Shown here: in pieces, positions 1 through 64,000 of the stretch
Position numbering within the stretch: position 1 is the stretch's first letter
Layout of the letters: every line of letters starts with the position of its first letter
Source: Corallococcus macrosporus DSM 14697
Lineage (GTDB): Bacteria; Myxococcota; Myxococcia; Myxococcales; Myxococcaceae
Assembly (NCBI RefSeq): GCF_002305895.1
Contig: NZ_CP022203.1
Location: 7,474,001-7,538,000, forward strand
Length of the DNA stretch: 64,000 bases
Reading direction: 5' to 3'
Program-made: the position numbers and the translations under genes
The notes under the pieces: generated by a model
The model's database searches: none
What the model was told of the DNA's origin: nothing
Seen by the model: the letters and a program-made list of their open reading frames with translations, nothing else

Positions 1-1
1 G

Positions 2-151
2 CCGGACGAAGTCGAGCCCGGCCTCTCCGTGCGCCGCATGGACGTCACCGACAAGGCCATCACGAACTACCTGGTCAGCACCTACTTCTCCGCGGCGCCC
101 CTCATCCCCGACGCGCTGGGCGTGCTGGAGAACGTGGAGCTCGGCGCCTGA
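2..151 (+). CDS. C-terminal end of an unidentified protein (left-truncated)
   Basis: Frame 2 is open from the left edge to a TGA at 149-151 and gives 49 residues ending in ENVELGA. Third positions are almost all G or C, as in the clear genes nearby, so it is probably a real gene tail. Too little is present to name a family, and the start lies outside the window. Confidence 0.55.
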
Positions 152-374
152 GGTTTCAATGGACGGCACGGCGGGCCCGGGCGCGAGCTCCGGGTCCGCC
201 GGGTCGCCTGAAACATTCGCATGCGTCGCTTTCAGGTTCGGCGGGACTGAAGAATTCCGCCAATGAGACGGGCTGAGACACCCGCGTTGTCCTGTTTGGC
301 GTGGACGTGACTTGGCGCAGCGGTGAAGGCGTGGTTGTTTCCGCGCGTCCCTTCACCCCTGAGAGGTTTTCCCC

Positions 375-797
375 ATGCGGAACATCTTCGCCACGACGGC
401 CGCCCTCGCTTCCCTCCTGCTGATGGGCCCGGTGGCCTGTGGTAGCAGCACGCCCGAGCAGACGGAGCCGACCACCGAGCAGCAGCAGAGCCTGAAGGCC
501 ACGGGTACCGGCTGCAGCGCCGACTCGGAATGCGCCAGCGGCCTGTGCTGGACGGAGGCCGACTCGTACCCGACCTACAACCCGTATTGGATTCGCGCGG
601 ACAGTTGCACGGAGGAGTGCAGCGGCCCTGGCGACACGTACTGCCGTGAGCTGGCGGAGGAGTACAACGCGCCCTACCCCGAGCGCGCCCGCTGCATCAG
701 CGCCCGCGGCGTCTACGACAACAACCCGTATGACCACTCCGTCTACCTTTGCGACATGGTGGCCGTGGGCCTGGGCAAGGTCCACTGGGTGGAGTAG
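375..797 (+). CDS. Small cysteine-rich lipoprotein, function unknown
   Basis: A 140-residue protein with a lipoprotein signal: Met-Arg, a hydrophobic core, then a lipobox ending MGPVAC at about residue 22, so the mature protein should be lipid-anchored. The body has a Thr/Glu/Gln-rich linker followed by about eight further cysteines spaced as in small extracellular disulphide-bonded domains (for example CSADSECASGLC). Myxobacteria encode many such short cysteine-rich surface lipoproteins. A GAGAGG ribosome site lies 10 bases before the ATG. No enzymatic motif is visible. It stands alone and converges with the TetR gene downstream. Confidence 0.7.
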   Translation: MRNIFATTAALASLLLMGPVACGSSTPEQTEPTTEQQQSLKATGTGCSADSECASGLCWTEADSYPTYNPYWIRADSCTEECSGPGDTYCRELAEEYNAPYPERARCISARGVYDNNPYDHSVYLCDMVAVGLGKVHWVE

Positions 798-855
798 CCA
801 CATCATCGCCGTCGGCCGCCTGGAGGGGCTCACGCTCCAGGCGGCTGTCGTCTCT

Positions 856-1470
856 TCATCCGTCAGCGGGCGGACCGGGTGGATTCAGAGCGGCGCCCGC
901 GATGACACGCTCGATGAGCGCCAGCATCGCGGCGCGGTAGGTCCTGGCGTCCCCGCCGCTGCTGATGGCCAACGCGGCGCGGTCGAAGGCGGCGGACAGC
1001 AGGCTGGCGAGCGCGGGCAGGAAGGGCCCCTCGCCCAGCACGGCGGCGAGCCCCTCCCTCAATGAGCCCGCGGCGGTGGCGTCATCCAGCGCCATCATCT
1101 CCGCATGGCCGAACACCGCCGGCCCATCCACCAGCAGCAAGCGCGTGCGGCCGGGGACAGCCATCGCGTCGAGATAGGCCAGGCTCCCAGCGATGAGCGC
1201 CTCGCGCGCGTCCAGCCCTGGCGGCGTCGCCGCGTCGATGGCACGCCGCAGCTCGGCGAATTCCCGTTCGAGCACCGCCCGCAGCAGCGCCTGCTTGTCC
1301 TCGAAGTGGTGGTAGAGCGCCCCCCGCGTCACGGCGGCGGCGGCCACCACCTCCGGCGTGGACGTCTGCGCGTACCCCTTCTCCACGAAGAGCGCCCGGC
1401 TCGCGCTCACCAACGCCTGCCGCGTCGTCGCGCTCCGCTCATCATTGCTTCGCCGTCCCTTGCGCTGCAT
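856..1470 (-). CDS. TetR-family transcriptional regulator, probably of the adjacent VOC gene
   Basis: About 204 residues from the chosen ATG at 1470. The N-terminal helix-turn-helix is typical of TetR repressors (residues about 10-60: [18 protein letters not shown], a [11 protein letters not shown] helix, then [16 protein letters not shown]). The C-terminal half is the variable all-helical ligand domain. The frame stays open upstream to 1539, but a start there would place the operator palindrome (1471-1487) inside the coding sequence, so the internal ATG is preferred. The gene is divergent from the VOC protein, the usual arrangement for a local repressor. The ligand cannot be predicted. Confidence 0.88.
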
Positions 1471-1487
1471 ACATACAGTCTGTATGT
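1471..1487. promoter_or_regulatory. Perfect palindromic operator between tetR and the VOC gene
   Basis: The 17-bp sequence ACATACAGTCTGTATGT is a perfect inverted repeat with 8-bp arms about a central T. It abuts the TetR start codon and lies 42 bp before the VOC start. Palindromes of this length in divergent TetR promoters are the usual repressor binding sites. Binding itself is inferred. Confidence 0.75.
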
Positions 1488-1528
1488 TACTGCATCGAAA
1501 GGCAAGTCCACGGCAGAGAGGGAGCCCC

Positions 1529-1957
1529 ATGAAAATCACCAGCTACTACCCGGTCATCATGACGAACGACGTCGCGGGCACGGCGGCGTTCTACACGGCG
1601 CACTTCGGCTTCAGCCCGCGCTTCACCAGCGACTGGTACGTGCACCTCCAGTCGGACGAGTCCGAGCACGTCGCGCTGGCCATCCTCGACGGGCGGCATG
1701 AGACGGTGCCCGCGGCGGCTCGGGGCACGGTGGCGGGGACGATTCTCAACTTCGAGGTCGAGGACCCGGACGCCGTCTACCGGGACGTGCAGGCGGCCGG
1801 CCTCCCCATCCACCTCCCGCTGCGGGACGAGGACTTCGGCCAGCGGCACTTCATCACCTCGGACCCCAACGGGGTGCTCATCGACGTCATCAAGCCCATT
1901 CCGCCGAGCGAGGCCTTCGCCAGGCAGTACGAGGCCAGCGCGCTGCCGGTCGGCTGA
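1529..1957 (+). CDS. VOC-superfamily (glyoxalase/bleomycin-resistance-like) protein
   Basis: A 142-residue single-module vicinal-oxygen-chelate protein. It opens with the beta-alpha pattern [23 protein letters not shown] and ends with [17 protein letters not shown], the usual family endings. Family members use paired beta-alpha-beta-beta-beta units for metal-dependent lyase, isomerase, dioxygenase or drug-sequestering roles; this single module would act as a dimer. The ATG at 1529 follows a GGGAG site, and the longer upstream frame (to 1358) overlaps the TetR gene and was rejected. Divergence from tetR suggests inducible expression. Substrate unknown. Confidence 0.85.
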
Positions 1958-1993
1958 GCGCCCGGGGCGTCCGCTGGCGCTCGCGGACCGGGC

Positions 1994-4090
1994 TCAGTGC
2001 GTGACGATCTTGGGCGTGATGCCTCGGAGCGGTCCGGGCAGCGCGTCCAGCATGCCCCCCAGCGCGGGCAGGGAGTGGCGGCCCTGGTACACGGAGGCCA
2101 ACCGGGGGCGCCAATAGGGATTGAAGAAGTTGGGCTGCTCCGCCCAGTTGCCCGGCCGGTGGTAGTAGGCCTGCCCGCGGGAGATGACGTTGAGTCCCTC
2201 CACCATGCCGAGGAACTTCTTGCGGTTGTTCATCATCTCCAGGCCCTCGCTCTCCGGTGAGAAGGCGAAGGACACCTTGCCCTGGGTGTTGAGCAGGGCC
2301 GGCGCGTTGGAGCCGGCGCCATCCGCGTTCTCACGGTTGATGACCTGGTCCGGCGACTTGTTCAGCGCCACCCAGGTGGAGGGCTGGTTGAAGTCCGCCG
2401 TGCGTGGCGCCGCCTGGCGCATGTTGGCGTTGGCGGCCGGGTTGCACACCGAGCCGAGCTGCCCTGGCTCGAAGTGCATGAAGGGCACGAGCCCCGGCCA
2501 GCGGTGGTTGCCGTCCTGCACGGGCCGGACGTTCGCCGCGTAGACGCTTGCATGCAGCCTGCAGTCGCCAATCCTCACCACGCAGATCTCCGTCTCGTGG
2601 ATGCCATAGCGGCCCTCGCGCCCCTCGGGCTTCACATAGCCGCCCCAGCGCCGGTCGAAGTTCGAGTAGTTCACCCGCCAATGGAGCCCTCCGCGCCGGC
2701 GGCCACTGTCCACGTCATTGAGGGCCCAGATGCTCGTCTTCATCATGTGCCGGTAGGGCAGCCGGGCCCGGTTGTTGTCACCCTTGCCCCGGCGGTTGTC
2801 GCCAAAGCACTTCCAATAGTCGTCGTCCTTGGTGCAGGCGAGCGGGTTGTCAATCTTGAAGCGGCCGCTCCCCTCCTCGGCGGGCCCGAGGTTCAGCCAG
2901 TACGGGTCATCCGAGCCGAGATTGTCCCCCTGGGCCATCATGCCCCACGGGTTGAGGTTGTCATTCCAGTCCCGGATGTAGTTCCGCCCGTTGTTGCCGG
3001 GGCCCTGCCCGGCGCGGAGCGTCCTCGCGTTGGGAAAGGTCGAGGAGAGCATGCGCGTCTGGCCAATCTTGCCGAACTGCATCACGCCATCGATGTCCAC
3101 CCCGTCGCTGAGGAAGTCCTTCAAGAAGCCGAGCATGTCTGGAATCGGCAGGAGGTCCCCCAGGCGGCGGTTGGTGACGAAGCCCTGCGGGCACTCCAGC
3201 AGGCCTCCTGACGACGCGGTGTCACAGGCATACCGGGTGGCGTTGGTGATGCCGCCCATGGAGCGCTTGGCCCGGGCAACAGGGTCGTCCCGCTCCCGCT
3301 TCGTCACGTCCAGCGCACCGAGCGGGTTCTTCCAGGACGTGGGATTGAGCGGGCTGCCTCCCGCATGGGGGCTGTGCGCCTGACTGAACAGGCACTGACT
3401 GTAAGCGCCTGTCGCCAACTGGCTCATCATGGAGTCGACGTTGCTGTCGTTCGCGTTGACCACCGTCTGGGTGGACTGCACCACATGAGTGGACGCCGAC
3501 AGCATCACCGCCTGGGAAGCGAAGTACATCACCCCGTTCAGGATTCGATGCGCGGGGATGATGCGTCCTCCGATGACCTCGTCCGGGTTGATGCCGCTGG
3601 TGCGCCGGATGGCCGCCTGCACGCCCCGAAGGAAGGTATTCCGGTAGAGCGTCATGATGCTGCTGACCACCCGGAGCAGGGGCCCGACGATGGGCACGAG
3701 CTGCAAGAGCGGACAGACGAACATCCAGTAGCCGGACGGCGAACCCGCGCACGGATTCAGCGTCCGCATGACGCCGTAGAGGTCCGTCAGGAACGCCTCG
3801 GCCGAGTAGATGAGCGACAGCAACGACTGCCACATCATCGCCGACACGTAGTGTGACACCTGCGTACGGTTGGCGTATGCGTAGAAGTTGAAGGCCCGGG
3901 CCTCCATGGCCGCCATGGAGTACGCCGCCGCGTCCGCCGTGTTCTGGAGGCGGATGCGCTCATGCACGGTGTGGCCGATGTTGACGGTGGCCAGCACCGC
4001 CAGGGACATGACCAGCACCATCAACGCCGCGAGCACCAACGCCTGCCCTTCGTTGCGGCGGAAACTCTGACGGATGCTCCGGGTCAGCAT
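1994..4090 (-). CDS. TadG/TadE-like pilus-assembly or secretion-associated protein
   Basis: A 698-residue protein. The N-terminus (RRNEGQALVLAALMVLVMSL) is a short basic stretch followed by one transmembrane helix, then a helix of the form HERIRLQNTADAAAYSMAAMEARAFNF. This matches the TadE/TadG-like N-terminal module of Flp/Tad pilus and secretion systems, where the protein is held in the inner membrane with a large periplasmic part. The rest is rich in Asn, Trp and Gly and has no enzymatic motif. No other tad genes are in the window, so it may be an orphan or the last gene of a locus. The start at 4090 places the membrane helix correctly. Confidence 0.7.
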   Translation of the reverse strand: MLTRSIRQSFRRNEGQALVLAALMVLVMSLAVLATVNIGHTVHERIRLQNTADAAAYSMAAMEARAFNFYAYANRTQVSHYVSAMMWQSLLSLIYSAEAFLTDLYGVMRTLNPCAGSPSGYWMFVCPLLQLVPIVGPLLRVVSSIMTLYRNTFLRGVQAAIRRTSGINPDEVIGGRIIPAHRILNGVMYFASQAVMLSASTHVVQSTQTVVNANDSNVDSMMSQLATGAYSQCLFSQAHSPHAGGSPLNPTSWKNPLGALDVTKRERDDPVARAKRSMGGITNATRYACDTASSGGLLECPQGFVTNRRLGDLLPIPDMLGFLKDFLSDGVDIDGVMQFGKIGQTRMLSSTFPNARTLRAGQGPGNNGRNYIRDWNDNLNPWGMMAQGDNLGSDDPYWLNLGPAEEGSGRFKIDNPLACTKDDDYWKCFGDNRRGKGDNNRARLPYRHMMKTSIWALNDVDSGRRRGGLHWRVNYSNFDRRWGGYVKPEGREGRYGIHETEICVVRIGDCRLHASVYAANVRPVQDGNHRWPGLVPFMHFEPGQLGSVCNPAANANMRQAAPRTADFNQPSTWVALNKSPDQVINRENADGAGSNAPALLNTQGKVSFAFSPESEGLEMMNNRKKFLGMVEGLNVISRGQAYYHRPGNWAEQPNFFNPYWRPRLASVYQGRHSLPALGGMLDALPGPLRGITPKIVTH

Positions 4091-4964
4091 GAAGGCGGCT
4101 CTCCTCGCACGGGGGTGCGCAATCCCAGAGGACCCTGACCTGCCGAGCGCGGTCTACGTACAAACCCTTACGCGACAGCGGATGCTCCAGCATCCGTCCC
4201 AGGAACCCTCGACCCTATGACAATGAATGGCACCCGGCAAGACACCACTCCGTCTGCTCATTTCCAAACAGGCATGAGTGGCATCACGCGCCACGCTCCG
4301 GCATGCCGCTCGCCATTCCATCGAATGTCTGACATGCCCATCGGCAGGGGCTGGCTTCGCGAGCGCAGGCCAATTCGCTGCCCCTGAGTCGCCGAGCCAT
4401 GACGCCTCGCGGCGGAAGTGAAGCGGCACCCCGGAGCGCTCGTGAAGGCACTCAACGCGCCGGGCCCAGGGCAGCCCCTGAGGTCCGCCCCACCGGCAAG
4501 CACGGTCAGCAACGGAGCTCCGGGCGCTGGCGGTTGCACGGACCTCCCCGCCCGGAGCGGTGGTCCCCAGGCCGTCGGCCGGAATGCCCCCCCCCCCGGC
4601 CGCCCCGCGGCGAGGCGCGGGCGGCGTCACCTCGCCCCCGAATACACGAAACTCACGGATATCACCGCGCCGGGCCGATGAACGCCCTGCGCCTGCCCGC
4701 GCCACGGACTCCTGCAACCCCGAGCCGGGCACGGAAGGCTGTGATTCACGCAGTCTCAAACAAGGCCCTCTCACCCCTTGAGAGCGGCGACTGTTTCTCG
4801 AATTCGCCACACCCGAGCACCCCAGAACAGCACGCCGCGTATGGAATTCTTGCAACTTGGTACACCTCATCCCTACTCGGAGCGTGATGGCGAATCTCAT
4901 CGAAAAGACACACGCGATTGTCTATAGGACCACGCACTCTTCACGACGATGACGGAGGCTCCGC
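4091..4964. other. Long intergenic region without a convincing gene
   Basis: About 870 bp separate the TadG-like gene from the next gene. The longest frames here (for example 4154-4900, minus) are rich in Arg, Ser and Cys, lack the third-position G/C bias of the neighbours and match no family. A perfect inverted repeat (CGGATGCT, 2-nt gap, AGCATCCG) lies at 4179-4196, about 90 bp upstream of the TadG-like start. It could be an operator or part of a leader. A run of eleven C residues occurs near 4586-4596. The rest shows no recognisable element. Confidence 0.5.
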
Positions 4965-5684
4965 CTGAAGCGCGCGCACATCCGGGTATTTCCCACGCAC
5001 GACCTGTACTGGCTCGCCGCTGGCTTCCTCCTGATTTACGTGGTGGCCGCGGCGTTTCTCTCGTTCGGCTCGATTTACCTGCTCCCACGGGACTTCATCA
5101 AAGGACTCTTCCGCGCGCAGTCCGCGCCCATCGCCCTGCTGGCGGGCATCCCCTGCGGCCTCTACTTCATCTTCTGGCGGGCCAGCGATGTCTTCGTCTG
5201 GCTGCGCTCACCGCCCATGCTGGAGGTGGACGAGGAGGGGCTGCGCGCTGGCGGCACGCGAATCGCCTGGCGGAACGTGAACAGCATCACCTCGGTGCAG
5301 GATGACGACCGGCTCGTCCTGCGTCACCGCGGGGGGACCTACCGGCTGCGGCTGAACCTCTGGACGGACGCGGACGAGCTCCACGACCACGTGACGCGCC
5401 ACACCGTCAACGTGCTGCTCCCTGGCGTGCACCGGCAGGTCAATGCCGGCAAGGCGGTGAGTTTCGGGCCACTCACGCTCAGCGGCGCCGGACTGACGCA
5501 CAAGAAGAAGCTGATGCGCTGGGACGACATCGAGAGCATCCGCTTCCAGGACGAGCTCGACAGCGGTGTCTCCACGCGCGAGCTGGTCATCGCCGCCCAG
5601 GGCCGGCCGCTCAGGATTGACGAGGCCCGCATCACCAACGCGCCGGTCCTCCTCGCCTACCTGTCACAGCGGCTGGCCCGCTGA
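4965..5684 (+). CDS. Membrane-anchored PH-like domain protein, function unknown
   Basis: The frame is open from 4953 to the TGA at 5684. I favour a CTG start at 4965 because a GGAGG lies 7 bases upstream and because a start at GTG 5040 would cut the first membrane helix (LYWLAAGFLLIYVVAAAFLSF). That gives about 239 residues: two hydrophobic segments in the first 75 residues, then a soluble part with two repeats of the form 'LEVDEEGLRAGGTRIAWRNV' and 'LTLSGAGLTHKKKLMRWDDI'. Such beta-strand-plus-Trp patterns are typical of PH-like membrane proteins. A second gene with the same layout follows 24 bp later. Confidence 0.6.
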   Translation: MKRAHIRVFPTHDLYWLAAGFLLIYVVAAAFLSFGSIYLLPRDFIKGLFRAQSAPIALLAGIPCGLYFIFWRASDVFVWLRSPPMLEVDEEGLRAGGTRIAWRNVNSITSVQDDDRLVLRHRGGTYRLRLNLWTDADELHDHVTRHTVNVLLPGVHRQVNAGKAVSFGPLTLSGAGLTHKKKLMRWDDIESIRFQDELDSGVSTRELVIAAQGRPLRIDEARITNAPVLLAYLSQRLAR

Positions 5685-5708
5685 CCTTTCTCTCAAGGAT
5701 GAAACACC

Positions 5709-6215
5709 ATGGAAATCTACAGCTCTTCCCAGAACAAGCAGCGGACGCAGAAGCCGCGTGAGGTCTACTACTCGCGCACGAAGCTCATCCTCGGGACCCT
5801 CATCTGGACGGTGGCCTCGGGCCTCTTCGGCATCCTCACCTCCCGGCTGACGAACAGCCCGGGCGTGATGCTCGTCTGCGGGGCCATCACCCTCTGCATG
5901 GTCTGGATGCTCTACGGCTGCATCCGTGGACTGGGCCGACTGGACAAGCCCGCGCTCATCATCGGCCGGGATGGCCTCCGCTTCGACGACGGCCTCCTGA
6001 TTGAGTGGGCCGACATGACCGAGAACACGTATTACAGCCAGTCCTACATGGGCATCCCCACCCTCAAGCTGATTCAAGTCAAGACCACGCTGGACAAGCC
6101 CAAGGTCAAGAAGCTGCGGGCGGCGGCGCTCGACATCGACAGCGACGAGTACCTGGAGCTCTGCGACGCCTACAGCCAGAGCCCCAACCCCGCGATGACT
6201 CCCGCCCGGCCGTAG
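5709..6215 (+). CDS. Two-helix membrane protein with a PH-like tail
   Basis: A 168-residue protein with two transmembrane segments at about residues 24-44 and 50-70, then a soluble segment (IIGRDGLRFDDGLLIEWADM) resembling the second half of the previous gene. An AAGGA site precedes the ATG, and the 24-bp gap to the upstream gene suggests an operon. I recognise no catalytic residue. The shared layout suggests the two genes are related or act together at the membrane. Confidence 0.7.
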   Translation: MEIYSSSQNKQRTQKPREVYYSRTKLILGTLIWTVASGLFGILTSRLTNSPGVMLVCGAITLCMVWMLYGCIRGLGRLDKPALIIGRDGLRFDDGLLIEWADMTENTYYSQSYMGIPTLKLIQVKTTLDKPKVKKLRAAALDIDSDEYLELCDAYSQSPNPAMTPARP

Positions 6216-6224
6216 CGCGCCCCT

Positions 6225-6764
6225 TCAGTCCGTGAACCGCTCGACGAGCAACGCCAGACGCTGGCGCAGCACCCGGGGCGCGGGCAGGTCGGACTGGAGC
6301 CCATCGACCGCGAGCATGAACACCTCGGAGAGCGGCTTCGACGCCAGGACGGCCTGCGTGTACTTGAGCCAGCGCCGCCGGTGGCGGGCCTCCACCTCCG
6401 GCAGCAGCCGCTCACAGGCGGCGTAGAACTCGGACGCCATGGGCGCCCCCGCAATCAGCGCCCACGGCTCCAGCAGGATGATTTCGTAGACCTGGAGGAG
6501 CTTGTCGCGCGCGGTCCCCGGCCGCGCCAGCACCTGCTCCACCCGCGGATAGCGCGCCTCGAAGAGGGACTCGAAGACGGCCGCGTAGATGTCCTCCTTG
6601 TTCTTGAACTTCAGATAGAGCAGCGGGCGCGACAGGTTCGCCCGCTTCGCGATGTCATCCAGTGACGTCTTCGCGTAGCCGAACCGCAGGAAGCACTCCA
6701 GCGCGGCGTCCAGAATCGCCGCCCGGCGCAACGCATCCCGCTCCTCGCTCCTGGTGCCCGCCAT
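6225..6764 (-). CDS. TetR-family transcriptional regulator
   Basis: A 179-residue regulator with a clear N-terminal helix-turn-helix (residues about 12-60: RRAAILDAALECFLRFGYAK, TSLDDIAKRANLS, RPLLYLKFKNKEDIYAAV). It is divergent from the MBL-fold hydrolase gene at 6828, with an imperfect inverted repeat between them, so it probably represses that gene and itself. The ATG at 6764 gives the usual short lead before the first helix. It converges with the membrane-protein pair on its left. Confidence 0.88.
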   Translation of the reverse strand: MAGTRSEERDALRRAAILDAALECFLRFGYAKTSLDDIAKRANLSRPLLYLKFKNKEDIYAAVFESLFEARYPRVEQVLARPGTARDKLLQVYEIILLEPWALIAGAPMASEFYAACERLLPEVEARHRRRWLKYTQAVLASKPLSEVFMLAVDGLQSDLPAPRVLRQRLALLVERFTD

Positions 6765-6774
6765 CCCGAACGAT

Positions 6775-6800
6775 TTGACAAAAATTCCCTATTTCGTCAA
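6775..6800. promoter_or_regulatory. Imperfect inverted repeat, probable TetR operator
   Basis: The divergent 63-bp spacer contains TTGACAAAAA and, 6 bp on, ATTTCGTCAA. The arms are reverse complements at 8 of 10 positions (outer arms TTGAC/GTCAA are exact). The left arm also looks like a -35 hexamer. The position just upstream of both start codons fits a repressor site; this is inference. Confidence 0.5.
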
Positions 6801-6827
6801 TTCATCCCCACACGACGAAGGGCGCGG

Positions 6828-7997
6828 GTGCACGACATGACGTGGCGCGGGAGGCTGGCATATGCGGCGATGGGGACGACGGCGCTGCTGGCCCTGCTGT
6901 TGACCGCGGTCGCCATCGAGGCGTGGCCGGCCCTGGGGACGGCCGCGGACGGCGCGCGGCGGGCCCGGATGGAGCGCTCGCCGCAGTGGAAGGACGGCCA
7001 CTTCGACAACCCGCAGCCCCTGCGCAACGACGCCTGGGGCTCCATCGCGAGCTTGTTCCGCCCCAGCCCCGACGTGAGCCCCGCGCCGGGCGCGCTGCCC
7101 TCGGTGTCACTGGACCGGAGCGCCTTCGCGACGCCGCCCGTCACGGGCCTCCGCGTCACCTGGCTCGGGCACTCGACGTCGCTCGTGGAGCTGGACGGGC
7201 ACCGGCTTCTCATCGACCCGGTGTGGGGCGAGCGCACCTCGCCCGTGAGCTGGATAGGCCCCCGCCGCTGGTACGCGCCCCCGCTGGCGCTGGCGGAGCT
7301 GCCCGCCGTCGACGCGGTCGCCATCTCCCATGACCACTATGACCACCTCGACCACCCCACCCTGCTGGCGATGAAGGATTGGGACACGACCTTCATCGTG
7401 CCGCTCGGCGTCGGCGCGCACCTGGTGGACTGGGGCATCCCCGAGTCGCGCATCGTCGAGCTCGACTGGTGGGAGCGCACGCGCGTGGGGACGCTGGAGG
7501 TCGTCTGCACGCCCGCCCGGCATGCCTCGGGGCGGACCGGCATCGACAAGGACGCCACGCTGTGGGCGGGCTTCGCGTTCCTGGGCCCCACGCACCGCGT
7601 GTACTACTCGGGCGACACCGGCCTGTTCCCCGCCATGCGGGACATTGGCGAGAAGCTGGGCCCCTTCGACCTGACGATGATTGAAGTGGGCCAGTACCAC
7701 GGCGCGTGGCCCGACTGGCACATCGGCCCCGAGCAGGCCGTCACCGCGCACCAGTGGGTCCGGGGCCGCGTGCTGCTGCCCGTGCACTGGGGCCTGTTCA
7801 GCCTGGCGCTGCATGGCTGGACCGAGCCCGTCGAGCGGGTGCTCGCCGCGGGAGCGGCCGCGGGGGCACGCGTCATCGTCCCGAAGCCGGGAGAGCGCGT
7901 CGAGCCCGGCGCGCCGCCTCCGCCCGAGCGCTGGTGGCCCCAGCTCCCCTGGACCACGGCGGAGCAGGACCCCATCGTCTCCACCCAGTTGGACTGA
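6828..7997 (+). CDS. MBL-fold metallo-hydrolase (NAPE-PLD/UlaG-like) with N-terminal membrane anchor
   Basis: A 389-residue protein. One hydrophobic segment (residues about 9-32) suggests a signal or anchor. The metallo-beta-lactamase core follows: a WLGHSTSLVEL strand, the di-metal motif HDHYDH at residues 168-173, HASGR, SGDTG, and a late HWG. The WLGHSTS opening and the sequence around SGDTG resemble the N-acylphosphatidylethanolamine phospholipase D-like and UlaG-like branch. Starts at GTG 6828 and ATG 6837 are both possible. It is divergent from a TetR gene that probably controls it. The substrate may be a phospholipid or other phosphodiester, but that is only family inference. Confidence 0.82.
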   Translation: MHDMTWRGRLAYAAMGTTALLALLLTAVAIEAWPALGTAADGARRARMERSPQWKDGHFDNPQPLRNDAWGSIASLFRPSPDVSPAPGALPSVSLDRSAFATPPVTGLRVTWLGHSTSLVELDGHRLLIDPVWGERTSPVSWIGPRRWYAPPLALAELPAVDAVAISHDHYDHLDHPTLLAMKDWDTTFIVPLGVGAHLVDWGIPESRIVELDWWERTRVGTLEVVCTPARHASGRTGIDKDATLWAGFAFLGPTHRVYYSGDTGLFPAMRDIGEKLGPFDLTMIEVGQYHGAWPDWHIGPEQAVTAHQWVRGRVLLPVHWGLFSLALHGWTEPVERVLAAGAAAGARVIVPKPGERVEPGAPPPPERWWPQLPWTTAEQDPIVSTQLD

Positions 7998-8102
7998 CCG
8001 GAGCGCGCGCCCGCCGTCCGGTGTGGCGCCTGCCCGCCCGTCCGGCGCAGGTGCCCTTCCTGAGCGCCAGGAAGCACCTTGAGCGCGGGAGGCAGCGCGC
8101 GG

Positions 8103-8663
8103 ATGAACAGACGACTCGGTTCGCTTTTCCGAAGAGACCCGGCCGAAGTCCAGGGCGCCTATTTCCTGCTGAAGGGCCTGTGGCCCCTGCTCCAACCGGA
8201 GCGAGTCACGCGGCGCATCGGCCCCGTCCGCGAAGGCTGGTTGATGAAGACGGTGTGCGGGCTCGCCGGCACCGTGGGCGCCACGCTGCTCACCGCGCAC
8301 CGCAACGGCCGCGTCACCCCGGAGCTGCGCAACCTGGGCATGGGGAGCGCGTTCGCGCTCCTGGTCGTGGACGTCTCCACGTATGCCACGAACCGCGCGC
8401 GACGCGCGCCCCTCTTCCTGGGAGACGCCGCCATCCAGGCGGCGCTGCTCGTGGCCCAGTGGCGGGCCTGGCGCCGCATGCCGGTGGTCATCGACGCACG
8501 CACCACCCCATTGAGTGACCCGTCGCGGTATGGCGCGGGCGAGCACGGCCGCTGGAACATCCTCCCCGGAGAGACCCGCGACGCGGCCGGCCGCCGCGAC
8601 ATCGTCGCCGAGGGCTCCATGGCCTCCTTCCCCGCCAGCGACCCGCCTTCCTACATGGGGTGA
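8103..8663 (+). CDS. Hypothetical membrane-associated protein
   Basis: About 186 residues from ATG 8103, chosen over TTG 8079 because GGGAGG lies upstream. The middle has two moderately hydrophobic stretches (TVCGLAGTVGATLLT and LGMGSAFALLVVDVSTYA) that could be membrane helices. The C-terminal third is soluble and ends in SFPASDPPSYMG, a short tail common in small uncharacterised proteins. I recognise no family. It ends 38 bp before the retron operon but differs in character, so I do not count it as part of the retron. Confidence 0.6.
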   Translation: MNRRLGSLFRRDPAEVQGAYFLLKGLWPLLQPERVTRRIGPVREGWLMKTVCGLAGTVGATLLTAHRNGRVTPELRNLGMGSAFALLVVDVSTYATNRARRAPLFLGDAAIQAALLVAQWRAWRRMPVVIDARTTPLSDPSRYGAGEHGRWNILPGETRDAAGRRDIVAEGSMASFPASDPPSYMG

Positions 8664-8701
8664 GCGACTGCCCCCTGTGTCCGGAGGCACCCCCGGTATA
8701 A

Positions 8702-10621
8702 ATGGGGGACGTGAGTGAAAGCTGGGAGAAGCGGTTCCGCCGCGAGGTGAAGGAGATGGACGCCGCCCTGCGGGGCGTCCTGTCCCGGAGACAATCCGAC
8801 GAAGCGCTTCGCGCCGCGCTCGAGGAGCTCGCGCGCCGCCCCGCCTTCCGGTCCTTCACCTGGCTGTGGGGGCCCGCCCTCAACGCCAGGGACCGGGTCC
8901 GCTTCCGGCCCCTCATGCTGTCCTGCTTCTCCCCCAGCAGCATCACCGCCGCGGGGAAGTGGGTGAACCCCTGGACGGGGGAGAACGCGGCCGCGCTGGA
9001 GGCCTGGCTCGCGGACGCGGACCGCGCCGACGACGTGGAGCTGTTTCGCCGCCTTCATGCCTGGAAGCTCGCGGGCCTGCGCGGGCCCCAACAGGCGAAG
9101 ACCTGGCGGGAGGAGGTGGTGCGGCGTGTCCAGGCCGCCCCCACCCGCGCGGCGCGGCACCTCGAGCTCGCCAAGCTGGACAGCGGCTGGGTCAGGCTGG
9201 ACGAGCCCACCGCCCTGGCGCTGGACGCGGTGGACGCGGAGGCCGCCCGGCCCTTCATCCTGGCGCACCTGCCCTGGAGCGACACCCACGAGCGCCCCTC
9301 TCCGTGGGACACGCTGCGCGCGCGCGCCCAGGCCCGGGGGGACGCGGCGCTGGCCTCCGCCCTCTACCGGCGGTTGGTGGATGAGCCCACGTGGCACCGC
9401 GATGCCCTGGCCTTCGCGCGCACCCTCCCGTCCCCGTCCGCGCTGGTCGCCGCGCTGAAGGAGCACCACCCGGAGTCGCACATGCCGGGCGCGGCGCAGC
9501 TCTTCGTGGAGCTGGCGGAGACGCGCGGACGCGACGTGGTGCCCTACCTGCTCGAGCACCTGAGGTCCGTGTTCCCCCGTTGGGGCGTGCTGGGACGGAA
9601 GAACGCGAAGGGCTTCCCGGACCTGCTGGCGCTCGCGTGGACGCGGGACTGGGAGGACGTCTGGGGCGCGCTGCTGCGGACGTCGGCCACGCCGGAGACG
9701 TATGACGCGGAGGTGCGGCGGCTGGTGCGGGACACCGCGTCGCTCCCCGCCCGGACCCGGCGCAGGCTGCTCCTGCTGGCGGGCGCGGGAGGCGAATGGA
9801 ACCTCCCAGGCCTGGGCGTGGCCCGGGTGCAACCCCTGACGGACGCCACCGCCACCGCCCTGTACGCGCGCTTCCCGGAGCTGGCGCGAGGCCCCTTCCG
9901 CATGCACGTCGCGTCTGGCTGGCGCGCCGCGTACCCCAAGCTGGTGACGCGCGCGCTGGAGGCGAATGACGAGGACCTGCTGGACTTCCTCGCCAGCCGC
10001 GCCGCCATGCACACGCCCACGCCGCGCGACACGAAGGAATGGGAGCAGGTGCTCGACGCGCTGGCCTCGCACTACGAGGCCCTGCCCAAGGAAGGGGGCG
10101 TCTTCGCCCGCCGCGCCGCCAACGCGCTGGGGGCCCTGCCCGCCTACGCCATCTGGAACTTCGACGCGCTCGTGGAGAAGAACCGGCTGGCGCGGCTGTT
10201 CTTCCTCCGCTCGGACGACTTCTACCTGGCCGAGCCCCGCGCGGTGAGAGACCTGCTGGAGGCGCCGCAGATTCACGTCCAGGCGCTGGCCTTCCGCCTG
10301 CTCGGCCGCGACTCCGCGCGCGCCCGCGAGGTGGCCGCGCAGAACCTGGACCTGCTCCAGGCCACCCTGCTGCGGCCGCTGCACCGGCGCACGCGCCACG
10401 CCGCCTTCGCCGCGCTGGCCAACGCCGCCGCCCACGGCGTGGAGGCCGCCCGCGTGCTGGTGCCGCGCGTGCGTGACGCCTTCGCGCTGCCGGACACGCG
10501 CTACCCCAAGGAGTCGCTGATGGCGCTCCTGGCCCACATGCTGACCCGCTGGCCCGAGCTGCGCGGCCCGGCGGAAGTCCCCCACGTCTTCGGCCTGCCC
10601 GTGAAAGGAGACGGCGCGTGA
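8702..10621 (+). CDS. ARM/HEAT-like helical-repeat protein of a type XIII-like retron
   Basis: A 639-residue soluble protein made almost entirely of short amphipathic helices rich in Ala, Arg and Leu. Recurrent 'Leu-x-x-Leu...Ala' blocks are clearest in the last 200 residues (VQALAFRLLGRDSARAREVA and HRRTRHAAFAALANAAAHG), the look of HEAT or ARM repeats. No catalytic motif is visible. Its TGA overlaps the start of the SWIM-domain gene (GTGA), so the two are translationally coupled, and the msr-msd RNA and reverse transcriptase follow. In the published retron classification, as I recall it, type XIII has an ARM-repeat protein plus a winged-helix/SWIM protein next to the RT. Its defence role is inferred from that. 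Confidence 0.72.
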   Translation: MGDVSESWEKRFRREVKEMDAALRGVLSRRQSDEALRAALEELARRPAFRSFTWLWGPALNARDRVRFRPLMLSCFSPSSITAAGKWVNPWTGENAAALEAWLADADRADDVELFRRLHAWKLAGLRGPQQAKTWREEVVRRVQAAPTRAARHLELAKLDSGWVRLDEPTALALDAVDAEAARPFILAHLPWSDTHERPSPWDTLRARAQARGDAALASALYRRLVDEPTWHRDALAFARTLPSPSALVAALKEHHPESHMPGAAQLFVELAETRGRDVVPYLLEHLRSVFPRWGVLGRKNAKGFPDLLALAWTRDWEDVWGALLRTSATPETYDAEVRRLVRDTASLPARTRRRLLLLAGAGGEWNLPGLGVARVQPLTDATATALYARFPELARGPFRMHVASGWRAAYPKLVTRALEANDEDLLDFLASRAAMHTPTPRDTKEWEQVLDALASHYEALPKEGGVFARRAANALGALPAYAIWNFDALVEKNRLARLFFLRSDDFYLAEPRAVRDLLEAPQIHVQALAFRLLGRDSARAREVAAQNLDLLQATLLRPLHRRTRHAAFAALANAAAHGVEAARVLVPRVRDAFALPDTRYPKESLMALLAHMLTRWPELRGPAEVPHVFGLPVKGDGA

Positions 10622-12222
10622 CGGCCTCCAGCTTCCTCTACGCCACGCCCTCCGTGTTCGAGTCCACGCGGGAGCGCGCGCAGCTCCAGCTCACGGCGGA
10701 CTCGCACCGCCCCGTGCGCTTCCACGCGCGCGTGGCCCGGGACGTCCTGTCCTTGCGGCTCGCGCTCCAGGCGCTCGGCGGGCTCATCTGGCACTCGGAC
10801 GCGTGGAACGAAACCTGGGGCGGCCTGCTGGACCCGCTCATCACCGTCCACCCCGACCGCGTCTTCTTCGAGGCCTTCAGCCAGGACCAGAGCGCCTACG
10901 GGCTCGTCATCGTGGACCGCGGCCTCTTCGCTCCCGAGGGCGAGGTGCGCTGCGGCACCACCAACGTGGACTTCACCGCCTGGCTGTGGGCGGCGCTGGC
11001 CGAGATGCGCTCCACCCGCGAGACGCACCTGCGCATCGGCCCGGAGGGGCTCGACGTGCGCACCACCGGCGCGGGCGGGCGCTTCGAGCAGAAGGTGGAC
11101 GTCCCGGAGAGTTGGGTGCGCGGCCTGCTCCAGCTCCAGGGTGGCATGGCCCTCCCGGGCACCCGCCTGTCGGTGCGGCCGGTGGACCTGCTCGCGGCGG
11201 TGCGCTTCCTCAGCCACACCAAGGCCAAGGTGTCACCGCGCGCGCTGCGCTACGAGCTGCACCCGGGGCAGGACGCGCGGCTGGTGCTGGAGCCCTGGGA
11301 GCACCCCGTGCCCTTCAAGGGCGCGGCCCACGGCTACCAGGCGCCTCGCGTCATCCGCGCCTGGGGCCGCCGGCGGCTGCGGCTGCTGGAGCCCCTGCTC
11401 CCCTACGCGGAGAAGGTGGACGTCTACCTGAAGGGCCGCGCGCTGCCGCACTTCTACGTCGCGCACCTGCCCGGCGGCGTGCGCTTCCTGCTGGGCCTGT
11501 CCGGGTGGACGGCGAACCACTGGACGAACACGGCGGGCATGGACCTGCTGCTGGAGCCGTCGCGCGACGCCGCATTGGCGGAGCGCGTGCTCGGCGTGCT
11601 GCGCGAGCGCTTCCACGCCTCGACCGACGAGGTCGCCACCGCCCTGGGCGTGGACGCGGCGCGGGCCGCGGGGGCGCTGGCGGCGCAGTGCGCGGCCGGG
11701 CGCGCCCTCTTCGACGTGGAGGCGCGGCGCTGGCGGCACCGCGAGCTGTTCGCCACGCCCGTGGACCTGGGCCGCCTGTACCCGCCGGACGCCCGCCGCG
11801 AGGAGGCGGAGCGCCTGGAGGCCGCGGGCCAGGTGGAGGTGACGTCCGCGGCGCCGCGCGAGACGCGCAAGGTGCGCACGCTGTCCACACCCGAGGGCTC
11901 CGTCGCGCGGGAGGTCGTCTACCGCGACTGGGTGGTGCATGGCCGCGCGGGCGCCCAAGCCGGCCTCGAGCTGGTGATGAACGACGAGGACCGCATCCTC
12001 TTCGGCCGGTGCGGCTGCGACTTCTTCAACGAGCACCTGATGAACCAGGGGCCCTGCGCCCACCTGCTCGCGCTCAGCCGGCTGGCGCGCGCCCAGCGCC
12101 GGGAGCTGAGCAGCTCCGAGCCCGCCTCGGTGGACGCGCTCGCGGCCAGGGCGGCGGAGGCGGGCGCGCGGCGGCAGGCGGAGGCGCTTGACCCGGGAGA
12201 CGGTGATGACGATAACGGCTAG
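10618..12222 (+). CDS. SWIM zinc-finger protein of a type XIII-like retron
   Basis: A 534-residue protein starting at a GTG that overlaps the upstream stop codon. Near the C-terminus is a complete SWIM zinc-finger signature, CxC at residues 465 and 467 and CxH at 480-482 (C-G-C, 12 residues, C-A-H). Before it (about residues 320-375) a helical stretch 'RVLGVLRERFHASTDEVATA' reads like a winged-helix domain. SWIM domains bind nucleic acid or protein. The stop codon lies 1 bp before repeat a1 of the msr-msd RNA, so the transcript probably continues through the RNA into the RT gene. The pairing with an ARM-like protein and a retron RT points to a type XIII retron accessory protein. Confidence 0.8.
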   Translation: MTASSFLYATPSVFESTRERAQLQLTADSHRPVRFHARVARDVLSLRLALQALGGLIWHSDAWNETWGGLLDPLITVHPDRVFFEAFSQDQSAYGLVIVDRGLFAPEGEVRCGTTNVDFTAWLWAALAEMRSTRETHLRIGPEGLDVRTTGAGGRFEQKVDVPESWVRGLLQLQGGMALPGTRLSVRPVDLLAAVRFLSHTKAKVSPRALRYELHPGQDARLVLEPWEHPVPFKGAAHGYQAPRVIRAWGRRRLRLLEPLLPYAEKVDVYLKGRALPHFYVAHLPGGVRFLLGLSGWTANHWTNTAGMDLLLEPSRDAALAERVLGVLRERFHASTDEVATALGVDAARAAGALAAQCAAGRALFDVEARRWRHRELFATPVDLGRLYPPDARREEAERLEAAGQVEVTSAAPRETRKVRTLSTPEGSVAREVVYRDWVVHGRAGAQAGLELVMNDEDRILFGRCGCDFFNEHLMNQGPCAHLLALSRLARAQRRELSSSEPASVDALAARAAEAGARRQAEALDPGDGDDDNG

Positions 12223-12223
12223 C

Positions 12224-12384
12224 GCTCCTGGGAGAGGTCAGGGTTCGCGGATGAGCCATGCGTCCCGCGGTGCTTCGCCGCGGGGGAGTTCTGTTCCCTT
12301 CTCTTCGCCAGGGTCCCAGCGTACGCAACGCTGGGAGCCCCGGGTCCAACGCCTCGCAAGTCATCCCCTGGCCTCTCCCGGAGC
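12224..12384 (+). ncRNA. msr-msd: Retron msr-msd non-coding RNA (template for msDNA)
   Basis: Repeat a1 (12224-12243) and repeat a2 (12366-12384) are reverse complements over about 19 bp, with one extra T in a1 and one mismatch. This long end pairing is diagnostic of msr-msd. Inside, an msr hairpin pairs CCCGCGG (12264-12270) with CCGCGGG (12278-12284). An msd hairpin pairs CCCAGCGT (12315-12322) with ACGCTGGG (12328-12335) around a 5-nt loop. An AGC at 12254-12256 just inside a1 is the likely site of the branching guanosine (12255). The RNA ends 3 bp before the RT start codon. The short msd fits a small msDNA such as the 65-nt Mx65 type. Confidence 0.88.
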
Positions 12385-12387
12385 ACC

Positions 12388-13671
12388 ATGAGCTGGTTCG
12401 ACGCCTCCCTGTCCTGGCTCAAGGGGCTGTTCAGCCGCCCCGTGACACGAAGCACCACCGGGCTGGACGCGCCCCTGGACGCCCACGGCCGCCCGCTGGA
12501 CGTGGTGCGTGAGACGGTCACCACCTCCGGCCCCCTCAAGCCCGGACACCTGCGGCGGATTCACCGGGACGCGCGGCTGCTCCCCAAGGGCGTCCGCCGC
12601 TACACCCCGGGCCGGAAGAAGTGGATGGAGGCCGCCGAGGCCCGGCGGCTGTTCTCCGCCACGCTGCGCACGCGGAACCGGAACCTGCGCGATTTGCTGC
12701 CCGACGAGGCGCAGCTTGCCCGCTACGGGCTGCCAATCTGGCGCACCGAGGCGGACGTGGCCGCGGCCCTGGGCATCTCCGTGGGCATGCTGCGCCACTA
12801 CAGCCTCCACCGCCCGCGTGAGCGGGTGCGCCACTACGTGACGTTCGCGGTGCCCAAGCGCTCCGGCGGCCACCGGCTGATTCACGCGCCCAAGCGCCGG
12901 CTGAAGGCCCTGCAACGCCGGCTGCTGGAGCTGCTGGTGTCGAAGCTCCCCGTCAGCCCGCAGGCCCATGGCTTCGTGGCGGAGCGCTCCATCAAGACGG
13001 GCGCGGCGCCCCACGTGGGGCGGCGGGTGGTGCTGAAGCTCGACCTGAAGGACTTCTTCCCCTCCGTCACCTCGGCGCGGGTGCGCGGGCTGCTCATCGC
13101 CCTGGGCTACGGCTACCCCGTGGCGGCGACGCTCGCGGTGTTGATGACGGAGGCCGAGCGGCAACCCGTGGAGGTGGAGGGCGCCGTCTTCCACGTCCCG
13201 GTGGGCCCGCGCGTCTGCGTGCAGGGCGCCTCCACCAGCCCCGGCCTGTGCAACGCGGTGCTGCTGCGGCTGGACCGGCGGCTGGCGGGCCTGGCGCGCC
13301 GCTACGGCTATACGTACACGCGCTACGCGGATGACCTCAGCTTCTCCGGTGATGACGTCGCGGCGCTGGAGCGGGTGCGCGCGCTGGCCGCGCGCTATGT
13401 TCGTGAGGAGGGCTTCGAGGTCAACCGCGACAAGACGCGCGTGCAACGCCAGGGCGGCGCCCAGCGCGTCACGGGCGTCACCGTCAACGCGACGCTGGGC
13501 TTGTCTCGCCAGGAGCGGCGGCGGCTCCGGGCGATGCTGCACCAGGAGGGGCAGGCGGGTGACGACGAGGCACGACGCGCGCGCCTCGACGGACTGCTGG
13601 CCTACGTGAAGATGCTCAACCCGGAGCAGGCGGAGCGCCTCGCTCGCCGGCGCAAGCCGCGCCGGAGCTGA
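12388..13671 (+). CDS. Retron reverse transcriptase (Mx65-like)
   Basis: A 427-residue reverse transcriptase, the length I recall for retron-Mx65. The catalytic motif YADD is at residues 313-316 (RYADDLSFSGDD) and the first catalytic Asp lies in VVLKLDLKDFFPSVT. Retron-specific features are present: an 'AHGF' segment (SPQAHGFV) at the position of the NAxxH motif, and a VTG triplet (QRVTGVTVN) near the C-terminus. About 140 residues of N-terminal extension carry a short helix-turn-helix-like stretch (EADVAAALGISVGMLRHYS). It would copy the msd part of the RNA just upstream into branched msDNA. It should form one transcription unit with the ARM and SWIM genes. Confidence 0.95.
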   Translation: MSWFDASLSWLKGLFSRPVTRSTTGLDAPLDAHGRPLDVVRETVTTSGPLKPGHLRRIHRDARLLPKGVRRYTPGRKKWMEAAEARRLFSATLRTRNRNLRDLLPDEAQLARYGLPIWRTEADVAAALGISVGMLRHYSLHRPRERVRHYVTFAVPKRSGGHRLIHAPKRRLKALQRRLLELLVSKLPVSPQAHGFVAERSIKTGAAPHVGRRVVLKLDLKDFFPSVTSARVRGLLIALGYGYPVAATLAVLMTEAERQPVEVEGAVFHVPVGPRVCVQGASTSPGLCNAVLLRLDRRLAGLARRYGYTYTRYADDLSFSGDDVAALERVRALAARYVREEGFEVNRDKTRVQRQGGAQRVTGVTVNATLGLSRQERRRLRAMLHQEGQAGDDEARRARLDGLLAYVKMLNPEQAERLARRRKPRRS

Positions 13672-13689
13672 GCCGAGACGCCTCGGCTC
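13670..13689 (+). terminator. Hairpin at the end of the retron RT gene
   Basis: GAGCCGAG and CTCGGCTC form an 8-bp perfect stem with a 4-nt loop, overlapping the RT stop codon. There is no T-tract, so intrinsic termination is uncertain. Confidence 0.4.
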
Positions 13690-13990
13690 CGGACGGGCAC
13701 GCGCCCCGGCATCCCAGGTGTCATGGCGGCCGTCCCAGTACACGACGTCGAGGGTCGCGGGCGTGTCGCCCTGCGTCACGCCTCAAGCACATGGCGTGAC
13801 GTAGAATCGGGACCTGGGGTGGATTCTCGCCTGCCCGCTCGCCTGTGAAAGATGACACCGCCTGCAGTGACGTGGTAACCGGACTGTCCACTCGTTGGTG
13901 GTCAAACGGTGTGCGCTCACGCCCGACCGCCAGCCAGGGAAGCCGCTGTGGACCTCGTGGCCGCCCTGACTACCGCAGGAGAAACGAGAC
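13690..13990. other. Intergenic region between the retron and the KamA-like gene
   Basis: No complete gene is visible. On the minus strand, 13779 down to about 13690 encodes a short stretch (DVVYWDGRHDTWDAG) with good third-position G/C bias, possibly the start of a gene that the retron region truncated. The right part is a leader with GGAG ahead of the ATG at 13991. Confidence 0.4.
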
Positions 13991-15325
13991 ATGAGCGTCA
14001 TGTCAAACGCAGCACTGGCTCTGTCCACCGGGCGTCGCTATCGGGCCTTCACGAACCGGCACCTGGACGAGCTGACAACCCGGGCTGGGCTCCCTGCGGA
14101 CGAGCGGCTCGCGGTGCAAGCGGTCGCGCAGGTGCTGCCCTTCCGGACCAACAGCTACGTCGTGGACGAGCTCATCGACTGGGACGCCGCTCCCGCGGAC
14201 CCCATCTACCGGCTCGTCTTCCCGCAGGCGGACATGCTGCCCGCGGACGACGTTGCGCGCATCGCGGACCTGCTGCGCGCCGGGGCGTCCCCGCTGGAGC
14301 TGAACGCGGCGGCCAACCAGATTCGCGCGCGGCTCAATCCCCACCCCGCCGGGCAGATGCAGCTCAACGTCCCCAAGCTGGCCAATGACGAGCCCGTCCC
14401 GGGCCTCCAGCACAAGTACAAGGAGACGGTGCTCATCTTCCCCAAGCAAGGACAGACGTGCCACGCCTACTGCACGTACTGCTTCCGCTGGGCGCAGTTC
14501 GTGGGAGACGCGGACCTGAAGTTCGCCTCGCGGGAAATCGAGCCGCTGGTGGAGTACATCCGCTCCCATCCCGAGGTCACCAACGTGCTGTTCACCGGTG
14601 GCGACCCGATGATCATGACCGAGGCCGTGCTGGCGAAGTACATCGAGCCGCTGCTGGACATCGAGCACCTGGAGGCCATCCGCATCGGCACCAAGGCGCT
14701 GGCCTACTGGCCCCAGCGCTTCGTCACGGACCCGGACGCGGACGACGTCCTGCGCCTGTTCGAGAAGGTCGTCGCCTCTGGAAAGAGCCTGGCCTTCATG
14801 GCGCACTTCTCCCACCCCAATGAGATGGTCCCCGAGATTGTCCAGGAGGCGGTGCGCCGCATCCGGGGCACCGGCGCGGTCATCCGCACCCAGGCGCCGC
14901 TCATCCGCACCATCAACGACGCGCCGGACACCTGGGAGAGCATGTGGCGCACGCACCTGCGCCACGGCATGGTGCCCTACTACATGTTCGTGGAGCGGGA
15001 CACCGGCCCCCAGGACTACTTCGCGGTGCCGCTCGCCGAGGCCTACGACATCTTCCGCAATGCCTACCAGAACGTGTCTGGCCTGGCGCGGACGGTGCGC
15101 GGCCCGTCCATGTCCGCCACGCCCGGCAAGGTGTGCGTGGACGGCGTGGCGGAGATTGCCGGCGAGAAGGTCTTCGTCCTGCACTTCATCCAGGCGCGCG
15201 ACCCGGCGCTGGTCGGCAAGCCCTTCTTCGCGAAGTACGACGAGAAGGCCTCCTGGCTCTTCGACCTCAAGCCCGCGCTGGGCGCCACCCACTTCCCGTG
15301 GGAAGCGCCGTCCTCGCGGACCTGA
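13991..15325 (+). CDS. KamA-family radical SAM protein (lysine 2,3-aminomutase-like)
   Basis: A 444-residue radical SAM enzyme. The [4Fe-4S] motif CxxxCxxC is at residues 157, 161 and 164 (CHAYCTYCFR), followed by FTGGDPMIMT, the family's SAM-binding Gly-rich step. The closing sections (ATPGKVCVDGVAEI, GEKVFVLHF) match KamA-like proteins. Family members catalyse PLP- and SAM-dependent 1,2-amino shifts on lysine, glutamate or an EF-P lysine; I cannot choose the substrate. The start at 13991 follows GGAG. It is probably monocistronic. Confidence 0.88.
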   Translation: MSVMSNAALALSTGRRYRAFTNRHLDELTTRAGLPADERLAVQAVAQVLPFRTNSYVVDELIDWDAAPADPIYRLVFPQADMLPADDVARIADLLRAGASPLELNAAANQIRARLNPHPAGQMQLNVPKLANDEPVPGLQHKYKETVLIFPKQGQTCHAYCTYCFRWAQFVGDADLKFASREIEPLVEYIRSHPEVTNVLFTGGDPMIMTEAVLAKYIEPLLDIEHLEAIRIGTKALAYWPQRFVTDPDADDVLRLFEKVVASGKSLAFMAHFSHPNEMVPEIVQEAVRRIRGTGAVIRTQAPLIRTINDAPDTWESMWRTHLRHGMVPYYMFVERDTGPQDYFAVPLAEAYDIFRNAYQNVSGLARTVRGPSMSATPGKVCVDGVAEIAGEKVFVLHFIQARDPALVGKPFFAKYDEKASWLFDLKPALGATHFPWEAPSSRT

Positions 15326-15562
15326 ACGCCGCGCGGCGGGAGGCCCTCGTCGCCGCCCTCCCGCCGCTCAGGGTCCAGCGGCTCAGCCCTGGATGGTGAC
15401 GCGAACCGGGTGGCGGGCACCTGCGCGAAGCCCGCGATGCTGGTGCCCACGAAGGTGACGTGGTCGGAGCTCGGCCGTCACACTCGCCTGCCTCCTCCCG
15501 GGACGGGCGACCCCGTGGCCCGGCGCCTTCCTGCCGCGCCCGAGCGTGCATACCGTGGCGGC

Positions 15563-15865
15563 ATGCTCGGCGACCGTTCATGGGATGAGTGGATTTCGGA
15601 GTACTCGAAAAGCCACACCCACACCGTCAATCGCTTCTGCCATACCGTGGGCATTCCGATGATTGCGGCGTCGGTGCCCCTGGCGGCGGCTTCTCCCTTC
15701 GTCCCGCGGCTGTGGAAGGTCCCCACCGCCCTGTTCGTGGTGGGCTGGGCGTTCCAGTTCGTGGGCCACGCCTTCGAGCGCAAGCCCCCTGAGTTCCTCA
15801 AGGACTGGCGCTTCCTCTTCGTGGGCCTGCGCTGGTGGGCCGCGAAGGTGGCGGGGAGGGCGTAG
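15563..15865 (+). CDS. DUF962/Mpo1-like small membrane protein
   Basis: A 100-residue protein from ATG 15563. It carries the family opening WxxxYxxxHxxxxNRxxHxxG (WDEWISEYSKSHTHTVNRFC, then HTVGIP), two hydrophobic segments (MIAASVPLAAASPF and ALFVVGWAFQFVGHA) and a second His group in GHAFERKPP. These are the usual features of DUF962, the family of yeast Mpo1, which oxidises 2-hydroxy fatty acids. The frame is open further upstream to 15410, but conservation begins at this Met. It converges with the flavoprotein gene. Confidence 0.82.
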   Translation: MLGDRSWDEWISEYSKSHTHTVNRFCHTVGIPMIAASVPLAAASPFVPRLWKVPTALFVVGWAFQFVGHAFERKPPEFLKDWRFLFVGLRWWAAKVAGRA

Positions 15866-15879
15866 GGCGCGGGCGCCGC

Positions 15880-17133
15880 TCAGGCCCGAGGCGGCGCGGC
15901 GGGCGTGCGCACGTGTTCGGGCCGCACGCCCATGCCCACGAGGCGCGCGGGGATGCGCCGCAGGAAGGGGACGTGCTGGACGAGCCACATCGGGAGGGGG
16001 AGCCCGCCACCGGACGCCGCCGGGCGCCGCAGCGCGGGCCCCAGCACCCGGTTCTGGATGAGGACCTGGGCCCGCTGGGTGATGCGCGTGGGCCACTCCC
16101 GGCGCTCCTGGACCCGGCGCAAGTGCTCGGGTGTCACGCGCCGGGCCAGCAACGGCCCCGCGAGGATGTTGGCGGCGGCCACCGCGTCCTGCACCGCCAG
16201 GTTGATGCCCACGCCGGCCACGGGCGACATCGCGTGCGCCGCGTCCCCGATACACAGCAGGCCCGCCTGGTACCAGGTGCGCAGCCGGTCCACCCGCACC
16301 GTGAGCAGCTTCACGTCCTCCCACGTCGCCAGCTCATGAACCCGGTCCGCGAGGAACGGCGCCTGCCGGGCGAGGTCCTCGCGGAATGACGGCAGGCCCG
16401 CCGCGCGCAAGGCCTCGGCGCTGCCCTTCGCGATGACCCGGCCGCACTGCCACGAGTCCCCCCGGTTGATGAGGATGAAGATCTGGCCCTGCTCGAAGCG
16501 GCCCATGGGGTCCTCGGGGTCCCCAGGGCCGCGCGAGACGCGGAACCAGAGGACGTCCATGGGCGCGCCCAGCGTCTCCACCTCCAGGCCCGCCTGCTGG
16601 CGCAGCGTGGAGTTGCGCCCATCCGCCGCCACCACCAGGTCGGCGCGAACCTCCAGCGCCCCCTCCGGCGTCCGGGCGCGGACCCCCACGACCCGCCCCT
16701 CCTCCCGCAGCACGTCCGTCACCTCCGCGCACTGGCGCAGTTTGAAGCCCGGCCAGGCGGACGCCTTCCGCGCGAGGAAGTCCAGCAGGTCCCACTGCGG
16801 CATGAACGCGATGTACCGCGCGTGCGTGGGCAGGTGGCTGAAGTCCGCCACCACCACGTCATGGGCGTCATTCTGGAAGCGCAGCATCGGCGCCTTCTGG
16901 TGAGGCAGGGCGAGCAGCTCATCCAGCCAGCCCAGCTCGTGCATCAACTCCAGCGTGGAGGGGTGGATGGTGTCGCCCCGGAAGTCGCGCAGGAAGTCGG
17001 CGTGCTTCTCCAGCACCGTCACCTCCACCCCCGCCCGCGCCAGCAACAGCCCCAGCATCATCCCCGCCGGGCCTCCTCCCACAACACAGCACTGCGTGGT
17101 GCGCACCTCGTCGGCCATGTCTGCCCCCGCCAT
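15880..17133 (-). CDS. FAD-dependent aromatic-ring monooxygenase (PHBH/UbiH-like)
   Basis: A flavoprotein of about 417 residues from ATG 17133; 17118 is also possible, and the frame stays open to 17262. The Rossmann FAD motif GGGPAGMMLG is near residue 18, followed by VTVLEKHADF. The central DLVVAADGRNS matches the DG motif, and CIGDAAHAMSPVAGVGIN the second FAD-binding GD motif of PHBH-type single-component hydroxylases. Members hydroxylate aromatic or quinone substrates with NAD(P)H and O2. Context gives no substrate: the neighbours are a DUF962 protein and a carbonic anhydrase. The C-terminal tail is basic and hydrophobic, so it may be membrane-associated. Confidence 0.86.
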   Translation of the reverse strand: MAGADMADEVRTTQCCVVGGGPAGMMLGLLLARAGVEVTVLEKHADFLRDFRGDTIHPSTLELMHELGWLDELLALPHQKAPMLRFQNDAHDVVVADFSHLPTHARYIAFMPQWDLLDFLARKASAWPGFKLRQCAEVTDVLREEGRVVGVRARTPEGALEVRADLVVAADGRNSTLRQQAGLEVETLGAPMDVLWFRVSRGPGDPEDPMGRFEQGQIFILINRGDSWQCGRVIAKGSAEALRAAGLPSFREDLARQAPFLADRVHELATWEDVKLLTVRVDRLRTWYQAGLLCIGDAAHAMSPVAGVGINLAVQDAVAAANILAGPLLARRVTPEHLRRVQERREWPTRITQRAQVLIQNRVLGPALRRPAASGGGLPLPMWLVQHVPFLRRIPARLVGMGVRPEHVRTPAAPPRA

Positions 17134-17486
17134 GTCAACCCCAGGCCTCTGGACTCTAGCCCCCCTCTCCCCCGGAACGACCAGACATTCCAGGAACGGA
17201 CGTATCCGGGTGACAGCAGGGCCACTCCAGGGGGGCGCCACTCGGCGCGCAGGCGATGTCATTCACGACCCGTCATCATCCACCGACAGGCTGTCTGTAC
17301 CGGCCGACAGAAAGTATCGGAAACAGTGGCTGGAAAAGTATTACGAACTTAAATGGTAATTCGTGAATGCCCGCCGACGACCTCGAGCGCGGCGCGCGTC
17401 CGCCTGAGCGGGACGGCCCTTGCCTGACGTGAGGCACGGGGGCCCGGCTCGTGTTCGCTGTCACATCCCAAAAAGGACGCATTCAC
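17134..17486. promoter_or_regulatory. Divergent promoter region of the flavoprotein and carbonic anhydrase genes
   Basis: About 350 bp with no coding signal. The right part (17320-17370) is clearly more AT-rich than its surroundings and holds an imperfect inverted repeat, ATTACGAA and TTCGTGAAT, around 17340-17366. A CGACAG/CTGTC pair lies near 17282-17295. AAGGA at 17473-17477 is the ribosome site for the next gene. No specific regulator can be named. Confidence 0.4.
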
Positions 17487-18314
17487 ATGTCGCGTTTTCG
17501 CACGCTGTCGGTGCGCGCTCTGAAGAGCGCGTTGGTGTCATCCGTTTGCCTTGCTTCAAGCGCCTTCGCCCAGGACCTCCGCGGGACCCCGGCCCCGGTC
17601 TTCCTGAGCGGAGAGGACGCGCACTGGGGTTATTCACAGACGGTCAGCCCCCAGCGCTGGGGCGAGCTCCCGGGAAATGCCGTGTGCGCCGCGGGGCTGG
17701 ACCAGTCCCCCATCGCACTGGTGACGGCGACGGCGACCCCGCAGAATCACCAGGACGCCCCCAGCTTCCACTACGGCACCAGCCGCGTGCGCATGACGAA
17801 CAACGGACACACCGTCCAGTTCACCTATGACGTCGGCAGCACCCTCCAGGTGGGTGGCAATACATATCACCTGGCACAATTCCATTTCCATACGCCCAGC
17901 GAGCACACCAAGGACGGCGTGGAGTACCCGCTCGAGGTGCACCTGGTGCACACGGACGCCCATGGCACCCCGGCCCTGGTCGTGGGCGTGCTCATCCAAG
18001 AGGGGTTCGTGCACCCGGGCTTGTTCACCGCCTTCCGGCACCTGCCCAGGCACGCCGGTGAGCACAGCCAGCCCGCTGGCGCGCTCATCAACGCCAGCTC
18101 GCTGCTGCCGTTCAACAAGGCGTTCTACAAGTACGCCGGCTCGCTCACCACGCCTCCGTGCACCGAGGGGCTCCAGTGGTACGTGATGAAGAACCCCATC
18201 GAGCTGTCGGACTCGCAGATTGCCGCGTTCCAGCGTCTGCCCTACCTCAACCCGAACAACCGTCCGCTGCAGCCGCTGAACGGCCGCGTCGTCACCACGC
18301 GCCACGGACACTGA
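17487..18314 (+). CDS. Alpha-class carbonic anhydrase, exported
   Basis: About 275 residues from ATG 17487, with a signal peptide (basic RFRTLSVRALKS, a hydrophobic SALVSSVCLASSAFA, cleavage near AFA-QD). The catalytic domain begins HWGYS and contains QFHFHTPSEH. The three zinc ligands are seen as His133, His135 and His152 (LEVHLVH). LTTPPCTEGLQWYV is the conserved substrate-pocket Thr region. It interconverts CO2 and bicarbonate in the periplasm or outside the cell. The frame extends 12 codons upstream, but the AAGGA and the signal peptide support this start. It stands alone. Confidence 0.93.
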   Translation: MSRFRTLSVRALKSALVSSVCLASSAFAQDLRGTPAPVFLSGEDAHWGYSQTVSPQRWGELPGNAVCAAGLDQSPIALVTATATPQNHQDAPSFHYGTSRVRMTNNGHTVQFTYDVGSTLQVGGNTYHLAQFHFHTPSEHTKDGVEYPLEVHLVHTDAHGTPALVVGVLIQEGFVHPGLFTAFRHLPRHAGEHSQPAGALINASSLLPFNKAFYKYAGSLTTPPCTEGLQWYVMKNPIELSDSQIAAFQRLPYLNPNNRPLQPLNGRVVTTRHGH

Positions 18315-18579
18315 GGTCCAGGCCGGACGCGCTTCGCGTGTCCACGTCCCGATGACTCCAGGGGGAGCGCACGCCGAGCCCCCTGGCTCGCGTGACGCGG
18401 AGGCAGACCGCTTCCGCGCACGCCGCCCGACACGCGGAGAAGACATGCTCCGGGTCCCCGCCCGGGTGGATGCCGCCCAGCACGACGGGCAGGTCCGGGG
18501 ACACGTCCTCGAGGTGCTCCACCACCCCGCGCGCCCTGGGCCCGTTGAGCGTGTTCTTGTTCCCGGCATTCCGCTTCAT
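18292..18579 (-). pseudogene. Possible remnant of a B12-binding radical SAM gene
   Basis: On the minus strand a GAGGAGG site precedes an ATG at 18579, and the first 45 codons have strong third-position G/C. The segment EDVSPDLPVVLGGIHPG resembles the 'vPvvlGGxHp' part of cobalamin-binding domains of radical SAM proteins. After about residue 45 the sequence loses that look and runs into the end of the carbonic anhydrase gene. I read it as a decayed 5' fragment; it may be chance. The rest of 18580-18799 holds no gene. Confidence 0.3.
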
Positions 18580-18799
18580 CGGCCTCCTCGGCCTGCCGTG
18601 TGCTCCTGAGGCACCGCGTGGCGCGCTCGCGCTCCTCGGCGGTCACTCATCGCACAGTGCGGATGAATCGCGGAAACATTGGACTCTCAGAATTCTTCCA
18701 CGCCAGGAGCCTTGCATAATGCCACGCATGGGGGCGCTCCGGTCCTGCTCGAGGGAAGTGTGGTACGAGAGGCCCATTCCCGCGAACCGGAGGATTGCT

Positions 18800-20443
18800 G
18801 TGACGTTGTTTCGAGTGTGTCTGACTTCGCTGCTGGTCGTCATGGCCGCCTGTGGGGGGGATTCGGCTCCCATCGTGACTCCTGACGCTGGCCAGCCGCG
18901 GCCGGACGCGGGCAGCGAGACGCCGGACGCCGGTGAGGAAATCCCGGATGCCGGCGAGGAACTTCCGGACGCGGGCAGCGAGACGCCGGACGCCGGTGAG
19001 GAGGTCCCGGACGCGGGCAGTGAGACGCCGGACGCCGGTGAGGAAGTCCCGGACGCCGGCAGTGAGACGCCCGACGCGGGCAGCGAGACACCCGACGCGG
19101 GTGTGGAGCCCGAGGTGAGCGTCATCGACAACTGGGGCTTCGAGGAGTGGCCCGGCGCGCTTCCGGAGATGTGGTTCGGCAGCAAGTCGAACATCACGTC
19201 CGACAGCGTGCAGAAGGTGACCCCGAACGCCTTCGAGGGCGTGAACGCGGTCCGGCTGACGAACACGTCGGGCACGCACCGGCGCTTCACCACCGGGGCG
19301 AAGTCGATGCCCGCGGGCCGCTACGCCTGCACCTTCCAGGCGCGGGGCACCGGTGAGGTCCGCAACGCGTTCTTCGACGACGACTACTCCAGCTATTCCT
19401 CCTACACCTCCGTGGACACCGAGACGTGGACGCAGGTGGCGTACGACTTCAACCTCGCCAACGACGTCTTCGACACCTTCGAGCTCATCTTCAGCATCCG
19501 CAACACCAGCGGCGAGCACCTGAGCATCGATGACGTGCGCTGCACGCGGGCCCCCGAGCCGTGTGACGTGGTGAGCTGCGAGGCCTGGGAGCGCTGCGAC
19601 AATGCCACGGCGGCCTGCGAGCCGGTGGCCGGCCGCTGCAACGACGCCACGGACTGCAGCGAGTGGGAGGCGTGCGACGAGACGAACACGTGTGTCGTGG
19701 CGGAGGGCCGCTGCACCCGCCACGCGGAGTGCGCGGGGACGCCGGAGACGCCGGTCTGCGACACGGCCAGCCACCTCTGCATCGAGGGTGACCCGTGCGC
19801 TGGCGTCGTGTGCGAGCACCCGGCAACGAGTTGCAACCCCACGAGCGGCGTGTGCGAGCTGTCTCCGGGCGCCTGCTTCACCACCTACGACTGCGTTGGC
19901 GCGCTGCCGGCCTGCGACTCGGCGACTGGCCGCTGCGTCTCCGCGGACCACCCCGCGAACATCATCCGCAACGGTGGCTTCGAGAGCTGGAGCACCTATG
20001 ACATCCCCTACCACGGCGACCATCTCATCCCGGACGACTGGTACGGGCTCGACAACGGCGTCGCGGACCCGGGCACGGAGATCAAGCCCTCGCGCCTGGT
20101 GCGCTACACGAGCGCGGTGCACGGCGGCGCTGCGGCGCTGCAGTTCGTGGTGCCCATCCAGATCGCCGAGCGCTTCACGACCGAGAAGTTCAACGTCCCG
20201 AGCGGCAACTACTCGTGCTCGTACCGGGTGCGGGGCCACGGCACCATCCGGCATCGCAGCTACTCGAGCGCGGGCTGGAGCCCCGCGACCGACTTCATCA
20301 CCGTCGACAGCGACGCGTGGCAGCCGGTGTTCTTCCGCTTCACGGGCAACGTGCGTGACTGGCGCCTGTTCTTCTACCCGAGCCGCAGCGAGGCCGACCG
20401 CGACCACCTCCAGGTCGACGACGTGGTCTGCACGAAGGACTAG
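18800..20443 (+). CDS. Secreted lipoprotein with Pro-Asp-Ala-Gly repeats and two carbohydrate-binding-like domains
   Basis: About 547 residues from GTG 18800, chosen because GGAGG lies 7 bases upstream and the next residues form a lipoprotein signal (TLFRVCLTSLLVVMAAC). A linker of about ten PDAG repeats (residues about 29-100, units like SETPDAGEE) follows. Then come a jelly-roll-like domain (VIDNWGFEEWPGALPEMWFG ... LSIDDVRCT), a cysteine-rich middle of several EGF-like CxxxxxC units, and a second copy of the domain (IIRNGGFESW ... LQVDDVVCT). The NGGFE...DDV pattern fits carbohydrate-binding-type modules, so it may bind sugar polymers at the cell surface. The upstream open frame to 18392 is not coding. 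Confidence 0.75.
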   Translation: MTLFRVCLTSLLVVMAACGGDSAPIVTPDAGQPRPDAGSETPDAGEEIPDAGEELPDAGSETPDAGEEVPDAGSETPDAGEEVPDAGSETPDAGSETPDAGVEPEVSVIDNWGFEEWPGALPEMWFGSKSNITSDSVQKVTPNAFEGVNAVRLTNTSGTHRRFTTGAKSMPAGRYACTFQARGTGEVRNAFFDDDYSSYSSYTSVDTETWTQVAYDFNLANDVFDTFELIFSIRNTSGEHLSIDDVRCTRAPEPCDVVSCEAWERCDNATAACEPVAGRCNDATDCSEWEACDETNTCVVAEGRCTRHAECAGTPETPVCDTASHLCIEGDPCAGVVCEHPATSCNPTSGVCELSPGACFTTYDCVGALPACDSATGRCVSADHPANIIRNGGFESWSTYDIPYHGDHLIPDDWYGLDNGVADPGTEIKPSRLVRYTSAVHGGAAALQFVVPIQIAERFTTEKFNVPSGNYSCSYRVRGHGTIRHRSYSSAGWSPATDFITVDSDAWQPVFFRFTGNVRDWRLFFYPSRSEADRDHLQVDDVVCTKD

Positions 20444-20466
20444 CGAGGCCGGTTGCTGAAATCACC

Positions 20467-20503
20467 AAGGACCGCGGGCCAGGAAGCCCGCGGTCCTTTT
20501 TGT
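20467..20503 (+). terminator. Strong Rho-independent terminator
   Basis: A perfect 13-bp stem, AAGGACCGCGGGC with GCCCGCGGTCCTT, with a 6-nt loop, followed by TTTGTT. It lies 24 bp after the lipoprotein stop codon. Confidence 0.92.
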
Positions 20504-20646
20504 TACCCGAGGCCCCGCGCTTCAGGGCCCAGCGAACCGTTGACGTTCCAGCCCCAAGGCGAAGGTTGAGTCAGCCTCAATGATGAAACCCGCGAGTCGA
20601 CCGCGGTGCGACAGGGGCCGTCACCTGGAATGCCGGCACGCCAGCG

Positions 20647-21168
20647 TCAGGTGATCCTGATGCTGGAGGTGTTGTTGTCCAGCGCGCCCAGGTTCGAGGT
20701 GTTGGAGGTCACGGTCAGCGTGGTGCCGGAGAAGTTGTCGTTCTTGTAGAGGACGACAGTCAGTCCCTCCGGCCTCACCGAGCTGATGGTGTTGTTGTCG
20801 ATGCCGTACAGCTCCAACTGGGCCTGGAGGTACTGACCAGGAGGCAGGTCCACCTCCTTGCCCTCGAAATTCGCCTTGTAGAAGAGCCTGGCCCTGGGCT
20901 GCACGGGCACGGAGATGACCCTGATGCTGGAGGTGTTGTTGTTCAGCGCGCCCAGCGACTCGGCATTGGCCACCACTTCGAGCTGGTCGCCGGCGAAGTT
21001 GTCATCCTTGAAGAGGACAGCCTTCACGCCAGGCGGCACCTTCACCGAGCTGATGGTGTTGTTCCCAATGCCCCGCGCCTCCAGTTGGGCCCGGGTGTAG
21101 TTGCCAGGCGGAAGATCGACGTGGGTCCCCCCGAAGTCTTCATTGTAGAAAACGGTGATATTTGCCAT
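20647..21168 (-). CDS. tps: Protein S homologue (spore-coat beta/gamma-crystallin)
   Basis: A 173-residue protein, the length of Myxococcus protein S. It has two beta/gamma-crystallin domains of about 88 residues, each with two Greek-key motifs. The paired N-N-x-S-S-I/V calcium-binding triplets occur four times (NNTISSVKV, NNTSSIRVI, NNTISSVRP, NNTSSIRIT). The opening MANITVFYNEDF is essentially that of M. xanthus protein S, which is made early in development and coats spores in a calcium-dependent way. A strong AGGGAGGAG site precedes the ATG. M. xanthus has two tandem copies (ops, tps); only one is here. Assignment to tps rather than ops is by similarity only. Confidence 0.93.
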   Translation of the reverse strand: MANITVFYNEDFGGTHVDLPPGNYTRAQLEARGIGNNTISSVKVPPGVKAVLFKDDNFAGDQLEVVANAESLGALNNNTSSIRVISVPVQPRARLFYKANFEGKEVDLPPGQYLQAQLELYGIDNNTISSVRPEGLTVVLYKNDNFSGTTLTVTSNTSNLGALDNNTSSIRIT

Positions 21169-21353
21169 TGCAATTCTCCTCCCTTGAGAGGTCCCGGCCC
21201 ATTCATTGCCAGAACCGCGGCAAGCATTGGGCTCACGGCCCGGGAAGACAATCCGCCTGGAGTGCCATACTCAACCAGTCAGGAATATCATGAAAGGCAT
21301 TGAGTAGGGAGTCGGCGCCGAGGACCCTTGCGGGGATATCAAAGTCGAGGAAG

Positions 21354-21547
21354 GAGAAACGCGACGAGCGCGACTTCCAGACGCACGAAGAAGCCAGACG
21401 GGCGCTACTTGAGTACATCGAGGCGTGGTACAACCGTCGCCGCGGCCATTCCGCGCTCGGGGATGTCAGCCCCGAGGAGTACGAGCGGAACGCCTCAACC
21501 CGGAGTGCGGCAGCTTGACGCACCTGTCCACGGAATCGGGGCAAGCC
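21354..21547 (+). pseudogene. IS3-family OrfB C-terminal remnant with right IS end
   Basis: The frame ending at 21518 encodes FQTHEEARRALLEYIEAWYN and then RRRGHSALGDVSPEEYE, the conserved last 40 residues of IS3-family transposase OrfB. Everything upstream is missing. Just after the stop, 21527-21547 reads TCCACGGAATCGGGGCAAGCC, which looks like the terminal inverted repeat of such an element. Near-identical solo copies occur at 49055-49074 and 50868-50885. Confidence 0.8.
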
Positions 21548-21551
21548 CCAC

Positions 21552-22685
21552 ATGACGCCCCTCCTGGCGATACTGCACATTCTGGGCTGCGTGCTCCTCG
21601 CGGCCGTCTTCTTCGCGCCCGCGGGGGCGTCCACGCTCGTCCACCTGCTCAAGGGCATCCTGCGGGAGTACAGCCTGGTGATGATGCTTCCGGCGCTCCT
21701 CACGGCGCTGGTGGCCGCCTGGTGCTCGCACGTGGACGCATGGCGGTGGCTGCGCTGGGGAACGGCGGCCTCCGCGTTGTTCATCAGCATCCTCGCGGTG
21801 TGGCCCGCCGGCTCCGCGTGGAGGATGGCCAGGGCGGCCGGGATTCCGCTCGACCTCCGTGAGTATTTCCGCCCCCTGGTCGGAGCCCGCCCCCTCCCGA
21901 GCGAGACGGTTCGATTCGCCGAGGTCGAGGGTCGCGAACTCCACGCCGACGTCTTCCTTCCCCAGACGTCCGCGTCCAGGCCCCGCCCCGCGGTGCTCTA
22001 CTTCCACGGAGGTGGCTGGCGCGGCGGAGAGCGTGGCTATGCCCGAGCCTGGGCTGACTTCTTCACGGCCCGGGGCTATGCGCTCCTCTCGTTCGACTAC
22101 CGGCTCTTTCCTGCCGCCACCGGCCTGAAGGCCCCGGGAGACGTCAAGTGTGGCATCCGCTGGGTCAAGGACCACGCGGCCGCCTACGGCATCGACCCGG
22201 ACCGGCTCGTCCTGTTCGGGGAGTCCGCGGGCGGGCACCTCGCGGCCCTTGCGGGGTACTCCGCGGGAGATTCACGCCTTCCCTCCACCTGCGGCGCCGG
22301 GGACACATCGGTGGCGGCCATCATCGGCTTCTACGCGCCCGGGGACCTGGTGACCTACGCCGCGCGCGCCCCTGCTCCGCTCGAGGGCTTCACGGGTGTG
22401 CCACTGGAAGGCCACCGTGCGCTGTATGAGCTGCTCTCTCCCATCCACCACGTGGGGCCCCGCACCCCTCCCACGCTCCTGCTCCATGGCGGGGCCGACA
22501 GCGTCGTGCCGCTCGACGCCTCGCGAGCGCTGGCGGGTCGACTCGCCCAGGCGGGCGTTCCCCACGCCCTCTTCACGCTGCCGTACGCGGAGCACGGCTT
22601 CGACATCTGGGATGGCGGCTTCGGCCGTCAGCTCGCCCGGGCGCTGGTGGGGCGCTTCCTCCAGCAGCACGCGCCCGCCGATTGA
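21552..22685 (+). CDS. Membrane-anchored alpha/beta hydrolase (esterase/lipase-like)
   Basis: A 377-residue protein. About 90 N-terminal residues form three hydrophobic segments (ILHILGCVLLAAVFFAPAG, LVMMLPALLTALVAAWC, TAASALFISILAVWPAG). The hydrolase core then shows the oxyanion motif YFHGGGWRGG, the nucleophile elbow GESAGGH, an Asp in HGGADSVVP and a catalytic His in AEHGFD. HGGG plus GESAG places it with the BD-FAE and hormone-sensitive-lipase-like esterases. The start follows directly on the IS3 remnant; another start cannot be excluded. Substrate unknown. Confidence 0.85.
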   Translation: MTPLLAILHILGCVLLAAVFFAPAGASTLVHLLKGILREYSLVMMLPALLTALVAAWCSHVDAWRWLRWGTAASALFISILAVWPAGSAWRMARAAGIPLDLREYFRPLVGARPLPSETVRFAEVEGRELHADVFLPQTSASRPRPAVLYFHGGGWRGGERGYARAWADFFTARGYALLSFDYRLFPAATGLKAPGDVKCGIRWVKDHAAAYGIDPDRLVLFGESAGGHLAALAGYSAGDSRLPSTCGAGDTSVAAIIGFYAPGDLVTYAARAPAPLEGFTGVPLEGHRALYELLSPIHHVGPRTPPTLLLHGGADSVVPLDASRALAGRLAQAGVPHALFTLPYAEHGFDIWDGGFGRQLARALVGRFLQQHAPAD

Positions 22686-22818
22686 CGCAGGCCCCGTGCG
22701 ACACGCGGAGCGTCCGGGAGGATGAATGAAATCCCCGCGCCCCCGTCATGAAGTTCACAGGGCGAGCGGGCGGCAAGAGCGGCCCCTCCCCATCGAATTT
22801 CAAACGAGGAGAAGTCCC

Positions 22819-23574
22819 ATGCTGGCGTTTCGGAGCAGCTCCGAGGGTGGTCGTGCGCGTGAAAACCGGTCGTCCGTGAAGGCCAGGGGTTGGGCGGCGC
22901 TCGCGCTGCTGCTCCTGCCCCTGACGGCGTCGGCCGGGCCAGGGCCAAACTACCGCTGGGACGAGTCGCGCAACCGCCCCGGCCCCAACCGCTGCCAGAC
23001 CCGCGCGCAGTGCGATGGCGCGCGCACGTGCAGCCCCTCGGGCTGGTGCCAGGGCGAGGCGCGCCCCACGCCGCCTCCCCCGCCCCCGAGCCACAACGGC
23101 AGGGACTGGCGCCCTGAGCGCGACACACGCCCGCAGCGCAGCACCTTCATCCGCAGCAGGCTCGAGGGGCTCGTGATTGACATTGTCGGTGGCAACCGCG
23201 CGCCCGGCGCGGGGCTCGTCGCCTTCCGGGCCAAGTCCAACCGCGAGGGCAACGAGAACCAGAAGTGGGAGCTGGTGCCCACCCGAGGCGGCTACCTCAT
23301 CCGCAGCCGGCTCAACGGGCTCGTGCTCGACGTGGAGGGCGCCAACAAGGCCCCGGGGACCGCCGTCGTCATGTGGGAGGCCCACGGCCAGCCCCATCAG
23401 GTGTGGCAGCTCGTGCCCGGCCGCGTCCGAGGCACCTACTACATCCAGAGCAAGCTCAACGGCCTCGTGTTGGACATCGAGGGCGCCAGGACGGATGGCT
23501 CGGGGCGGCTCATCACCTACCCCATGAAGCGCGACGGGACGGCGCAGAACCAGCTCTGGAAGCTGGACATCTGA
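22819..23574 (+). CDS. Secreted protein with a ricin-type beta-trefoil lectin domain
   Basis: About 251 residues from ATG 22819 (GAGGAG site 7 bases upstream). A signal peptide (ARGWAALALLLLPLTASAG) is followed by a short cysteine-bearing segment and a Pro-rich linker (PTPPPPPPS). The domain repeats the same unit three times: FIRSRLEGLVIDIVGGNRAP...WELV, LIRSRLNGLVLDVEGANKAP...WQLV, YIQSKLNGLVLDIEGARTDG...WKLD. Three-fold repeats with QxW-type endings are the mark of R-type (ricin B) lectins that bind galactose-like sugars. It may attach to polysaccharide outside the cell. Confidence 0.85.
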   Translation: MLAFRSSSEGGRARENRSSVKARGWAALALLLLPLTASAGPGPNYRWDESRNRPGPNRCQTRAQCDGARTCSPSGWCQGEARPTPPPPPPSHNGRDWRPERDTRPQRSTFIRSRLEGLVIDIVGGNRAPGAGLVAFRAKSNREGNENQKWELVPTRGGYLIRSRLNGLVLDVEGANKAPGTAVVMWEAHGQPHQVWQLVPGRVRGTYYIQSKLNGLVLDIEGARTDGSGRLITYPMKRDGTAQNQLWKLDI

Positions 23575-23648
23575 CCTCGTCCCACCAGGCAGGCGGCCAG
23601 CCGGTGTGCGGCATCACCGGCTGGGCGCCCCTCCACTGCGGCCCCGCC

Positions 23649-24518
23649 TCACTCCGCGCGGGTCCCCGTGACGAGGTGAACGCAGGCCCCCAGCCGAACC
23701 ACGCCATCGCTTTCATGCCGCGAGAAGCGGTCGGTCAGGGACTGATGCACGGCCTTGCGCCCGGCCTCATCCGTTTCGACAAGTCGATCCCCGACCGAGA
23801 AGGCCGCCAGCGCGAAGGACGCGGCCTCGGAGGCCGAGAGCCCACCACCAATGGCGAGCCCTCCGCGCCACTCACGCGCCTCCACGCCAGCGAAGCCCGC
23901 CTGCGCAAGCAGGACCCGCAGCATGTCGACCTGGGCGTAGCGGAACGGGCCCGGCGTGTCCGGAGCGGGCGTCGGCACGTCAACGACCTCGGCGACCGCA
24001 TCCCGCACGGTTGACATCCAGGGGTTGTCAGCGGGGCTGCTCCAGACCGCGAACGCGAAGCGGCCGCCCGGCGCGAGCCAACGGACCAGGTTGCGGAAGG
24101 CGGCGGGCGGGTCTTCGAAGAACATGACGCCGAATCGCGACGCCAGCCGCTCATACGGCGCGCCGGGCGGCGGCGACGCCGCCACGTCCGCCTGCGTGAA
24201 GAGGACGGGGCAGCCCTCGCGCTGGGCACGAGCGCGAGCCGACTCAATCAGCGGCTCCGCGATGTCGATGCCCTGAACGACGCTCCCCGAGGGCGCCCGG
24301 CGGAAGAGCTCCAGCGTCGTCCCCCCGCCACCACAGGCCACGTCGGCGATCCGGTACGGCGCGTCGAGCCGCAGCGCCTGAATCAACGGCGCGTCGACGG
24401 GCGCGAGCGTCGCCTCCATCCCGCCGAGCTGGGCGAGCCACTTCTTGCCCCGTTCGGCCGCCCAATCGATAGACGATGTGGGCTTGTTCTCAGAGCCCAT
24501 GGGCTGCTCCTTCGTCAT
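23649..24518 (-). CDS. SAM-dependent class I methyltransferase
   Basis: A 289-residue protein with the SAM-binding motif I ADVACGGGGTTLELFRR (residues about 58-75) and motif II acidic end GIDIAEPLIE. The post-motif section AFRNLVRWLAPGGRFAFAVW matches the UbiE/Methyltransf-11/25 type. The N-terminus WAAERGKKWLAQLGGME is common in a large uncharacterised subgroup. The acceptor is unknown. The ATG at 24518 has a GAGGTGAACC leader. Confidence 0.88.
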   Translation of the reverse strand: MTKEQPMGSENKPTSSIDWAAERGKKWLAQLGGMEATLAPVDAPLIQALRLDAPYRIADVACGGGGTTLELFRRAPSGSVVQGIDIAEPLIESARARAQREGCPVLFTQADVAASPPPGAPYERLASRFGVMFFEDPPAAFRNLVRWLAPGGRFAFAVWSSPADNPWMSTVRDAVAEVVDVPTPAPDTPGPFRYAQVDMLRVLLAQAGFAGVEAREWRGGLAIGGGLSASEAASFALAAFSVGDRLVETDEAGRKAVHQSLTDRFSRHESDGVVRLGACVHLVTGTRAE

Positions 24519-24959
24519 GGTTCACCTCGCTGCGTGTCCGTCCCCCACGTATCAGGTTCAGCGGCGCCCGGTTCGGCAAGCACGCGCCTCGGCCGCCCGG
24601 GTGGCCTCACGCGCCGCGAGCCGCCAGCCCCTGGCACGCTCCTGCTCCCGCCAGGGCGCGGCATCGACGCCAGGCTTCGAGCGCAACGCATCTCCGGCCG
24701 GGCAAGACGGAGGTGCTCGTGAAGGGTGCCGTCGCAACGGAGCTGACTTTGCCACAGCGCATCATCTGTATCTGGGTCCGCGGCAACTCGGCCCGGGTCA
24801 GCACCTGGCGCTTTTGCGTCTTTCTTTACCCATCTTCCGCGCGCCCCGCACTCGTGCTCTTGCAGAGGGGCCGTGGCGATGGATTTCTCCACCGGCGCCG
24901 ACGACAGGCGTCCTCCTGGTACCACGGCTCATCTCTCCCCCTGAGAAATGGAGTTCGTG
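24519..24959. other. Divergent intergenic region, no gene seen
   Basis: About 440 bp between the methyltransferase and the propeller gene. Frames here have poor third-position bias. No strong inverted repeat or RNA was found. GGAG just before 24960 serves the next gene. Confidence 0.45.
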
Positions 24960-26231
24960 ATGAGACACCCCCTCTTGAGCATGTTCGGGCTCGCCGGCAT
25001 CGTCAGCGCCGCGGGTGCGCCTTCCGTCGCCGAGGCCCAGGTCCCGCCCCCGTCCTGGGTGCGCCAGCTTGGCGCCCAACATGACGACCAGGCGAACGCC
25101 GTCGCCGTCTCAGGCACGAGCGTGTACGTGGCGGGCCAGACCTCCAGCCAGCTCGGTGTCGACCCGCAGGCCGGTGGTCACGACGCCTTCATCGCCCGGT
25201 ACGACACCGCCGGCAACCTCCAGTGGGTCCGCCAGTTCGGCACCGCGGAAACGGACCGCGCCACCGCCGTGGCCACGGACGCGGCCGGCAACGTGTACGT
25301 GGCCGGCACCACCTTCGGCGGCCTCGACTTCTACACGAACGCGGGCGGCCTCGACTTCTTCATCGCCAAGTACGACGCCGCTGGCAACCGCGTGTGGCTG
25401 CGCCAGAACGGCACGCAGATGGACGACTTCGCCACCGGCCTCGCCGTCGGCGTGCCCGACAAGCTCTTCTTCAGCGGCTATACCGGCGGCAGCTTCGCGA
25501 ACGGCGGCAACCCCGATAACTACGACATCGTCGTCGCCCTCTACGACACGGCGGGCAACCCGTACTGGCTCCAGCAGTACGGCACGCCCGTGAGCGACAT
25601 GGCGCGCGGCATCGCCGTCACGCCCATGCACGAGGTCTACGTCACCGGCAACACCTATGGCAGCCTCGACGGCACCTCGACGCCAGGCAACACCGACATC
25701 TTCCTGCTCAAGCTCGACATTCTCGGCATCCAGCAGTGGGTCCGGCAGGTTGACGCAGGCGACCTCGATGACGCCAAGAGCGTCGCCGTGGGCCCCGACG
25801 GCGGTGTCTACCTCGCTGGCGAGACGTTCGGCAGCCTTGACGGCAACACCAACAACGGCACCGTCGACGTGCTGCTCGCGCGCTACGACAGCGCCGGCAA
25901 CCGCCAGTGGAGCCGCATGCTCGGCGGCGCGCAGACCGACTACGCCTTCGGCGTCTCCGTCAGCGCGAGCAACGTCGTGCAGGTCGCCGGCTACACCACC
26001 TCCGCGCTCGACGGCAACCCGCCCGCCGGCTCGTTCGACGCCTTCCTCACCCGCTACGACGCGCTCGGCACCAGGCTGGGCACCCGCACCCTGGGCACGG
26101 CGTTCCACGACACAGCGCGCGGCGTCGCCGTGGACGCTTCCGGCAACGCCTATGTGGCCGGCACCACCTACGGCGGCATTGGCGGCAACACCAACGCTGG
26201 CGGCTACGACGCCTTCCTCGCCCGCTTCTGA
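24960..26231 (+). CDS. Secreted SBBP-repeat beta-propeller protein
   Basis: About 423 residues from ATG 24960. The longer start at 24948 overlaps the GGAG ribosome site and was not chosen. A signal peptide (RHPLLSMFGLAGIVSAAGAP) is followed by about seven repeats of the SBBP type, each with 'YDTAGNLQWVRQFGT', 'AVATDAAGNVYVAGTT', then 'GGxDFFIAKYD'. Such repeats fold as a beta-propeller, and several myxobacterial exported proteins carry them. There is no enzymatic motif; a binding or adhesive role is likely. Confidence 0.85.
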   Translation: MRHPLLSMFGLAGIVSAAGAPSVAEAQVPPPSWVRQLGAQHDDQANAVAVSGTSVYVAGQTSSQLGVDPQAGGHDAFIARYDTAGNLQWVRQFGTAETDRATAVATDAAGNVYVAGTTFGGLDFYTNAGGLDFFIAKYDAAGNRVWLRQNGTQMDDFATGLAVGVPDKLFFSGYTGGSFANGGNPDNYDIVVALYDTAGNPYWLQQYGTPVSDMARGIAVTPMHEVYVTGNTYGSLDGTSTPGNTDIFLLKLDILGIQQWVRQVDAGDLDDAKSVAVGPDGGVYLAGETFGSLDGNTNNGTVDVLLARYDSAGNRQWSRMLGGAQTDYAFGVSVSASNVVQVAGYTTSALDGNPPAGSFDAFLTRYDALGTRLGTRTLGTAFHDTARGVAVDASGNAYVAGTTYGGIGGNTNAGGYDAFLARF

Positions 26232-26243
26232 TTCCACGGCAAC

Positions 26244-26290
26244 CCCATACAGCCCGTTCCGCCACGCTGTTGTCGAACGGGCTGTGTGGG
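26244..26290. terminator. Convergent hairpin terminator
   Basis: CCCATACAGCCCGTTC (26244-26259) and GAACGGGCTGTGTGGG (26275-26290) pair over 16 positions with one mismatch. The hairpin lies in the 71-bp gap between two convergent genes. No T-tract flanks it. Confidence 0.7.
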
Positions 26291-26302
26291 ATGGCCGGTG
26301 GC

Positions 26303-28132
26303 TCAGTAGTAGTCGCGCAAGGTCAGCCGGCGCTTGCTGCCATCCTTCAACGTGAGCACCACCGTTTGTCCGGCCGCGCGGTATCGCCAGCGCGAAAGCT
26401 CGGTGCCCCCATAGCCAGGGCCAATGGGCTCTCCATCGACGGCGATGATTTCATCCCCCACCTTCCAGTCCGAGCTGGCGGCGGGGCTCCCAGGGGCCAC
26501 CAGCTTCACCACGAGCCGTCCCTCCGCGGGGAGGGCAATCAGGCCGGAGCGGTCCTTGCGGAAGGGCTGCCGCAGCGCGCGGTCATTGGGGACCAGCATC
26601 AACGTGTCCGTCGCATAGTCCGTCATCATCCGGAAGCGCCCGAGGACGGCGAGTCCCAGGTTGCCGAGGAGCCTGTCCGAGGAGGAGACGCTCTTGCCCG
26701 CGTCATCGAACACCGTGGGCACGTCCTTCAGGGTGATGCCCGCCAGTTGGATGTTCTTCAGCGTCGCCACGTCGCGCTCCCGGAGCCCGCCCACGGCGCC
26801 GGACAGCGTCTTGGAGCTGCGCCGCCCGGTGAGCAGCCCCGCCTGCTCCCAATAGGCGGGAAAGAGCGAGAGCGCTCCGCCGTTGCCCACGTCGAACAGC
26901 ACGGGAATGGGGGGACGGCCTTCAATGGAGATTTCGACGGCGCGCTGCCCACCCGCGGACTCGACCAGGGGCAGCCGCACCGTGCGCGGTGGCGCCTTGA
27001 AGCGGGACGCCTCATGGAAGGCGACGCGCCGGTTCGGGAAGTCCACGTCCACGACGAGCTGGTTGAAGGCCTCCTTGCCCAGGATGACCGGCAGCGGGTG
27101 GCCAATCAGCCGCGCGACCTCGGCCAGGTCGATGACGGCGACCGTCAGCCCTGCCAGTCGCAGGTTGCCCAGGACAATGTCCACGCCGGCAGCGAACTGG
27201 GCCTGCGCCTGCCCGCCACTGCCGACGGCCGCGAGCTGCCCCTGCGTCTTCAACCCCAGCTCACGCGCGTAGGCCAGGTCGACCACCGTCATCTCCGCGC
27301 CGCTGTCCAGCAGCACCTGCGTCTGCTGGCCATTCACCCGCGCGGGGATGTAGACGCGGTTCTCCGCGAAGAACTCGAAGGGGATGAAGCCGGTGCTGTG
27401 GTGGCCCTTCTCGAAAACCGCCTTGCGGACGTCCTGGGGACGTTCAAAGACGGTGGAGGGAATGGGCACGTTCACCTCCAGCGTCTCCACCACCGTTCGC
27501 ACGTCGGAGTCCGGGTTGTCGGTGAGCACCTCCTCCAGGAAGGGCATTCGCACCCCCTGGACCTCACGCCAGTCTCCCAGCCGCACGAAGCGGGTGACGT
27601 TGTCCTCGCGGATGCGCAAGCCGTGGAGGGCACCGTCAGCGTCGTTGAGGAACAGGTCGTAGAGGTCCTCATCGCCGAACGTGACGCGGACCACCTTCCA
27701 GGAACGGCCGTCGCGTTGCTCGTCGGGTCGCAGCGCGAGCGTCGCTCCCGCACGCCCTTGTAGCGCTGCCCCGAAATCAAGCGCCACCTGGTGCCGGACA
27801 TCGCGCGCGTCGGTGGGCGAGGCGTCCTCGACCTGTCCGCTGGCGTTCAGCTTCCAGCCGCCCTTGGGCGTGATGCCCATTGATTCCCGGACCACGCCGT
27901 AGTCCGTATCCCGGCGTGCCCGCCCGTCCCGGTGACTCCAGGACTCCATCGGCCCCTGGAGCCCAGCCGCCACGGATTTCCCTTTCGCGTGGATGCTCTC
28001 CAGGCCCGTGAAGGCGGCCCCGCCCCGCCACGCGAGGTGGCGAGCGAGGAGCGGCTGCAGCGCGTCCGCCCGAGCCGCCGAGGTGCCCAGCAGGAGGGGC
28101 AAGGTCATCAGAACCGCGATGAGGACTCTCAT
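26303..28132 (-). CDS. Exported retropepsin-like aspartyl protease with C-terminal PDZ domain
   Basis: A 609-residue protein with signal peptide LIAVLMTLPLLLGTSAARA. Residues about 30-240 resemble an outer-membrane lipoprotein-sorting-like beta domain. Then comes a retropepsin-type domain with the active-site triad in VLLDSGAEMTVVD (about residue 285) and a second, related lobe where FDVGNGG replaces the DS/TG motif. A PDZ-like domain closes the protein (LVAPGSPAASSDWKVGDEII). Its ATG overlaps the stop of the upstream TrmB gene (ATGA), so the two are translationally coupled and probably co-regulated. Confidence 0.8.
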   Translation of the reverse strand: MRVLIAVLMTLPLLLGTSAARADALQPLLARHLAWRGGAAFTGLESIHAKGKSVAAGLQGPMESWSHRDGRARRDTDYGVVRESMGITPKGGWKLNASGQVEDASPTDARDVRHQVALDFGAALQGRAGATLALRPDEQRDGRSWKVVRVTFGDEDLYDLFLNDADGALHGLRIREDNVTRFVRLGDWREVQGVRMPFLEEVLTDNPDSDVRTVVETLEVNVPIPSTVFERPQDVRKAVFEKGHHSTGFIPFEFFAENRVYIPARVNGQQTQVLLDSGAEMTVVDLAYARELGLKTQGQLAAVGSGGQAQAQFAAGVDIVLGNLRLAGLTVAVIDLAEVARLIGHPLPVILGKEAFNQLVVDVDFPNRRVAFHEASRFKAPPRTVRLPLVESAGGQRAVEISIEGRPPIPVLFDVGNGGALSLFPAYWEQAGLLTGRRSSKTLSGAVGGLRERDVATLKNIQLAGITLKDVPTVFDDAGKSVSSSDRLLGNLGLAVLGRFRMMTDYATDTLMLVPNDRALRQPFRKDRSGLIALPAEGRLVVKLVAPGSPAASSDWKVGDEIIAVDGEPIGPGYGGTELSRWRYRAAGQTVVLTLKDGSKRRLTLRDYY

Positions 28133-28962
28133 GGGGTGTCTCCGCGTTTGGAGGAAGGGGGCTGCCGCCCGACGAGCTGACGCAGCCCCGGCGGGCTCGA
28201 GTTGATGAGGGAGGTGGACTGAGCCAGACGCGTGCGCGCGGATGGCGGCGCGCTCAACTGAATCTCCGCGGCCAGCCCGCTGTGCTGCAGACAGGAGAGA
28301 TAGACGCTGTCGCTCCAGATGGCCTGTTTGACGCCGGTGCCATCCGGCGTGAGCAGCGCCACCAGGAACTCGCGGGCATCCACCACGAGCGTGAGCTGCG
28401 CCCCCGGCCAGCGCTCCCGGACGAAGTCCGCGCTGGACGAGCGCACACAGACGAAGGGCGCCTTTGGGGGCGCGTCATAGACGAGCCCCGCGATGGAGAC
28501 ATGCCTGGCGCTCGCCTCCGTGAGCGCGGGGGTGAGGGTGGCGAAGGGCGATGGGAAGAGGTCGAAGAGCACCCGCTCGGTGGCGCCGGCAATCATCGCC
28601 CGGGCACGCTCCAGCACCTGCGCGTTGCTCTTGAGGTGGTAGATGCGGTCGTCCTGCACCGGGGCGTGGAGCTTGCGCAGCGCGTCCGCGGCCTCGCGCC
28701 GGCGCGTCTCGAAGCCACGCTGGAGCGCTGCGAGCACTTCTTCCGGCGGCACGGGCCGGAAGGAGCGGGGCTCGCCTTCCTCGACGAGCACGGCCCCCTT
28801 GTGCTCCAGCGAGGCAAGGGCCTGGTAGATGCTCGGCGGGGCCTTTCCCAGCGCCTGCGCGAGCCGGTACCCGGTCGCGGGCGCCCCCTTCAGCAGCTCG
28901 CAGTACACCCGCGCCTCGGCCTCCGTGAATCCAAGGGCGACGAGCCCTTCATCCGCGTCCAT
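28129..28962 (-). CDS. TrmB-family transcriptional regulator
   Basis: About 277 residues from ATG 28962; a TTG start at 28980 is possible but lies inside the operator. The N-terminal winged helix has the TrmB pattern LGFTEAEARVYCELLKGAPATGYRLAQALGKAPPSIYQALASLEHKG. A coiled helix (ETRRREAADALRKLHAPV) then leads to the effector-binding domain (RARAMIAGATERVLFDLFP). TrmB-like proteins commonly answer to sugars. Its stop codon overlaps the start of the aspartyl-protease gene, and a perfect inverted repeat covers its own promoter, so autoregulation of this two-gene operon is likely. Confidence 0.85.
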   Translation of the reverse strand: MDADEGLVALGFTEAEARVYCELLKGAPATGYRLAQALGKAPPSIYQALASLEHKGAVLVEEGEPRSFRPVPPEEVLAALQRGFETRRREAADALRKLHAPVQDDRIYHLKSNAQVLERARAMIAGATERVLFDLFPSPFATLTPALTEASARHVSIAGLVYDAPPKAPFVCVRSSSADFVRERWPGAQLTLVVDAREFLVALLTPDGTGVKQAIWSDSVYLSCLQHSGLAAEIQLSAPPSARTRLAQSTSLINSSPPGLRQLVGRQPPSSKRGDTP

Positions 28963-28966
28963 GATG

Positions 28967-28992
28967 GCATTATTACCCAACAGTAATAATGC
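28967..28992. promoter_or_regulatory. Perfect inverted-repeat operator upstream of the TrmB gene
   Basis: GCATTATTAC (28967-28976) and GTAATAATGC (28983-28992) are exact reverse complements separated by 6 bp. The AT-rich site stands out in this GC-rich region and sits 5 bp before the regulator's start codon, the expected place for autorepression. Confidence 0.8.
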
Positions 28993-29163
28993 TCAAGTCA
29001 CGGAGCGTGGGGGCTTGCGCCAGCGCGGGCCGGAGCCCGGTCAAATCCCGATTCCTGTGTCGTTGGCTCTCCCGATGCCTCCGATTGCTGAAGGGAGGGA
29101 CGTGGAGGCAGGCCGTCGTGTCGCGCCAGTGCTTGCAGACCCGCCCGCGGCTCGCGCGGTGGA

Positions 29164-29286
29164 CTACGGGCGCAGCCACACCAGGAAGCGCATGGGAGCC
29201 ACGAGACGGGAGGACAGCCACCGCGCATCGAGCCCGCCCAGCACCCACATGCGCTCGGCCGTGGCCTCCGCGTCCGTCTGCCTCAT
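29164..29286 (-). CDS. Small 40-residue ORF coupled to the CLC channel gene
   Basis: The ATG at 29286-29284 overlaps the TGA stop of the channel gene (29285-29283) as ATGA. The ORF runs 40 codons to a TAG at 29166-29164. Nearly every codon ends in G or C, like the flanking genes, and the peptide (RMWVLGGLDARWLSSRLVAP then MRFLVWLRP) has an amphipathic or hydrophobic character. It could be a small membrane-associated partner or the remnant of a larger gene. No family recognised. Confidence 0.5.
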   Translation of the reverse strand: MRQTDAEATAERMWVLGGLDARWLSSRLVAPMRFLVWLRP

Positions 29287-31169
29287 GCCGGCTGCGGCCC
29301 CGTCCGCCGGGGGCCGCCCACGCCGCGCTCCATTCGCCGTGAGTCCTCCAGCCTCCGCCGGTTGGCGCCAAGCAAATCACTGCGGGTGAGGATGCCCACC
29401 ACGTGCGTGGGCGCGTCGCGACGCACCACCGGCAGCCGGCCCACGCCCTCCTCCACCATCAGGTCCGCCGCCTCGCGCAGCGAGCTGTCCGCGTACGCCA
29501 CCGCCGGAGGACGCTTCACCAGCTCGCGCACGCGCAGGCCCGTGGCGTCACGACCGTCCAGCAGGTCGCGGCGGGTAACGACGCCCACGAGCCCCCCGCC
29601 GGCCACCACCGGGAAGCCCTGGTGCGTGGTGCCGGGCGCGCCGGAGGCGAGCCACGCGCGCACCTCTTCCAGCGGCCGGTCCGCCTCCAGGGACACCACG
29701 GGCCTGAGCCCCACGTCGCGCACCAGGGCCTGTCCCAGCGCGTCCACGCCGTACTCCGTGAGGACGCGCCCCCCGCGCCGGGCCAGCTTCTCCGTCATGA
29801 TGGAGTGGCGCATCATCAGCGCGGACACGAGATACGCCGCCGCGCAGCCCCCCAGCAGCGGCAGCAGGCCCATGGGCTGGCGCGTCGTCTCGAAGGCGAA
29901 CACCACCGAGGCCAACAGCGCACGAGACGCCCCCGCGAAGATGGCGGCCATGCCCACCAGGGCCGCCACGCGCACGTCCACGCCCAGCCCCGGCGCCAGG
30001 TACGTGGCCAGCAGCCCCAATCCGGAGCCCAGGCCGCCGCCCAGCGTGAAGAGCGGCGCCAGCGTGCCACCCGAGGTGCCGCTGCCCAGCGCCACCGACC
30101 AGGAGATGAACTTCATCGCGCAGAAGAACAGCATCGCCGTGCCCACGAAGTGGCCGGAGAGGATGTCCTCAATGTTGGTGTAGCCGACGCCCAGCGTGCG
30201 AGGGGAGAAGTAGCCCACCACGCCCACCACCACCGCGCCCAGCGCTGGCCACCACATCCAGTGGAGCGGCAGCTTTTCGAACGCGTCCTCGATGGCATAC
30301 ACCGCGCGGGTGACCAGCATGGAGGCCACGCCCACGACCGCGCCCAGCGCCACGTAGAAAGCGAGCGCGGCGCCGCTCGGGGGCAGGAGGTCCGGCATGG
30401 CGAACGCGGGCGCGCCCCCCACGAAGGCCATGCGCACCCCCGTCGCGGTAGCGGTGGCCAGCGCCACGGGGATGACCGAGCGGGGCCGATACTCGAACAG
30501 GAGCAACTCCACCGCGAGCAGCACCGCGGACACTGGCGCGCCGAACGTCGCCGCCATGCCCGCCGCCGCGCCCGCGGCCAGCAGGGCCTTGCGCTCGTCC
30601 GCGGTGACGCGCAGCAACTGCCCCACCAGCGAGCCCAGCGCGCCGCCCGTGGCGATGATGGGCCCCTCCGCGCCGAAGGGGCCGCCGGTGCCGATGGCCA
30701 CCGCCGCCGACAGCGGCTTGAGGAACGTCATGCGCGGCGGGATGCGGCTCTGGTTGTAGAGCACGTTCTCCATCGCCTCGGGGATGCCGTGCCCGCGGAT
30801 GGCGCGCGAGCCGTAGCGAGCCATGAAGCCGACGAGGATGGCGCCCACCACCGGCACCACGATGACCCACGGCCCCAGCGTGTTGTCCGCCGGGGACACC
30901 GGCGCCGTGGAGAAACGGCCGAAGAAGGCGATGTTGGTGAAGAGCTCGATGAGCGAACCCAGCAACTGCGCCACCAGCCCCGCGGCCAGCGCCAGCACCA
31001 CGGCGATGACGCTGATGAACACCACGCGCCGGTCTACTGACTCCATCGCGCGAGGCGTGCGCACGTCCGCGAGCGCTGGCCCCATCGACGGGGCCACCGG
31101 CAACGTCTCCCGCGCCTCGGGGCCGCTGCCCTGGCCCTCCTCGACGCGCTCTACTTCAGGCCGCTCCAT
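29283..31169 (-). CDS. CLC-type chloride channel/transporter with two CBS domains
   Basis: A 628-residue integral membrane protein with about ten hydrophobic helices. CLC selectivity-filter motifs are present: GHGIPE, GGPFGAEGP (with the gating Glu position) and GSGTSGGTLAPLF. The C-terminal 130 residues form a CBS pair (LEEVRAWLASGAPGTTHQGF with GVVTRRDLLDG, and SLREAADLMVEEGVGRLPVV with GILTRSDLLG), which in this family binds adenine nucleotides and modulates gating. The start of this gene overlaps the MarR gene by 14 bp, so the two form an operon. Confidence 0.93.
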   Translation of the reverse strand: MERPEVERVEEGQGSGPEARETLPVAPSMGPALADVRTPRAMESVDRRVVFISVIAVVLALAAGLVAQLLGSLIELFTNIAFFGRFSTAPVSPADNTLGPWVIVVPVVGAILVGFMARYGSRAIRGHGIPEAMENVLYNQSRIPPRMTFLKPLSAAVAIGTGGPFGAEGPIIATGGALGSLVGQLLRVTADERKALLAAGAAAGMAATFGAPVSAVLLAVELLLFEYRPRSVIPVALATATATGVRMAFVGGAPAFAMPDLLPPSGAALAFYVALGAVVGVASMLVTRAVYAIEDAFEKLPLHWMWWPALGAVVVGVVGYFSPRTLGVGYTNIEDILSGHFVGTAMLFFCAMKFISWSVALGSGTSGGTLAPLFTLGGGLGSGLGLLATYLAPGLGVDVRVAALVGMAAIFAGASRALLASVVFAFETTRQPMGLLPLLGGCAAAYLVSALMMRHSIMTEKLARRGGRVLTEYGVDALGQALVRDVGLRPVVSLEADRPLEEVRAWLASGAPGTTHQGFPVVAGGGLVGVVTRRDLLDGRDATGLRVRELVKRPPAVAYADSSLREAADLMVEEGVGRLPVVRRDAPTHVVGILTRSDLLGANRRRLEDSRRMERGVGGPRRTGPQPA

Positions 31170-31683
31170 CCAGCTTCTCCTTGCGCCGCTTGCGCGGCTT
31201 CATTTCTTCCTCGAAGAAGAGCGGCGGCGAGTCGCCTTCCAGCCCCAGCTCCGACACCAGCGCGGACAGTCCGCGCGCCAATCCCTCGCGTACGCCCGGC
31301 TTCAGCTTCCGCAGCCCGGCGATGAGCTGGGCCTGGGCCATGGGTGGCGCCTCGCGCAACAGCGCCCGGCCCGCCGGCGCCAGCGACACCTCCACCCGGC
31401 GGCCGTCCTCCGGCGAGGGCCGGCGCGTGACGAGCCCTCTTTCGATGAGGCGCGTCACCACCGCCGACACGCTGCTCTGGTGCGTGAGGGTCTGCTCGGC
31501 CAGGGTGTTGATGGAACAGGGGCCGGCCTCCGCCAGCCGCTGCAGCACGAAGAGCTGCGCGCCGCTGATACCCACCAACCGCTCGGATGCTCGGGCCGAA
31601 ACGCGCAGGAGGCGCACCAGACGGCGGATGCCGTCCATGACCTCTCGCACCTCGCCCGCGCCATGATTTATATGGGAGCCCAT
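31156..31683 (-). CDS. MarR-family transcriptional regulator
   Basis: About 175 residues from ATG 31683; the frame is open to 31815 but the upstream part has no conservation. The winged helix is typical: SGAQLFVLQRLAEAGPCSIN, TLAEQTLTHQSSVSAVVTRL, then the wing GLVTRRPSPEDGRRVEVSL, where DGRR is the MarR signature. The C-terminus is strongly basic (MKPRKRRKEK). It overlaps the start of the CLC channel gene downstream and carries an inverted repeat over its start codon, so it probably autoregulates the operon. Confidence 0.9.
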   Translation of the reverse strand: MGSHINHGAGEVREVMDGIRRLVRLLRVSARASERLVGISGAQLFVLQRLAEAGPCSINTLAEQTLTHQSSVSAVVTRLIERGLVTRRPSPEDGRRVEVSLAPAGRALLREAPPMAQAQLIAGLRKLKPGVREGLARGLSALVSELGLEGDSPPLFFEEEMKPRKRRKEKLDGAA

Positions 31684-31686
31684 GTA
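31669..31686. promoter_or_regulatory. Inverted repeat over the MarR start codon
   Basis: TATATGGGAGCCCATGTA contains ATGGG-AG-CCCAT with partly matching flanks (TAT/GTA). It covers the start codon at 31683-31681, a usual position for a MarR operator. Binding is inferred. Confidence 0.5.
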
Positions 31687-32223
31687 ATCTACGCGGAAGG
31701 TACGGGCCGGGTGTGCCGGCCGCAATCGAAACGCGCCGCTCCAGTCAGGCGGACAGGCGCCCGGACTTCCGGCGTGAATCACCCTGGCTGATGGGGCGTG
31801 GGCCCCCGCGCGCATGCCAGGCAGCGGAGCGCCAGGCCCCTTGGGGCCCCTGGGCGTGCTGGGCCAGACAGTCGCCCCCGCTCACTCCGGGCCACCGCCG
31901 CGGCTCGTCCGCGGCTGTCATGCCCATCAGCGGGAATCGGCCTCCGGCGCCTTCACCCGCGGGCGGACCGCCGGCTTCAGGTGGCCGAGGCACCGCGCGC
32001 AGCAGCTCCCGGTGTCGTGCCTCCGCGCCGGACCTGACGCGGCCCTCCAGCTCGCAGCGGTCTACCGCCAGGGCGTGGCCGGCCTCGTGAACGGCCGCGT
32101 CCCCCCACGTGCGGCATCAGCCCATCGCCAGGATGTTGGCGACGCAGCTCAACGGCTCGCGGCACACGCAGGCGGGACCGGCGCCCCTCCCATCCGTGGA
32201 GGGGCGCCGGACGGCCCGGGCCA
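31687..32223. other. Intergenic region with a GC-rich hairpin and a possible metallopeptidase remnant
   Basis: No full gene is present. At 32178-32210 CCGGCGCCCCTCC and GGAGGGGCGCCGG make a perfect 13-bp stem with a 7-nt loop, 13 bp downstream of the GH114-like gene's stop. It is a likely termination or mRNA-end structure, although no T-run follows. Further left, the minus strand (about 32110-31750) has an open frame containing AAVHEAGHALAVDRCELEGR. HEAGH resembles a zinc-peptidase motif, so this may be a decayed gene; evidence is weak. Confidence 0.4.
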
Positions 32224-33693
32224 CTACTGTGGATCCCACCCCGCGTTCACCGTCATGCGGTCCAGCGCGCGCACGCTGACGTAGGGGACGAAGCCCGCCG
32301 CGCGCGAGCGGGTATAGGCATCCGCGATGTGCGCGGCCTGGACAGCGTAGTCGGTGGAGAGCACCAGCTTGCCGGCCGCGCGGACCCGGGCGGCGTTCGT
32401 CCGGTTCTCCTCGCACCAGCCCATGTCGCAGGGGGTGTCGTCGGACCAGTACATGTCCTCCATGCCCAGCCCGTCGATGGCGGGCAGGTAGGCAGGGTCA
32501 TCCACCAGCTCCGGGGAGTTCTGGGGCATCACCTTGAAGGCCGGGTTGCTGGCCTTGGCGTACTGGCTGATGCGCTCGATGAGGGCCACCATCTTCCGCG
32601 CGAGGTCGGCGCGGTTGGTGCCCGCGGAGTTCGCGGGAATCTCCTCGTACGTCACCACCATGTCCAGGTAGCACCCGTTGAAGCCCGCGGCGAGCGCCTG
32701 GTCGATGCGGCCCTGGACGATGGGCCACCAGCGCTCGTCCCAATACTTCACGTACTGCTCGTCAGGCCAGCCGCCCACGGGGCCGAGCTTCAGGTCGTCG
32801 GGCACCTGGGACCACTCGGGGCGGTACTCCTCGATGGCGCCAATCTCGAAGTACGCGAGCACCTGCTTGCCCCGGCCCTTGAGCGCGGTGATTTCGGCGG
32901 CGGTGAACCAGTCGTCGTAGCCGTCGCGGGCCAGGTCGACGATGGCCAGGTCGAACTTCGAGTCGGCGATGGTGTCCAGCTTCCCCTGGGGATAGTTCGT
33001 GAGCTGGTAGGTGAAGCTGTTGACGCCCTCCCACGACACGGGCGTGCCGGCGTCACCAGGGGTCCCCGCGTCCGTGGGCGTCCCTGCGTCGCCGGGCGTG
33101 CCCGCGTCCGAGGCGGCGACCTGGATGCGCACCACGAGCAGGTCCAGCAGCGACGCATCCGCCGTGGACGTCGTGCGGTAGCGGAGCTTCACCGGGCCTC
33201 CGCTGACGAAGCGCTGCGGCGACGCCAGCGCGAGCGACGTGGACGTCCACCGCCAGGACTGCGCGAAGGTGTTGTCGCCGACCAGCACCCAGGCGCCCGC
33301 CGCGTAGTCCCATGCCTCGAACAGCCAGCGCATCTGCGCCCGGGCGGGCCCACGATAGTTGATGCCCACCTCGGCGGTGAGGACGTCGGCGGGGCCCACG
33401 TCCGAGGGGAGCGCGTACGCGCACGTGGCGGAGGTGCCGGGGAAGAATTCGACATACTCCACCCAGCGGTCCTGCGTGCCCGACAACGTCTGCGTGTGCA
33501 GCCCCTGGACGCTCTGCCCCGAGCCGATGGAGCCGCTCTCGACCTGGAGACTGGCGCACGTCAAGGTCCGGGCCTCCGCGAGGACCGCCGTATCCTCGCT
33601 CCGCTCCGCGCTGTCCGCGCTTCCGGAGGGACCACTACAGGCGAACAGCGCGATGCACCACAGACTCGTCCACCCTGCTACCGCGACTCGCAT
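32224..33693 (-). CDS. GH114-like (endo-alpha-1,4-polygalactosaminidase family) lipoprotein
   Basis: A 489-residue lipoprotein (signal RVAVAGWTSLWCIALFAC). Residues about 45-195 look like a beta-sandwich module. A linker of DAGTP repeats leads to the catalytic TIM-barrel-like domain (residues about 220-489: VNSFTYQLTNYPQGKLDTIA, LAIVDLARDG, VLAYFEIGAIEEYRPEW, GCYLDMVVTYEE, VMPQNSPELV, YVSVRALDRM). This order of acidic motifs is that of GH114/TM1410-like proteins, which cleave alpha-1,4 galactosamine polymers. An extracellular polysaccharide, perhaps fungal or self-made, is the likely substrate. Confidence 0.82.
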   Translation of the reverse strand: MRVAVAGWTSLWCIALFACSGPSGSADSAERSEDTAVLAEARTLTCASLQVESGSIGSGQSVQGLHTQTLSGTQDRWVEYVEFFPGTSATCAYALPSDVGPADVLTAEVGINYRGPARAQMRWLFEAWDYAAGAWVLVGDNTFAQSWRWTSTSLALASPQRFVSGGPVKLRYRTTSTADASLLDLLVVRIQVAASDAGTPGDAGTPTDAGTPGDAGTPVSWEGVNSFTYQLTNYPQGKLDTIADSKFDLAIVDLARDGYDDWFTAAEITALKGRGKQVLAYFEIGAIEEYRPEWSQVPDDLKLGPVGGWPDEQYVKYWDERWWPIVQGRIDQALAAGFNGCYLDMVVTYEEIPANSAGTNRADLARKMVALIERISQYAKASNPAFKVMPQNSPELVDDPAYLPAIDGLGMEDMYWSDDTPCDMGWCEENRTNAARVRAAGKLVLSTDYAVQAAHIADAYTRSRAAGFVPYVSVRALDRMTVNAGWDPQ

Positions 33694-33970
33694 GTGCTCT
33701 CCTTGTCGCCGGAGCCCGGCCCTGCATTGACGTCGATGCGCTCGGCGAACGCGGCGGGCATTAACTTCAGTCTCGCGGAATCAGCAATGCGAAGTGGCAC
33801 ACGACACGCGACATTCATCCGTGTCCTGGAACATTCGTTCCTGTCTGGATGAGGGTGGTGCGGCGCAGGTGGTGGGCCTGGCTTCGGGCGGAAATTTGAA
33901 GCGCGCATGATGATGTGTGCGTCATCAACTCACGCGCGTCTTCGGTTCTGGCGAAGCCCTGCCTCCGCCC

Positions 33971-35239
33971 TCAGTTCGAGACGGCGATCTGCGCGTTCAC
34001 CAGGATTGCAGGGCCTGTGCTCGGATCGCCGCCGGGGGGCGTTGCCGGCGCCGGGACGGTGAAATGGTCAATGGCGCCAGGCTGAAAGACCAGGCACATG
34101 CTCGAACCGCCGTAGCTGAAGTAGCCCAGCTCGTCGCCCTTCGCGAGCTTGTCCCCCGGCTTGACGTTGATGGTCACCGAGGAGATTTCGGTGATGCCGA
34201 TTGGAATGACGCACACCATGCCAATCTTCGGGTTCGGGCTCTCAATGAAGATGAGCCCGCGTGTGTTCACACAGGCGTCATAGACTTCCGAATAGGTGCC
34301 CGCGGTCGGGTCAGCGCCCATGGCCTCCGCGTCACTGAACATCAACCCGTTCACCACGCGCGCGTCCCGCACAACGCCATCGATGGGTGAATGCCAGCGG
34401 TGGTAGTTCGCCCCACTCAGGAAGGACTGGAAGACGTAGCCCCCCACGAACCGATCGGCGAACTCGCTTCTGTCCAGCATGTCGAAGAGCGAATAGGGCT
34501 CCCCCTTGAGCCAGAACGTGTCCGTCCGCTGAACGCCTCTCGCGATGGAAACGATGCTGCCATCATTCGCGGAGACGATGACCTTCGGGTCGGACGGCGC
34601 GGCGATCGGCCGGGCCTCCTTCCGGATTTCGCGGTGGAAGAAGTCGTTGTACGACTTCCAGCCCCAGCAGGGCGCGGAGCGGTCGAAGATGAACTCGTAC
34701 AGCTTCATGTCCTGGTATGCGAACTGTGAAAGCCAGCCGTCCTCACCCTCGTTCAAGACGTGCGCGCTCTCTGCGCTGTCCAGGTACTGGCACCACTCCT
34801 GGAGGATGTCCTTGAGCGCCCGGTTGAACTCGTCATTCCGGAACACCGCTTCACCGGCCGGAGTCATCATCATGTACGCGAACAGCGAGGACATGGGGAA
34901 CGCGTTCCGCTTGTGCGGGTCCGCGTTGTAGAGCGGTGCGGTCACCGTGATGACATCGAGCGCCGCCAGGAGCTCGGCCGTGTTCTCGACGACTCTGTAG
35001 GCGGCAGGGACCTGGGCGATCATCGAATTGACATACATCCGGATGATTGCATTCGTGTCGATCAACTCCGTGAGCTTTCGGACCGCCTCGCTCCGCACCC
35101 GGCCCGTGGCGCGCGCGCGGAGCTGCGCCTTCAACTCCTGGTGCCAGGCCTGAAGGTGTCGTCTGTCTCGCGGCAGGTACCCGGCGCGGTATCCAAACAG
35201 GTTGCGGTACCGTGCATCGAGCCTGAGGTACATCCAGTC
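33971..35239 (-). pseudogene. Phosphatidylserine decarboxylase-like gene truncated by an IS256 element
   Basis: Reading from the IS junction, about 422 codons remain. They include an N-terminal helical part (RRHLQAWHQELKAQLRARAT) and the decarboxylase domain (SYNDFFHREIRKEARPI, YSLFDMLDRSEFADRFVGGY, FLSGANYHRWHSPIDG). The processing-site region is GYFSYGGSSMCLVF, where GGSS stands for the LGST/GST autocleavage motif that makes the pyruvoyl cofactor. The frame stays open into the IS antisense strand up to 36106, but that is not genuine protein. The native 5' end is missing, and no 5' part is found beyond the IS. Family: PSD-like proteins with an extra N-terminal domain, often in secondary metabolism. 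Confidence 0.8.
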
Positions 35240-36583
35240 GGTGTGGAAATGAGAAAGGCGACGTACCCTTCCCGTTGAACCAACCAAGACACCGGGTTGC
35301 AGCCCGGTGGGAAGGACACATCGCCCATGGAGAAGGGTACGCCCGAGTCGGGTGAGGCGCCAGCGTGCATCTGGCAGGAGTTGGAGACGTATGCCCGCCG
35401 GAAGGTGCAGGAGTTTGTCCAGGCGGTGCTTGAGGAGGAAGTCACGGAGCTGCTGGGCCGGGTGAAGTCGCAGCGCCGGGCGGCGGTGGATGCGGCGCGC
35501 GTCTACCGCAACGGGCACGGCAAGGCGCGCAAGCTGGCCATGCAGGGCGGCACCATCGAGGTGCGCAGGCCACGGGTGAGGGGCCTGGAGGAGCGCTTCG
35601 AGAGCCGGGTGCTGCCGCTGTTCGTGCGGCGCACCGAGCAGGTGGGCGCGCTGCTGCCGGAGCTGTACCTGCATGGACTGTCGAAGGGGGACTTCGAGTT
35701 GGCCCTGCGAGGTCTGCTGGGAGACGGGGCGCCCCTGTCGGCATCCTCGATTGAGCGGCTGAAGGGCAAGTGGCAGGCGGAGTACGACGCCTGGAGCGAG
35801 CGCCGGCTGGAGGAGCGGGAACTGGTCTACGCCTGGGCGGACGGGGTGTACGTGAAGGCCGGGCTGGAGAAGGACAAGGCGGCGCTGCTGGTGCTGGTGG
35901 GCGCGATGCGGGACGGACGCAAGGAGGTGCTGGCGGTAGTCCCGGGCCACCGTGAGTCGAAGGAGGCGTGGCTGGAGGTGCTGCGAGACTTGAAGGCCCG
36001 AGGGCTGGAAGCACCGAAGCTGCTGGTGGCCGACGGGGCGCTGGGCCTGTGGGCCGCACTGCCCGAGGTGTGGCCCGAGTCCAGCGAGCAGCGCTGCTGG
36101 AATCACAAGCTGGCCAACGTGCTGGACAAGCTTCCCAAGAAGCTGCAGCCCGAGGCCCGCCAGAAGCTATGCGCCATCCCCTACGCCAAGAGCCAGGCGG
36201 AGGCCGAGAAGCTGCGCGACGGCTTCAAGAAGCGCTACGGCCGCTGGCACCCGAAGGCCGCCGAGGCATTGGAGTCCGACTGGGAGCGACTGGTGGCCTT
36301 CTACGCCTTCCCCCAGGCGCACTGGAAGCACCTGCGCACCACCAACGTGGTGGAGAGCCCCTTCGCCTCCGTGCGCCTGCGCACCGACGCGGCCAAACGC
36401 TTCAAGAAGGTGCAGAACGCCACTGCCCTCATCTGGAAGGTGCTGCTGGTGGCCGAGAAGAAGTTCCGCCGGCTCGATGCCCCTGAGTTGCTCGCGGACG
36501 TGTTCGAGGGGCGGAAGTTCGTCGACGGAAAGCCCGTCAGGAAGACCGTAGTCAGGGACGCCGCCTGAACTCGTTTACACACC
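35240..36583 (+). mobile_element. IS256-family insertion sequence
   Basis: About 1.34 kb bounded by imperfect inverted repeats. The left end reads GGTGTGGAAATGAG from 35240 and the right end reads GGTGTGTAAACGAG inward from 36583 (12 of 14 identical). No direct target duplication is visible: the 8 bp on either side differ, so the insertion was followed by a deletion or rearrangement. It interrupts the decarboxylase-like gene. Confidence 0.8.
35327..36568 (+). CDS. IS256-family transposase
   Basis: About 413 residues from ATG 35327 (GGAAGGA upstream; a start at 35297 is also open). It has the Mutator/IS256 layout: VQEFVQAVLEEEVTELLGR at the N-terminus, then the DDE core with YAWADGVYVKAGLE, the second Asp in LLVADGALGLWAAL, the C/H-rich step QRCWNHKLANVLDKLPK, and the Glu region TTNVVESPFASVRLRT. 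It appears intact, so the element may still be active. Confidence 0.93.
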   Translation: MEKGTPESGEAPACIWQELETYARRKVQEFVQAVLEEEVTELLGRVKSQRRAAVDAARVYRNGHGKARKLAMQGGTIEVRRPRVRGLEERFESRVLPLFVRRTEQVGALLPELYLHGLSKGDFELALRGLLGDGAPLSASSIERLKGKWQAEYDAWSERRLEERELVYAWADGVYVKAGLEKDKAALLVLVGAMRDGRKEVLAVVPGHRESKEAWLEVLRDLKARGLEAPKLLVADGALGLWAALPEVWPESSEQRCWNHKLANVLDKLPKKLQPEARQKLCAIPYAKSQAEAEKLRDGFKKRYGRWHPKAAEALESDWERLVAFYAFPQAHWKHLRTTNVVESPFASVRLRTDAAKRFKKVQNATALIWKVLLVAEKKFRRLDAPELLADVFEGRKFVDGKPVRKTVVRDAA

Positions 36584-36645
36584 TATTGACCTGACCTCCA
36601 GAGCGCCTAGTTTTGAGCCCAAGCTCCCACAGTCACCTGGAAGCC

Positions 36646-36710
36646 CGGAACCTGTCAACGCAAGTGAGACAGTGAGTTCGCGAGACTACTGAGCAGCCTC
36701 CAATGAGAGG
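36646..36710. mobile_element. Solo end of the IS3-family element found twice in the island
   Basis: CGGAACCTGTCAACGCAAGTGAGACAGTGAGTTCG, continued to about 36710, matches the terminal 60 bp of the copies at 45607-45670 and 50700-50770 with only a few changes. No transposase sequence follows. It marks an old insertion lost by deletion, just right of the IS256 element. Confidence 0.85.
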
Positions 36711-36743
36711 TGAAGTCCTCACCTCGTCATTCCGATGTCGTGT

Positions 36744-37667
36744 TCATCGGGCCGGCTGGATAGCGACCTGTGCCTGAATCCTCGAGCGTAGCAAGGTGCT
36801 CCCATCCGTCACGTCCACGTCGACCGAAACCATCCCGGCACGGCGTGCGCGGAAGCCGCTGGAGGTCGGGCCCTGACGCACGAATTCGAGCGCGTCGGCA
36901 GGAGCCGTGAAGTCGATCCGCCACCACGCTTGAGCGCCCTCGGCTTTCAGATGGGCTTCGACCTGGACCTCCTGCCCCACCTGAACGGGACAACTGGAGA
37001 CCGTCACCTTGTCGAGCACGGGCAAGTGCAGTGAGACCCGCTGCGTCACGTGCCGCTCCATGAACCCCTGGATGGAGCGCGCCAGTGACTCCACCGAGAG
37101 TCCCGTGTCGTCCTCACCAATCGTCACGCACACGTTGTGGAAGACCCAGACCAGGCGGGTCATCGGCTCCTCAGGCGTCTTGATGGAGAATTGTCCCAGA
37201 TACGCTGGGCCCCGAACGTAGGGGCTGACAGGCAGGGAGCTCATCGTGGTGGCCTCCGCCACCAGTTGGCCCCTCGCCCCGACGGGCCCCGTGCTGAAGA
37301 CGAAGACCTTCACAGTCAGTGCACCGGAGCCTCTCCTGAAGGACCACTTCCGCAGCACCATCCCGGGATTGAGCGGCATGATGGAATCCGCTCCGGGCTC
37401 CCATCCGGTCTCGCTTGAGGGTAGGAGTTCCTGGATACCTCCCCAGTCCGCGACGACCCCGACGTCCGCGTCTTCGACGGTGGGAATCCTGTCGAACCCC
37501 ACCCTCGCCTTGAAGGCCTTCCGCTTCAGTTCGTCGAAGTCCATGGCTTTCACGGGAGTGGCGCCCAGCAGACGCTCCTTGAACAACCGGTACACGGCTG
37601 GGTCCGTATCGGTGATCGACATCATGTACTCCGCATTCGTCTCCGTCCCCATCTGGGCGGCCGCCAT
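36744..37667 (-). CDS. Hypothetical protein
   Basis: A 307-residue soluble protein with even composition, good third-position bias and no signal peptide. It contains IPTVEDADVGVVADWGGIQE and an FNxxCV-like FHNVCVTIGEDDTG. The last 90 residues read as an all-beta, Ig-like domain (PVLDKVTVSSCPVQVGQEVQ, TSSGFRARRAGMVSVDVDVT). I recognise no family. Mobile-element debris surrounds it on both sides, so it could be accessory. ATG 37667 or 37652 are both possible starts. Confidence 0.6.
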   Translation of the reverse strand: MAAAQMGTETNAEYMMSITDTDPAVYRLFKERLLGATPVKAMDFDELKRKAFKARVGFDRIPTVEDADVGVVADWGGIQELLPSSETGWEPGADSIMPLNPGMVLRKWSFRRGSGALTVKVFVFSTGPVGARGQLVAEATTMSSLPVSPYVRGPAYLGQFSIKTPEEPMTRLVWVFHNVCVTIGEDDTGLSVESLARSIQGFMERHVTQRVSLHLPVLDKVTVSSCPVQVGQEVQVEAHLKAEGAQAWWRIDFTAPADALEFVRQGPTSSGFRARRAGMVSVDVDVTDGSTLLRSRIQAQVAIQPAR

Positions 37668-37785
37668 CCGCGTCCGATTAACACTACTGCGTCACGGGTA
37701 AGTCGAAGGAGGAGCGTGCGACGGAGGGCTGAGCGGGCAGGTCCTGGTTGCATCGGCCGCGACCCGCCCCACCCATGAAGGAGGT

Positions 37786-37929
37786 ATGGACACCTTCATG
37801 AACGCCGCTGCGGTGCAGCGGCTTGAGAGGTACTTCCAGCAAATCGGCGCCGTGCTGGGCGAGGAGAGTCGGCGCGGCTCGTTCGCCCTCTTGAGGTGGA
37901 CCCCATCGGCTGGACCACTTCCCGGGTGA
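37786..37929 (+). pseudogene. N-terminal remnant of an IS701-like transposase
   Basis: A GGAGG site and ATG start a 47-codon frame (VQRLERYFQQIGAVLGEESR, RGSFALLRW) ending at a TGA. The pattern 'RLERYFxxIGxVLxxxxRRxSFA' is that of the beginning of IS701/DDE transposases. The rest is missing and hipA-like sequence follows at once. Confidence 0.5.
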
Positions 37930-38379
37930 GCTTCCGACCTTCTTCGCCAATCTCCTCCCGGTAGGCGCCCTCCAGGTCTTGGCGCAGGCGCAGTTCGCGC
38001 CGGAATCCGCGGCCGACACCCTGGCCATCGTCGGTGAGGACTTCCCTGGCGCTGTCATCGTTCGACCCACGACGGACAAGGTGGTTGTGCTTCCCCGCTG
38101 AAGTTCTCCGCGGTCGAGTGCGCGGAGCAACGCTTCACGCTGCCCTTCCGGGCATGGGAGGACGGTGGATCCTCAAGCTTGGCTCGGAGACCTGCCCGAA
38201 GCTCCCGGAGAGTTCGAGGACTTCCTCCTGAGAGGAAGTACACGGGGTGGAGCCTGGATGGCCTCGCGCGCTTCATCGGCGACCTCTGCGGCCCCGAGGA
38301 CCTGGCGGAGTACCTGTGGCGTGTCCTCTTCCTCAGTCAGCGACGGCTCCCGTCCGGAACTGCAATTGAATCCCCGTGA
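37910..38379 (+). pseudogene. hipA: Decayed hipA-like toxin kinase gene with several frameshifts
   Basis: Three successive frames carry HipA-type segments in the right order: DHFPGELPTFFANLLPVGAL and IVGEDFPGAVIVRP (37913-38100), then FSAVECAEQRFTLP with GMGGRWILKLGSETCPKLPE (about 38103-38210), then KYTGWSLDGLARFIGDLCGP and EYLWRVLFL (about 38236-38335). HipA proteins show 'FFANLLPEG', 'GEDCPGAV', 'GGRWIxKLPS' in this order. The N-terminal domain is partial and the catalytic C-terminal half is absent, so this is a dead type II toxin-antitoxin toxin gene. Confidence 0.6.
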
Positions 38380-38535
38380 GGGTGCCCTCAGAAGCTGCAC
38401 CAGCAGTGGGTGTTCACACCACACCCACTGACCGCCTTCGCACGAGTCAGGAGAGGACGTGTGGCCTATCCGGCCGACGAGAGCAGTCCCTTTCGCGGAG
38501 TCGAGGCACGGTCCACGCCGCCCCGAGAGAACTGC

Positions 38536-39126
38536 CTACGTGTCCTCTCCGCGCTGGGACGGAGGCCACAGCGCACCGAGCTTCAGCTCGAAGTCCTCGA
38601 ACGGCGCGGCCCGGATGATGTCCTCGTCACCATGGACGCCCAGCTCGACCCAGCGGTCATTCATGAGCTCGCTCACGATGAGCGTGCGCGCATCCAGGTC
38701 GATGAACCAGAGATGGCGGATGCCGATGCGCGCGTAGAAGGGGCGCTTGATGCGCTGGTCGTACGCACGCGTGCTGGGGGAGAGAATCTCGCAGGCCCAG
38801 TCCGGAGCGAGCGTCCACCGACTGGTGGGGAACTCGGGGACGCGCTCGCGACGCCACCCGGCCAGGTCTGGAACGAACTCCGGCGAGCCCTCTACCTGGA
38901 TTCCAGGCTCCGTCAGCAGCCACCAGCCATCACGCCCTCCGCGTCCCCGTTGAAAGGGCCCGTCCAATTCGGCGATGAGCCTGCTCTCCAAATAGGAGTG
39001 CCCTGCCATCGGACGCGGATGCGCATAGAGCGTCCCATCGATGATCTCCCCCACGACCCCCTCCTGAAGCGCGTCGAGGTCGGCGAGGGTGGCAGGATGG
39101 TCCAGCTTTCGAGCCCCGTAGCCCAT
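38536..39126 (-). CDS. Uma2-family (DUF820) endonuclease-like protein
   Basis: About 196 residues from ATG 39126. The family pattern is clear: ATLADLDALQEGVVGEIIDG, the conserved YLESRLIAELDGPF, then the PD-(D/E)XK-like core FVPDLAGWRRERVP and DWACEILSPSTRAYDQRIKR followed by YARIGIRHLWFIDLDARTL. Uma2 proteins are abundant in cyanobacteria and myxobacteria; most have unknown roles, and a nuclease fold is inferred. The same frame continues to 39285 but without conserved sequence. Confidence 0.83.
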   Translation of the reverse strand: MGYGARKLDHPATLADLDALQEGVVGEIIDGTLYAHPRPMAGHSYLESRLIAELDGPFQRGRGGRDGWWLLTEPGIQVEGSPEFVPDLAGWRRERVPEFPTSRWTLAPDWACEILSPSTRAYDQRIKRPFYARIGIRHLWFIDLDARTLIVSELMNDRWVELGVHGDEDIIRAAPFEDFELKLGALWPPSQRGEDT

Positions 39127-39372
39127 GCCGACAGTGTGGGGATAACGCCGGACTCTGACAAGCAGCCCCCACCGGTGGGGCAAGTCCCGAATCATGTTTC
39201 GTAGGTTCGGATGGGGTTCGCGAAAGGAAGACTCCTTGGCGGCATCATGCAGCAGCGGTGTCAGGGGTCGCGGAGCGGTCGGCAACCTGCGGCTGGACGC
39301 GGTAGCGCCGCGTGCCGAATGCGCCCCGAGGGGCGTTCAGGAGGGAGGAGGCTCCGGTCGTAGTCCGCGCGC

Positions 39373-40314
39373 TCAGGCGGGGCGCGCGCCCGGAGAGGAG
39401 CCGGGCTTGTGGAGCAGCGGGTGGACCGCGGAGAAGACCTGGTCTCGGACCCACCGGTGCGCGGCGTCGTGCTGGAAGCGCTCGTGCCACTGCAGGGCGA
39501 AGCGGACGCGGGGCAGTGCGATGGGGGGCGCGCATGCCTCCAGGTCCAGCATCCGGATGGCGTCACCGAAGAGGGGCATGGGGACGTTCATCAGCAGGTC
39601 CGAGTGGGCCAGCGCCTGGAGTCCGGAGAGGAACGACGGCGCCTCCAGGGCGACGTGCCGCCGCAATCCCTGGCGCGCGAGCAGGTCCGCCAGGGGGTTG
39701 ACCCGCTCGCCGCCGACATGGACGACGACGTGCCCGTAAGCCAGCCAGCGCGAGAGCGTCAGGCGCTGTCGCAGCGCCGGATGGCCTCGGCGTCCGACGA
39801 CCGCGAACCGCGGCTCCGCGAGCAGCCGTGCGTGGGTGGTGGCGTCCGCGAAGTGGGAGGGCGCGAGCGCGAGGCACAGCGGGCCCTCGACGAGCTGTCG
39901 CGGCAGCTCCGGGGACAGGGGCCGCGCGCGCAGGCTCATCCGTGGGGCGGTCCGCTGAAGGGCGCCGAGGAGGTTTGAGAGCACGGGAGCGAACAGGTCC
40001 GGCATCACCAGGGTCAGCGCCCCGGTGTACGCCGCCGGGTCGAACGCCGCCGGGAGGCTCACGGCGGCTTCGAGCGCCCGGAGGGCCTCGGTGAGCCGGG
40101 GCGCGATGGCCTCCGCGCGAGGCGTGGGCACGAGTCGCGGGCCCGAGCGCACCAGGAGGGGGTCACCCAGCGCCTCGCGCAGGCGCCGCAGCCGATGGCT
40201 CAGGGAGGACTGGCTGATGCCGAGGCGTCGGGCGGCGCGGGTGACGTGCTTCTCCTCCAGCAGGACCTGCAGCGCATGGAGGTGCGAGGCGTCGAGGCGG
40301 TCGAAGAGCATCAT
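39373..40314 (-). CDS. LysR-family transcriptional regulator
   Basis: About 313 residues from ATG 40314 (40311 also possible). The N-terminal HTH is typical (LDASHLHALQVLLEEKHVTR, AARRLGISQSSLSHRLRRLR, EALGDPLLVRSG). The co-inducer domain shows the usual type 2 periplasmic-binding-protein fold pattern. The frame is open far upstream to 41049, but that part is antisense to the peroxiredoxin-like gene. It is divergent from that gene with a 72-bp gap, so it probably controls it, perhaps in response to oxidative stress. Confidence 0.9.
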   Translation of the reverse strand: MMLFDRLDASHLHALQVLLEEKHVTRAARRLGISQSSLSHRLRRLREALGDPLLVRSGPRLVPTPRAEAIAPRLTEALRALEAAVSLPAAFDPAAYTGALTLVMPDLFAPVLSNLLGALQRTAPRMSLRARPLSPELPRQLVEGPLCLALAPSHFADATTHARLLAEPRFAVVGRRGHPALRQRLTLSRWLAYGHVVVHVGGERVNPLADLLARQGLRRHVALEAPSFLSGLQALAHSDLLMNVPMPLFGDAIRMLDLEACAPPIALPRVRFALQWHERFQHDAAHRWVRDQVFSAVHPLLHKPGSSPGARPA

Positions 40315-40386
40315 CGAACCATGCCATGATGCCCATGTCGGAGATGAAGCAGTACGATGGGGCTCCGCGCCGCTAGGGTTCCGCGA

Positions 40387-40959
40387 ATGGATTCCAAGCG
40401 CTCCCGTCGTCGGGTCGGCGAGGTCCTCGCCCCCTTCCGCGTCACCACGCTCACCCATGGTCCCCTGGAGCTCCCGCTTCGGACCGCCGACGCGTTCACG
40501 CATTTGCAGTTCCGGCGGTTCGCGGGCTGCCCCATCTGCAACCTGCACGTGCGCAGGTTCGCCGCCGCCCGGGGCCGGCTGGAGGCGGAGGGTGTCCGCA
40601 CCGTGGCGTTCTTCCACTCCACCGAGGCGTCGATGCGGCCCTATCAGGGGGACCTGCCCTTCCCCGTCGTGCCGGACCCGGAGCGTCGGTGGTACCAGCA
40701 CTTCGGGGTGGAGCAGTCCCGTGTCGCGGCGCTCCATCCGCGGGCCATGCTGGCCGCGGTGAAGGGGCTGGCCTCCGTCCCCTCGAACCCCTTCGCGGGG
40801 GAGGGCGGGGCCCAGGGGCTGCCCGCGGACTTCCTCCTGGATGCCACGGGGCGGGTGCTCGCGCTCCATCAGGGACGCCACGCGGATGACCACTGGGAGG
40901 TGGAGGACGTGCTGGCGCTCGCGAGGTCCGTGCGGAGCCAAAGTGCTCGCTCCTCGTGA
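40387..40959 (+). CDS. AhpC/TSA-type peroxiredoxin-like protein
   Basis: About 190 residues from ATG 40387. The thioredoxin-like core has FRRFAGCPICNLHVRRF with a CxxC pair (CPIC), followed by GVRTVAFFHSTEASMRPYQG and PFPVVPDPERRWYQHFGVEQ and a strand DFLLDATGRVLALHQG. This order is that of the AhpC/TSA and redoxin-like subgroup found beside LysR regulators. The first Cys would be the peroxidatic residue. It is divergent from the LysR gene. Confidence 0.82.
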   Translation: MDSKRSRRRVGEVLAPFRVTTLTHGPLELPLRTADAFTHLQFRRFAGCPICNLHVRRFAAARGRLEAEGVRTVAFFHSTEASMRPYQGDLPFPVVPDPERRWYQHFGVEQSRVAALHPRAMLAAVKGLASVPSNPFAGEGGAQGLPADFLLDATGRVLALHQGRHADDHWEVEDVLALARSVRSQSARSS

Positions 40960-40967
40960 GGGCTCAC

Positions 40968-41128
40968 CGGCGAAGGCGATCAAGGCGCTGGCCGGGCACC
41001 AGAACTTCTCCAAAATCTGGCGCTTCATGCACCTGAGCCCGGCGGCCATCCGGATGCTGGAGGGAGCGAAGCCGAAAGCCCAAAATGAAACGGGCCGGAG
41101 ACCTTTAAACCTCCAGCCCGCTTCATGA
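40968..41128 (+). pseudogene. Tyrosine recombinase C-terminal remnant next to the left att copy
   Basis: The frame encodes IKALAGHQNFSKIWRFMHLS then PAAIRMLEG, which matches the conserved end of tyrosine integrases (LGHxxLxxTxRYxHLSP, with the catalytic Tyr replaced by Phe in RFMH). The stop is at 41128, 2 bp before the tRNA-Pro fragment. The N-terminal catalytic portion is absent. A more decayed second copy precedes the right repeat at 52424-52580. Confidence 0.75.
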
Positions 41129-41155
41129 CGTGGTCGGGGAGACAGGATTTGAACC
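41072..41155. repeat. Left direct repeat (att copy) with the tRNA-Pro 3' end
   Basis: These 84 bp match 52523-52606 at about 80 positions. They include the tRNA terminator hairpin (with differences in the loop) and the last 25 bp of the tRNA-Pro gene (41131-41155), after which the two copies diverge. Duplication of a tRNA 3' end is the usual footprint of integrase-mediated insertion. Confidence 0.88.
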
Positions 41156-41159
41156 CGTG

Positions 41160-41312
41160 GACACGGGGTGCCCTAAACCCGCGACGGCACATGCCCTTCG
41201 CTGAATCGTGAGTGAATCCGGGCACTTCGAGTCCATGGGGCAGTCCTCGTCAGTCCCACCTGTCACCCGGAGTCCCCTCCCGTCTTGGAGACATTCTGGA
41301 GACAGAACCAGG
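41160..41312. repeat. About 145-bp sequence repeated in inverse orientation at 49106-49247
   Basis: From 41160 (ACGGGGTGCCCTAAACCC...) to about 41312 (...GGAGACAGAACCAGGGG) the sequence recurs, reverse-complemented, at 49247-49106 with only a few changes. It follows directly on the tRNA fragment, so it is part of the island's original attachment-side sequence. The rest of the gap to 41511 shows only a hairpin (GGGGCTC/GAGAGCCCC near 41459-41489) that may be the terminal structure of the IS91-like element. Confidence 0.8.
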
Positions 41313-41511
41313 GGCTCACTGAGCCCCTTTATGGGCGAGGCGTGAGGGACTTGGAAGCTGCCGCCACCTGGTCGCGAACCAAGGCCGGGGAATCGGTCCA
41401 GGGTTCGCCCCTCCTGACGCGCTGTCCTGGTCGCGCCTCGAACCACCCGAGCAGCCAGGGGCTCCACGGAAGCCCGTGAGAGCCCCTCCGTAGCGTGAGC
41501 CCTGGCGAGGT

Positions 41512-41928
41512 GTGGCAGGGGAGGGGCAGGTGGAGGAGCGCGGGTGGGAGTACCGGCGGAGGCAGCCGGAGGGGACGGTGCTGTACGAGGCGGTGAGGGA
41601 CAACCTCGCCACGCTGCTGGCGGAGGCAGGTGAGCTGGGACGCGGCCTGCCCCGGTACGTGGAGCGGGACTTCGCCAAGTACCTGGAATGCGGAGTGCTG
41701 GCACACGGCTTCGCGCGGGTGCGCTGCGAGAGTTGCAAGGACGAACTGCTCGTCGCATTCTCGTGCAAGGGGCGAGGGGTGTGCCCCTCCTGCAACGCGA
41801 AGCGGGCGCATGTGACGACAGTGCACCTGGTGGAGCAGGTGCTGCCGCACGTGCCCTACCGGCAGTGGACGCTGAACCTGGAATCTGTAGAGCCAGCGCG
41901 TGTCCAGGCTCGCATGCTGGCTCGGTAG
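41512..41928 (+). pseudogene. N-terminal part of an IS91-family transposase
   Basis: The frame encodes the zinc-binding module [20 protein letters not shown], then [19 protein letters not shown], and [17 protein letters not shown]. This is the opening of IS91/ISCR-type rolling-circle transposases. Sequence then breaks to a stop at 41928 with an unrelated tail. The catalytic centre with its conserved Tyr is missing. Confidence 0.85.
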
Positions 41929-42149
41929 AAGCCCGCCAGGATGGCGGCCCCGCAGCCCTTGGCGTTCAGCGCCCCGGCAGAAGTAAGGCGACCCACCGCG
42001 CCAGTGCCTTGATCCTCGGACTGTCCAGGCGAGCGAGGCGGCGCAATAGGCGGCGCTTCTCGGGCGTGTCACTCAGGCCGGGGGGCACCGTGTTTGCCCG
42101 GGGGCGCTCTGCCCCGGCTCCACCTCGGCAAACCCCATCAGTTCATGGG

Positions 42150-42680
42150 GGCCGCTGCCGAGAATTCCCCCAAGCAGGAGAGGAGGAGGCGAGCGTGGCG
42201 CCCCAGGCAGCTGCGAGGCAGGAAAAGAGGAAGGAGCGGACAGCGCGAGTGGACTGGGCAGGGCTGCTACGAAGGACCTTCGCGGTGGAGGTGTTGGCCT
42301 GCGTGAGGTGTGGAGGCAGGCGGCGAGTGCTGGCGTACGTGAAGGAAGCGGGAGGGGTGAGAGCGATTCTGGAGCACCTGGGCCTGCCCACGGCAGGTGC
42401 GAGGCTGGCCCCGGCGCGAGGGCCCCCCAGGCCGCGTGGTGTTGAGGCTCAAGCCGCCCGGGCCAAGAGAGCCAGCCCCCAGCCGCGCACCCCATGGGAG
42501 CGCAGCCTGGGCAGTCGTGTACCTCAAGGGGCTGCGCGGCCTGTCCACCGACCGGGCGCACTGCTCGGGCGGCCCCTGTCAGCGGTCCTCCTCGGCACCT
42601 GCGCTCCAGCCCTCACCCTCAACATGGCCTCTATCCCGCCTATACGCGGAGGTGAAAGTACGACTGACGGCGCCAAATGA
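42150..42680 (+). pseudogene. C-terminal part of the IS91-family transposase (left of cargo)
   Basis: In a different frame from the N-terminal part, 42190-42430 encodes VDWAGLLRRTFAVEVLACVR then CGGRRRVLAYVKEAGG and AILEHLGLPT, the conserved zinc-ribbon tail of IS91 transposases. The middle of the gene is gone. The same tail recurs at 45104-45295, so IS91 ends flank the cargo pair in direct orientation. Confidence 0.85.
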
Positions 42681-42706
42681 CGCCGGACAGTGGTAAGGGG
42701 GGTAGC

Positions 42707-44029
42707 GTGGGAACGGAAATTACGCTCGATGTCGCTGGAGTGTCAGTCACGTACAGCAAGAATCGCCGCGGAATTGATCATGGATCGATTTTCCAGGAAC
42801 AAGATCGAACGGCGATCAAGAGCAACCAGCTCGACTACGATTGGTATGAAGAGGAGGGCGAGGACCCCACACCTTCCGAGACGGCGTTCACGCGGCCGCT
42901 TAAGCACGTCGTTCCGCGCCTCGAACTCCTAGGCTTCAATCTGGAGCGCGTCCGCCTTGAATATGACGCCGTCGCGCAAGGCTGGCTAGAGGAGAGGCAG
43001 TCTCTTCAGGATGATGATGACGAGCCTATTCCCGGCCTGATGAGCTTTGAGGAGTTCTGCGCGTTTGCCACCGCGCATCCGCTCGACAGTCTCGACGACA
43101 CCTTTATCTTGGGCACGGACGATACAAGCGAAGAGAAAGTCCGAGGGCGCTTCAATGGGATGCAGTTAGAGCGGATTCCAGGCTATCGATCCTATGATAT
43201 TCAGGCCTATTCGGAGCGTAGCTTCTTCGGTCGCTTAGTAGATATCCTCCACCCATATTCGGTACTGCGGCTTTTGGCGGAGGCGAGGGCGAACGAGGGA
43301 GCTCCTGTTGTTTGGCAATATGGACCGTTGGTGCGGGCGGGATGGGCAGCAGAGCGGGAGTTCGTGCCCCACGCCCGGCGAACTGAGACCTTCCTGATCG
43401 CGACTGAAGGCAGCTCAGACGTCCACATCTTAAAGCATGCGCTCGCGCTGTTGCGGCCAGGGATAGCGGACTTCTTCCGCTTTATCGACGTGAGCGAAAG
43501 CCATCCGTTTTCGGGCACAGGCAATCTGGTGAAGTTTGCGGAAGGGCTCGCCAAGATAGACGTCCAGAATCAAGTCGTCTTCGTATTCGACAATGACGCC
43601 GAGGGGCTTGATGCCCATCAGCGTCTGTCCACGCTCACTCTCCCTGAGAACATGCGCGGGATCATGTTGCCCGAATTGGAGGACTTCAGAGCGTTTCCGG
43701 CTCAGGGTCCCGACGGGCTCCACAACTCGGACATTAACCGGCGCGCCGCGGCAATCGAGTGCTATCTCGATCTGGAGGTCGGCGGTCACCCGCCGGCCAA
43801 GGTGCTCTGGACCAACTACAAGAAGAGCCTCGGCACCTATCAGGGGGCACTGGAATACAAGGAGTTCTATAGCAAGGAATTCTTGAAACAGACGGCCGAG
43901 ACGTTGGCCGCAGGTGTGTATGACATCCGCAAGATTGAGTCAGTTCTCGATCTGCTCATTGCAGAATGTACAGCAATCGCTGTCGGCAAATGGGGCCCGG
44001 CAGACGTCGAATTGAGAGATGCCTTCTGA
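42707..44029 (+). CDS. HEPN/Toprim-type protein (putative defence effector)
   Basis: About 440 residues from GTG 42707, chosen because AAGGGGGG lies 5 bases upstream and the family begins 'MGTxIxLxV'; ATG 42677 is also open. Residues 1-200 match the N-terminal domain of HEPN/Toprim-associated proteins (GTEITLDVAGVSVTYSKNRR, and FTRPLKHVVPRLELLGFNLE). Residues about 225-340 form a Toprim domain: Glu234 in LIATEGSSD, and Asp295 and Asp297 in VFVFDNDAEG. Toprim folds cut or join nucleic acids with divalent metal. The gene has visibly more A/T at third positions than its surroundings. It shares a TGATG overlap with the protease gene. Confidence 0.8.
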   Translation: MGTEITLDVAGVSVTYSKNRRGIDHGSIFQEQDRTAIKSNQLDYDWYEEEGEDPTPSETAFTRPLKHVVPRLELLGFNLERVRLEYDAVAQGWLEERQSLQDDDDEPIPGLMSFEEFCAFATAHPLDSLDDTFILGTDDTSEEKVRGRFNGMQLERIPGYRSYDIQAYSERSFFGRLVDILHPYSVLRLLAEARANEGAPVVWQYGPLVRAGWAAEREFVPHARRTETFLIATEGSSDVHILKHALALLRPGIADFFRFIDVSESHPFSGTGNLVKFAEGLAKIDVQNQVVFVFDNDAEGLDAHQRLSTLTLPENMRGIMLPELEDFRAFPAQGPDGLHNSDINRRAAAIECYLDLEVGGHPPAKVLWTNYKKSLGTYQGALEYKEFYSKEFLKQTAETLAAGVYDIRKIESVLDLLIAECTAIAVGKWGPADVELRDAF

Positions 44030-45087
44030 TGGCTGAAAAAGGCGCCTTCCATGAAATCTATGTTCGGGCGGCAGGAGCCGTGGCATTCGTCGCCATCATC
44101 GATGCAAAGGGGGACGAGGGGATAGGCTCGGCGTTCCATATCGGCGATGGAATCTTCGTCACGGCCCGACACGTGATCGATGGGGTGACTATCAAAGAGA
44201 TCGCCACCACTAAGTCGGCGCACCTCAACGAAGAGGCAGGCGGCAAGGCAATTCCTCCGCGACGGCTGGAGATTGTCGATGGACCCCATTTCGGTCCGGA
44301 CGGTCTCGATGTCGCAGTCTTTCGGGTCGACCTCGGTACTACGCCGTTGCCGGCCATCACCGTCAGCCAGCATACGGATTACTCGCTCGGAGAGAATGAC
44401 CTAGTCCTCTCGGACATTCTCGTCGTCGGCTATCCACCCATCCCATTCACCACCGTGCCTAGCCAGGTCGTCACTCTGGGACAGATCAATGCATTGGTGC
44501 GCGTGCGACATTCTCCGGTGCTGCACTTTATCGCTTCGGCCATGCCGCGCGGCGGGTTCAGCGGAGGTGTTGTGCTTGATCGGTCAGGCGTCGCACTGGC
44601 GCTCGTGACGGAGAGCCTGGGCCTGAGCGATATGCCGGTGGAGACCGGCTACATGAGCCTTTTGTCGATCGAACCGGTGATGGATCTCGCGGCTGAAAAA
44701 TTCGGGTTCGGCGCCCACGGCGGCTATCCCGGCCGCTACACCGAAACGCTGTTCGCGGTAAAATTTTTGGACCCGTCCAGCCGGTCGCTCAGTTCCTTCA
44801 TCTATGACGCCAGCCTCTACGTCTATGATGACGACCGTGATGTGTTCGTCGAAATCAACTGTGCGGACGAGGCGCTGCTGGCCGAGGCGGTATCGATGTT
44901 CCACGCCATTACGCCTCTGACTCGTCACGACGTCATAGATGGGTCTGTCCTGTACACGCCGGAAGAGAATCCGTCCGCAGAACTACTGATCGAGGGGGGA
45001 GAGGCGGTCGCCGCGCTCTTCGAGAGGTCTGGCTACAAGAGGATGGCCATGGAACGCAGTCAGTGGCAGCTCAAGTCTAAGCGATAG
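44029..45087 (+). CDS. Trypsin-like serine protease coupled to the HEPN/Toprim gene
   Basis: About 352 residues from ATG 44029, whose first base is the last base of the upstream TGA. A complete trypsin-like triad is visible: His48 in FVTARHVID, Asp94 in GLDVAVFRVD and Ser178 in MPRGGFSGGVVLD. There is no signal peptide or membrane segment, so it should act in the cytoplasm. The C-terminal 150 residues are unassigned (SLYVYDDDRDVFVEINCADE). By analogy with protease-containing defence systems it could cleave the Toprim protein or a host target when triggered, but nothing in the sequence shows that. Base composition matches its partner and not the host. Confidence 0.85.
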   Translation: MAEKGAFHEIYVRAAGAVAFVAIIDAKGDEGIGSAFHIGDGIFVTARHVIDGVTIKEIATTKSAHLNEEAGGKAIPPRRLEIVDGPHFGPDGLDVAVFRVDLGTTPLPAITVSQHTDYSLGENDLVLSDILVVGYPPIPFTTVPSQVVTLGQINALVRVRHSPVLHFIASAMPRGGFSGGVVLDRSGVALALVTESLGLSDMPVETGYMSLLSIEPVMDLAAEKFGFGAHGGYPGRYTETLFAVKFLDPSSRSLSSFIYDASLYVYDDDRDVFVEINCADEALLAEAVSMFHAITPLTRHDVIDGSVLYTPEENPSAELLIEGGEAVAALFERSGYKRMAMERSQWQLKSKR

Positions 45088-45103
45088 ACCGGGCCGGGAA
45101 TGA

Positions 45104-45295
45104 CCATAGTGGCCACTCCCCCAAGCAGGTGAGGAGGAAGCGAGAGCGGGGAAGGAGGCAGCGGCCAGAACGGAGCGGATGCAGCAGAGAACGCCGCGAG
45201 TGGACTGGGCCGAGTTGCTGAGGAGGCCGTTCGACTTCGACGTGTTCGCCTGCGTGAGGTGCGGAGGCCGCAGGAGGGTGCTGGCATACTTGGCC
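45104..45295 (+). pseudogene. Second IS91-family transposase C-terminal fragment (right of cargo)
   Basis: TCCCCCAAGCAGG... from about 45116 aligns with 42162 onward, and the frame encodes RVDWAELLRRPFDFDVFACV and RCGGRRRVLAYL. It is a diverged copy of the tail at 42190-42430 in the same orientation. IS91-type elements can carry neighbouring genes by one-ended transposition, so the cargo pair may have arrived that way. Confidence 0.8.
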
Positions 45296-45613
45296 ACCTC
45301 AACGGGAATATGCGCTCGTACGCGTTGCTGAACCAGCCGTCGCCCGCTTCATGGGCTGTTAAGCGGTGATTGACAGTGCCAACCCCGTCGCACGCGCTGC
45401 GCAGCACCTGGAACGACCCGTGCGGCCTGCCAAGCGGGTCCCGGCGCAGCGGCCAGCGCGGCAACCAGATAGGTCTGCGGTGTGGAGACATTCTGGAGAC
45501 GCGAAGAAGCCAGAAAGCACCAGGGCCGGAAACCGCTGGGATTCCAGCGGCATCCGGCCCCGGTTTCAGTGTCCCCTACGGGATTTGAACCCGTGGACAC
45601 GGGGTGCGGAACC
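45296..45613. other. Gap with a partial tRNA 3' end (attachment-site remnant)
   Basis: No gene is present. At 45570-45598 the minus strand reads as the 3' end of a tRNA: T-arm ACGGG-TTCAAAT-CCCGT, acceptor half AGGGGAC and a discriminator A, without the 5' half. An imperfect hairpin of the tRNA-terminator type precedes it (45532-45568). A GGAGACATTCTGGAGAC motif near 45484 matches the one at 41286. The acceptor half resembles a tRNA-Glu, so a second integrase has probably used a different tRNA site here. Confidence 0.55.
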
Positions 45614-45646
45614 TGTCAACGCAAGTGAGACAGTGAGTTCGAGAAA

Positions 45647-46651
45647 TTACTGAGCAGCCTCCAGTGAGGAGGAGCGCCGAGCGGGGTCGTTTATCCAGAC
45701 GATGGTGGGCGGGGCCTTCGGCGTGGGTGCACCGCGAGGGAAGCGCTCGGGGTGAGCGGCGTAGGCCGCGGCGAGCACCGCGCGCCGGGCCGCGAGACGC
45801 TCGGCAGCCAGGCCGTGGTGCACGTCATAGGGCGTCAGCAGGCCGAGGCCACCGTGGTGGTGCTCGTTGTTGTACCAGCCGAAGAAGTCACCGCAGTGGC
45901 CGCGAGCGTCCTGGAGGCAGCCGAAGACTTCGGGAAAGTCGGGCTGGTACTTCATCGTCTTGAAGTGGGCCTCGCTGAAGGGGTTGTCGTTGGAGACGTA
46001 GGGCCGCGAGTGCGTCTTCGTCACACCCAGGTCGGCCATCAGCAAGGCCACCGGCTTGGACGTCATGGAGGAGCCCCGGTCGGCGTGAATCGTCAACTGG
46101 CCGGGCGCCACGCCCTGGCGCTCGCAGGTTGCCGCCAACAGCTTCTTGGCCAGGGTGGCCGACTCGCGGTGGGCCACCATCCACCCGACGACGTAGCGGC
46201 TGAAGACGTCCAGGACGACGTAGAGGTAGAAGTACGTCCACTTCGACGGGCCGTGCAGCTTCGTTATGTCCCAGCTCCAGAGTTCATTGGGCTTCGTCGC
46301 GTGCAACTGGGGCGCCGGGTGGTTGGGGTGGCGCAGCTGGTCGCGGCGCTCGCGCACCTGCTGATTCTCAGCGAGCACCCGGTACATGGTGCGCTCCGAG
46401 CACAGGTAGCGGCCCTCATCGAGGAGCTGCGCGTAGACTTCCGCGGGCGCGGCATCCACGAATCTCGGCTCGTGCAGCACCGAGAGCACCTCGGCCCGTT
46501 GCTCCGGCGGGAGAGCCCTGGGTGGGCTGGGCCTGTGCACCGGCCCGTGTCGGGGCTGGGCCTGCCGGTAGAAGGTGGCGCGCGGCAGGCCCAGGGCCTT
46601 GCACACCGGCGCCACGCCCAGGGCGTCGACGGCCTCCAGTGCCACGGCCAT
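45647..46651 (-). CDS. IS3-family transposase OrfB, copy A
   Basis: A 334-residue integrase-core (DDE) transposase with the HTH_21-type start (VAPVCKALGLPRATFYRQ). The catalytic core has ELWSWDITKLHGPSKWTYFY, LTIHADRGSSMTSKPVALL and SRPYVSNDNPFSEAHFKTMK, giving the D-D-E residues. It ends in the IS3-typical WYNNEHHHGGLGLLTPYDVH. It differs from copy B by few residues (for example FPEVFGC versus FPEGFGC). OrfB is intact here, but OrfA upstream is frameshifted. Confidence 0.93.
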   Translation of the reverse strand: MAVALEAVDALGVAPVCKALGLPRATFYRQAQPRHGPVHRPSPPRALPPEQRAEVLSVLHEPRFVDAAPAEVYAQLLDEGRYLCSERTMYRVLAENQQVRERRDQLRHPNHPAPQLHATKPNELWSWDITKLHGPSKWTYFYLYVVLDVFSRYVVGWMVAHRESATLAKKLLAATCERQGVAPGQLTIHADRGSSMTSKPVALLMADLGVTKTHSRPYVSNDNPFSEAHFKTMKYQPDFPEVFGCLQDARGHCGDFFGWYNNEHHHGGLGLLTPYDVHHGLAAERLAARRAVLAAAYAAHPERFPRGAPTPKAPPTIVWINDPARRSSSLEAAQ

Positions 46652-47054
46652 CAGGGCTCCTCGTTGGGCTTGGGCAGTTCCACGCCCAGGATTTCCGAAA
46701 CTTTTTTTGGAGGTCCAGCAGCGCCTCGGCGCGCTTGAGGCGCACCTGGGCCTGGGCCAGCTGCTTCTCCAGCTCGGCCACGCGCCGGGCGCTCGCGTCA
46801 GGCTCCTTCGCTGGTGGCCCTCGCTTCTTCGGGCTGCGGGCCGACAACTCTCCCGCATCGCGCTGGCGCCGCCACGCGCTCAGCAACAAGTACAGTCCTT
46901 CCCGGCGCAGCAGCGCTCCGACTTCACCGGGCTTCGTGCAGCGCTCTGCCTCCGCCAGCACCCGCAGCTTGTACTCCGCCGTGAAACCTCGGCGCCTGGC
47001 CTTCTCCACCACCTCGGTCTCCCTGACCCGAGCCTCTTCCATCACTGCGCTCAT
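46649..47054 (-). pseudogene. IS3 OrfA, copy A, frameshifted
   Basis: From ATG 47054 the frame matches OrfA of copy B through the helix-turn-helix (RRGFTAEYKLRVLAEAERCT) and the leucine-zipper region. A homopolymer has seven A residues here (46691-46697 on the plus strand as T7) but eight in copy B. The frame therefore shifts and the OrfA C-terminus is lost. There is also a 3-base difference at YLLLSAW versus YSSLLSAW. In IS3 elements an A-rich run is often the programmed slippage site, so the change may matter for function. Confidence 0.75.
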
Positions 47055-47119
47055 CGTCCCTGCCTGGGTCGCCCTGCACACTAAACTGCCGGGTACGAAC
47101 TGTCTCACTCACGTTGGCA

Positions 47120-47303
47120 GAGAGGGGAAAGCGCAGATTCCTGGTCATCAGGTCGACCGGTTTTCCAGGCTTCCGGCCACCGCGTGCCCCGCCGAGTCAA
47201 GGGCAAGCTCGCTCCGCTCGGCGCCTGGCGGCGCCCCTGTGACTCGGGGAACACGCGGCGACAGGGGGCCGCCGGCCAGCGCTCGGAGAGCACTGGCCTG
47301 AAG
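47120..47303. other. Segment between IS3 copy A and the ISL3 transposase gene
   Basis: About 180 bp without a coding signal. It begins just outside the IS3 end with GAGGGGAAAGCGCAG and may hold the downstream end of the ISL3 element, but I could not identify a clear inverted repeat. Confidence 0.4.
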
Positions 47304-48992
47304 TCAAGGCCCTCTCTCGGCCATGACCAGATTCCCGCGCTTTCTGGTGACCATCAACACGCGGCCGTACATCTGACGTTTGAGGAACTTGAGCTTCGTG
47401 ATTTGCCCCTCCGCCTGGGCGTTGCTCCAGCAGGTTGTCAGTGCGGCCCGGACGGCATCGCCCTCGTGCTCAAGCCCCTGCGCGAAGGTCTCCACCGCAC
47501 GCACCCCACACGTGCGCGCCTCGGCCAGCCACTGCTCGAAAGTGGCGCACGAGGAGGTCGGCTTGGCACCGCGCGTGACGCCGCGTTCGCGCACCATCTC
47601 GCAGAAGCGACGTGCCAGCGCCACGACGCGAGCGGCTTCCGCATCCTGCTCGAGACGAGCCAGTGTCGCTGCCTCGGTGGGGAGGAGCGCGGACTGCGGC
47701 TGGACGCAGAGCCAGGCCAGTTGCTTCGGCGAGGGAAGGCTCCCGGTGGGGCGCGGGGTACTGGGATTCGGAGCGTTCCCGCGGCGAGTGAGGGGGGTCG
47801 AGCCCGCCGGAGCCGTGCGCCGAGTCTGCAGCCAGCGATGGACTTGCCGTGACGTGCCGCCGAAGCCCCTGGCACGAATCTCCCGCCAGAGGACGAGCGC
47901 GTTCTCGCACCCGGCCGCATGCCTGCGCTCCAGGTACTCCAGAAAGGGGTCGAGAATACTTGGGCCGGGCACTCGGACCGCACGCTCGGGAAAGGCTTCC
48001 GCGCGGGCATACTTGCGCACCGTGGCCCGCGCCAGCCTCAGAGTGCGGCTGATTCTCAGCAAAGGCTCTCCAGCCCGGTGCAGACGGCGCACCTCTTCGT
48101 ACGTGGCGACTCGGCGGGCCCGGCTCTCCTCACCAGCATGCTCCTCGCTACGAGTGCGGGGGAAGCTGGCGTGACGGCGCCCGGAGGAGGACTCCGCACC
48201 CGGTACTACTTCAGGGAGGGCTCGCAGGCGGGCGTGAGTCCCCGTCAGCCAGCGATCCACCATTTGCCGCACGTTGAGCAGCAGGTGCCAGCGGTCCGCC
48301 ACCTGCTGGGCGCCAGGGGCACCGAGGGTCGCCGCGCGTGCGTATTCCGTTGAGCGGTCCCTGGTGATGAGTTCGACACCTGGATGATGACGCAGCCATG
48401 CGGCGACAGTCGATGCCGAGCGGTCAGGTAACAAGTCGACGACGCGGTGTGCCTCCAGGTCGACGAGGATGGAGCCGTAGGTGCGGCCTTTGCGCAGGGC
48501 CCAGTCATCCACTCCGAGCACCCGCGGCGTGGGCAGCGCGGGCAGAGGAGCCCGGTGCATCAAGCGCAGGAGCGTGTCGGGACTCGTCGGCATGGCCAGG
48601 GGCGGCAGCAGCCTGGCTCCTGCTTCTGCTCCAGCCGTCATGCCTACCGCGCGCTGCGCCGTGGCGAGCCGACGCGTGCGCCGGGCACGCGGGGCGAGCA
48701 GGCCAGGCAGGCGCTCCGCGAAGGTGCGACGAGCGCACTTCGTGTTTCGACAGAAGAAGCGGCGCACGTGCAATTGAAGCTGAACGGAGCGACCGGCGGC
48801 AGGCAGGTCGGCCGGACGCCGGACGTAAGTGCTGTGCGGGGTGTCACTGGACGCCTTGCAGGAGGGACAGCGCGCGCCGCTGCTCTCTGGACGCACCACG
48901 ATGACAGTTCCCGCTGGACTGCGACGTGTCACGCGCTCTATCCGACAACCGGGAATCGAGTACAACTCTCTCATTCCTAGTAGTACTCGCAA
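47304..48992 (-). CDS. ISL3-family transposase
   Basis: A 562-residue transposase. An N-terminal zinc-ribbon (CPSC...FFCRNTKCARRTF) leads into the ISL3 core: VLGVDDWALRKGRTYGSILV, LITRDRSTEYARAATLGAPG and VADRWHLLLNVRQMVDRWL. After an inserted helical region (YEEVRRLHRAGEPLLRISRT, a second HTH) comes the C-terminal TTCWSNAQAEGQITKLKFLK, holding the final Glu. The frame is intact. The ends of this element were not found. Confidence 0.9.
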   Translation of the reverse strand: MRVLLGMRELYSIPGCRIERVTRRSPAGTVIVVRPESSGARCPSCKASSDTPHSTYVRRPADLPAAGRSVQLQLHVRRFFCRNTKCARRTFAERLPGLLAPRARRTRRLATAQRAVGMTAGAEAGARLLPPLAMPTSPDTLLRLMHRAPLPALPTPRVLGVDDWALRKGRTYGSILVDLEAHRVVDLLPDRSASTVAAWLRHHPGVELITRDRSTEYARAATLGAPGAQQVADRWHLLLNVRQMVDRWLTGTHARLRALPEVVPGAESSSGRRHASFPRTRSEEHAGEESRARRVATYEEVRRLHRAGEPLLRISRTLRLARATVRKYARAEAFPERAVRVPGPSILDPFLEYLERRHAAGCENALVLWREIRARGFGGTSRQVHRWLQTRRTAPAGSTPLTRRGNAPNPSTPRPTGSLPSPKQLAWLCVQPQSALLPTEAATLARLEQDAEAARVVALARRFCEMVRERGVTRGAKPTSSCATFEQWLAEARTCGVRAVETFAQGLEHEGDAVRAALTTCWSNAQAEGQITKLKFLKRQMYGRVLMVTRKRGNLVMAERGP

Positions 48993-49253
48993 CAGCGGTA
49001 CCCTGCCGGCACCGCCTGCTCCCTCGCTCGCGAATCACACAAAGTGCGGGAGAGTCACGAAATCGGGGCAAGCCCAAACCGCTCTGAAGTATCTCTGCGC
49101 CCCTGGTTCTGTCTCCAGAATGTCTCCAAGACGGGAGGGGACTCCGGGTGACAGGTGGGACTGACGAGGACTGCCCCATGGACTCGAAGTGCCCGGATTC
49201 ACTCACGATTCAGCGAAGGGCATGTGCCGTCGCGGGTTTGGGGCACCCCTCTC
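48993..49253. other. Segment holding a solo IS end and the inverted attachment-side repeat
   Basis: At 49055-49074 TCACGAAATCGGGGCAAGCC matches the IS end at 21527-21547. From 49106 to 49247 the sequence is the reverse complement of 41160-41312. No gene. Confidence 0.7.
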
Positions 49254-49318
49254 TGCCAACGTGAGTGAGACAGTTCGTACCCGGCAGTTTAGTGTGCAGG
49301 GCGACCCAGGCAGGGACG

Positions 49319-49726
49319 ATGAGCGCAGTGATGGAAGAGGCTCGGGTCAGGGAGACCGAGGTGGTGGAGAAGGCCAGGCGCCGAGGTTTCACGGCGGAGT
49401 ACAAGCTGCGGGTGCTGGCGGAGGCAGAGCGCTGCACGAAGCCCGGTGAAGTCGGAGCGCTGCTGCGCCGGGAAGGACTGTACTCGTCGCTGCTGAGCGC
49501 GTGGCGGCGCCAGCGCGATGCGGGAGAGTTGTCGGCCCGCAGCCCGAAGAAGCGAGGGCCACCAGCGAAGGAGCCTGACGCGAGCGCCCGGCGCGTGGCC
49601 GAGCTGGAGAAGCAGCTGGCCCAGGCCCAGGTGCGCCTCAAGCGCGCCGAGGCGCTGCTGGACCTCCAAAAAAAAGTTTCGGAAATCCTGGGCGTGGAAC
49701 TGCCCAAGCCCAACGAGGAGCCCTGA
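49319..49726 (+). CDS. IS3-family OrfA, copy B
   Basis: About 135 residues from ATG 49319. A helix-turn-helix (RRGFTAEYKLRVLAEAERCT, KPGEVGALLRREGLYSSLLS, AWRRQRDAGEL) is followed by a coiled-coil zipper (ARRVAELEKQLAQAQVRLKR) and the usual ending LQKKVSEILGVELP. A run of eight A residues near 49667-49674 lies at the QKK codons, a candidate slippage site for an OrfAB fusion. The stop overlaps the OrfB start (TGATG). Confidence 0.9.
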   Translation: MSAVMEEARVRETEVVEKARRRGFTAEYKLRVLAEAERCTKPGEVGALLRREGLYSSLLSAWRRQRDAGELSARSPKKRGPPAKEPDASARRVAELEKQLAQAQVRLKRAEALLDLQKKVSEILGVELPKPNEEP

Positions 49727-50730
49727 TGGCCGTGGCACTGGAGGCCGTCGACGCCCTGGGCGTGGCGCCGGTGTGCAAGGCCCTGGGCCTGCCGCGCGCC
49801 ACCTTCTACCGGCAGGCCCAGCCCCGACACGGGCCGGTGCACAGGCCCAGCCCACCCAGGGCTCTCCCGCCGGAGCAACGGGCCGAGGTGCTCTCGGTGC
49901 TGCACGAGCCGAGATTCGTGGATGCCGCGCCCGCGGAAGTCTACGCGCAGCTCCTCGATGAGGGCCGCTACCTGTGCTCGGAGCGCACCATGTACCGGGT
50001 GCTCGCTGAGAATCAGCAGGTGCGCGAGCGCCGCGACCAGCTGCGCCACCCCAACCACCCGGCGCCCCAGTTGCACGCGACGAAGCCCAATGAACTCTGG
50101 AGCTGGGACATAACGAAGCTGCACGGCCCGTCGAAGTGGACGTACTTCTACCTCTACGTCGTCCTGGACGTCTTCAGCCGCTACGTCGTCGGGTGGATGG
50201 TGGCCCACCGCGAGTCGGCCACCCTGGCCAAGAAGCTGTTGGCGGCAACCTGCGAGCGCCAGGGCGTGGCGCCCGGCCAGTTGACGATTCACGCCGACCG
50301 GGGCTCCTCCATGACGTCCAAGCCGGTGGCCTTGCTGATGGCCGACCTGGGTGTGACGAAGACGCACTCGCGGCCCTACGTCTCCAACGACAACCCCTTC
50401 AGCGAGGCCCACTTCAAGACGATGAAGTACCAGCCCGACTTTCCCGAAGGCTTCGGCTGCCTCCAGGACGCTCGCGGCCACTGCGGTGACTTCTTCGGCT
50501 GGTACAACAACGAGCACCACCACGGTGGCCTCGGCCTGCTGACGCCCTATGACGTGCACCACGGCCTGGCTGCCGAGCGTCTCGCGGCCCGGCGCGCGGT
50601 GCTCGCCGCGGCCTACGCCGCTCACCCCGAGCGCTTCCCTCGCGGTGCACCCACGCCGAAGGCCCCGCCCACCATCGTCTGGATAAACGACCCCGCTCGG
50701 CGCTCCTCCTCACTGGAGGCTGCTCAGTAA
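49726..50730 (+). CDS. IS3-family transposase OrfB, copy B
   Basis: A 334-residue DDE transposase, the same protein as in copy A with a few substitutions. The catalytic region has SWDITKLHGPSKWTYFYLYV, HADRGSSMTSKPVALLMADL and SNDNPFSEAHFKTMKYQPDF. It starts on the base after OrfA's TG, so translation is coupled. This is the complete copy and the likely source of transposition activity. Confidence 0.94.
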   Translation: MAVALEAVDALGVAPVCKALGLPRATFYRQAQPRHGPVHRPSPPRALPPEQRAEVLSVLHEPRFVDAAPAEVYAQLLDEGRYLCSERTMYRVLAENQQVRERRDQLRHPNHPAPQLHATKPNELWSWDITKLHGPSKWTYFYLYVVLDVFSRYVVGWMVAHRESATLAKKLLAATCERQGVAPGQLTIHADRGSSMTSKPVALLMADLGVTKTHSRPYVSNDNPFSEAHFKTMKYQPDFPEGFGCLQDARGHCGDFFGWYNNEHHHGGLGLLTPYDVHHGLAAERLAARRAVLAAAYAAHPERFPRGAPTPKAPPTIVWINDPARRSSSLEAAQ

Positions 50731-50763
50731 TTTCTCGAACTCACTGTCTCACTTGCGTTGACA

Positions 50764-50885
50764 GGTTCCGTTCACGAGACCGCCAACAGCCGCGCCAGCT
50801 TCAACTTGCTGCGTCGCCGCGTGCTGCTCGCCGCCTGAGCCTACCCTTCACATAAAGTGCGGGAGAACCACGGAATCGGGGCAGG
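50764..50885 (+). pseudogene. Short transposase tail and solo IS end
   Basis: 50776-50838 encodes ETANSRASFNLLRRRVLLAA followed by a TGA, which looks like the tail of a lost transposase or other gene. At 50868-50885 CCACGGAATCGGGGCAGG is a third copy of the IS end seen at 21527 and 49055. It abuts the broken IS1182-like gene. Confidence 0.5.
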
Positions 50886-51259
50886 CTCATCTGCACGAAG
50901 AGACTCTCGAAGGGCGCCCCGTGTCGACGCCGAAACTCCGAAATCCTGGAGTGGTCCGGGGACTGGTTCGCCGCCAGCACGCGAAAGGCCACGTCCTCCT
51001 GCATCTTCCTCTCAATCTTCCGAGACGACGTCACCCCGGTGCAGTACGCGTACAGCAGCAGCGCCACCATCATCTTCGGCTCGTACGGCGGGTAGCCTCG
51101 CAGCTCCCCCTCGTACGACTCGTAGATAGGCCCCAAGTCCAACTCCTCCACCACCTCCAGCACGAAGCGCGCGAGGTGGTGTTCCGACAGCCAGTCCAGC
51201 AGCGACGGCGGCAGCAGGTAGTCCTGCTGCACATTCCAGGGGCGGAACTTCTTGCTCAT
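50886..51259 (-). pseudogene. N-terminal fragment of an IS1182-like transposase
   Basis: From ATG 51259 the frame reads SKKFRPWNVQQDYLLPPSLL, DWLSEHHLARFVLEVVEELD, YPPYEPKMMVALLLYAYCTG and ISEFRRRHGAPFESLFVQM, the well-conserved DUF772-type beginning of IS1182/IS5-like transposases. It breaks at about 50888, where another IS end joins. The catalytic domain is absent. Confidence 0.85.
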
Positions 51260-51339
51260 GCCCGGCATTCACCACGGGGGCCTCCTACCGGGCAAGCCCC
51301 CTGTGATTACCGCGACAGGCGCCTAGGCAGTGCGCAGTC

Positions 51340-52221
51340 TCACTTTGGCTGCGCATTTACAACTGCCCGGGCCAAAACTGAAGGGCTCGATGGTGCAACT
51401 GCGATATTCCGCACCTCGTAGTTAAGCCCCTGAACTGACGGCACTACAGGCATCACCGGAAGACAGTCCTCACTCACCAGCACTAAGTACCGGTGCGATG
51501 AAAGTTCAAAGCCAGCGAGCGTCCCGTGAGTGTATCGCTCAGCTTGAACGAATGCCTCCATCGCCTTTTTTGCCGAATCGTCTCCCCGACGAACTACTTT
51601 CCATTCCGTAAGTACCATGGCATCAGCAGAGCGCACCGCATCATCCTCACGCACCTGCTCACCGAGGATGAGGTCGGTCTTCCCTCCCGCAGCCTCTGCT
51701 TTAAATGCCCAGATACCGTGCAGCAACAGGTGCACTGCGCCGAGCTTTTCGCATGCATCCTCACTTCGTCTGCTCTCGACAGTAAAGGCTTCGTACCACT
51801 TCTTTCGAAAGTCACCATCCGCCACGATGCTCCGCTGCAAATGGACGAATGCTCTTTCGACAGCACGCCGCGCCCTCGCTTGTTTATCGGTAAGATAGTA
51901 ATCCACCTGGGCCCTCACCGTGGCAAGCAGCAAGGTGAGTGTCATCCCATGAGAATGGGCTTGTATTTCGAATCTAACGCCATCTTCCTTGAACAGTCTC
52001 TTGAGCGCATCTGCAGCGCCGGCAGGAAGCTGGGAAGCGAAGCGCTCGTGAAAATCAAGAAGAAGACTGTACAGCTTTAGCAATTCTGGCGTTATGACAT
52101 GCGACTCTGCCCAACGCCGCTCTGCAGCTCCATCAGGCTGCAAACTGAGCAATAGCTGCGCTGCATCAAACACCGCAGTGAGGCGAGCCGACCACGCTGT
52201 CCACTCATCAATCCAGAGCAT
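51340..52221 (-). CDS. Hypothetical protein with a possible PD-(D/E)XK nuclease core
   Basis: A 293-residue soluble protein of lower GC content than its surroundings. The N-terminal 130 residues are helical. Then GAVHLLLHGIWAFKAEAAGG is followed by KTDLILGEQV and, about 17 residues later, AMVLTEWKVVRRGDD. A spaced D...E-x-K (Asp in TDL, EWK) on adjacent strands is the usual arrangement of PD-(D/E)XK nucleases. The end (FELSSHRYLVLVSEDCLPVM) reads as the beta-strand that closes such folds. No family name is recalled. Its place at the island's right end suggests accessory, perhaps anti-phage, function. Confidence 0.6.
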   Translation of the reverse strand: MLWIDEWTAWSARLTAVFDAAQLLLSLQPDGAAERRWAESHVITPELLKLYSLLLDFHERFASQLPAGAADALKRLFKEDGVRFEIQAHSHGMTLTLLLATVRAQVDYYLTDKQARARRAVERAFVHLQRSIVADGDFRKKWYEAFTVESRRSEDACEKLGAVHLLLHGIWAFKAEAAGGKTDLILGEQVREDDAVRSADAMVLTEWKVVRRGDDSAKKAMEAFVQAERYTHGTLAGFELSSHRYLVLVSEDCLPVMPVVPSVQGLNYEVRNIAVAPSSPSVLARAVVNAQPK

Positions 52222-52522
52222 TGCTTCTCCGTGAACACCTTGCCCGAGGCGCGGCTCCGCGATTTTACTTGCGAGGTGAGCGGCGACACAGGCTCCCCCT
52301 CACTTAGCGGCGTGCCACATCGTGACGATGGCAGGCTGCCGTGTGCAATGTAGAGGTAAGTCCGGAGGTGAGGAGCATCCACATCCTCCGCCACACCGTC
52401 TGCTCGCGCGGCTGGCGATGGAGCCCCCCCGGGCAAAGGAAACCCGGGCGTTGCCCGGGCACAACATGCGCCTGAACCCGGCGGCCCTATCAGTGACCAT
52501 CTGGAGCCAAGGAGGGACAATA
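52222..52522. other. Island right margin with a decayed integrase tail
   Basis: No intact gene. About 52424-52580 on the plus strand gives ARALPGHNMRLNPAALSVTI in a frame that ends like the integrase tail at 41128 ([16 protein letters not shown]). It is a more damaged copy of the same recombinase C-terminus, placed next to the right att copy as expected for an island. Confidence 0.6.
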
Positions 52523-52606
52523 CCGAAAGCCCAAAATGAAACGGGCTGGAGACCTTTCGGCCTCCAGCCCGCTTCATGACGTGGTCGGGGAGACAGGATT
52601 TGAACC
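52523..52606. repeat. Right direct repeat (att copy) inside the tRNA-Pro gene
   Basis: Matches 41072-41155 as described for the left copy. It spans the terminator and the 3' 25 bp of the intact tRNA. Confidence 0.88.
52533..52572 (-). terminator. tRNA-Pro terminator
   Basis: On the minus strand GCGGGCTGGAG pairs with CTCCAGCCCGT over 11 bp (one G-U), followed by TTCATTTT. It starts 10 bp after the tRNA 3' end. Confidence 0.85.
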
Positions 52607-52658
52607 TGCGACCCCTTGGTCCCGAACCAAGTGCTCTACCAGGCTGAGCCACTCCCCG
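52582..52658 (-). tRNA. tRNA-Pro (anticodon CGG)
   Basis: A 77-nt cloverleaf with encoded CCA. Acceptor stem CGGGGAG/CTCCCCG with discriminator A; D-arm GCTC-AGCCTGGTA-GAGC; anticodon stem CTTGG/CCAAG with loop TTCGGGA, giving anticodon CGG at the central three positions; T-arm GCAGG-TTCAAAT-CCTGT. Codon read is CCG, frequent in this GC-rich genome. Its 3' end is the attachment site of the island. Confidence 0.96.
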
Positions 52659-52913
52659 ATATGTCGCCTCGCCGGACGGTCCTTCTCGGGACCGGCGAAG
52701 TGCGGGCGGTAGTACCCGAGCCGCCCAGCCGAGTCAACGTCCTCGGATCATCTTTTCTTCCACCCCACCCCGCCCCGGGCGACCCACCAGCCGGGCGCCT
52801 CCCGGGTGGCCTCGGACTCTGCTTCCCAAGGCCAAGAAATTCCTGTACTCCCGGACAATTTCCCGCCCTGCTATCTTCACGAGGCAGCCACAGCCTTGTT
52901 GCACCGCGAAGCC

Positions 52914-53300
52914 ATGACGCCGCCCCCCGTCGTCCTCATCTCCGATGACGAGCCCCTCATCGTCTCCGCCCTCGCTCGCGAGGGGAAGCGGTCCGGGCTG
53001 AACTGCATCTCGGACACCACGTCCGAGCGCGTCCTGGAGCTCGCCCGCGAGCACCGCCCGGCCGTCATCATCCTGGACATCAACCAGCACCAGGATGGCC
53101 GGGACTTGCTCGCCCAGCTCAAGCAGGACCCCAACACCCGCGACTGCAAGGTCATCATCCTCAGCGCCGTCGAGGACCAGTTCACCCGCCACGTCTGCTT
53201 CGAGCTCGGCGCCGACGACTACGAGGTGAAGCCCTTCGACCCCACCTTCATGACCCGCGTCGCCCGGCTCGCCTGCTCCGTGGCCCGGCCCCGCACCTGA
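52914..53300 (+). CDS. Single-domain response regulator (CheY-like receiver)
   Basis: About 128 residues from ATG 52914; upstream codons to 52806 are probably not translated. The receiver signature is complete: acidic pair LISDDEP, phospho-acceptor Asp55 in VIILDINQ, Ser in VIILSAVED and Lys in YEVKPFD. No output domain follows, so it would work by protein contact, typical of chemosensory or phosphorelay systems in myxobacteria. No kinase is adjacent. Confidence 0.92.
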   Translation: MTPPPVVLISDDEPLIVSALAREGKRSGLNCISDTTSERVLELAREHRPAVIILDINQHQDGRDLLAQLKQDPNTRDCKVIILSAVEDQFTRHVCFELGADDYEVKPFDPTFMTRVARLACSVARPRT

Positions 53301-53313
53301 GGCCCGCCGCGCC

Positions 53314-53985
53314 TCACGGGCGCAGCGAGCGGATGGCCTCCGCGTAGTCCTTCGCGCCGAAGACATAGCTACCCGCCACCAGCACCGTGGCCCCGGCCTC
53401 CACCACCCGCTTCGCCGTGGTGGCGTTGATGCCGCCGTCCACCTCGATGTCCACGTCCTTCAGCCCGCGCGCATCCAACATCCCGCGCAGCCGGCGAACC
53501 TTGTCCACCGTGGCCTCGATGAAGCCCTGCCCCCCGAAGCCCGGGTTCACGCTCATCAGCAGCACCATGTCCACGTCGCCCAGCACCTCCTCAATGGCCG
53601 ACAGCGGCGTGCCCGGGTTCAACACCACCGCCGGCTTCGCCCCCGCGTTGCGAATCTGCTGGAGCGTGCGGTGCAGATGAGGGCTCGCCTCCACGTGCAC
53701 CGTCAGCACGTCCGCCCCCGCCTTCGCGAAGGCCTCCACGTAGCGCTCCGGCTCCACAATCATCAGGTGCACGTCCAACGGCTTCGTCGCCACCCGCTTG
53801 ATGGCCTCCACCACCACGGGGCCAATCGTGATGTTCGGCACAAAGCGGCCATCCATGACATCCACGTGAACCCAATCCGCGCCAGCGGCTTCGATGGCGC
53901 GGACCTCCTCGGCCAAGCGGCCGAAGTCACAGGACAAAAGCGAAGGAGAGATGCGAACGGGGCGGCGGCTCATGCGGCGCTTCAT
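53314..53985 (-). CDS. rpe: Ribulose-phosphate 3-epimerase
   Basis: About 223 residues from ATG 53985 (53973 also possible; the frame extends to 54081). The TIM-barrel enzyme shows all usual motifs: [13 protein letters not shown], the metal-binding His/Asp in [56 protein letters not shown] and VAGSYVFGA. It interconverts ribulose-5-phosphate and xylulose-5-phosphate in the pentose phosphate pathway. It converges with the response-regulator gene and diverges from the HD-GYP gene. Confidence 0.96.
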
Positions 53986-54146
53986 AACCGCAACCCGCGC
54001 GCGGGCTAAGGCAGAACGCAACGCGGCGACGCCCACCAGACAGCCAGGGACCTGCCAGGTGGGCCCCTTGCGACGCCTCACTGTCTACCCGTGCTAGAAC
54101 TTTGTGGCCCTTCGCGGCCGCTGGCCGCTTCTCACGGAGCCGCCCG

Positions 54147-55649
54147 GTGCTCGCCCACCCCGCCCCTCAGCCAGAGCTCACCCGCCGCCTGGCCAAGCTC
54201 ACGTCCATCCTGGATGTCGCGAAGGCGATGAGCGCCGAGCGCGACCTCGACCTGCTGCTGCCGCTCATCCTCTTCGAGGCCACCAAGGTGGTGGAGGCGG
54301 ACCGCTGCTCGCTCTTCATCCTGGACCGCGAGCGCAACGAGCTGTGGAGCAAGGTGGCCCAGGGCTCCAAGAGTGAAATCCGCCTCCCGGTGGGCAGCGG
54401 CGTCGCCGGGCAGGTGGCCCAGACGGGCGCCGTCATCAACATCCCCGACGCCTACGCCGACGCCCGCTTCAACCGCTCGTTCGACGTCTCCAGCGGCTAT
54501 CAGACGAAGACCATCCTCTGCGTCCCCATGCGGGACGCGGGCGGCGAGGTGACGGGCGTCATCCAGGCCCTCAACAAGCTGGACGGCGCCAGCTTCAACG
54601 CCGAGGACGAGGAGCTGCTGCTCGCCCTGGGCGCCCAGGCCGCGGGCGCCATCGAGAACGCCCTCCTTCACGAGGACATCAACCGCCTCTTCGAGGGCTT
54701 CGTCTCCGCCTCCGTCGTCGCCATCGAATCCAGAGACCCGAGCACCGCCGGCCACTCCGGCCGCGTGGCCGACCTCACCGTCGCCATGGCCCAGGCGCTG
54801 GAGCACCTGTCCACCGGGCCCTACGCCCACACCCGCTTCTCCGCCGGGGAGATTCAGGAGCTGCGCTACGCCTCGCTGCTGCACGACTTCGGCAAGGTGG
54901 GCGTGCGCGAGCCCGTGCTGGTGAAGGCGGAGAAGCTCTACCCGCATGAGCTGGAGGGCCTGCGCGCCCGCTTCGAGCTCGCCCGGAAGGACTTGCAGCT
55001 CCAGAGCTACCGCCGCCGCATCCAGGCGGTGAAGCTCCGCGGGCAGGCGAACCTGGCGGAGATTGAGGCCGAGGAGGAGGAGCGGCTCGCCCGCGAGGTG
55101 TGGCAGTTGGACGAGGTGCTGGAGTTCATCCTCTCCTGCAACCGCCCTACCGTGCTGGCCCAGGGCAACTTCGAGCGGCTCCACGAGCTGGGCGCGCTGC
55201 GCTTCCTGGATGCCCACGACAAGGCCCAGCCGCTGCTGCTGCCGGGGGAAATCCAGTCGCTCTCCATCGCCCGCGGCACCCTCTCTCCCGAGGAGCGCCG
55301 CGAAATCGAGAGCCACGTCGAGCACACCTACCGCTTCCTGTCCCAGATTCCGTGGACGCGCACGCTGCGCCGGGTGCCGGAGATTGCCTACGCCCACCAC
55401 GAGAAGCTGGACGGCACCGGCTACCCGCGCGCGGAGAAGGACATCCCCGTGCAGTCCCGGATGATGTCCATCTGCGACATCTACGACGCGCTCACCGCCA
55501 GCGACCGGCCCTACAAGAAGGCCGTGCCGCACGCGCTCGCGCTCGACATCCTCCGGCGCGAGTCCGACGCCGGGCAGTTGGACCCGGCGCTCTACACCGT
55601 CTTCATCGAGGCCGACATCCCCCGGAAGGTGCTCCAGGGGGTGAAGTAG
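54147..55649 (+). CDS. GAF plus HD-GYP domain protein
   Basis: About 500 residues from GTG 54147, chosen because GGAGC lies 6 bases upstream; GTG 54102 is also open. An N-terminal GAF domain (DLLLPLILFEATKVVEADRC ... VIQALNKLDG) is followed by an HD-GYP domain: GHSGRVADLT, LLHDFGKVGVREPVL and the signature HHEKLDGTGYPRAEKDIP with DIYDALTASDRPYK. A helical insertion of about 110 residues (residues about 280-390, EIEAEEEERLAREVWQL) separates the HD from the GYP half. HD-GYP proteins hydrolyse cyclic di-GMP or related dinucleotides; the GAF domain would sense a ligand. Confidence 0.9.
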   Translation: MLAHPAPQPELTRRLAKLTSILDVAKAMSAERDLDLLLPLILFEATKVVEADRCSLFILDRERNELWSKVAQGSKSEIRLPVGSGVAGQVAQTGAVINIPDAYADARFNRSFDVSSGYQTKTILCVPMRDAGGEVTGVIQALNKLDGASFNAEDEELLLALGAQAAGAIENALLHEDINRLFEGFVSASVVAIESRDPSTAGHSGRVADLTVAMAQALEHLSTGPYAHTRFSAGEIQELRYASLLHDFGKVGVREPVLVKAEKLYPHELEGLRARFELARKDLQLQSYRRRIQAVKLRGQANLAEIEAEEEERLAREVWQLDEVLEFILSCNRPTVLAQGNFERLHELGALRFLDAHDKAQPLLLPGEIQSLSIARGTLSPEERREIESHVEHTYRFLSQIPWTRTLRRVPEIAYAHHEKLDGTGYPRAEKDIPVQSRMMSICDIYDALTASDRPYKKAVPHALALDILRRESDAGQLDPALYTVFIEADIPRKVLQGVK

Positions 55650-55656
55650 CCGCCGC

Positions 55657-57090
55657 TCAGCCCTGGATGGTGTGCAGGCGGAGGCTGTTGATTTTGCCCG
55701 GCTGCCCCACCGGCGCGCCGAAGACGATGACGATGCGGTCGCCCTTGCGGCCCAGGCCTCGCGCCAGGAGCTCCTCCTCCACGCGCTTCACCATGGCCTC
55801 CGTGTCCTGGATGGGCTCCAGCACGCGCGGCACCACGCCCCACAGCAGCGCCAGCCGGCGGCGCACCTCCTGGTTGGGGCTGAAGGCGACAATGGGCACC
55901 GTGGGCCGGTAGTGCGACAGCAGGCGCGCCGTCACGCCCGACAGCGTGAAGGCGGCGATCAGCGAGGCGTTGCTCGCCTTGGCCGCCTCGCACGCCACGC
56001 GCGCAATCACGTCCGGGAAGTGGCTGGGCAGGCCCAGCGGCGTCTCCATGGGCCGCATCAGCGACTGCGTGGTGCGCGCGGAGGACTCGGCCGCCAGGAT
56101 GATGCGCTCCATCATCTGCACGGACTCGATGGGGAACTTCCCGCTGGCCGTCTCGCCCGACAGCATCACCGCGTCCGCGCCGTCGAACACGGCGTTGGCC
56201 ACGTCGCTGGCCTCGGCGCGCGTGGGGCGCGGGTTGTCAATCATGGAGTTCAGCATCTGCGTGGCCACGATGACGGGCAGGCCGCGCAGGTTGGAGCGCC
56301 GGATGATGTCCTTCTGGACGGCCGGCACTTCCTCCGGGGGAATCTCCACGCCCAGGTCGCCGCGCGCCACCATGACGCCGTCCGTCTTGTCCAGGATGGC
56401 GTCCAGCCGGGCAATGGCCTCCGGCTTCTCCAGCTTGGCGATGATGGGCACCGAGCGGCCCACCTCCGCCATGGCCTGGCGCGCGGTGTCGATGTCCGAC
56501 GGCTGGCGCACGAAGGACAGCGCGATGAAGTCCACGCCGGCCTTGATGCCGAAGACGAGGTCCTCGCGGTCCTTCGGCGTCAGCGCCTCCGCGCGCACCG
56601 CCACGCCGGGCAGGTTGATGCCCTTGTTGTTCTTCAGCGTGCCGCCGTGGATGACCTGCGTGCGGATGAGCTTCTGCTTGTCCGTCTCCAGGACCTTCAG
56701 CTCCAGCAGGCCGTCATCCAGCAGGATGCGGTCCCCGGGATTCACGTCCGCGGCCAGGAACGGGTACGTCGTGGAGACGATGTCGTCGGTGCCCGGGACC
56801 GTCTCATCCGTGGTGATGTGGAAGGTGCCGCCCTCCTTCAGCTCGGTGCTGCCCTTCACGAACCGGCCAGTGCGAATCTTCGGGCCTTGCAGGTCACCGA
56901 GGATGCCCACCGCCTTGCGGACCTTCAGCGACGCGGCGCGCAGCTTCGCGATGTTCTCCGCGTGCTGCTCGTGGCTGCCGTGGGAGAAGTTGAGGCGAGC
57001 CACGTCCATGCCGTTCTCCAGGAGCGCTTCGAGCATCTCCTGGCTCTGGCTGGCGGGACCGAGGGTGCAGACAATCTTCGCTCTTCGCAT
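55657..57090 (-). CDS. pyk: Pyruvate kinase
   Basis: A 477-residue enzyme of the usual length. Motifs: KIVCTLGPASQS at the start, VARLNFSHGSHEQH, the Mg/PEP region VDFIALSFVRQPSDI, IAKLEKPEA, the signature GVMVARGDLGVEIPPEEVPA and the effector-binding half ending in GAPVGQPG. It makes pyruvate and ATP from PEP and ADP. The start at 57090 gives the normal N-terminus (RRAKIVCTLGP). The stop lies 7 bp from the stop of the convergent HD-GYP gene. Confidence 0.97.
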   Translation of the reverse strand: MRRAKIVCTLGPASQSQEMLEALLENGMDVARLNFSHGSHEQHAENIAKLRAASLKVRKAVGILGDLQGPKIRTGRFVKGSTELKEGGTFHITTDETVPGTDDIVSTTYPFLAADVNPGDRILLDDGLLELKVLETDKQKLIRTQVIHGGTLKNNKGINLPGVAVRAEALTPKDREDLVFGIKAGVDFIALSFVRQPSDIDTARQAMAEVGRSVPIIAKLEKPEAIARLDAILDKTDGVMVARGDLGVEIPPEEVPAVQKDIIRRSNLRGLPVIVATQMLNSMIDNPRPTRAEASDVANAVFDGADAVMLSGETASGKFPIESVQMMERIILAAESSARTTQSLMRPMETPLGLPSHFPDVIARVACEAAKASNASLIAAFTLSGVTARLLSHYRPTVPIVAFSPNQEVRRRLALLWGVVPRVLEPIQDTEAMVKRVEEELLARGLGRKGDRIVIVFGAPVGQPGKINSLRLHTIQG

Positions 57091-57190
57091 AGAGCCCGTG
57101 AGGATGGGTTTCCCTTACGGCAGCGTCAAGCACGCTGCATGGGTCGCCTCGCTCGGTAAAACGGTAAATGAGCCAGCGAACGGGCAGCGC

Positions 57191-58084
57191 TCAGCCGCGC
57201 AACAGCACGCCGAGGTTCTCCCGCTCCCAACGCAGTGCGGCGGCGTAATGCGGGAATGTCCGCTCGCGCTCGCGAAACGCGCGCGGGTGATGCACGCGAC
57301 GTCCGCCCCGGCCCGTGCTCGGGAAGAGCTGGTGGAGCATCTCGTGGAAGATGATGAACTCCACGAAGAAGGAGGGCACCTCCGGGCTGTCCAGCGCCGG
57401 GTGGATGCGAATCTCACGCGTCTGGTGGTCGTAGACGCCCAGGCGGATGGACTTGCGGCGGCGGCGTGGAGGCATGCGCCCCCAGCCAATCCGGGCCTGG
57501 ATGAGGCCCTGGAAAAATTCGCGGTTGGTGGCGTCGTAAAGCGCCTGGAGGTCGAAACAGCGGCCGCGCGGGTTGAGGTCCGCGTCCGATTCCCGGCGGA
57601 GCTGGCGGATGCGCGGCTGCTGACCGCGGATGTACTCGTCCAGGATGGCGCCCGCGGTGCGGTGGCCCCGGCCCGCATAGTCCGCCACCGCGCGCACCAC
57701 CGGCTCCGGCGCGTCCAGGAACATGTGGTGCAGCCGCAGCGCCAGCACCGTGGAGCCTCGCCGGAAGGACACCATGGTGGAGCGGTTGTCCGTCACCGAC
57801 AGGCGCACCGGCATGCCCAGCTCGGCGCTGAGCCGCCAGGCCAGCGACTCCGCCCGCGACCACAGCTCCTCGCGCGTGGGCGGGCGCGTGACGATGCGGG
57901 GCGCCTCGTCCGGGAGCAGGTTGCGCTGCGGCGTGGGCATGGGCAGCGGCGGTGCCGCGGGCGCGGCAGGTCCCCCCTCGGGCCGAGGCGCGGCCGTCCC
58001 CTCCGCCGTGCGGCTGGCGGCGGAGAGACCTCGAGGGAAGAGCGACGTCTGACGAAATTGCTCGGGGGACACGCGGCTGCGCAT
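57191..58084 (-). CDS. SprT-like zinc metalloprotein
   Basis: About 297 residues from ATG 58084 (GTG 58096 possible). The first 75 residues are Pro/Ala-rich and disordered. The C-terminal domain has the SprT-like features DLQALYDATNREFFQGLI, ARIGWGRMP, IRLGVYDHQTREIRIHPALD and the zinc site VEFIIFHEMLHQLF with a later His (VHHPRAF). HExxH plus this order is that of SprT/Spartan-like proteases. Its role, perhaps DNA-protein crosslink or stress processing, is inferred. Confidence 0.78.
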   Translation of the reverse strand: MRSRVSPEQFRQTSLFPRGLSAASRTAEGTAAPRPEGGPAAPAAPPLPMPTPQRNLLPDEAPRIVTRPPTREELWSRAESLAWRLSAELGMPVRLSVTDNRSTMVSFRRGSTVLALRLHHMFLDAPEPVVRAVADYAGRGHRTAGAILDEYIRGQQPRIRQLRRESDADLNPRGRCFDLQALYDATNREFFQGLIQARIGWGRMPPRRRRKSIRLGVYDHQTREIRIHPALDSPEVPSFFVEFIIFHEMLHQLFPSTGRGGRRVHHPRAFRERERTFPHYAAALRWERENLGVLLRG

Positions 58085-58212
58085 CGTACCCCGCACTTCC
58101 GGGGACTCAAGGGCGGCGGTCCCCCGCTCGCCTCCTCACCGTCAGCCCGTCAACCGCGCTCGCACGCAGCGTCCACTAGCGGGAGCCGAAGGCAGGCGGG
58201 CGTACGACGCCC

Positions 58213-59670
58213 TCACGGTGCGGGCGGCTCCGCGTGCCGCGATTTGAGCAGCCGCTCCAGGCGCTCGGGCTCCATGCGCACCACGAAGGTCTTCTCGCGC
58301 GTGAAACTCACCTGGCCCGGCGCGCCGCCCTTCACCTTGCGCACGAACTTCGCGGGCACGTAGCTCACCTCGCCGCGGGGCTCGCCCTTGGCCCCGGAGT
58401 GGTGCAGCGCCAGGTGCGCCGCGTCCAGCAGCGCCTCCTGCGCCACCTCCTGTCCCTTCTCCAGCGGCAGCACCACGTGGCTGCCCGGCACGCCGCGCGC
58501 GTGGAGCCACAGATGCCAGGGCCGGGCCACCTTGAAGGTGAGCGCGTCGTTGTCCTCCGCGCCGCGCCCCACCCAGATGCGCGCCCCGCCATGGCCCACG
58601 TACTCCTTGAAGGGCCGGCCCGCCTGCGAGGCCTCGCCTCCGCTGGGGAGCTGGAGCACCTCCGCCTGCGACAGCAGCGCGGCGTCGTCCATCCGCTCGA
58701 GCTGCGCGAGCGCCTGCTGCGCGTGCGCCACCTCGCGCGCCAGCTCCGCCTCGCGGTGACGCGCCTGCGCCACGCCCCGCAGCAGCCGCCGGTACTGGTG
58801 GAAGTGCCAGTCCGCCTCCTCCTTCGGGCCGCGCTTCGGGTCCAACGTCACCCGGACCTCCTTCACGCCCTCCTCTGTATAGGCGGTGAGCACCGCCTCG
58901 GTGACGCCGCGCTTGAGGCGGTAGAGGTTCTGCGCCAGCAGCTCGCCCAGCTCGCGGTGCCTCTCCGCGTCCGGGCCGCGGGCCGCCTCCGCGCGCACCT
59001 TCTCCAGCGTGCGGGAGGCGCGCTTGAGCCGCGCGCGGTACGGCTGCGCCAGCCGGCGGCGGATGGTCTCCGAGCGGCTGGCCTTGTCACGCGCCCCGAG
59101 CAGGCGCTCCGCGGCCTGCGCATACGGCAGCGCGTCCGTGTCCTGGGGCACCAGGCGCGACGGCTGGAGGCGGGCCTTCTCACGGGCCTCGGGCGGCGGC
59201 GGCTCGGGCGGCGTCCACGTGGCGCCCGGGTGCAGGCTCCGGCGCTGCGCGAAGCCCTCACCGGAGAGCATCAACACGCGGCCGTTGTCGCTCAGCAGGA
59301 GCAGCCCTCCGGGCGCGCCCACCTCCAATATCAACCGCCTGCGCACCTCCTCACGCTCGAAGTCGAAGGCCACCACGCGCTCGGCCTCGAGGAAGCGGGC
59401 GCCCTGGAGCTTGAAGCCCGTCAGCTCCTGGCGCAGCCACCGCTGGAAGGGCGCGGGCTCGCCCGGCGTGGGGAAGCGCTCCTCCGCCACGGACACCCGG
59501 GACAGGTCGCCTTCAGCGCACAGGCACAACAGGATGGATCTGCCCGGCACCCGCAGCTCCAGGTAGGCGAGCCTGGGGAGGGGGCACCAGGCCTTCTGCG
59601 CCACCGCGCCGGTGAGGCGCGCACCCACTTCCGCCACCACCTGCTCCAGCTCCACGGGACGCAGCGACAT
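58213..59670 (-). CDS. NFACT/RqcH-family protein
   Basis: About 485 residues from ATG 59670, preferred over 59727. The N-terminal NFACT-N domain (LRPVELEQVVAEVGARLTGA, SILLCLCAEGDLSRV), a central coiled coil (ARHREAELAREVAHAQQALA) and the NFACT-R domain (FKEYVGHGGARIWVGRGAED, ARPWHLWLHARGVPGSHVVL, YVPAKFVRKVKGGAPGQVSF) follow the family order. RqcH-type proteins bind stalled large ribosomal subunits and add Ala tails in ribosome rescue. The conserved N-terminal Asp-Arg of active RqcH was not confirmed, so function is by family. Confidence 0.85.
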   Translation of the reverse strand: MSLRPVELEQVVAEVGARLTGAVAQKAWCPLPRLAYLELRVPGRSILLCLCAEGDLSRVSVAEERFPTPGEPAPFQRWLRQELTGFKLQGARFLEAERVVAFDFEREEVRRRLILEVGAPGGLLLLSDNGRVLMLSGEGFAQRRSLHPGATWTPPEPPPPEAREKARLQPSRLVPQDTDALPYAQAAERLLGARDKASRSETIRRRLAQPYRARLKRASRTLEKVRAEAARGPDAERHRELGELLAQNLYRLKRGVTEAVLTAYTEEGVKEVRVTLDPKRGPKEEADWHFHQYRRLLRGVAQARHREAELAREVAHAQQALAQLERMDDAALLSQAEVLQLPSGGEASQAGRPFKEYVGHGGARIWVGRGAEDNDALTFKVARPWHLWLHARGVPGSHVVLPLEKGQEVAQEALLDAAHLALHHSGAKGEPRGEVSYVPAKFVRKVKGGAPGQVSFTREKTFVVRMEPERLERLLKSRHAEPPAP

Positions 59671-59695
59671 GGGCACTCCGGGTCCTGAAAATGAA

Positions 59696-59724
59696 AACGG
59701 CCCGGCGGGTTTCGCCGAGCCGTT
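59696..59724 (-). terminator. Hairpin terminator downstream of the histone-like gene
   Basis: On the minus strand AACGGCTCGGCG and the distal arm CCGGGCCGTT form a GC-rich stem, followed by TTCATTTTCA. It lies 43 bp beyond the histone-like stop and upstream of the NFACT gene. Confidence 0.7.
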
Positions 59725-59766
59725 CACCGGACGTCAACGACCGTCCGCTCATGACGACGGGACTGC

Positions 59767-60006
59767 TCAGGACTCCGGCGTAACCGGGGCCGCCACCGTC
59801 TTGGACTTGGTGGTGCGCTTGCGAGCCGGGGCCTTCTTGGCCGCCTTGCGGGTGGTCTTCTTGGCGGCCGCCTTCTTGGTCGCGGTCTTGCCAGCCGTCT
59901 TGCGGGCGGTCGTCTTCTTCGCCGACTTCGCCGCCTTCGTGGCCTTCGCGGTCTTGGCAGCCTTCTTGGTCGCGGACTTCGCAGCGGTCTTCTTCTTAGC
60001 GGCCAT
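59767..60006 (-). CDS. Histone H1-like lysine-rich DNA-binding protein
   Basis: A 79-residue protein from ATG 60006 with GGAGG 9 bases upstream. It is made of Lys, Ala and Thr in repeating pentads (AAKKKTAAKSATKKAAKTAK; KKTTRKAAKKAPARKR), the composition of histone H1-like tails. It should bind and compact DNA. A 33-residue upstream extension in the same frame lacks this composition and was rejected. Confidence 0.85.
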   Translation of the reverse strand: MAAKKKTAAKSATKKAAKTAKATKAAKSAKKTTARKTAGKTATKKAAAKKTTRKAAKKAPARKRTTKSKTVAAPVTPES

Positions 60007-60360
60007 CAGAATCCTCCGGTTCAGTGGTTGGCCCCAGTCAACCGAGGCCCTGCACTCTTCTTGATGGGAGTGAGTGCTTGAAGTGAATGGTACGGGCGAC
60101 ATGCCAGTGTGTCAACGCATGGTGATGTATTGCATCGCGCGCGAGGCCGATTTTTCGGCATCGAGCGCTTCCGGAGGTCCCGAACGCCACTTCGCGGACA
60201 CTCGCGAGCGCGTTTGAGGTGTCGCGCGCGAGGCCGAGTTTCCGGCTCCGGACACGTTCCGGCCACTTTCGCGCCAGCCTCCGGCGCGATCGCCGGAGCG
60301 TGCGCGCGCGGCACGCGGTGCTTTCCGTCGTGGGGTGCGGCGTCTACGGTGCGCCACGAC
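60007..60360. promoter_or_regulatory. Intergenic region with a repeated hairpin-forming motif
   Basis: TCGCGCGCGAGGCCGA occurs exactly at 60135-60150 and again at 60222-60237, 87 bp apart. Each copy runs into a small hairpin (GCCGA-TTTT-TCGGC in the first; GCCGAGTTTCCGGC in the second). The repeats lie in the divergent region between the histone-like gene and the GH1 gene and may be regulatory or the remnant of a short duplication. Confidence 0.5.
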
Positions 60361-61668
60361 ATGAGCGCCTCCGAGCAGACCTTCCCCGCGGACTTCACCT
60401 TCGGCGTCGCGACCGCCGCGTACCAGGTGGAGGGCGGCATCGAGAACGACTGGGCCGAGTGGGAGCGGGCCGGACGGCTGAAGGCGCCGGACGCCCGGTG
60501 CGGCGCGGCGGTGGACCACTGGAACCGCTACGAGGAGGACTACGCCCTGGCCCGGGCGGTGGGCGCCACGGCGTTCCGCATCTCCCTGGAGTGGGCGCGC
60601 ATCGAGCCGGAGCGCGGGCGCTTCGACGAGGCGGCGCTGGAGGCCTACCGGGAGCGGCTCCTGAAGATGAAGGCCCACGGCCTGCGGCCGGTGGTGACGC
60701 TGCACCACTTCACGCACCCGACGTGGTTCCACCGGGAGACGCCGTGGCATCAGCCGGCCAGCGTGGACGTCTTCCGGCGCTACGCCAAGCGCTGCGCGGC
60801 GCTGCTGGAGGGGCTGGACGCGCTGGTCATCTCCTTCAACGAGCCCATGGTGCTGCTGTTGGGGGGGTATCTGCAGGGCGCCATTCCTCCGGGCATCGCG
60901 GACGGCCCCACCACCATGCGGGCCATGGAGAACCTGGTGCGCTCGCACGTGGCCGCCCGGGAGGAGCTGCTGGCCCGGCTGGGGCGCGTGGAGCTCGGCA
61001 TCTCCCAGAACATGCTCGCCTTCGCGCCGGACCGGTGGTGGCACCCGCTGGACCGCGCGCTGGTGAGGCTCGGGGCCCAGGCCTACAACCATGCGTTCCA
61101 TGAGGCGCTGGCCACTGGCAGGCTGCGCGTCACCATGCCGGGCGTGGCCTCCACGCGCGTGGACATCCCCGGCGCGCGGGACTCCGTGGAGTTCATCGGG
61201 GTGAACTACTACACCCGCGCGCACCTGCGCTTCGTGCCGCGCCCGCCCTTCATCGAGTTCAAGTACCGGGACATCCACGGCCGGGGCCTCACCGACATCG
61301 GCTGGGAGGACTGGCCGGAGGGCTTCCTCCAGACGCTGCGCGACGTGCGGCGCTACGGGAAGCCAGTGTGGATTACGGAGAACGGCATCGACGACCGCAA
61401 GGGTGCCCGCCGTCCCCACTACCTCCACACCCACCTGGCCCAGGTGCTGACCGCGCGCGCGCAGGGCGTGGACGTGCGCGGCTACCTCTACTGGAGCCTG
61501 CTCGACAACTTCGAGTGGCTGGAGGGCTGGGGGCCGCGCTTCGGCCTCTACCACGTCGACTTCGACACGCTCCGCCGCAGCCCCACGCCCGCCTGCGACT
61601 ACTTCCGCGCCGTGGCCACCAGCCGCACGCTGGCGCCGCCCGACGCGGTCCGCCCGGCGGGGGGCTGA
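60361..61668 (+). CDS. GH1-family beta-glucosidase
   Basis: About 435 residues from ATG 60361; the frame stays open to 60109 without conservation. Glycoside hydrolase family 1 features: FTFGVATAAYQVEGG at the start, AFRISLEWARIEPERGRFDE, LHHFTHPTWFH, the acid/base Glu161 in SFNEPM, NYYTRAH and the nucleophile Glu340 in VWITENGIDD, then YLYWSLLDNFEWLEGWGPRF. There is no signal peptide, so it probably cleaves beta-linked disaccharides in the cytoplasm. Confidence 0.94.
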   Translation: MSASEQTFPADFTFGVATAAYQVEGGIENDWAEWERAGRLKAPDARCGAAVDHWNRYEEDYALARAVGATAFRISLEWARIEPERGRFDEAALEAYRERLLKMKAHGLRPVVTLHHFTHPTWFHRETPWHQPASVDVFRRYAKRCAALLEGLDALVISFNEPMVLLLGGYLQGAIPPGIADGPTTMRAMENLVRSHVAAREELLARLGRVELGISQNMLAFAPDRWWHPLDRALVRLGAQAYNHAFHEALATGRLRVTMPGVASTRVDIPGARDSVEFIGVNYYTRAHLRFVPRPPFIEFKYRDIHGRGLTDIGWEDWPEGFLQTLRDVRRYGKPVWITENGIDDRKGARRPHYLHTHLAQVLTARAQGVDVRGYLYWSLLDNFEWLEGWGPRFGLYHVDFDTLRRSPTPACDYFRAVATSRTLAPPDAVRPAGG

Positions 61669-61673
61669 GCGGA

Positions 61674-61697
61674 GCGCCTCCTTATATATAGAGGCGC
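61674..61697. terminator. Convergent hairpin
   Basis: GCGCCTC and GAGGCGC form a 7-bp stem with an AT-rich loop (CTTATATATA) in the 42-bp gap between the convergent GH1 and Dus genes. There is no long T-tract on either strand. Confidence 0.5.
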
Positions 61698-61710
61698 CGC
61701 GACAACGCGC

Positions 61711-62724
61711 TCAGCCCAGGGCCGCGCGGTAGTCCACGTCCTGCTCCTCACCGGGACCGGCGAGGTCCACCTGGGCGGCGGTGAAGAAGCGGCGCACGCA
61801 GTCCTCCACCGCCGACGGCGCGTCCAGGCCGTTCACCTCCGCACGGAAGGCCGCGGCGCCATGGAGGCCGTGGGCGTACCACGCGAGCTGCTTGCGGAAG
61901 GAGCGCACGGCGCCCAGCGGGTCCCCCATGAAGTCCAGGTGCGCGCGGAGGTGCTCCAGCACCAGCGCACAGCGCTCGCGCGGGGTGGCGGGCGGCCCGC
62001 CCAGCAGCTCGCGGAAGAGCCACGGGTTGCCCAGCGCGGCGCGGCCAATCATCACGAAGTCGCAGCCGGTGGTCTCCCGCATGCGCGCGGCGTCCGCGGG
62101 CGTCTTCACGTCCCCGTTGCCGATGATGGGCAGCTCCGGGAAGTGGCGCTTGAGGTCGGCGATGACGCCCCAGTCCGCCTGCCCCGAGTAGCCCTGCTCG
62201 CGCGTGCGGGGGTGGATGGCCAGCCCCGCGCAGCCGGCCTCCTGGAGCGCGCCGGCCACCTGGAGGTAGTTGAGGCTGCGGGCGTCCCAGCCCGAGCGAA
62301 TCTTGCAGGTGACGGGCAGGCCGGTGGCCTCGCGGATGCGCCGGACGATGTCCGCCGCGCGGGGCACGTCGCAGAGCAGGCCGCTGCCCGCCCCGTTCTT
62401 CACCACCTTCTTCACCGGGCAGCCCATGTTGATGTCGATGATTTGCGCGCCCGCCGCCTTCCCCACCACCGCGGCCTTCGCCATGGCCTCCGGCTCGCCG
62501 CCGTAGATTTGGAGCGAGTAGGGCCGCTCCACCTGGGCGTCGTAGCGGAGGTACTTCAACGTCCGCTGGTTGGCGCGCATCAGCCCCTGGGAGCTGACGA
62601 GCTCGGTGGGGCAGAGCGCGGCGCCCAGGCGGAAGGCGAGCACGCGGAAGGGCATCTCGCTTACCCCGGCCATGGGGGCCAGGATGTACGGGTTCGGCAG
62701 GGTATAGGGACCGAGCTGCGGCAT
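61711..62724 (-). CDS. tRNA-dihydrouridine synthase
   Basis: About 337 residues from ATG 62724, chosen over 62778 because conservation starts here. FMN-dependent Dus motifs are present: ILAPMAGVSEMPFRVLAFRL, ELVSSQG, DINMGCPVKKVVKNGAGSGL with the catalytic Cys, VTCKIRSGW, AIHPRTREQGYSGQADW, IIGNGDVKTP and FVMIGRAALGNPWLF. It reduces uridines in tRNA D-loops. It looks DusB-like, but the exact specificity is uncertain. It converges with the GH1 gene. Confidence 0.93.
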   Translation of the reverse strand: MPQLGPYTLPNPYILAPMAGVSEMPFRVLAFRLGAALCPTELVSSQGLMRANQRTLKYLRYDAQVERPYSLQIYGGEPEAMAKAAVVGKAAGAQIIDINMGCPVKKVVKNGAGSGLLCDVPRAADIVRRIREATGLPVTCKIRSGWDARSLNYLQVAGALQEAGCAGLAIHPRTREQGYSGQADWGVIADLKRHFPELPIIGNGDVKTPADAARMRETTGCDFVMIGRAALGNPWLFRELLGGPPATPRERCALVLEHLRAHLDFMGDPLGAVRSFRKQLAWYAHGLHGAAAFRAEVNGLDAPSAVEDCVRRFFTAAQVDLAGPGEEQDVDYRAALG

Positions 62725-62819
62725 GAAGGGCGGGGAACCTAGCGGATTTGCCAGGGAGATGGCGCCGGCGGTGTGCAAGTGCCTGCGCTCGGGGGTGCTA
62801 ACGGTTAAGGTCCGTCCCC

Positions 62820-64000
62820 ATGTTCCGCTTTCGCCTCGGGAGCATTCCCGTCGAAGTCCATCCGAGCCACCTGCTGGTGTCCGGCATGCTGGCCTGGAGC
62901 TCCGTCCCCGCGGCCCAGAACGGCTGGCCGTTCCGCATGGTGGATGGGGCTCCCACCCTGGGCCACGCCAGCGCGATGGTCGTCTACATCCTGTCGTGGA
63001 TGCTCATCGTCTTCGTGTCCGTGCTCATCCATGAGATGGGGCACGCGCTGGCCAGCCGCCTGTTCGGCTACCGGCCAAGCATCGCGCTCGTCTGGATGGG
63101 TGGCCACACGCTCCCCACCGACGCGCCGGGCCCGCTGCCCTGGAAGCGGGATTTGCTCATCACCGCGGCCGGCCCCTTCTTCGGGCTGATGCTGGGCGTG
63201 CTGAGCGGGGTGGGCTTCGTCCTGCTCGAGGGCCGCTCGCCCGCGCTGGACTTCTTCCTGCTCACCTTCATGCTGGCCAACCTCTTCTGGGCGTTCCTCA
63301 ACATGCTGCCCGTGCTGCCGTTGGACGGCGGGCGCATCACCACCACCCTGGCCACGCGGGTGTTCGGCCCCCGGCGCGGCTTCGTGCTGGCGCAGGGCCT
63401 GGCCCTGCTGGTGTGCGTGGGCGCGGTGGTCTACGGCCTGAAGTCGGGCTCGCTGCTGCTCACGCTCATCTTCGCCATGTACGGCATGCAGTCCTTCCGC
63501 GTGGTGGCGGAGGCGCTCCGCAGCGGGCAGGCCCAGAGCGTCCCGCTGGAAGGCCCCCTGGCGGAGAAGCTGCGGGAGGCCCGGGCCGCGCTCGACGCGG
63601 GCCAGATGGACGAGGCGCGCCGGCTGGGCGCGTCCGTGCTGGAGGCCGAGGAGGGCCTGACGCCGAAGCTGGCCAGCCACGCCCACCACCTGATGGGCTG
63701 GCTCGCCTTGAAGGAGGGCCACGGCCGCCAGGCGCTGGACCACTTCTCCCAGGTGCAGGGCCTGCCGGTGGAGCCGCACGCGGTGGCGGCGTCCTTCTCC
63801 CTGGTGGGGGACGACGGGCGCGCGGTGGAGTGGTGGAAGCAGGCGTGGCAGACCTCATCGGACCGGACCGTCCTCCACGAGTACGCCGGCACCCTCATCC
63901 GCCTGGGCCGCGAGGCAGAGGCCCTGAAGCTGCCGGGCCTGGACCCGGAGGCGGCCTTCTCCTGCGCGGAGCGGGTGCTCTTCATCCGGGGCGCGTACTC
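62820..64000 (+). CDS. Site-2 protease (M50)-type membrane metalloprotease, right-truncated
   Basis: From ATG 62820 the frame is open to the window end (393 codons present). The zinc motif HEMGH is at residues 71-75 inside a membrane helix (VYILSWMLIVFVSVLI), and the second metal site is NMLPVLPLDGGRI. Four or more further hydrophobic segments follow. After about residue 235 a soluble helical-repeat tail (REARAALDAGQMDEARRLGA; GWLALKEGHGRQALDHFSQV) of TPR type begins. M50 proteins cleave membrane-bound regulators. The substrate is not known. Confidence 0.9.
   Translation, partial: MFRFRLGSIPVEVHPSHLLVSGMLAWSSVPAAQNGWPFRMVDGAPTLGHASAMVVYILSWMLIVFVSVLIHEMGHALASRLFGYRPSIALVWMGGHTLPTDAPGPLPWKRDLLITAAGPFFGLMLGVLSGVGFVLLEGRSPALDFFLLTFMLANLFWAFLNMLPVLPLDGGRITTTLATRVFGPRRGFVLAQGLALLVCVGAVVYGLKSGSLLLTLIFAMYGMQSFRVVAEALRSGQAQSVPLEGPLAEKLREARAALDAGQMDEARRLGASVLEAEEGLTPKLASHAHHLMGWLALKEGHGRQALDHFSQVQGLPVEPHAVAASFSLVGDDGRAVEWWKQAWQTSSDRTVLHEYAGTLIRLGREAEALKLPGLDPEAAFSCAERVLFIRGAY

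What the first reader, a model, noticed from the sequence alone, without database searches (positions are those of the whole stretch)
8702..13671. Complete type XIII-like retron with ARM, SWIM, msr-msd and RT
The four parts sit in order with overlapping or abutting ends: an ARM-like gene, a SWIM zinc-finger gene (GTGA overlap), an RNA with 19-bp a1/a2 repeats and internal hairpins, and a 427-residue YADD RT 3 bp later. From memory of the retron classification, ARM plus winged-helix/SWIM defines type XIII, among the less studied types. How its two accessory proteins work with msDNA is not known to me.
Basis: partly seen in the sequence, partly recalled or inferred. Interest (0 to 1): 0.72.

Follow-up and report, generated by a model that had tools for sequence, protein, structure and literature searches.

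The report
Mx65-type retron with clamp-like protein
This is a complete bacterial retron, the close counterpart of the long-known Mx65 retron of Myxococcus xanthus, and one of its two helper proteins is predicted to be shaped like the ring-forming sliding clamps that hold DNA polymerases on DNA, which gives a first concrete idea of how this little-studied retron type might work.

Summary
The RNA is real: compensatory changes across 21 orthologs, one copy per genome, always between SWIM and RT. RT and SWIM match PADLOC's type XIII models. The ARM gene does not: PADLOC's type XIII solenoid is a ~2,000-aa protein (present in the host's second, Mx162-like retron), whereas the window has a 636-aa alpha-solenoid with no detectable sequence relation to it. 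RTs with the short solenoid form their own clade, and the short solenoid occurs nowhere else in 195 Myxococcota genomes. The RT is 90% identical to the published Mx65 RT, so this is the Mx65 ortholog. New here: residues 34-298 of the 'SWIM' protein are predicted to be a two-domain DNA sliding clamp (PCNA/9-1-1-like, Z about 17), followed by a winged helix and the SWIM finger. This protein is constant across type XIII-like loci while the solenoid partner changes. Most likely an anti-phage system in which msDNA restrains a clamp-like DNA-binding effector; that mechanism is inferred, not shown.

The parts
8711..10621 (+). Short ARM-like alpha-solenoid protein, 636 aa (GTG start shared by homologs; ATG at 8702 also possible)
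   Evidence: 17 homologs; AlphaFold2 pLDDT 89.6, all-helical; ARM/importin-like, Z up to 10.4, weak as for all solenoids; no Pfam/PADLOC match; dN/dS 0.29-0.40
10618..12222 (+). Clamp-like / winged-helix / SWIM protein, 534 aa, GTG start overlapping the ARM stop
   Evidence: PADLOC SWIM_XIII 5e-143; alignment A5; model pTM 0.76; dN/dS 0.22-0.27
10717..11511 (+). Residues 34-298: two-domain DNA sliding-clamp-like fold (PCNA / 9-1-1 / DnaN), with conserved Arg on or next to the four helices that would face DNA (R47, R131/R134, R196, R251-253)
   Evidence: Foldseek PDB E 1.7e-9, prob 1.00; VIA Z 16-17.5, 230-257 residues; viral library gives clamps again; conserved basic residues
11569..11748 (+). 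Residues 318-377: winged-helix domain
   Evidence: profile match to AdcR/MarR-type wHTH E 0.005; MarR/HTH matches in homologs; helices 318-331, 336-343, 347-359 in model
11974..12075 (+). Residues 453-486: SWIM zinc finger CxC...CxH
   Evidence: Pfam SWIM in 22 of 22 homologs; C465, C467, C480, H482 invariant
12224..12243 (+). a1 arm of the msr-msd transcript
12250..12256 (+). GATGAGC: helix strand GATGA plus priming site, branch G predicted at 12255 (GAGC as in Mx65)
   Evidence: helix 4 covaries, 94% paired; GAGC is the Mx65 priming motif (PMC6868368)
12264..12284 (+). msr hairpin
   Evidence: 7 bp, covarying, 96% paired
12296..12360 (-). predicted msd, about 65 nt of msDNA (ends by analogy with Mx65, not measured); hairpin at 12315-12335
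   Evidence: gapless alignment to the M. xanthus Mx65-type loci L083/L079
12361..12384 (+). TCATC helix strand (12361-12365) and a2 arm (12366-12384)
12388..13671 (+). Retron reverse transcriptase, 427 aa, YADD 13324-13335, VTG 13468-13476, GAAPH variant of NAxxH
   Evidence: PADLOC RT_XIII 7.4e-130; Pfam RVT_1; PDB retron RTs; tree
8666..13765 (.). Whole retron cassette, absent as one block from the same site in another Myxococcus genome (G107)
   Evidence: window 8065-8665 and 13819-15342 are neighbours about 129 bp apart in L186; right edge approximate

Best explanation
The locus is a complete, selectively maintained retron, the ortholog of Retron-Mxa2 (Mx65), of a short-solenoid lineage within type XIII. 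Shown by sequence: RT, msr-msd and two accessory genes travel together as one unit. Inferred: the RT primes from the 2'-OH of G12255 and copies 12360 to about 12296 into a roughly 65-nt msDNA whose strongly conserved hairpin stays bound to RT and the msr RNA. The second protein is predicted to be a two-domain sliding-clamp-like protein with a winged helix and a zinc finger, i.e. a DNA-binding module that could hold or encircle duplex DNA, and the ARM solenoid is its dedicated protein partner. The likeliest working is an anti-phage retron: the RT-msDNA complex binds and restrains the clamp/ARM pair through the conserved msDNA; when a phage alters the msDNA or the replication machinery it mimics, the clamp-WH-SWIM protein is released onto DNA and, with the solenoid, blocks or poisons DNA replication.
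For: Identity: RT 90% to the M. xanthus DSM 16526 Mx65 RT, whose published coordinates FNOH01000027.1_37959_39242_+ (PMC8934634) coincide with the match on G117 contig 27 at 37959, ORF to 39239 plus stop; GAGC priming site and loss of the N of NAxxH as reported for Mx65 (PMC6868368). Unit: same order ARM-SWIM-RNA-RT in Myxococcota, Verrucomicrobiota and Steroidobacter; all 23 short-ARM hits in 195 Myxococcota genomes lie in such a locus; empty site; purifying selection on all three genes. RNA. msDNA constraint: msd 76-80% identical to Verrucomicrobiota/Steroidobacter while a1/a2 fall to 16-54%; 98% identical to L085 although dS is about 0.5. Clamp: conserved arginines at the four inner-helix positions. 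Retrons as defence systems with msDNA as sensor: abstracts shown (PMC12548924, PMC13158370).
Against: No msDNA, phage or toxicity data exist for this locus. The clamp assignment rests on one AlphaFold2 model and fold comparison; profile comparison with Myxococcota DnaN gives nothing, and ring formation cannot be tested here. No enzymatic domain was found in either accessory protein, so what would kill or arrest the cell is a guess. The wide presence in Myxococcus (16 of 27 genomes) would also fit a housekeeping or developmental role.
Confidence: 0.6

Rival explanations
1. It is an ordinary type XIII retron exactly as catalogued (RT + SWIM + HEAT-ARM), with nothing distinctive.
For: RT_XIII and SWIM_XIII models match strongly; the upstream gene is a solenoid in the same position.
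Against: The upstream gene does not match HEAT-ARM_XIII, which the Mx162-like locus of the same genome matches over 2,169 residues; the short-ARM profile does not hit the giant protein; short-ARM RTs are a separate clade (97/91).
Confidence: 0.2
2. The clamp-like fold is only a shared architecture: the protein is a DNA-binding regulator (winged helix plus SWIM) that controls the operon or host genes and never encircles DNA.
For: Winged helix and zinc finger are typical of regulators; no sequence similarity to DnaN; fold does not show function.
Against: Z 16-17.5 over nearly the whole length of PCNA, both clamp domains, in two structure libraries; arginines conserved at all four helices that would line the hole; constant pairing with large solenoid proteins rather than with a regulated gene.
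Confidence: 0.3
3. The retron serves a non-immune role in myxobacteria (DNA repair, replication control or development), with the clamp acting as a 9-1-1-like damage clamp.
For: Best VIA match is the yeast Rad24-RFC/9-1-1 complex (tied with PCNA within 1 Z); sister loci carry WGR domains known from PARPs; frequent in Myxococcaceae.
Against: Patchy presence as a removable cassette at several sites and in distant phyla is more like defence; retrons are described as immune systems (PMC12548924 abstract).
Confidence: 0.25
4. RT and msr-msd are a selfish element that merely sits next to unrelated genes.
For: Retron RT-ncRNA pairs were long seen as stand-alone.
Against: Gene order conserved across phyla, GTGA overlap, exclusive association of short ARM with this RT clade, and one-block presence/absence.
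Confidence: 0.03

Closest known systems
Retron-Mxa2 (Mx65) of Myxococcus xanthus
   Same: RT 90% identical and 427 aa, GAGC priming motif, N of NAxxH lost, gapless msd alignment, same three-gene-plus-RNA order and same chromosomal neighbours
   Different: Different Myxococcus genome; msDNA not demonstrated here
Type XIII retrons as in PADLOC (RT_XIII, SWIM_XIII, HEAT-ARM_XIII), e.g. the Mx162-like locus L101 of the same genome
   Same: RT and SWIM families, order solenoid-SWIM-RNA-RT
   Different: Solenoid is a 636-aa protein without detectable similarity to the ~2,180-aa WD40-HEAT protein; RT in a separate clade; different msr-msd
PCNA / 9-1-1 / DnaN sliding clamps
   Same: Predicted fold and domain order of residues 34-298
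   Different: No sequence similarity to DnaN; winged helix and SWIM finger added; PCNA_N itself is not found in Myxococcus relatives
RT-less 'SWIM zinc finger family protein' + DUF6493/DUF7824/DUF7825 pairs
   Same: Homologous clamp-SWIM protein (hhalign probability 100%, E 2.6e-50) next to a large partner
   Different: No RT, no ncRNA, different partner protein

Membership tests
Retron | RT with YADD and VTG motifs, retron-type RT by profile | tested here: met
Retron | NAxxH motif in region X | tested here: not met
   GAAPH instead; Mx65 and Ec48 are known, accepted exceptions at the N (PMC6868368), so the motif is not strictly defining and this does not exclude membership
Retron | msr-msd with complementary a1/a2 ends and a priming G in an AGC motif at the end of the stem | tested here: met
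Retron | msDNA produced in vivo with a 2'-5' branch | not testable with these tools
   needs extraction from the strain
Retron-Mxa2 (Mx65) | RT orthologous to the published Mx65 RT | tested here: met
   90% identity; published coordinates coincide with the G117:C27 match
Retron-Mxa2 (Mx65) | GAGC priming site; N of NAxxH substituted | tested here: met
Type XIII retron (PADLOC models) | RT_XIII | tested here: met
   7.4e-130, 432 bits vs 296 next
Type XIII retron (PADLOC models) | SWIM_XIII | tested here: met
   5e-143
Type XIII retron (PADLOC models) | HEAT-ARM_XIII | tested here: not met
   no match for the window gene or its 16 homologs; giant protein of L101 matches. Hence filed as a short-solenoid variant, not a standard type XIII
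Type XIII retron (PADLOC models) | RT inside one clade with other type XIII RTs | tested here: inconclusive
   short-ARM RTs form one clade (97/91) near the WD40-HEAT clade, but some RTs without SWIM fall between at low support
DNA sliding clamp | Clamp fold with two or three repeated domains | tested here: met
   predicted model only:
DNA sliding clamp | Sequence homology to DnaN/PCNA profiles | tested here: inconclusive
   hhalign with 24 DnaN: no signal; Pfam PCNA/DnaN not reported; PCNA and DnaN themselves are hardly alike in sequence (own knowledge)
DNA sliding clamp | Forms a ring that encircles DNA | not testable with these tools
   needs biochemistry or cryo-EM

The most novel reading that the evidence does not exclude
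Type XIII-like retrons are built on a dedicated sliding clamp: a PCNA/9-1-1-like winged-helix SWIM protein that loads on DNA (msDNA or phage replication forks) and recruits an exchangeable solenoid effector, so that immunity acts through, or by mimicking, the replication clamp.
Probability: 0.33. Interest if true: 0.85.

Novelty: new variant of a known kind. Interest (0 to 1): 0.57.

Why it matters
Retrons were discovered in myxobacteria in 1984, yet what the myxobacterial ones do is still unknown. A sliding-clamp-like protein as the constant partner of their RTs, with a msDNA sequence conserved across phyla, turns 'two unstudied accessory proteins' into a testable idea: a bacterial PCNA-like clamp wired to a retron. 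It also shows that a current typing scheme misses one component in the Mx65 lineage, and that the clamp-SWIM protein is shared with RT-less gene pairs that have no assigned function.

Tried and rejected
Rfam: no family. PADLOC/Pfam for the ARM protein: nothing (a single Cas11e match at 0.005 in one homolog was judged chance). hhalign of the short ARM against DUF6493 proteins and of the SWIM alignment against DnaN: no signal. PCNA_N in Myxococcus relatives: absent, and an archaeal PCNA set could not be drawn, so no PCNA profile could be built. SWIM relatives in viral contigs and phage records: none, so no sign of phage carriage. Literature: the 2020 retron classification paper and the 1990 Mx65 paper are not held; searches for retron with sliding clamp, SWIM or type XIII found nothing relevant, so 'not published' means only 'not in this library'. 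Foldseek/VIA neighbours of the ARM model are generic solenoids and were not used to infer function.

Full report
Check of the observation. The window (G000 contig 1, 7474001-7538000; a Myxococcus genome by kinship) carries an ARM-like ORF ending at 10621, a SWIM ORF starting GTG at 10618, a structured intergenic RNA and a 427-aa YADD RT at 12388-13671.

The RNA. In 21 orthologs from Myxococcota, Verrucomicrobiota and Steroidobacter the named structure is 89.7% paired, with 83 double-change cells against 27 in shuffles and 14-24 in slid controls. The MFE has z = -5.6. A covariance model of the core finds one strong copy per retron-bearing genome in 27 Myxococcus genomes and otherwise only two weak ones next to another SWIM-RT locus, and recognises the SWIM-RT gap in loci it was not trained on.

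An unusual feature of the RNA. The stem arms drift (16-54% identity to Verrucomicrobiota/Steroidobacter) while the msd stays 76-80% identical. Within Myxococcus, msd is 98% identical to L085 at a synonymous distance of about 0.5 in the neighbouring genes. The msd sequence itself therefore seems to be recognised by something; inference.

Identity. PMC8934634 lists Mx65 as FNOH01000027.1_37959_39242_+. My RT search returned contig 27 of genome G117 at 37959-39233 with the ORF running to 39239 plus stop: the same gene. It is 90% identical to the window RT. Mx65's two reported peculiarities, GAGC priming and a substituted N in NAxxH (PMC6868368), are both in the window. So the retron is the Mx65 ortholog. 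That Mx65 makes 65 nt of DNA on 49 nt of RNA is from my own knowledge; the window's msd is gaplessly alignable to the M. xanthus one.

Type. RT_XIII and SWIM_XIII match with large margins; HEAT-ARM_XIII does not. The same genome has a second, Mx162-like locus (L101) with a 2,179-aa WD40-HEAT protein that matches HEAT-ARM_XIII over its whole length, a SWIM_XIII protein and an RT_XIII. A profile of the 636-aa protein does not reach that giant protein. In a maximum-likelihood tree of 60 RTs the 22 short-ARM RTs form one clade (97/91; 98% of bootstrap trees), apart from the WD40-HEAT clade and from clades whose SWIM protein neighbours a WGR protein plus a 1,024-aa HEAT protein, or other 580-850-aa proteins. 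In all of these a SWIM_XIII-type protein sits beside the RT. Hence: constant core (RT, RNA, SWIM protein), exchangeable partner.

Linkage. Every one of 23 short-ARM genes found in 195 Myxococcota genomes lies in such a locus. In genome G107 the genes flanking the window's retron are adjacent, with the whole 5.1-kb cassette absent, and in G101 the retron lies elsewhere in the chromosome. All three genes are under purifying selection, the ARM gene least.

What the SWIM protein is. AlphaFold2 with 22 homologs gives pTM 0.76. Residues 34-298 match DNA sliding clamps and nothing else near the top: Foldseek prob 1.00, E 1.7e-9 to Sulfolobus PCNA; VIA Z 16-17.5 over 230-257 residues to PCNA and the yeast 9-1-1 complex; viral PCNA and beta clamps in an independent library. 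Strand and helix order give two clamp domains with an extra helix (164-178) between them. Arginines conserved in at least 91% of homologs sit on or beside the four helices that would line the hole. Then come a winged helix and the invariant CxC...CxH finger. Sequence profiles show no link to DnaN, which is also true between PCNA and DnaN families in general (own knowledge). I found no publication that says this, within an open-licence library only.

What the ARM protein is. A confident all-helical solenoid with generic ARM/importin-like neighbours. No catalytic domain recognised.

Mechanism. Shown: gene set, RNA, linkage, selection. Predicted: clamp fold, solenoid fold. Inferred: RT makes msDNA from 12360 to about 12296; RT-msDNA-RNA binds the clamp-WH-SWIM protein through the conserved msDNA; a phage event frees it; it acts on DNA with the solenoid and stops replication or the cell. 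Published retrons work by restraint of an effector by RT-msDNA (PMC12548924 abstract), and Retron-Eco8's msDNA senses phage SSB (PMC13158370 abstract); a clamp-bearing retron would extend this to the replication fork. I give the anti-phage clamp mechanism about one in three, the identity as Mx65 ortholog above 0.95, and the clamp fold about 0.85.

Relatives without RT. 457-aa clamp-SWIM proteins pair with DUF6493-DUF7824-DUF7825 proteins in other Myxococcus, Streptomyces and Diaphorobacter, so the clamp-SWIM module is broader than retrons.

Verdict. A real, well-described, but already represented retron (Mx65 lineage), a variant of type XIII in its solenoid, with one new and testable structural finding.

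Noticed in passing
L101 (G000:C1:170000-189000), RT 8189-9595 -, SWIM 10047-11777 -, HEAT 11897-18433 -: Second retron of the same genome, Mx162-like, with a 2,179-aa WD40-HEAT protein and a SWIM_XIII protein; two type XIII-like retrons coexist in one cell, probably needing separate msDNA recognition.
   Followed up: partly
L102 (G000:C1:6910000-6929000), RT 8310-9638 -: Third retron-like RT in this genome; best PADLOC models are RT_other/RT_outgroup, no SWIM protein nearby; an RNase H-family gene lies about 1.3 kb away (6383-7027 +).
   Followed up: partly
L128-L132, L196, L197: RT-less pairs of a ~457-aa clamp-SWIM homolog and a ~920-aa DUF6493-DUF7824-DUF7825 protein in Myxococcus, Streptomyces and Diaphorobacter plasmids; function unknown, possibly a defence pair.
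   Followed up: partly
L162/L163/L165/L167: Type XIII-like loci whose solenoid is replaced by a WGR-domain beta-propeller protein plus a ~1,024-aa HEAT protein; a WGR domain also lies near the end of the giant protein of L161. WGR is a DNA-end-binding domain of PARPs.
   Followed up: partly
L100 (RT 11992-13256) and L099 (RT 5689-7017 -): Decaying copies: in G043 the RT is split by a frameshift although ARM, SWIM and RNA are present; in G052 only an RT lacking its N-terminus remains.
   Followed up: partly
L195 5102-10388 (Methylobacterium bullatum, 2.8-Mb plasmid record): SWIM_XIII-like protein followed by a retron-type RT, unannotated in the collection; type XIII-like loci also occur on a replicon filed as a plasmid.
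   Followed up: no
window 12296-12360: msd sequence conserved 76-80% between phyla while the a1/a2 arms are not; unlike the usually variable msd of retrons.
   Followed up: partly

Follow-up and report, generated by a model that had tools for sequence, protein, structure and literature searches.

A 64,000-nucleotide stretch of the Corallococcus macrosporus genome (the window) carries two overlapping genes, one for a Toprim protein with an N-terminal HEPN/Toprim-NTD1 domain and one for a trypsin-like serine protease, and this pair is conserved, within limits, in other bacteria. We favor, at roughly even confidence, the reading that it combines a mobile, self-sufficient Toprim defense effector with a translationally coupled, dispensable cytosolic protease gained in one lineage. 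The protease is regarded as an optional add-on because each gene also occurs alone elsewhere. The features of the locus are listed in Table 1.

Table 1. Features in and around the two-gene segment (window coordinates).
Feature	Position	Strand	Basis or remark
tRNA-Pro 3'-end direct repeat, att-like	41059–41155	.	92% over 97 bp to 52511–52606
IS91-type zinc-binding transposase remnant	41512–41928		PF14319; upstream of the 42166–42341 repeat
176-bp direct repeat, upstream copy flanking the pair	42166–42341	+	74% identical to 45117–45292
Putative ribosome-binding site of Toprim gene, AAGGGGGG	42695–42702	+	sequence; several homologues have comparable purine stretches upstream
HEPN/Toprim-NTD1 + Toprim protein, 440 aa, GTG start	42707–44029	+	PF18871; homologues start likewise; stop codon 44027–44029
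HEPN_Toprim_N domain, residues 2–227	42710–43387	+	PF18871, E = 8e-78
Toprim core, residues 229–320	43391–43666	+	catalytic residues (E234 at 43406, D295 at 43589, D297 at 43595); predicted beta-alpha order
Putative protease ribosome-binding site within Toprim 3' end, TTGAGAGA	44012–44019	+	
TGATG stop/start overlap of Toprim gene and protease	44027–44031	+	
Trypsin-like serine protease, 352 aa	44029–45087	+	Trypsin_2 PF13365, E = 2.5e-13; ATG at 44029, stop 45085–45087; H48 at 44170, D94 at 44308, S178 at 44560
Protease C-terminal domain, residues 231–352	44719–45084	+	predicted two beta-beta-alpha repeats, low confidence
176-bp direct repeat, downstream copy	45117–45292	+	94% copy elsewhere in genome
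tRNA-Pro 3' end + flank, att-like copy	52511–52606	.	direct repeat
tRNA-Pro	52582–52658		

The PF18871 match of the Toprim protein is full-length (profile positions 2–223 of 223), and the catalytic residues E234, D295, and D297 named in the initial annotation are in place and invariant among 13 aligned Toprim protein sequences; the match to Toprim_2 fell below the Pfam cut-off (E = 0.018). The label "HEPN/Toprim" held for the HEPN_Toprim_N and Toprim domains, but no HEPN domain was found in the protein, only the N-terminal domain common to HEPN and Toprim proteins. An alternative in-frame ATG lies 30 bases upstream of the GTG at 42707, and the close homologues start at the equivalent of this GTG (MGT...). 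Pfam searches detected an ATPase domain in neither protein, the Toprim protein had no MBL-fold match, and neither protein had a match in the PDB by sequence. With mean pLDDT values of 54 and 38, the structure models had low confidence and were used for secondary structure only; they give no basis for proposing an interface or a cleavage site. Fold matches of the Toprim model, all weak and non-significant, included OLD nucleases, PARIS, and GajA and would fit a nuclease of that class.

HEPN_Toprim_N is a candidate sensor or gating domain. Because fusions of the same domain with Mrr, HEPN, and Toprim exist, it seems to be a transferable regulatory or sensing module, with the C-terminal domain as the presumable effector. 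An obligate sensor/effector unit of the two proteins lost ground here, since the Toprim protein has this candidate sensor domain of its own, found elsewhere on Mrr or HEPN effectors.

The protease has the complete H48/D94/S178 triad, as first described, and inspection by eye revealed no evident signal peptide, in agreement with the proposed lack of an export signal. No second known domain was found in this 352-aa stand-alone protein with Pfam or PADLOC. Its C-terminal domain is missing from distant relatives, which match the catalytic domain only. Foldseek matches of this domain to TM1457, EutS, and CutR were not significant and were rejected as likenesses. One such distant relative lies directly upstream of genes for ShosA (DprA-like) and a phosphoribosyltransferase (L020, 4902–8058), possibly another protease-associated defense locus. 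Viral contigs contained no relatives of either protein, the Toprim protein had a single, partial match in phage records, and PHROGs gave a weak match for the protease only.

The TGATG overlap noted in the initial annotation is exact in the sequence, and conservation of the two genes as neighbors was borne out. Intact pairs were found at five loci: the window, Paracoccus sanguinis (L003), a Tepidamorphus MAG (L005), Rhizobium rhizogenes (L006), and alphaproteobacterium G555 (L056). All five keep the TGATG junction, and the putative internal ribosome-binding site is kept as TTGAGAG or CTGAGAG in every pair and at both loci with protease remnants. At these two loci, in Sulfitobacter (L007) and Bradyrhizobium (L011), the junction region and the first protease codons (about 11 and 7 codons, respectively, right after the Toprim stop) are followed by unrelated DNA; in Bradyrhizobium the protease start codon itself is altered. 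In a phylogenetic tree, the proteases of the pairs formed one clade (100/100) apart from the solo proteases. The first tree was compatible with one protease gain and several losses, and most nodes lost resolution once the fifth pair (L056) was added, so that the trees do not fix the number of gains and losses.

The junction bears on the possibility that two independent defense genes simply travel together, stacked on the same mobile elements. Such stacking would account for the finding of both genes alone near defense genes, constrained when alone, and for the deletion of the protease from at least two loci with the Toprim gene kept. However, the five pairs have diverged at synonymous sites by about 0.4 to 1.7, yet every one retains the TGATG and the ribosome-binding site in the Toprim 3' end, and we consider mere co-travel rather unlikely.

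Relatives of the Toprim protein were searched with short peptide patterns over one genome per species (84,980 genomes). Full or partial relatives with 52–90% identity were found in Proteobacteria, the nearest (90%) in Paracandidimonas. The family is rare, occurring in about 1–2% or less of the genomes sampled (385 alphaproteobacterial, 369 gammaproteobacterial, and 193 from the window's own phylum), and the counts of pairs are therefore small. The family was found in only 3 of the 193 own-phylum genomes and was absent from the other same-genus genomes listed in that sample, so that the Toprim gene is a recent import in Corallococcus macrosporus. One of the three, a myxobacterium that shares its family with Corallococcus macrosporus, encodes a fusion of HEPN_Toprim_N and an Mrr catalytic domain (L026, 1501–2700).

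No related trypsin-like gene lay near any of about 25 further Toprim loci, a count that includes the records from plasmids and E. coli. Four protease-free copies (L002, L004, L008, and L009) are 82–90% identical to the window Toprim protein. Full-length protease relatives with 77% identity stand alone in Agrobacterium and Rhizobium plasmids; these solo proteases have TGATG at their start, which is no more than suggestive of a derivation from pairs.

Selection was assessed from pairwise dN/dS by the NG86 method, with dS often high. The values were about 0.05–0.14 for the Toprim gene and 0.05–0.13 for the protease; both are under purifying selection. The protease-free Toprim genes of L004 and L009 gave 0.113 at a dS of 0.41. 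Because this is in the range of the paired loci, a Toprim gene that lacks the protease still appears to be functional, although loss of the protease need not imply full Toprim function alone. The solo proteases L017–L019 are constrained too (0.10–0.13).

Mean dN is 0.130 in the N-terminal half of the Toprim protein versus 0.079 in the Toprim half at similar dS (1.27 and 1.45, respectively), so that the N-terminal half evolves faster. Between the Toprim genes of L005 (6001–7323) and L006 (6001–7317), dN was 0.027 in the Toprim half and 0.022 in the adjoining protease but 0.124 in the N-terminal half, suggesting that the N-terminal part was replaced by recombination.

These data also bear on an obligate protease-gated nuclease, that is, a Toprim proenzyme cut by the downstream protease on infection, the mechanism shown for the MBL nuclease/trypsin pairs of Hachiman and AVAST. 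By analogy, the order of nuclease gene and then trypsin-like protease gene is that of these MBL-fold pairs (PMC12799240), the translational coupling is conserved, and in L005/L006 the Toprim core and the protease stay close while the N-terminal half differs. However, most Toprim relatives, several of them at 80–90% identity, are protease-free yet equally constrained, the protease also occurs alone, and co-inheritance can be explained by physical linkage alone. We therefore regard obligate gating as doubtful, though possible. The initial annotation had proposed that the two proteins form one sensor/effector unit: the defense context, the conserved neighbors, and the junction agree with a unit, but its obligate character is not supported, since Toprim homologues, very close ones included, mostly lack the protease. 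A restraining protease that degrades the Toprim protein in healthy cells, like an antitoxin, would fit the tight coupling of the two genes; it is very improbable given that loci with a lost protease retain an intact, constrained Toprim gene and that many solo Toprim copies need no such partner.

Relatives of both genes were found in defense-island contexts. The Rhizobium rhizogenes pair is preceded by IetA and IetS and followed by GajB and GajA (IetAS and Gabija), a GajA match lies downstream of the Paracoccus pair, and an SMC-like ATPase with LmuB as its best PADLOC model lies near the G555 pair. The solo Toprim copy of L008 adjoins DzbA and DzbB (Dazbog), those of E. coli lie beside Qat genes or, as prophage cargo, by the intE integrase near icd, and those of Aeromonas and Microbulbifer lie amid prophage-type structural genes (judged by eye in Microbulbifer). 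CBASS genes are close to the solo proteases of the Agrobacterium and Rhizobium plasmids. Because the neighbors elsewhere are the named systems Gabija, IetAS, Dazbog, Qat, and CBASS, a defense role is likely for both genes, by association only. ParB-like proteins are encoded upstream of the pairs in both Paracoccus and G555, and an ArdC-type antirestriction protein in the neighborhood of the Tepidamorphus pair; such proteins are usual cargo of conjugative elements.

In the window, the GC content is 57–59% over the two-gene segment versus about 65–70% in the surrounding DNA, confirming the lower GC first reported, and the pair is bracketed by tRNA-Pro and a 97-bp direct repeat of its 3' end. Because of the lower GC and the two flanking tRNA-Pro 3'-end copies, the proposed tRNA-linked island is a fair reading of the 11.5-kb segment between them; no integrase was seen among its ORFs. 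The segment has been eroded by, and is now full of, insertion sequences, and the ORFs flanking the pair are remnants of such elements. The 176-bp repeats and the transposase remnant hint at, and do not prove, an IS91-type route of entry for the pair. Two IS3-type insertion sequences (45607–47127 and 49246–50770), 99.6% identical and in opposite orientation, enclose an ISL3-like transposase ORF, a layout resembling a compound transposon (the transposase families were assigned by eye). A low-GC 293-aa ORF adjoining the tRNA (51340–52221, minus strand) had no Pfam or PADLOC match. Farther upstream, a phosphatidylserine decarboxylase-like ORF (33971–36568) overlaps an opposite-strand IS256-like transposase ORF (35297–36568, by eye); the decarboxylase-like gene may be interrupted, or the N-terminal portion of its ORF may be spurious.

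In our favored reading, the Toprim gene would be a mobile, self-sufficient effector against phages or mobile elements. Its HEPN/Toprim-NTD1 domain may sense infection or gate the protein, and the Toprim domain, once released, would cut nucleic acid, probably harming the infected cell. The protease would have been added directly downstream in one lineage that moved between Proteobacteria on mobile elements and reached the myxobacterium Corallococcus macrosporus. Translated by coupling through TGATG, it may act as an accessory by which the response is broadened or made more precise, most likely through cleavage of the Toprim protein or of its trigger; activation of the Toprim protein by proteolysis is a plausible, putative step. 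Closely related Toprim genes that naturally have or lack the protease offer a ready-made comparison for asking whether a protease can be added to an autonomous defense nuclease, and what it contributes there.

HEPN/Toprim-NTD1 proteins (PF18871) were described in silico in 2013 as predicted conflict-system proteins, with the N-terminal domain fused to HEPN, Mrr, or Toprim effectors (Anantharaman et al., PMC3710099). The window protein has the same N-terminal domain and a Toprim effector, and it belongs with them by its full-length PF18871 domain, its Glu and DxD residues, and the defense contexts of its relatives; the main text of that paper mentions no trypsin-like protease partner. Members of the family are annotated only as "HEPN/Toprim-associated domain-containing protein", and the papers searched report no experimental function for it. 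OLD nucleases, Gabija GajA, and PARIS AriB likewise have a Toprim nuclease core in defense, but they work with ABC-type ATPase partners or domains, and none lies beside the pair here. PADLOC 2.0 (systems named up to 2023) gave no match for the window Toprim protein up to E = 1; three further PF18871 proteins had none either, at a limit of 1e-5. The protease matched PADLOC RT-Protease_XI and PDC-M35A (E = 1.7e-5 to 2.4e-4), with which it shares a trypsin-like domain; the window locus, unlike RT-Protease_XI, has no reverse transcriptase, and the likeness to both is probably only at the domain level. In line with the initial annotation, the pairing of Toprim protein and trypsin-like protease matched no named system in PADLOC 2.0 or in the literature searched, which included few subscription papers or bioRxiv preprints. 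Relative to these sources, the Toprim family is known in silico, and what is new is its combination with a stand-alone trypsin-like protease.

Another close parallel is the set of nuclease-protease pairs of Hachiman, AVAST, Lamassu, and DRT, and canu, described in 2025 (Tuck et al., PMC12799240), in which a nuclease gene also lies upstream of a trypsin-like protease in defense loci. Their nuclease has the MBL fold, whereas a Toprim protein takes its place here, and Toprim is not mentioned in the main text of that paper. Their trypsin-like domain is fused to a HamA, Avs1a, or LmuA-type defense enzyme, whereas the protease here stands alone and has its own C-terminal domain. Membership in that system was rejected because the nuclease fold and the protease fusion differ. 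A putative protease-activated system, in which the cytosolic trypsin-like protease frees a Toprim nuclease held inactive by HEPN/Toprim-NTD1, is a tentative proposal, at about one chance in four; if true, the nuclease-protease principle would have arisen here a second time, independently and with a nuclease of unrelated fold.
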